From Psychrilyobacter sp. (GTDB lineage: Bacteria > Fusobacteriota > Fusobacteriia > Fusobacteriales > Fusobacteriaceae), in the NCBI GenBank assembly GCA_030621995.1, contig JAUXGP010000045.1, positions 1 through 9,507 on the forward strand: 9,507 nucleotides of DNA, in the 5' to 3' direction. Under the pieces are notes generated by a model that was given only the letters and a program-made list of their open reading frames with translations, was not told the origin of the DNA and made no database searches. Position 1 is the first letter of the stretch. Each line of letters begins with the position of its first letter. This document shows positions 1-9,507 of this stretch, piece by piece. The translations under genes were made by a program, and so were the position numbers.

Positions 1-4
1 AAAA

Positions 5-37
5 ATAGAACGCGGATACTGAAGTATACACGGATAA
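5..37 (+). repeat. Intergenic repeat, copy 1 (AGAACGCGGATACTGAAG element)
   Basis: This 33-nt stretch matches 6757-6789 in the same orientation with a single difference (C at 29, T at 6781). Both copies are followed about 195 and 120 nt later by a shared ATCTGTGTC element. It resembles the degenerate ACGGAT/CTGTGT intergenic repeats found in several AT-rich genomes, and its function is unknown. Confidence 0.85.
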
Positions 38-136
38 TTTGAAATATTTAGACACTGACTTAAAACGACTCTGAAAAAGAAGACTTTTTACGACTAGAAT
101 AAAATAATAAAGTTTGATTTTGTCAATATTTAAAAG

Positions 137-163
137 TCAGATCTTAGTCTACGTCAAAAATAA
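137..163 (+). repeat. Degenerate 27-nt direct repeat, copy a
   Basis: Positions 137-163 and 263-289 share 23 of 27 bases in the same orientation (TCAG, TTAGTCT and GTCAAAAATAA blocks). Both look like variants of the CTGTGTCAAAAAA element at 232-258, so this intergenic region holds at least three tandem-like variants of one element. Confidence 0.7.
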
Positions 164-231
164 ATCTGTGAAAATTAGATTATACATTTAAATTTTTTTC
201 TAATTATAAGAAAATTTAATATTCGTATATC

Positions 232-258
232 ATTTGTGTAATCTGTGTCAAAAAAGTT
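232..258 (+). repeat. CTGTGTAATCTGTGTC intergenic element, copy 1
   Basis: This stretch matches 6908-6934 in the same orientation with only a few differences, including the internal TGTGTAATCTGTGTC core. With the element at 5-37 it forms a two-part unit repeated in the same order at the other end of the accessory block. Confidence 0.8.
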
Positions 259-262
259 AAAA

Positions 263-289
263 TCAGAATTTAGTCTGGGTCAAAAATAA
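263..289 (+). repeat. Degenerate 27-nt direct repeat, copy b
   Basis: Partner of the copy at 137-163, with four mismatches in 27 bases. It lies immediately upstream of the putative murP promoter, so the promoter may have been built in, or just after, a repeat copy. Confidence 0.7.
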
Positions 290-293
290 GGTT

Positions 294-321
294 TTGGATT
301 TACGGAGGGGTAATTTATAAA
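294..321 (+). promoter_or_regulatory. Possible murP promoter (TTGGAT / TATAAA)
   Basis: TTGGAT at 294-299 and TATAAA at 316-321 are 16 nt apart and lie a suitable distance before the gene. The -35 match is poor (three of six). The -10 falls inside the palindrome at 308-327, which would make that palindrome a natural repressor site. Confidence 0.35.
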
Positions 322-327
322 TTACCC
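308..327. promoter_or_regulatory. Perfect 20-bp palindrome in murP leader, likely operator
   Basis: GGGTAATTTA is followed directly by its exact reverse complement, giving a 10+10 palindrome with no spacer, 28 bp before the start codon of the PTS gene. A loop-free palindrome that overlaps a candidate -10 is typical of a binding site for a dimeric regulator and is not a terminator (no U-tract). The regulator is not identified; no MurR/RpiR-type gene is in the window. Confidence 0.55.
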
Positions 328-355
328 GTACTGTCATAGGATATAGGGGGGCAAA

Positions 356-1759
356 ATGGATTATAAGGAAATTGTAGAAAAAATAATGAAGCTTGCAGGA
401 GAAAAGAAAAATATCAAAAGTTATACCAGCTGTATGACACGTCTGAGGATATCTGTAAAGGATTTAGACAGGGTAGATCTGGAAGGATTAAAAGCTATCA
501 AGGGTGTATTGGGATTAAATGAAAATGGTGATGAGTTGCAGTTAATATTTGGGCCTGGAAAGGTAAAAAAAGCATATACAGCTCTGGATGAACTCTATAA
601 GTCAACTGCTGGAAATCAAACTGGTGAAGAGGAGAATTTTGAAGATAGGGTTAAAAATCAAAAAAATGCTGTGAAAGCCAAAAGAACAAGTAAATTTCAA
701 GGATTTATGGCGAATTTTTCCAATATATTTGTTCCATTAATTCCGGGATTTATCGCAGCGGGAATGCTGGCAGGGTTAGCAGGCTTGTGCAAGGAGTTAA
801 ATATAACCGGTGACTGGGTTAACTATATAAATGTATTCAACAAATCACTGACTAAATTTATGTATATAATGATAGGTTTCAATGCAACGAAAGCATTCGG
901 CGGGTCTGGAGTAATCGGCGGGATGTTATCAGGGTTATTCTTACTTGGGTACGGTGATGGTGGAAATAGTGGGATGGCAGAGTTCTTTGGACAGACGATT
1001 GAACCTCGTGGGGGAATGATAGGGATCCTATTCACTACAATAATTGCAGCTAAATTTGAAATGTTTATCAGGGAGAAATTTTCCTGGGAACCGACAGATA
1101 TAATTACAACTCCTATAATTACCCTGTTGGGTATGGGAGCATTGACTTATACATTGATCATGCCGCTGTCATTTAAATTATTTGGTCTGATGAACTATGC
1201 ATTTGCACATCTAAATGGAAATCCGATTGGAGGAGGAATCTTGGCAGGACTATTCCTGCCGTCAGTTATGATGGGAATACATCAGGGGTTTGTGCCGGTA
1301 TACCAGGGGTTGGTGGAAACAACTGGGATGAACTCTCTATTTCCAATCTTAGCCATGGCAGGGGCAGGACAGGTAGGAGCAGCACTGGCACTGTATGTAA
1401 AATCTCCTAAAGAATCCAATTTAAGAGAGAATATCAGGGGAGCAATTGTACCAGGTTTCTTAGGGATAGGAGAACCGTTGATCTACGGTGTGACGCTGCC
1501 CAGGGTAAAACCGTTCTTTACATCTATGATAGGAGGAGCAGTTGGCGGGGTATATATAGGTATAATGTCTCAGATAGGATTTACTTTTGGACTGAATACT
1601 GTATTTGGATCTTCAGGAATCCTGGGATCATTTGCTATGACATCAAACAGCGGGGTGTTGACAGCAATAATACTGTATATGTCAGCATTAATAATTGCAT
1701 ATATTTCCGGATTTATCCTTACATACCTATTTGGGTGTAAAAATGTAGATCTGTCGTAA
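356..1759 (+). CDS. murP: PTS permease EIIBC, N-acetylmuramic acid type (MurP-like)
   Basis: The 467-residue protein is a glucose-superfamily PTS permease that imports and phosphorylates a sugar at the inner membrane. The EIIB domain spans about residues 1-85, with phosphorylation site Cys26 in SCMTRLR. A charged linker follows, then a multi-span EIIC domain (about 115-467) with IHQGFVPVY (308-316) and GIGEPLIYG (370-378). These motifs, FGPGK (65-69), FGGSGV (181-186) and the C-terminal FGCKNVDL agree with E. coli MurP as I recall it, and the length is similar (about 474). TreB/TreP-type permeases carry a different MHHT-type motif. There is no EIIA domain, as in MurP, so a Crr-like EIIA must be encoded elsewhere. 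The start follows a G-rich ribosome binding site. Substrate is uncertain because no murQ etherase lies nearby and the next gene is an alpha-glucosidase. Confidence 0.75.
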   Translation: MDYKEIVEKIMKLAGEKKNIKSYTSCMTRLRISVKDLDRVDLEGLKAIKGVLGLNENGDELQLIFGPGKVKKAYTALDELYKSTAGNQTGEEENFEDRVKNQKNAVKAKRTSKFQGFMANFSNIFVPLIPGFIAAGMLAGLAGLCKELNITGDWVNYINVFNKSLTKFMYIMIGFNATKAFGGSGVIGGMLSGLFLLGYGDGGNSGMAEFFGQTIEPRGGMIGILFTTIIAAKFEMFIREKFSWEPTDIITTPIITLLGMGALTYTLIMPLSFKLFGLMNYAFAHLNGNPIGGGILAGLFLPSVMMGIHQGFVPVYQGLVETTGMNSLFPILAMAGAGQVGAALALYVKSPKESNLRENIRGAIVPGFLGIGEPLIYGVTLPRVKPFFTSMIGGAVGGVYIGIMSQIGFTFGLNTVFGSSGILGSFAMTSNSGVLTAIILYMSALIIAYISGFILTYLFGCKNVDLS

Positions 1760-1778
1760 AATAAAAAAATCAGAAAGG

Positions 1779-1809
1779 AGCAGAGGTTTTAAAGACTTCT
1801 GCTTTTTTA
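1779..1809 (+). terminator. Intrinsic terminator after murP
   Basis: AGCAGAGG (1779-1786) pairs with CTTCTGCT (1796-1803), eight pairs including one G-U, and is followed by a run of T. It separates murP from the GH13 gene, so the two are probably not simply one operon. Confidence 0.85.
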
Positions 1810-1828
1810 TAGTTTTTTAAAAAAATAA

Positions 1829-1859
1829 TTGACTAAAATAGAGTATACTAGCAGTACGG
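1829..1859 (+). promoter_or_regulatory. Putative promoter region of GH13 gene
   Basis: TATACT at 1844-1849 is the best -10, 35 nt before the start codon and just after the murP terminator. It has no good -35 at normal spacing; TTGACT at 1829-1834 is only 9 nt away. The -10 sits in the small palindrome AGTATACT. The nearby CAGTACGG (1852-1859) is the reverse complement of CCGTACTG at 326-333 in the murP leader, a possible shared site. Confidence 0.35.
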
Positions 1860-1884
1860 ATAAAATATTGAAGGGGGACGAAAG

Positions 1885-3498
1885 ATGAAAAATATTAACG
1901 GGAATTTTAAAGATAAAGTAGTATACCAGATATATCCTATGAGTTTTATGGATACTACTGGAAGTGGGATGGGGGATATCAGGGGGATAATAAGTAAATT
2001 GGACTATTTGAAAGATTTAGGAGTGGATCTTCTGTGGTTAACTCCCGTATATAGCTCTCCTAAAAACGATAATGGTTACGATATTGCGGATTACTACCAG
2101 ATTGATCCAGACTTTGGAACTATGGAAGATTTTAAGATGCTTTTATCTGAGGCAGAGAAAAGAGGGATGGGAATCCTTATGGATATAGTGGCTAATCATA
2201 CATCTACAGAGCATGAGTGGTTTAAAAAAGCTCTTGAAGGGAGTAAAAAATATCAGAATTATTATGTTTTCAGAGAGAAAGAATTTGTGGAGAATCATCC
2301 GATAACTTCAATATTTGGAGGAGATGCCTGGGAGTATATTGAAAATTTAGATCTATACTACCTGCATAATTTTGATAGAACTCAGGCTGATCTGGATTGG
2401 GATAATGAGGAAGTGAGAAAAGAAACTTATAGGATGATGAATTTTTGGCTGGATAAAGGAGTAAAAGGGTTTAGATTTGACGTAATCGATATGATCAGCA
2501 AAGTCTGGGAAAGGTGTGAGATGTCCAATGGGCCGAAACTTCATGAGTATATCGAGGAGATGGCTGACGCTACTTACAGAAATTATGATGATAGTTTTAC
2601 TGTAGGGGAGACATGGTCAGCAGATTTAGAACATACTAAAAAATATTCAAATCCTGACGGGAGTGAATTTTCGATGATTTTTACATTCGAACATACTATG
2701 TTTGATGCAGATAAATGGACTACAGAGATAGATAAAGTAAAATTAAAAGAAATTTTTGAAAAATGGCAAAAAGGAATGTATGGAAATGGATGGAACTCGC
2801 TTTTTTATAATAACCATGATCTGCCTAGAGCAATATCCAGATTTGGAGATGACAGGGAAGAATTTAGAGAGATTTCAGGAAAGGGACTGGCAATCCTCCT
2901 TCATTTGATGCAGGGAACCCCCTATATCTATCAAGGAGAAGAAATAGGAATGACCAATAGATCCTGGAGCAGGAAAGAGATGCAGGATGTGGAAGCCATA
3001 AATTATTTTGACACAGCAGTAGAAAAAGAAGATGAGAAAGTGGTGTTGAAAAGAATAGATAATATTTCCAGAGATAATGCCAGAACACCTGTACAGTGGA
3101 ATGACAGTAAAAATGCCGGGTTTACAGAGGGGAAACCCTGGATCGTCATCAATGAAAATTATAAGACGATAAATGTTGAGGATGCACTGAAGGATAAAAA
3201 CTCTATATTTTATACCTATAAAGAGCTGATAAAAATAAGGGGAGAAATGGATCTTATTAAAAATGGTACCTTTGACCTGATATATAAAAAATCTCAGGAT
3301 AATTTTTCATATGTCAGAGAATATAGAGGAGAAAAACTCTATGTTTTTTCTAATATGACAGATAAAGGTATAGTGATTCCGGAGATGGCAGGCGTGAAGG
3401 ATGGGGAAATAATTATCTCGAATTATAATGAGGCAGATAGAAATGGTAAGTTAAGACCATATGAAACTCTGGCAGTCAGAGTTAAAGTTAATCAGTAA
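1885..3498 (+). CDS. GH13 alpha-glucosidase (oligo-1,6-glucosidase / trehalose-6-P hydrolase group)
   Basis: The 537-residue cytoplasmic enzyme hydrolyses alpha-glucosidic bonds at non-reducing ends. It has the whole GH13 set: QIYPMSF near the N terminus, DIVANH (Asp100, His105), GFRFDV with nucleophile Asp199, GETW with acid/base Glu242, and NNHD with Asp312. Val200 after the nucleophile is the residue reported for 1,6-specific and phosphotrehalase members, whereas maltases tend to have Ala or Thr. The GETW, KLKEIFEKWQ and GWNSLFYNNHDLPR stretches resemble DexB-type glucan 1,6-alpha-glucosidases, and TreC is nearly as good a match. There is no signal peptide, so the substrate enters the cell first. 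The ribosome binding site is AAGGGGG at 1871-1877. Adjacency to a PTS permease favours a phosphorylated disaccharide, but this is inference and the exact specificity cannot be read from sequence alone. Confidence 0.85.
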   Translation: MKNINGNFKDKVVYQIYPMSFMDTTGSGMGDIRGIISKLDYLKDLGVDLLWLTPVYSSPKNDNGYDIADYYQIDPDFGTMEDFKMLLSEAEKRGMGILMDIVANHTSTEHEWFKKALEGSKKYQNYYVFREKEFVENHPITSIFGGDAWEYIENLDLYYLHNFDRTQADLDWDNEEVRKETYRMMNFWLDKGVKGFRFDVIDMISKVWERCEMSNGPKLHEYIEEMADATYRNYDDSFTVGETWSADLEHTKKYSNPDGSEFSMIFTFEHTMFDADKWTTEIDKVKLKEIFEKWQKGMYGNGWNSLFYNNHDLPRAISRFGDDREEFREISGKGLAILLHLMQGTPYIYQGEEIGMTNRSWSRKEMQDVEAINYFDTAVEKEDEKVVLKRIDNISRDNARTPVQWNDSKNAGFTEGKPWIVINENYKTINVEDALKDKNSIFYTYKELIKIRGEMDLIKNGTFDLIYKKSQDNFSYVREYRGEKLYVFSNMTDKGIVIPEMAGVKDGEIIISNYNEADRNGKLRPYETLAVRVKVNQ

Positions 3499-3504
3499 AC
3501 AAAT

Positions 3505-3547
3505 AAAAGAAGTAGAAGATGGAATCTATCCAGCTTCTACTTCTTTT
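3505..3547. terminator. Bidirectional terminator between GH13 gene and convergent secreted-protein gene
   Basis: AAAAGAAGTAGAAG (3505-3518) and CTTCTACTTCTTTT (3534-3547) form a perfect 14-bp inverted repeat around a 15-nt loop, with TGGA/TCCA able to extend the pairing inside. A or T runs on each arm give a U-tract for both directions. The TAG stop of the minus-strand gene (3537-3539) lies inside the right arm. Confidence 0.9.
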
Positions 3548-4352
3548 CGATTTTTATAGTCCCGTTGGATGTTCCGATGATTAAAAAGTTGTCAGTATTT
3601 AATTTTGAAAACTCATTTTTTACATAGATTAAGTCGCCGAAAATAGAAAAATTAAAGTTATGATTTTCAGGTATCTTTATAGTGAGACTATGATTTGAAG
3701 TAACTATTTTTGAATCGGAGGTAATACTCTGGAATTCGGCTGAAATAGGAGCATTGGATGTGGAAATATCTCCTATTTTTTCAGCATTTTTTATCTTTAT
3801 TTTTTTATGGGTAGTTTGAATATTGAGAATACCCAGGGTATCTTTAGTAGTTACCCGGCTGAACCAGCTTTTTACAGAAATATCTCCTACAATATTGGAT
3901 AATTTGATATCTTTATTTGAATTCATAAGGTCTAGGTCTCCCACCAGGTTATCTATAGTGACCTTTCCCTTGGAGTTATCTATAGAAATTTTCCCATTTA
4001 TTCCATTTACAGTGATAGAACTATTTGTAGTCTTTATAAAATATTTAAAATTAGTATTTTGGGGGATCAAAAGGTTGAATTTAACCTTGATTTTAAAAAA
4101 ACTGTTTTTTTTATGATTGTCTAAATTATATTGTAAAATATCTTCTCTTATACTGGTTTTTATTATGGGATTATTTTTATCCGAAAGCTGATTTAATATT
4201 ATGTTTTCGCCGCCATAGGACGAGATGGTAAGATCGATATATTGGCCCTTGATCTCAATAATTTTAGTGCCTTTAGAGTTGATTACCTCATTGGAAAAGG
4301 CAGCAATATTTATCAGGATTAAGAAAAAAAAGAAAAATACTGAGTTTTTCAT
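3537..4352 (-). CDS. Secreted beta-repeat protein, DUF4097/putative adhesin type
   Basis: The 271-residue protein starts with a Lys, a Phe/Ile-rich hydrophobic stretch and AFS-NE at about residue 20, a Sec signal peptide; there is no lipobox Cys. The rest is rich in Asn, Ser, Ile and Lys. From about residue 112 it holds near-20-residue units of the form G-x-I-x-I-x-N-x-x-G (GKISIDNSKGKVTIDNLVGDLDL), as in the right-handed beta-stack of DUF4097 proteins often labelled putative adhesins. It probably ends up in the periplasm or on the outer surface. A strong AGGAGGAG ribosome binding site (4358-4365) precedes the ATG. The gene is alone in its transcript, divergent from lysR. The family call rests on repeat pattern only, and no binding partner can be inferred. 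Confidence 0.7.
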   Translation of the reverse strand: MKNSVFFFFFLILINIAAFSNEVINSKGTKIIEIKGQYIDLTISSYGGENIILNQLSDKNNPIIKTSIREDILQYNLDNHKKNSFFKIKVKFNLLIPQNTNFKYFIKTTNSSITVNGINGKISIDNSKGKVTIDNLVGDLDLMNSNKDIKLSNIVGDISVKSWFSRVTTKDTLGILNIQTTHKKIKIKNAEKIGDISTSNAPISAEFQSITSDSKIVTSNHSLTIKIPENHNFNFSIFGDLIYVKNEFSKLNTDNFLIIGTSNGTIKIEKK

Positions 4353-4385
4353 GAGGTCTCCTCCTAAATGATTTATACTAAATAA

Positions 4386-4394
4386 ATTATAGCA
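4386..4394 (-). promoter_or_regulatory. Extended -10 promoter of the secreted beta-repeat gene
   Basis: On the minus strand TGC precedes TATAAT (plus-strand 4386-4391), an extended -10, 34 nt before the ATG. No good -35 is seen at 17 nt. TTCACA lies 9 nt upstream. Confidence 0.55.
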
Positions 4395-4449
4395 TTTTAT
4401 TGTGAAAAATGCATAAAAACCTAAAAGAAAAAACCATCTTTAGGAAAAC

Positions 4450-4491
4450 TTTAGGAGGAGTCTTATATTATTGAAATTAGTTATTGAATAA
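4450..4491 (+). other. Orphan Shine-Dalgarno with possible six-codon leader ORF before lysR
   Basis: TTTAGGAGGAG (4450-4460) is a near-perfect ribosome binding site with no gene behind it. The only frame at workable spacing is TTG at 4471, reading MKLVIE then TAA (4489-4491). The same 11 bases occur inverted at 4358-4368 as the ribosome binding site of the divergent gene. It may be a leader peptide, a remnant of a lost gene, or chance. Confidence 0.25.
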
Positions 4492-4513
4492 GAATATAGA
4501 TGTGTAGTATACT
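4484..4513 (+). promoter_or_regulatory. Promoter of lysR-gmhA
   Basis: TTGAAT (4484-4489) and TATACT (4508-4513) are separated by 18 nt and lie 33 nt before the TTG start. The -10 is embedded in the palindrome TAGTATACTA (4505-4514), which could be part of a regulator site; LysR proteins often control their own promoter. Confidence 0.55.
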
Positions 4514-4546
4514 AAAATATAATTAAATTATTGAGGTGGGGAAAAA

Positions 4547-5416
4547 TTGGATTTACATTATTTAAGAATATTTTATGAAGTGGCTAAAGAATGTAGTTTT
4601 ACAAAGGCAGCACATAATCTATACATAAATCAATCGGCAGTTTCTATACAGGTTAAAAAGTTTGAGGAGCTGTTGGGAACTAAGTTATTTGACAGGAGTT
4701 CAAAGAAGATAAAATTAACTTATTCAGGGGAAGTTTTGTACAAGATGAGTGAGGATATCTTTCAAAAAGTTAAAAGGGTAGAGAAAGAGATGGCAAGGAT
4801 AGTAGAAGTAGACAGAGCCAGGATAAGTATTGGTGCTACGACTGTCATAGGTGAACCATTGCTGCCAAAATTGATGAAAGAATTTTCTAAGGTATATCAG
4901 GAGATAGAATATGATGTTGTGGTAGCCTCAAAAAAAGAGATCTTGGAAAAATTGAGAGATGGAGATATAGATGTAGCTATCATCGATGAGACTCATATAA
5001 CAGATATAAATTTAGAAATTATAGATGTAGGGAAGTTCCCGCTGTGCTTAGTCAGTGCAAGAGATTATAGAGATATCAAGGAAGTTGCTGATACTCCCCT
5101 TATTGTACGTAAACAAATATTAAAACATAATGAGGCGGTAACAGCCATAGAGAATAACCACGAAATAGAATTTAAAACTAAGATCCCGATTAGCGGGAGT
5201 TTAAGTGTGATTAAATCTTTCGTCAGAGAAGGAGTAGGGAATGTAGTCCTGCCTTATTATGCGGTCTATGAGGAAATTAAATCAGGGGAATTTAAGGTTA
5301 TTGAAAAGATAGCTGAGGTATCGGATGGATATCAAATAGCTATCACAAAGGATAAAAGAAGTTTACTGGAGATCATTAAATTTATAAACTTTACAAAGAA
5401 CTTTAAAATAATATAA
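4547..5416 (+). CDS. LysR-type transcriptional regulator
   Basis: The 289-residue protein has the standard LysR layout. A winged helix-turn-helix sits at about 1-62 (LRIFYEVAKECSFTKAAHNL, then NQSAVSIQVKKFEELLGTKLFDR), a linker helix to about 88, and a periplasmic-binding-type effector domain from about 92 to the end, starting ISIGATTVIGEPLLP. Family length is usual (about 290-300). The start is TTG, chosen because GAGGTG (4533-4538) lies 8 nt upstream and the N terminus MDLHYLRIF matches the family. Only 15 nt separate it from gmhA, so both are probably co-transcribed. The divergent secreted-protein gene is a second possible target. The effector cannot be deduced. Confidence 0.92.
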   Translation: MDLHYLRIFYEVAKECSFTKAAHNLYINQSAVSIQVKKFEELLGTKLFDRSSKKIKLTYSGEVLYKMSEDIFQKVKRVEKEMARIVEVDRARISIGATTVIGEPLLPKLMKEFSKVYQEIEYDVVVASKKEILEKLRDGDIDVAIIDETHITDINLEIIDVGKFPLCLVSARDYRDIKEVADTPLIVRKQILKHNEAVTAIENNHEIEFKTKIPISGSLSVIKSFVREGVGNVVLPYYAVYEEIKSGEFKVIEKIAEVSDGYQIAITKDKRSLLEIIKFINFTKNFKII

Positions 5417-5431
5417 GAAAAGGAGATAAAT

Positions 5432-6007
5432 ATGAACTTAATTGAATCATATGAGATTACAGGAAAATTATTAAATGATTTTATAGAGAAGGAAAAAGAA
5501 GAAAAATTAACAGAGAAGGTGGCTAAGAAACTGACAGAAGCCTTTGAAAATAAAAATAAGGTGCTTATCTGCGGAAATGGCGGGAGTAACTGTGACGCCC
5601 TTCATTTTGCAGAGGAATTTACAGGGAGATTCAGAGGGAACAGGAGAGCATTGCCTGCTATTTCACTTTCAGATTCATCTCATATAACTTGTGTTGGGAA
5701 TGATTTTGGTTTTGATGAGATATTTGCAAGAGGTGTAGAAGCTTATGGCAGGGAAGGAGACTTCTTTATCGGATTATCTACCAGTGGAAACTCTGCCAAT
5801 GTAATAAGAGCGGTAGAAGAGGCCAAAAAATTAGGGATGACTACCTGTGTACTCCTGGGAAAAGATGGAGGAAAGTTAAAGGGAATGTGTGACTATGAAT
5901 TTATCATTCCGGGGGAAACTTCAGATAGGATACAGGAGATCCATATGATGATCTTACACATTATCATAGAGGGTGTAGAAAGAATAATGTTCCCTGAACA
6001 ATATTAA
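5432..6007 (+). CDS. gmhA: Sedoheptulose 7-phosphate isomerase GmhA
   Basis: This 191-residue SIS-domain enzyme converts sedoheptulose 7-phosphate to D-glycero-D-manno-heptose 7-phosphate, the first step toward the ADP-heptose of the LPS inner core. It follows E. coli GmhA closely: CGNGGSNCDALHFAEEFTGR (47-66), the ISLSDSSHITCVGNDFGF stretch, LSTSGNSANVI and DGGKLKG. The zinc and active-site positions of the E. coli enzyme (His61, Glu65, Gln172, His180) correspond to His58, Glu62, Gln168 and His176. Length is normal. AGGAG at 5421-5425 precedes the ATG. It is downstream of lysR in one operon, unlike the usual setting in an LPS or heptose cluster; no gmhB, hldE or hldD is in the window. Presence implies a diderm host. 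Confidence 0.95.
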   Translation: MNLIESYEITGKLLNDFIEKEKEEKLTEKVAKKLTEAFENKNKVLICGNGGSNCDALHFAEEFTGRFRGNRRALPAISLSDSSHITCVGNDFGFDEIFARGVEAYGREGDFFIGLSTSGNSANVIRAVEEAKKLGMTTCVLLGKDGGKLKGMCDYEFIIPGETSDRIQEIHMMILHIIIEGVERIMFPEQY

Positions 6008-6121
6008 CTCTTCCTTCTGATGGGGATTTCATGATTATTAAAATTAAGTGTAATTAAAACTTAATTTTAAATATGAACTAAAATAAGGGAAACCGAGGTA
6101 TAAACTTCGAAGAAAGAAAAG

Positions 6122-6157
6122 AAGCTAGAAAATTATTTTGATTTTCTAGCTTTTTTT
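6122..6157. terminator. Terminator of lysR-gmhA, probably bidirectional
   Basis: AAGCTAGAAAAT (6122-6133) and ATTTTCTAGCTT (6141-6152) form a perfect 12-bp stem with a 7-nt loop, followed by a T run on the plus strand. On the minus strand it is followed by a CTTCTTTTC tract, so it can also end the convergent membrane-protein transcript. A smaller hairpin, CGAGGT/ACTTCG with an ATAA loop, lies just upstream (6094-6109). Confidence 0.9.
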
Positions 6158-6195
6158 AATATTAAAATTTGATACAGGTTCCTCTCGGCCTAACT

Positions 6196-6672
6196 TTAGG
6201 ATAAATATACTGCACTGAGAGCATAGTAGATAGCCAGCAGGCCGGAAAAAACAGCACTGGCCAAAAACCTGAATTTTATAGGGATAAGGTTTTGTATGAT
6301 GAAATTACCAAAGATACTTATGGGCAGAGCTCCTATAAAACTTTTAAAACCAATATTTAAAATAAACCATCCAATTTTTTCATGGGAGAAAAGCTGGATA
6401 AAAAAAATATGTCTGGCTATCCAAATGGGGTTGAAATAACAGAGAGCCAGGACAGTTTTTATGGTTTTTTTATGTTTCAAATGCTTAACTTTTTGATCGA
6501 TCCAGATAAAATAATTTGGGACTTCAAAGGCGTAGACCGTTCCACCCAGTAACATCATGCCCAATATTCTCAAGGGAAGGAGCTCACCTCTTATGAGAGT
6601 TGCAATAGTATCCCCAGCGGAGTAGATGAGTATCCCCCTTAAAATATTATTTTTAGTATAGATTAATTTCAT
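6196..6672 (-). CDS. Small integral membrane protein, Mpv17/PMP22-like
   Basis: The protein has 158 residues from the ATG at 6672, chosen because GGAGGG lies 5 nt upstream; an ATG 27 nt further out has no such site. It is hydrophobic with about four membrane segments and a basic loop (60-72). The order GDTIA (20-24), a Gly-rich second helix ending YFIWID (54-59), NPIW (81-84), then NFIIQNLIPIKFRFL (123-137) and YYALS (149-153) recalls eukaryotic Mpv17/PMP22, whose signature is a C-terminal NF..VP...R and W..YLS. This similarity is my pattern reading and the relation may be distant or convergent. Function is unknown; Mpv17 proteins are proposed channels. The gene is monocistronic and converges on gmhA. 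Confidence 0.75.
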   Translation of the reverse strand: MKLIYTKNNILRGILIYSAGDTIATLIRGELLPLRILGMMLLGGTVYAFEVPNYFIWIDQKVKHLKHKKTIKTVLALCYFNPIWIARHIFFIQLFSHEKIGWFILNIGFKSFIGALPISIFGNFIIQNLIPIKFRFLASAVFSGLLAIYYALSAVYLS

Positions 6673-6756
6673 AAGATCCCTCCAATGTGTATTTTGCACA
6701 AATTTTAAAAGCTAAACCGTAAATTACTCAGATGAATGCAAATATAATTAGAGTAT

Positions 6757-6789
6757 ATAGAACGCGGATACTGAAGTATATACGGATAA
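6757..6789 (+). repeat. Intergenic repeat, copy 2 (AGAACGCGGATACTGAAG element)
   Basis: It matches 5-37 in 32 of 33 positions in the same orientation, 6.75 kb apart. With the copy at the window start it brackets the genes from murP to the small membrane protein. Confidence 0.85.
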
Positions 6790-6824
6790 AAAACAGAAGA
6801 AACAGAGGAGTATAAAAAAACTTA

Positions 6825-6890
6825 GTCACGAATAACACAAATAAACACGAAAATAGGGTTATATTAGTGGTAATACGTGTAATTAGTGAC
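6825..6890. repeat. Imperfect inverted repeat within intergenic repeat block
   Basis: GTCACGAATAACAC (6825-6838) and GTGTAATTAGTGAC (6877-6890) are complementary at 12 of 14 positions, 38 nt apart. The stretch between also contains CACGAAA and TAGTGG words of the same type, so it looks like a decayed repeat that could fold into a long hairpin. No T run follows, so it is not a terminator. Confidence 0.6.
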
Positions 6891-6907
6891 AAAAGAAAAG
6901 GTTTTAA

Positions 6908-6934
6908 ATCTGTGTAATCTGTGTCTAAAAAGGT
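6908..6934 (+). repeat. CTGTGTAATCTGTGTC intergenic element, copy 2
   Basis: It corresponds to 232-258, sharing TGTGTAATCTGTGTC and the A-rich tail. It is internally repetitive (ATCTGTGT twice in tandem). Confidence 0.8.
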
Positions 6935-7080
6935 TTTATTTTAATAGTTAGTGACATTAGCCGGTTTCAAAATTTAGCTTTTTATAAATATAATTTACTT
7001 AAAAAATTAAAAAATCCTTGTAAAATAGTATAGGGTGTATAAAAAAAGCTTAATCTCTAATAAAACTCTAAGAAAAACAG

Positions 7081-7109
7081 TTGACACTACCTATATCTTG
7101 TAGTATCAT
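7081..7109 (+). promoter_or_regulatory. Strong sigma70-type promoter of structured RNA
   Basis: TTGACA (7081-7086) and TATCAT (7104-7109) are exactly 17 nt apart, the best promoter in the window. Initiation about 7 nt downstream would be at 7116, which is precisely the first base of the RNA's closing stem. Confidence 0.85.
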
Positions 7110-7115
7110 TAAATT

Positions 7116-7343
7116 AACAAGAGACCTTACCTATTAGTGACCATCTTGATGTTTTGGGCCTAATGTCGTCGCCGGGGTTGGCGCTGTATATGATAGATCA
7201 GAAAAATCACGAGGGTATAACGAGCCCCTACGGATACTGTATGTTGTATATATCTGACTACCACTTTTTGAAGCAGGCGACCAAAACTATACAGAGGACT
7301 GTAGGTCAGGACTTGTTTAAAGACTTCTACGAGGTCTTTTTTT
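7116..7343 (+). ncRNA. Structured RNA before rapZ, 6S-like or cis-acting leader (candidate)
   Basis: A transcript from the promoter at 7081-7109 would be about 205 nt plus a terminator. It is about 43% G+C against about 15-23% in the 60 nt blocks on either side, a usual sign of RNA genes in AT-rich genomes. AACAAG (7116-7121) pairs with CTTGTT (7312-7317), and CCTTACCTA (7125-7133) pairs with TAGGTCAGG (7302-7310) with one mismatch, giving a long closing stem. After a mostly unpaired zone on both sides (7134-7151 and 7287-7301), TTTTGG/CCAAAA and GTCGCC/GGCGAC continue the rod. Closing stem, central bubble and inner arm match the 6S RNA plan and length, but I do not recognise its sequence. 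A leader or riboswitch controlling rapZ is the main alternative. Confidence 0.65.
7320..7343 (+). terminator. Intrinsic terminator of the structured RNA
   Basis: AAAGACTTC pairs with GAGGTCTTT around a TAC loop, with one wobble pair, and runs into eight T. It lies 66 nt before rapZ, so it either ends a free-standing RNA or acts as a conditional attenuator. Confidence 0.85.
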
Positions 7344-7383
7344 TATACCTATTAAATTAATCCTTATTTTGATAGTATATAGA

Positions 7384-7389
7384 TATAAT
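7384..7389 (+). promoter_or_regulatory. Possible -10 of rapZ-uvrC promoter
   Basis: TATAAT at 7384-7389 lies 20 nt before the rapZ start and after the RNA terminator. No -35 is seen at 17 nt; TTGATA is only 9 nt upstream. If this is not a promoter, rapZ depends on read-through from 7081. Confidence 0.35.
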
Positions 7390-7408
7390 ATTATTTTGAG
7401 GTGAAATG

Positions 7409-8266
7409 ATGGAAATATTGATTATAACCGGGATGAGTGGTGCCGGAAAATCAACAGCACTTAATTATTTTGAAGATCGAGGATATATGACCATAGACAA
7501 TATGCCATGTTTTTTGATAGATGGATTTAAGCTGTCTGTATATAAAGAAAGGATAAAAAAAATAGCCATAGGGATGGATATCAGGTCATTTGAAATAACA
7601 GATGAGTTTTTGGAATTATTGGAAAGTTTAAAGAGAGAGGATGTTTCCTATAAGATCCTTTACTTAGATGCCAAAGATGAAGTGATCTTAAACAGATATA
7701 ATCTAACCAGAAGATACCACCCTCTGGAAAGATCTAATTCCATGGTTGAAAATATCTACTTAGAGAGAAAAATCTTATCTGAAATAAGGGGGCTGGCGGA
7801 TATAATAATAGATACCAGTGATTTTACACCGAAAAATTTGATTGAAAATTTAAAGGGCAAATTGGAAAATAAAAAAATAAGAGATATGGTATTGACCATA
7901 ACTACCTTTGGATTTAAATATGGAGTACCTATAGATTTGGATATGATGTTTGATGCAAGGTCTCTGCGAAATCCATACTATGTAGATGAACTCCGACCCA
8001 AAAATGGAAATGATCAGGAAGTACAAGAATATGTATTAAAGAACAGGGAGAGTGTAGAATACCTGAAAAAGATAGAAGAAATGCTGGAATTTTTACTCCC
8101 ACATTTTATAAAAGAGGGGAAAACTCACTTGACTGTAGGAATAGGGTGCACCGGCGGAAAACACAGGTCGGTAACTTTAGCCAATAAAATTTATGAATAT
8201 TTTAGTGAAAAGGAAAATATTAAGGTATTATTAAATCATAGGGAGCAGGAAAAATGGATTCTTTAA
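7409..8266 (+). CDS. rapZ: RapZ (YvcJ) nucleotide-binding adapter protein
   Basis: This 285-residue P-loop protein belongs to the RapZ/YvcJ family. Walker A is GMSGAGKST (8-16). TRRYHPL follows in the N-terminal kinase-like half. The C-terminal half has the family block TTFGFKYGVPIDLDMMFDAR (about 163-182), GCTGGKHRS (246-254) and a terminal NHRE (276-279). Length is normal. Of two adjacent ATGs (7406 and 7409), the second is preferred because AGGTG (7399-7403) is then 5 nt away rather than 2. In E. coli RapZ guides RNase E to GlmZ and so controls glucosamine-6-phosphate synthase; in Bacillus YvcJ has a less clear role. The strongly basic E. coli C-terminal tail is not evident here, so RNA binding is not assured. 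It overlaps uvrC; rapZ and uvrC are also near neighbours in many clostridia. Confidence 0.95.
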   Translation: MEILIITGMSGAGKSTALNYFEDRGYMTIDNMPCFLIDGFKLSVYKERIKKIAIGMDIRSFEITDEFLELLESLKREDVSYKILYLDAKDEVILNRYNLTRRYHPLERSNSMVENIYLERKILSEIRGLADIIIDTSDFTPKNLIENLKGKLENKKIRDMVLTITTFGFKYGVPIDLDMMFDARSLRNPYYVDELRPKNGNDQEVQEYVLKNRESVEYLKKIEEMLEFLLPHFIKEGKTHLTVGIGCTGGKHRSVTLANKIYEYFSEKENIKVLLNHREQEKWIL

Positions 8267-9507
8267 TGGATAGATATGAGATCCCAGACCTTCCCGGTGT
8301 TTATTTGATGGCGGGGAAAAAAGAGATAATCTATATAGGGAAAGCTAAAAATTTAAAAAAAAGAGTTTCCTCATATTTTAAGAAGGTTCATACAGATAAA
8401 AAAACAATGGAATTGATAGATCGTATAGAAGATTTTAAATTTATAGTGTGCAAGAGTGAATTAGATGCACTTATCTTAGAAAATAACCTGATAAAAAAAT
8501 ATCTGCCAAAATATAATATCCTTCTAAAGGATCAAAAGACCTATCCGTATATCAAAATATCCATAGAAAAGTTTCCTAAAGTTTCTATTATCAGGAGGAC
8601 AAAGGATATAGATGTTAAAAAAGGAGCTTATTTTGGACCATACCCAAATGGAAGCGGTTTTTTATTGAAAAACCTTATAAAGATATTTAAAATAAGGGAT
8701 TGTAAGAGGGATATGGAGAAAACTTATCCTAAACCCTGCCTTAAATATCATATGAATCTCTGTATGGGTCCTTGTATTCATAAGAATATAGAGAAAGAAT
8801 ATAAACAAAATATTGAGAATGCCAAATACTTTCTGAAGGGCAGGGGAGACAAATTATTAAAACAGCTCAAGGAAGATATGAATAGACTAAGCAGCTCTAT
8901 GGAATTTGAAAGAGCCATACAATACAGGGAACAAATTACAGCCATTGAAAATTCATTGAAAACACAGGTAACTGAAGTTTTGAAAGATATAGATGAGGAT
9001 GTGTTTGTGTATAGACAGGATGGAGATATATTATTTTTGACTATATTAAAAATTCGAGATGGAAAGATCATCGGAATAAATAACTTAAAGATAGATATAC
9101 TCATAGAAGATGATATTTTAGTAGAAAGTTTTTTGAGATACTATTCCAATGAAAAGATGCCTAAAAATATAATCTTAGACAATTTATTTACAGGGAAAAA
9201 GGAAATTTTAGAGGGGTGGGCAAAAAGTTTCCTCAATATAAATTTAAAACTATATTTTCCTGTATTGAAGAGCAGGCGAAAAAAACTCTTAGAGATGGCA
9301 TATCTTAATCTGGATGAAGAGATAAAAAAGTATCACAACCAAAAATATGTATTGGAAGAGGGGATGAAAGTTCTCTATGAGACCTTAAATTTAAATAAAT
9401 TCCCCAGAAAAATAGAGTGTTTTGATATATCTAATATTTCCGGGAAAGATGCTGTAGGAGCCATGAGTGTAGCTGTGGAAGGAAGACTGGCTAAGAAGTA
9501 TTATAGA
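8254..9507 (+). CDS. uvrC: Excinuclease ABC subunit C UvrC (incomplete at window end)
   Basis: An open frame of 418 codons runs off the right edge. UvrC makes the 3' and 5' incisions in nucleotide excision repair together with UvrA/UvrB. The GIY-YIG nuclease domain is at 13-90 (Gly15-Val-Tyr17, Tyr27-Ile-Gly29, Arg37, Glu76). Cys149, Cys161, Cys169 and Cys173 have the 12-8-4 spacing of the iron-sulfur cysteines of E. coli UvrC. A UVR motif that binds UvrB lies at about 200-234 (FERAIQYREQI). The RNase H-like second nuclease domain begins at about 385, with the first catalytic Asp at 391 (CFDISNISG). The rest of that domain and the helix-hairpin-helix pair lie outside. Start ATG 8254 has GGGAG/AGGA upstream and overlaps rapZ by 13 nt; an in-frame ATG at 8266 lacks a ribosome binding site. 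Confidence 0.95.
   Translation, partial: MDSLMDRYEIPDLPGVYLMAGKKEIIYIGKAKNLKKRVSSYFKKVHTDKKTMELIDRIEDFKFIVCKSELDALILENNLIKKYLPKYNILLKDQKTYPYIKISIEKFPKVSIIRRTKDIDVKKGAYFGPYPNGSGFLLKNLIKIFKIRDCKRDMEKTYPKPCLKYHMNLCMGPCIHKNIEKEYKQNIENAKYFLKGRGDKLLKQLKEDMNRLSSSMEFERAIQYREQITAIENSLKTQVTEVLKDIDEDVFVYRQDGDILFLTILKIRDGKIIGINNLKIDILIEDDILVESFLRYYSNEKMPKNIILDNLFTGKKEILEGWAKSFLNINLKLYFPVLKSRRKKLLEMAYLNLDEEIKKYHNQKYVLEEGMKVLYETLNLNKFPRKIECFDISNISGKDAVGAMSVAVEGRLAKKYYR

What the first reader, a model, noticed from the sequence alone, without database searches (positions are those of the whole stretch)
7116..7343. Unassigned ~205-nt structured RNA with its own promoter and terminator upstream of rapZ
A consensus promoter with 17-nt spacing, a predicted start that is exactly the first base of a long closing stem, about 43% G+C in a 15-23% neighbourhood, internal stems (TTTTGG/CCAAAA, GTCGCC/GGCGAC) and an intrinsic terminator all agree. 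The rod with a central open zone fits 6S RNA, yet the sequence is not one I recognise, so it could be a divergent 6S RNA or an undescribed family.
Basis: partly seen in the sequence, partly recalled or inferred. Interest (0 to 1): 0.7.

Follow-up and report, generated by a model that had tools for sequence, protein, structure and literature searches.

The report
Divergent 6S RNA of fusobacteria
A fusobacterium carries a divergent relative of 6S RNA, a structured RNA predicted to hold the cell's main RNA polymerase idle by imitating an open promoter; the standard 6S search model misses it in this bacterial family, so it would likely go unlabelled there.

Summary
In detail: an 11-of-12 promoter, a G+C-rich rod and an intrinsic terminator lie at 7081-7344. 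Rfam's 6S model (RF00013) finds nothing in the window or its genome. Relatives supply the link. A covariance model from 30 copies of the window's family (R1) finds one copy in 95 of 98 Fusobacteriota genomes, including all 26 places where RF00013 fires. A model made only from the 21 loci above RF00013's cut-off (R2) finds the window copy at 7118-7317, 93.6 bits, E 2.5e-22. The structure covaries: 25 of 54 pairs change on both sides in the 30-sequence alignment, 40 of 54 in 95 sequences. The predicted pRNA, AUUAGGCCCAAAAC, resembles the B. subtilis 6S-1 pRNA. In 58 of 95 loci the gene follows aspS, as B. subtilis bsrA does; in the window's genus it precedes rapZ. It is a divergent 6S RNA; polymerase binding and pRNA-driven release are inferred. 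Extra leads: a possible collapse helix in this family and an apical UCACG/ACGGA element intact in 93 of 95.

The parts
7081..7109 (+). Promoter: -35 TTGACA 7081-7086, 17-nt spacer, -10 TATCAT 7104-7109
   Evidence: a promoter-like site of 9 or more of 12 stands before 75 of 95 copies (57 of 60 in the window's family, 18 of 35 outside), against 22% of shuffles
7116..7317 (+). 6S RNA body (start and end predicted; models match 7118-7317)
   Evidence: R2, made without any copy of this family, 93.6 bits; R1, which includes this copy, 198.6 bits
7125..7138 (+). Closing stem P1, 5' strand (pairs with 7298-7310); outer extension 7116-7121/7312-7317
   Evidence: 12 of its 13 pairs have a change on both sides in A2; extension
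7298..7310 (+). Closing stem P1, 3' strand
7151..7160 (+). P2, 5' strand (pairs with 7276-7278 and 7281-7287); contains UUUUGG
7276..7287 (+). P2, 3' strand GGCGACCAAAAC
7151..7164 (-). Predicted pRNA 5'-AUUAGGCCCAAAAC, started opposite U7164 (or A7163)
   Evidence: E. coli ssrS nt 44 aligns to window 7163 (counted on the alignments); likeness to the B. subtilis 6S-1 pRNA; synthesis inferred
7161..7173 (+). Central bubble, 5' strand
   Evidence: same order in RF00013 alignments of relatives
7263..7275 (+). Central bubble, 3' strand (position of the -10-like region)
   Evidence: -10 assignment by analogy with PMC8876501 passages
7168..7173 (+). GUCGCC: possible central-bubble collapse helix with GGCGAC 7276-7281 once P2 is opened (alternative register 7165-7170)
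   Evidence: folding prediction with 7151-7164 blocked; census
7174..7181 (+). Apical arm helix P3, 5' strand (pairs within 7254-7262)
7185..7195 (+). Apical arm helix P4, 5' strand (pairs within 7242-7252)
   Evidence: 10 of 11 pairs with a change on both sides in A2
7206..7235 (+). Apical hairpin P6 with conserved UC[A]CG 7207-7211 and [A]CGGA 7230-7234
   Evidence: both strings intact in 93 of 95; columns 7209-7211 and 7230-7232 identical in 95 of 95
7319..7344 (+). Intrinsic terminator (hairpin 7319-7339, T-run 7337-7344)
   Evidence: hairpin terminators follow 38 of 60 copies in this family and 5 of 35 outside it, against 2 of 475 shuffles
7406..8266 (+). rapZ, downstream neighbour in this genus; not part of the RNA
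   Evidence: NF003828, PF03668, PF22740; rapZ beside 7 of 95 copies

Best explanation
The stretch 7116-7317 is a homologue of 6S RNA, likely transcribed from the promoter at 7081-7109 and predicted to bind and block the housekeeping RNA polymerase holoenzyme by imitating an open promoter. The rod has the 6S layout: closing stem, P2, central bubble and apical arm (shown by covariation). Polymerase would be released when it copies the bubble strand from 7164 towards 7151 into a short pRNA. This would open P2 and free GGCGAC (7276-7281) to pair with GUCGCC (7168-7173), collapsing the bubble as in B. subtilis 6S-1 (inferred). The gene is predicted to be free-standing, not a rapZ leader.
For: RF00013 fires in 26 of 98 Fusobacteriota genomes and R1, from 30 copies of the window's family, hits the same 26 places with ends within 2 nt. 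R2, built only from the 21 loci above RF00013's cut-off, hits the window at E 2.5e-22 and the 29 other loci of this family given to it. R1 and R3 place E. coli ssrS at 482-668 of its locus (annotated 484-666) with 15.5 and 21.3 bits, ranking above all non-6S stretches in those small searches (best other match 13.3 and 16.3 bits). Covariation: 25 of 54 pairs in A1, 40 of 54 in A2, no shuffle of 500 as high. pRNA likeness. An aspS-type gene lies upstream in 58 of 95 loci, as aspS flanks bsrA (PMC11077062 passage). One copy per genome, and one RF00013 match at most per genome. Blocking the pRNA site in silico raises expected pairs between bubble and P2 strand in the window from 0.92 to 5.96.
Against: The window copy is invisible to RF00013, and none of 61 genomes of its family reaches the cut-off; only G009 shows a sub-threshold hit (stricter filters). 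The ssrS scores are low (E 0.021 and 0.0027 in searches of 16-19 kb), and R2 with default filters did not report ssrS. The collapse helix is possible in 55 of 60 rows of this family but 0 of 35 others, and in the window 6 of 100 shuffles of the bubble strand do as well. Its variation is almost all on one side of a pair, and blocked folding reaches 3 expected pairs in only 30 of 60 rows (9 of 60 already when free). 17 of 35 copies outside the family have no promoter-like site of 9 or more of 12. No transcript, polymerase-binding or pRNA data were available.
Confidence: 0.92

Rival explanations
1. It is a 6S homologue whose working has shifted, for instance binding core polymerase as Ms1 does, or acting without pRNA-driven release.
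For: Sequence departs far enough from RF00013 to be missed; part of the apical arm of relatives is not shown as matched in RF00013 alignments, and that arm holds a conserved element.
Against: The pRNA template strand, P2 and the 3' bubble strand CCAC are among the most conserved parts, as expected if copying and holoenzyme binding are kept.
Confidence: 0.05
2. It is a cis-acting leader (riboswitch or attenuator) of the downstream gene, or a GlmZ-like partner of RapZ.
For: rapZ starts 89 nt after the RNA on the same strand, and rapZ follows in 7 of 95 loci, the window's genus.
Against: A terminator separates them. The downstream gene is of argS type in 48-49 of 95 loci and something else in others, while the RNA stays the same.
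Confidence: 0.02
3. It is an undescribed RNA family that only looks like 6S RNA.
For: No Rfam match in 7000-7420 better than E 4.4.
Against: RF00013 itself accepts 21 relatives at the orthologous place and R2 closes the circle.
Confidence: 0.01
4. The region codes for a 68-aa peptide (7154-7360).
For: An open frame exists there and stays open in some same-genus copies.
Against: The same frame stays open for 60 or more residues in only 7 of 88 copies tested (7 of the 95 lack the anchor motif); changes preserve base pairs.
Confidence: 0.01

Closest known systems
6S / SsrS RNA, Rfam RF00013
   Same: Length, rod layout, central bubble, P2 and pRNA template position; 21 of 98 Fusobacteriota genomes pass its cut-off at the same locus.
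   Different: The window copy has no match, and 0 of 61 genomes of its family reach the cut-off.
Bacillus subtilis 6S-1 RNA (bsrA)
   Same: pRNA GUUCGGUCAAAACUA against predicted AUUAGGCCCAAAAC (10 of 13 letters with one inserted base); gene after aspS in 58 of 95 relatives; possible collapse helix.
   Different: Downstream gene is mostly of argS type or, here, rapZ, instead of yrvM; one copy per genome, where B. subtilis has two 6S RNAs.
Escherichia coli ssrS (L036)
   Same: End-to-end covariance alignment; nt 44 falls on window 7163.
   Different: Only 15.5-21.3 bits; most of its apical arm is not shown as matched; the E. coli release hairpin was not looked for here.
Copies in other Fusobacteriota families (for example Leptotrichia hongkongensis, L114)
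   Same: Homologues, R1 121.9 bits for L114.
   Different: 26 of 35 read GUAAAGCCCAAAAA at the pRNA site; 0 of 35 can form a collapse helix of 6 or more pairs.

Membership tests
6S RNA (SsrS) | Homology to accepted 6S RNAs | tested here: met
   R2 from 21 RF00013-passing loci hits the window at E 2.5e-22; 26 of 26 RF00013 places coincide with R1 places
6S RNA (SsrS) | About 200-nt rod: closing stem, P2, central bubble, apical arm | tested here: met
   RNAalifold and pair counts
6S RNA (SsrS) | pRNA template at the P2/bubble border, pRNA with GG at 4/5 or 5/6 (rule from PMC8414754, passages) | tested here: met
   AUUAGGCCCAAAAC has GG at 5/6 (4/5 if started opposite 7163); site. A site prediction only, no pRNA observed
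6S RNA (SsrS) | Binds housekeeping sigma-RNA polymerase holoenzyme | not testable with these tools
   needs a binding assay
6S RNA (SsrS) | Serves as template for pRNA and is released by it | not testable with these tools
   needs in vitro transcription or small-RNA sequencing
6S RNA (SsrS) | Abundant, growth-phase dependent transcript | not testable with these tools
   no expression data
Rfam RF00013 as modelled in release 15 | Score at or above 46.4 bits | tested here: not met
   no match in the window or own genome; the homology claim rests on intermediates, not on this score
B. subtilis 6S-1 type | Gene follows aspS | tested here: inconclusive
   true for 58 of 95 copies, not for the window, where the neighbours differ
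B. subtilis 6S-1 type | Central-bubble collapse helix | tested here: inconclusive
   6 or more contiguous pairs possible in 55 of 60 copies of this family, 0 of 35 others; window 6 of 100 bubble shuffles as good; window refolds when the pRNA site is blocked

The most novel reading that the evidence does not exclude
The fusobacterial 6S RNA has gained a phylum-specific docking element: the apical UC[A]CG/[A]CGGA hairpin, about 30 steps up the arm from the bubble and so near promoter position -40, is read by sigma region 4, the alpha C-terminal domain or a separate protein, and tunes which polymerase is blocked and when. The Fusobacteriaceae added a collapse-helix release switch that their sister families lack.
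Probability: 0.3. Interest if true: 0.6.

Novelty: new member of a known kind. Interest (0 to 1): 0.4.

Why it matters
RF00013 accepts 0 of 61 genomes of the window's family, although R1 finds the gene in 60 of 61, so pipelines that rely on it would leave a probable global transcription regulator unlabelled. The alignments and models here could fill that gap, show that one family can drift out of a covariance model while its relatives stay in, and give testable sites for pRNA, collapse helix and apical element. The shared place after aspS in many Fusobacteriota and in Bacillus hints at an old gene order.

Tried and rejected
Direct Rfam search of 7000-7420 at E up to 10 gave only two chance-level matches, snR64 (E 8.5) and RT-6 (E 4.4), on the other strand. 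RF00013 on 13 genomes of the window's family at E up to 10 gave one hit, G020:C2:1377249-1377352, 23 bits, E 0.016. It is not where R1 places the RNA in G020 (C2:463274-463476), and I take it as chance. R3 on the three genomes without an R1 match (G003, 62% complete; G086, 86%; G061, 91%) found nothing, which the tool says shows nothing by itself. A pattern scan of genome contigs gave 24 stretches: 23 have Fusobacteriota titles and one is an Acidimicrobiaceae MAG (L120). I tested 5 of the 24 with R1: 4 confirmed, L120 had no match.

Literature: nine searches were answered. Their listings held no paper on 6S RNA of Fusobacteria, but several listings were capped (for example 20 of 100, 20 of 643, 8 of 18,770). 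The papers most likely to mention it, as I recall them (Ponath 2021, Zhu 2024), and Wehner 2014 and Barrick 2005, are not held. I therefore make no claim that fusobacterial 6S RNA is unreported. Of the papers cited I saw passages only: PMC8414754, PMC12005410, PMC8876501, PMC11077062, PMC3871023.

Limits of the tests. A1 holds the 30 loci returned for the 35 BLASTN matches (five matches came without a locus), all in the window's family and including the window's own copy; R1 and R3 therefore match the window by construction, and R2 is the independent test. A1 also includes L027, which has a sub-threshold RF00013 hit. R2's loci were chosen by RF00013, but their ends were taken from R1 matches. 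A2 was fitted to R1's structure, so its pair counts lean towards it; A1 (MAFFT) was not. Searches over 40 genomes used stricter filters. The promoter shuffles were first-order Markov samples and the terminator shuffles single-base shuffles. In one search the pRNA census picked a wrong site in two rows (2 of 95, L105 and L106) and none in seven; these are not counted as support.

Full report
What is there. At 7081-7109 lies TTGACA-17-TATCAT, 11 of 12 consensus matches. From about 7116 to 7317 runs a G+C-rich stretch (44.1%, against 22.5% and 17.7% on either side), followed by a hairpin at 7319-7339 and a T-run at 7337-7344. Downstream are rapZ (7406-8266) and a uvrC-type frame (from 8254). Upstream, on the other strand, is a 167-aa frame with no Pfam or NCBIfam match. 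The fold of 7116-7343 is a long rod, -63.6 kcal/mol, but only modestly more stable than shuffles (z -1.82, 7 of 200). Thermodynamics alone would not have established an RNA.

Direct family searches fail. RF00013 (6S) has no match in the window at the gathering score or in 7000-7420 at E up to 10, nor in the window's own genome.

Relatives supply the answer. BLASTN finds the stretch in 35 of 61 genomes, own included. From the 30 loci returned, all in the window's family (f1 in the tool's tables, Fusobacteriaceae by record titles), I made alignment A1. RNAalifold gives 54 pairs, 25 of which are kept through changes on both sides. All five pair measures exceed 500 of 500 shuffles, and slid partners drop to 34-41% paired against 96.2%. 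Model R1 finds one copy in 95 of 98 Fusobacteriota genomes: 60 of 61 in f1 and 35 of 37 outside. The misses are G003 (62% complete), G086 and G061; the wider model R3 did not recover them.

The bridge to 6S RNA. RF00013 fires in 26 of the same 98 genomes, 21 over its cut-off. 25 of the 26 lie outside f1, and one (G009, below cut-off) in f1. All 26 places coincide with R1's, on the same strand, with ends within 2 nt. As a reverse test I built R2 from the 21 loci over the cut-off only (A3). R2 finds the window at 7118-7317 with 93.6 bits, E 2.5e-22, and the 29 other f1 loci that I gave it. E. coli ssrS is aligned end to end by R1 (15.5 bits, E 0.021; best other match 13.3 bits) and by R3 from all 95 copies (21.3 bits, E 0.0027; best other 16.3), with ends within 2 nt of the annotated gene. 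These are low scores in small searches, and R2 under default filters did not report ssrS. Homology to 6S RNA is well supported, although the window copy is not a member of RF00013 as scored today.

Anatomy across 95 copies (A2; 91 distinct rows). 95.6% of cells are standard pairs (80.5% in shuffles) and 40 of 54 pairs have a change on both sides (26.1 in shuffles, none of 500 as high). A2 was fitted to R1's structure, so A1 is the fairer test. The order is closing stem P1, an internal loop, P2 (7151-7160 with 7276-7287), the central bubble (7161-7173 and 7263-7275) and an apical arm. RF00013's alignments of two relatives show the same order. Among the most constant columns are U7152, U7153 and U7155 of P2, GG 7174-7175, CC 7261-7262 and the apical ACG 7209-7211 and ACG 7230-7232, each 95 of 95. 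The strings UCACG and ACGGA are intact together in 93 of 95; L105 and L106 depart. Printed RF00013 alignments leave out part of that arm, so I read the element as a fusobacterial speciality; I did not survey 6S RNAs of other phyla for it. Counting about 30 steps from the bubble places it near position -40 of the mimicked promoter (inference).

Predicted pRNA. The R3 alignments put E. coli nt 44, the pRNA start as I recall it, on window 7163. Copying from 7164 or 7163 gives 5'-(A)UUAGGCCCAAAAC. B. subtilis 6S-1 makes GUUCGGUCAAAACUA (PMC12005410, passage). The two share 10 of 13 letters with one inserted base. The GG at 5/6 or 4/5 fits the rule in PMC8414754 (passages). In f1 the string is (A/C/G)UUAGGCCCAAAAC in 46 of 60 and CAUAGGCCCAAAAC in 7; outside f1 it is GUAAAGCCCAAAAA in 26 of 35.

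Release switch. That is the design of the B. subtilis central bubble collapse helix, formed between the 5' bubble strand and the 3' strand of P2 (PMC8876501, passages). In 55 of 60 f1 rows a helix of 6 or more contiguous pairs is possible, and in 0 of 35 others; but for the window's own 6 pairs, 6 of 100 shuffles of the bubble strand do as well. With the pRNA site blocked in silico the window forms 7168-7173 with 7276-7281. Expected pairs between these strands then rise from 0.92 to 5.96 in the window, from 1.17 to 3.01 on average in f1, and from 0.07 to 0.24 elsewhere. Only 30 of 60 f1 rows reach 3 pairs when blocked (9 when free), and the variation is almost all one-sided, so this step is an inference.

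Gene order. In 58 of 95 loci the RNA follows an aspS-type gene on the same strand, 0-117 nt away; each is at least 56% identical to the L008 copy in its local alignment, and one representative was named AspS by NCBIfam. An argS-type gene follows in 49 loci, 48 of them at 40% identity or more, one representative named ArgS. B. subtilis bsrA lies between aspS and yrvM (PMC11077062, passage; PMC3871023 lists the same for B. licheniformis). In the window's genus rapZ follows instead (7 of 95). A same-genus contig of identical length is titled Psychrilyobacter sp. (G001 and L119), so I take the window as Psychrilyobacter or a near relative. Promoter-like sites of 9 or more of 12 stand before 57 of 60 f1 copies and 18 of 35 others (22% in shuffles). 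Hairpin terminators follow 38 of 60 f1 copies and 5 of 35 others, and a U-run (7 or more of 8) directly after the closing stem follows 18 of 60 and 25 of 35. A changing downstream gene beside a constant RNA argues against a leader function.

Verdict. It is a 6S RNA, divergent enough to escape the standard model. Polymerase blocking and pRNA release are inferred from family knowledge. Whether fusobacterial 6S RNA is already in print I cannot say: nine searches, some with capped listings, showed none, but key papers are not held. I recall two transcriptome and sRNA-interactor studies of Fusobacterium nucleatum that may well list it.

Noticed in passing
L033, L034, L082-L088, L091, L099 upstream; L032, L094, L095, L100 downstream: In 15 loci outside the window's family the neighbouring gene falls in one cluster that reads like a Crp/Fnr-type regulator (my reading of one member's sequence, no HMM run), instead of aspS or argS.
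   Followed up: no
window 6196-6699 (-): 167-aa frame without Pfam or NCBIfam match, found by tblastn in 5 of the 95 loci, own included.
   Followed up: partly
window 3537-4352 (-): 271-aa protein with no Pfam or NCBIfam match.
   Followed up: no
window 6117-6157: Low-scoring matches of the 6S models (13.8-16.3 bits), on both strands with R3, between two convergent genes; probably a two-way terminator hairpin.
   Followed up: no
loci outside f1 such as L035, 3' end: A U-run follows the closing stem directly in 25 of 35 copies outside the window's family, so the base of the rod may double as the terminator.
   Followed up: partly
L105, L106 (genus g7): Most diverged copies within the window's family (90.2 and 84.9 bits with R1); the only two of 95 without the UCACG/ACGGA strings.
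   Followed up: no
G020:C2:1377249-1377352: Weak RF00013 match (23 bits) away from the R1 place in that genome; taken as chance.
   Followed up: no
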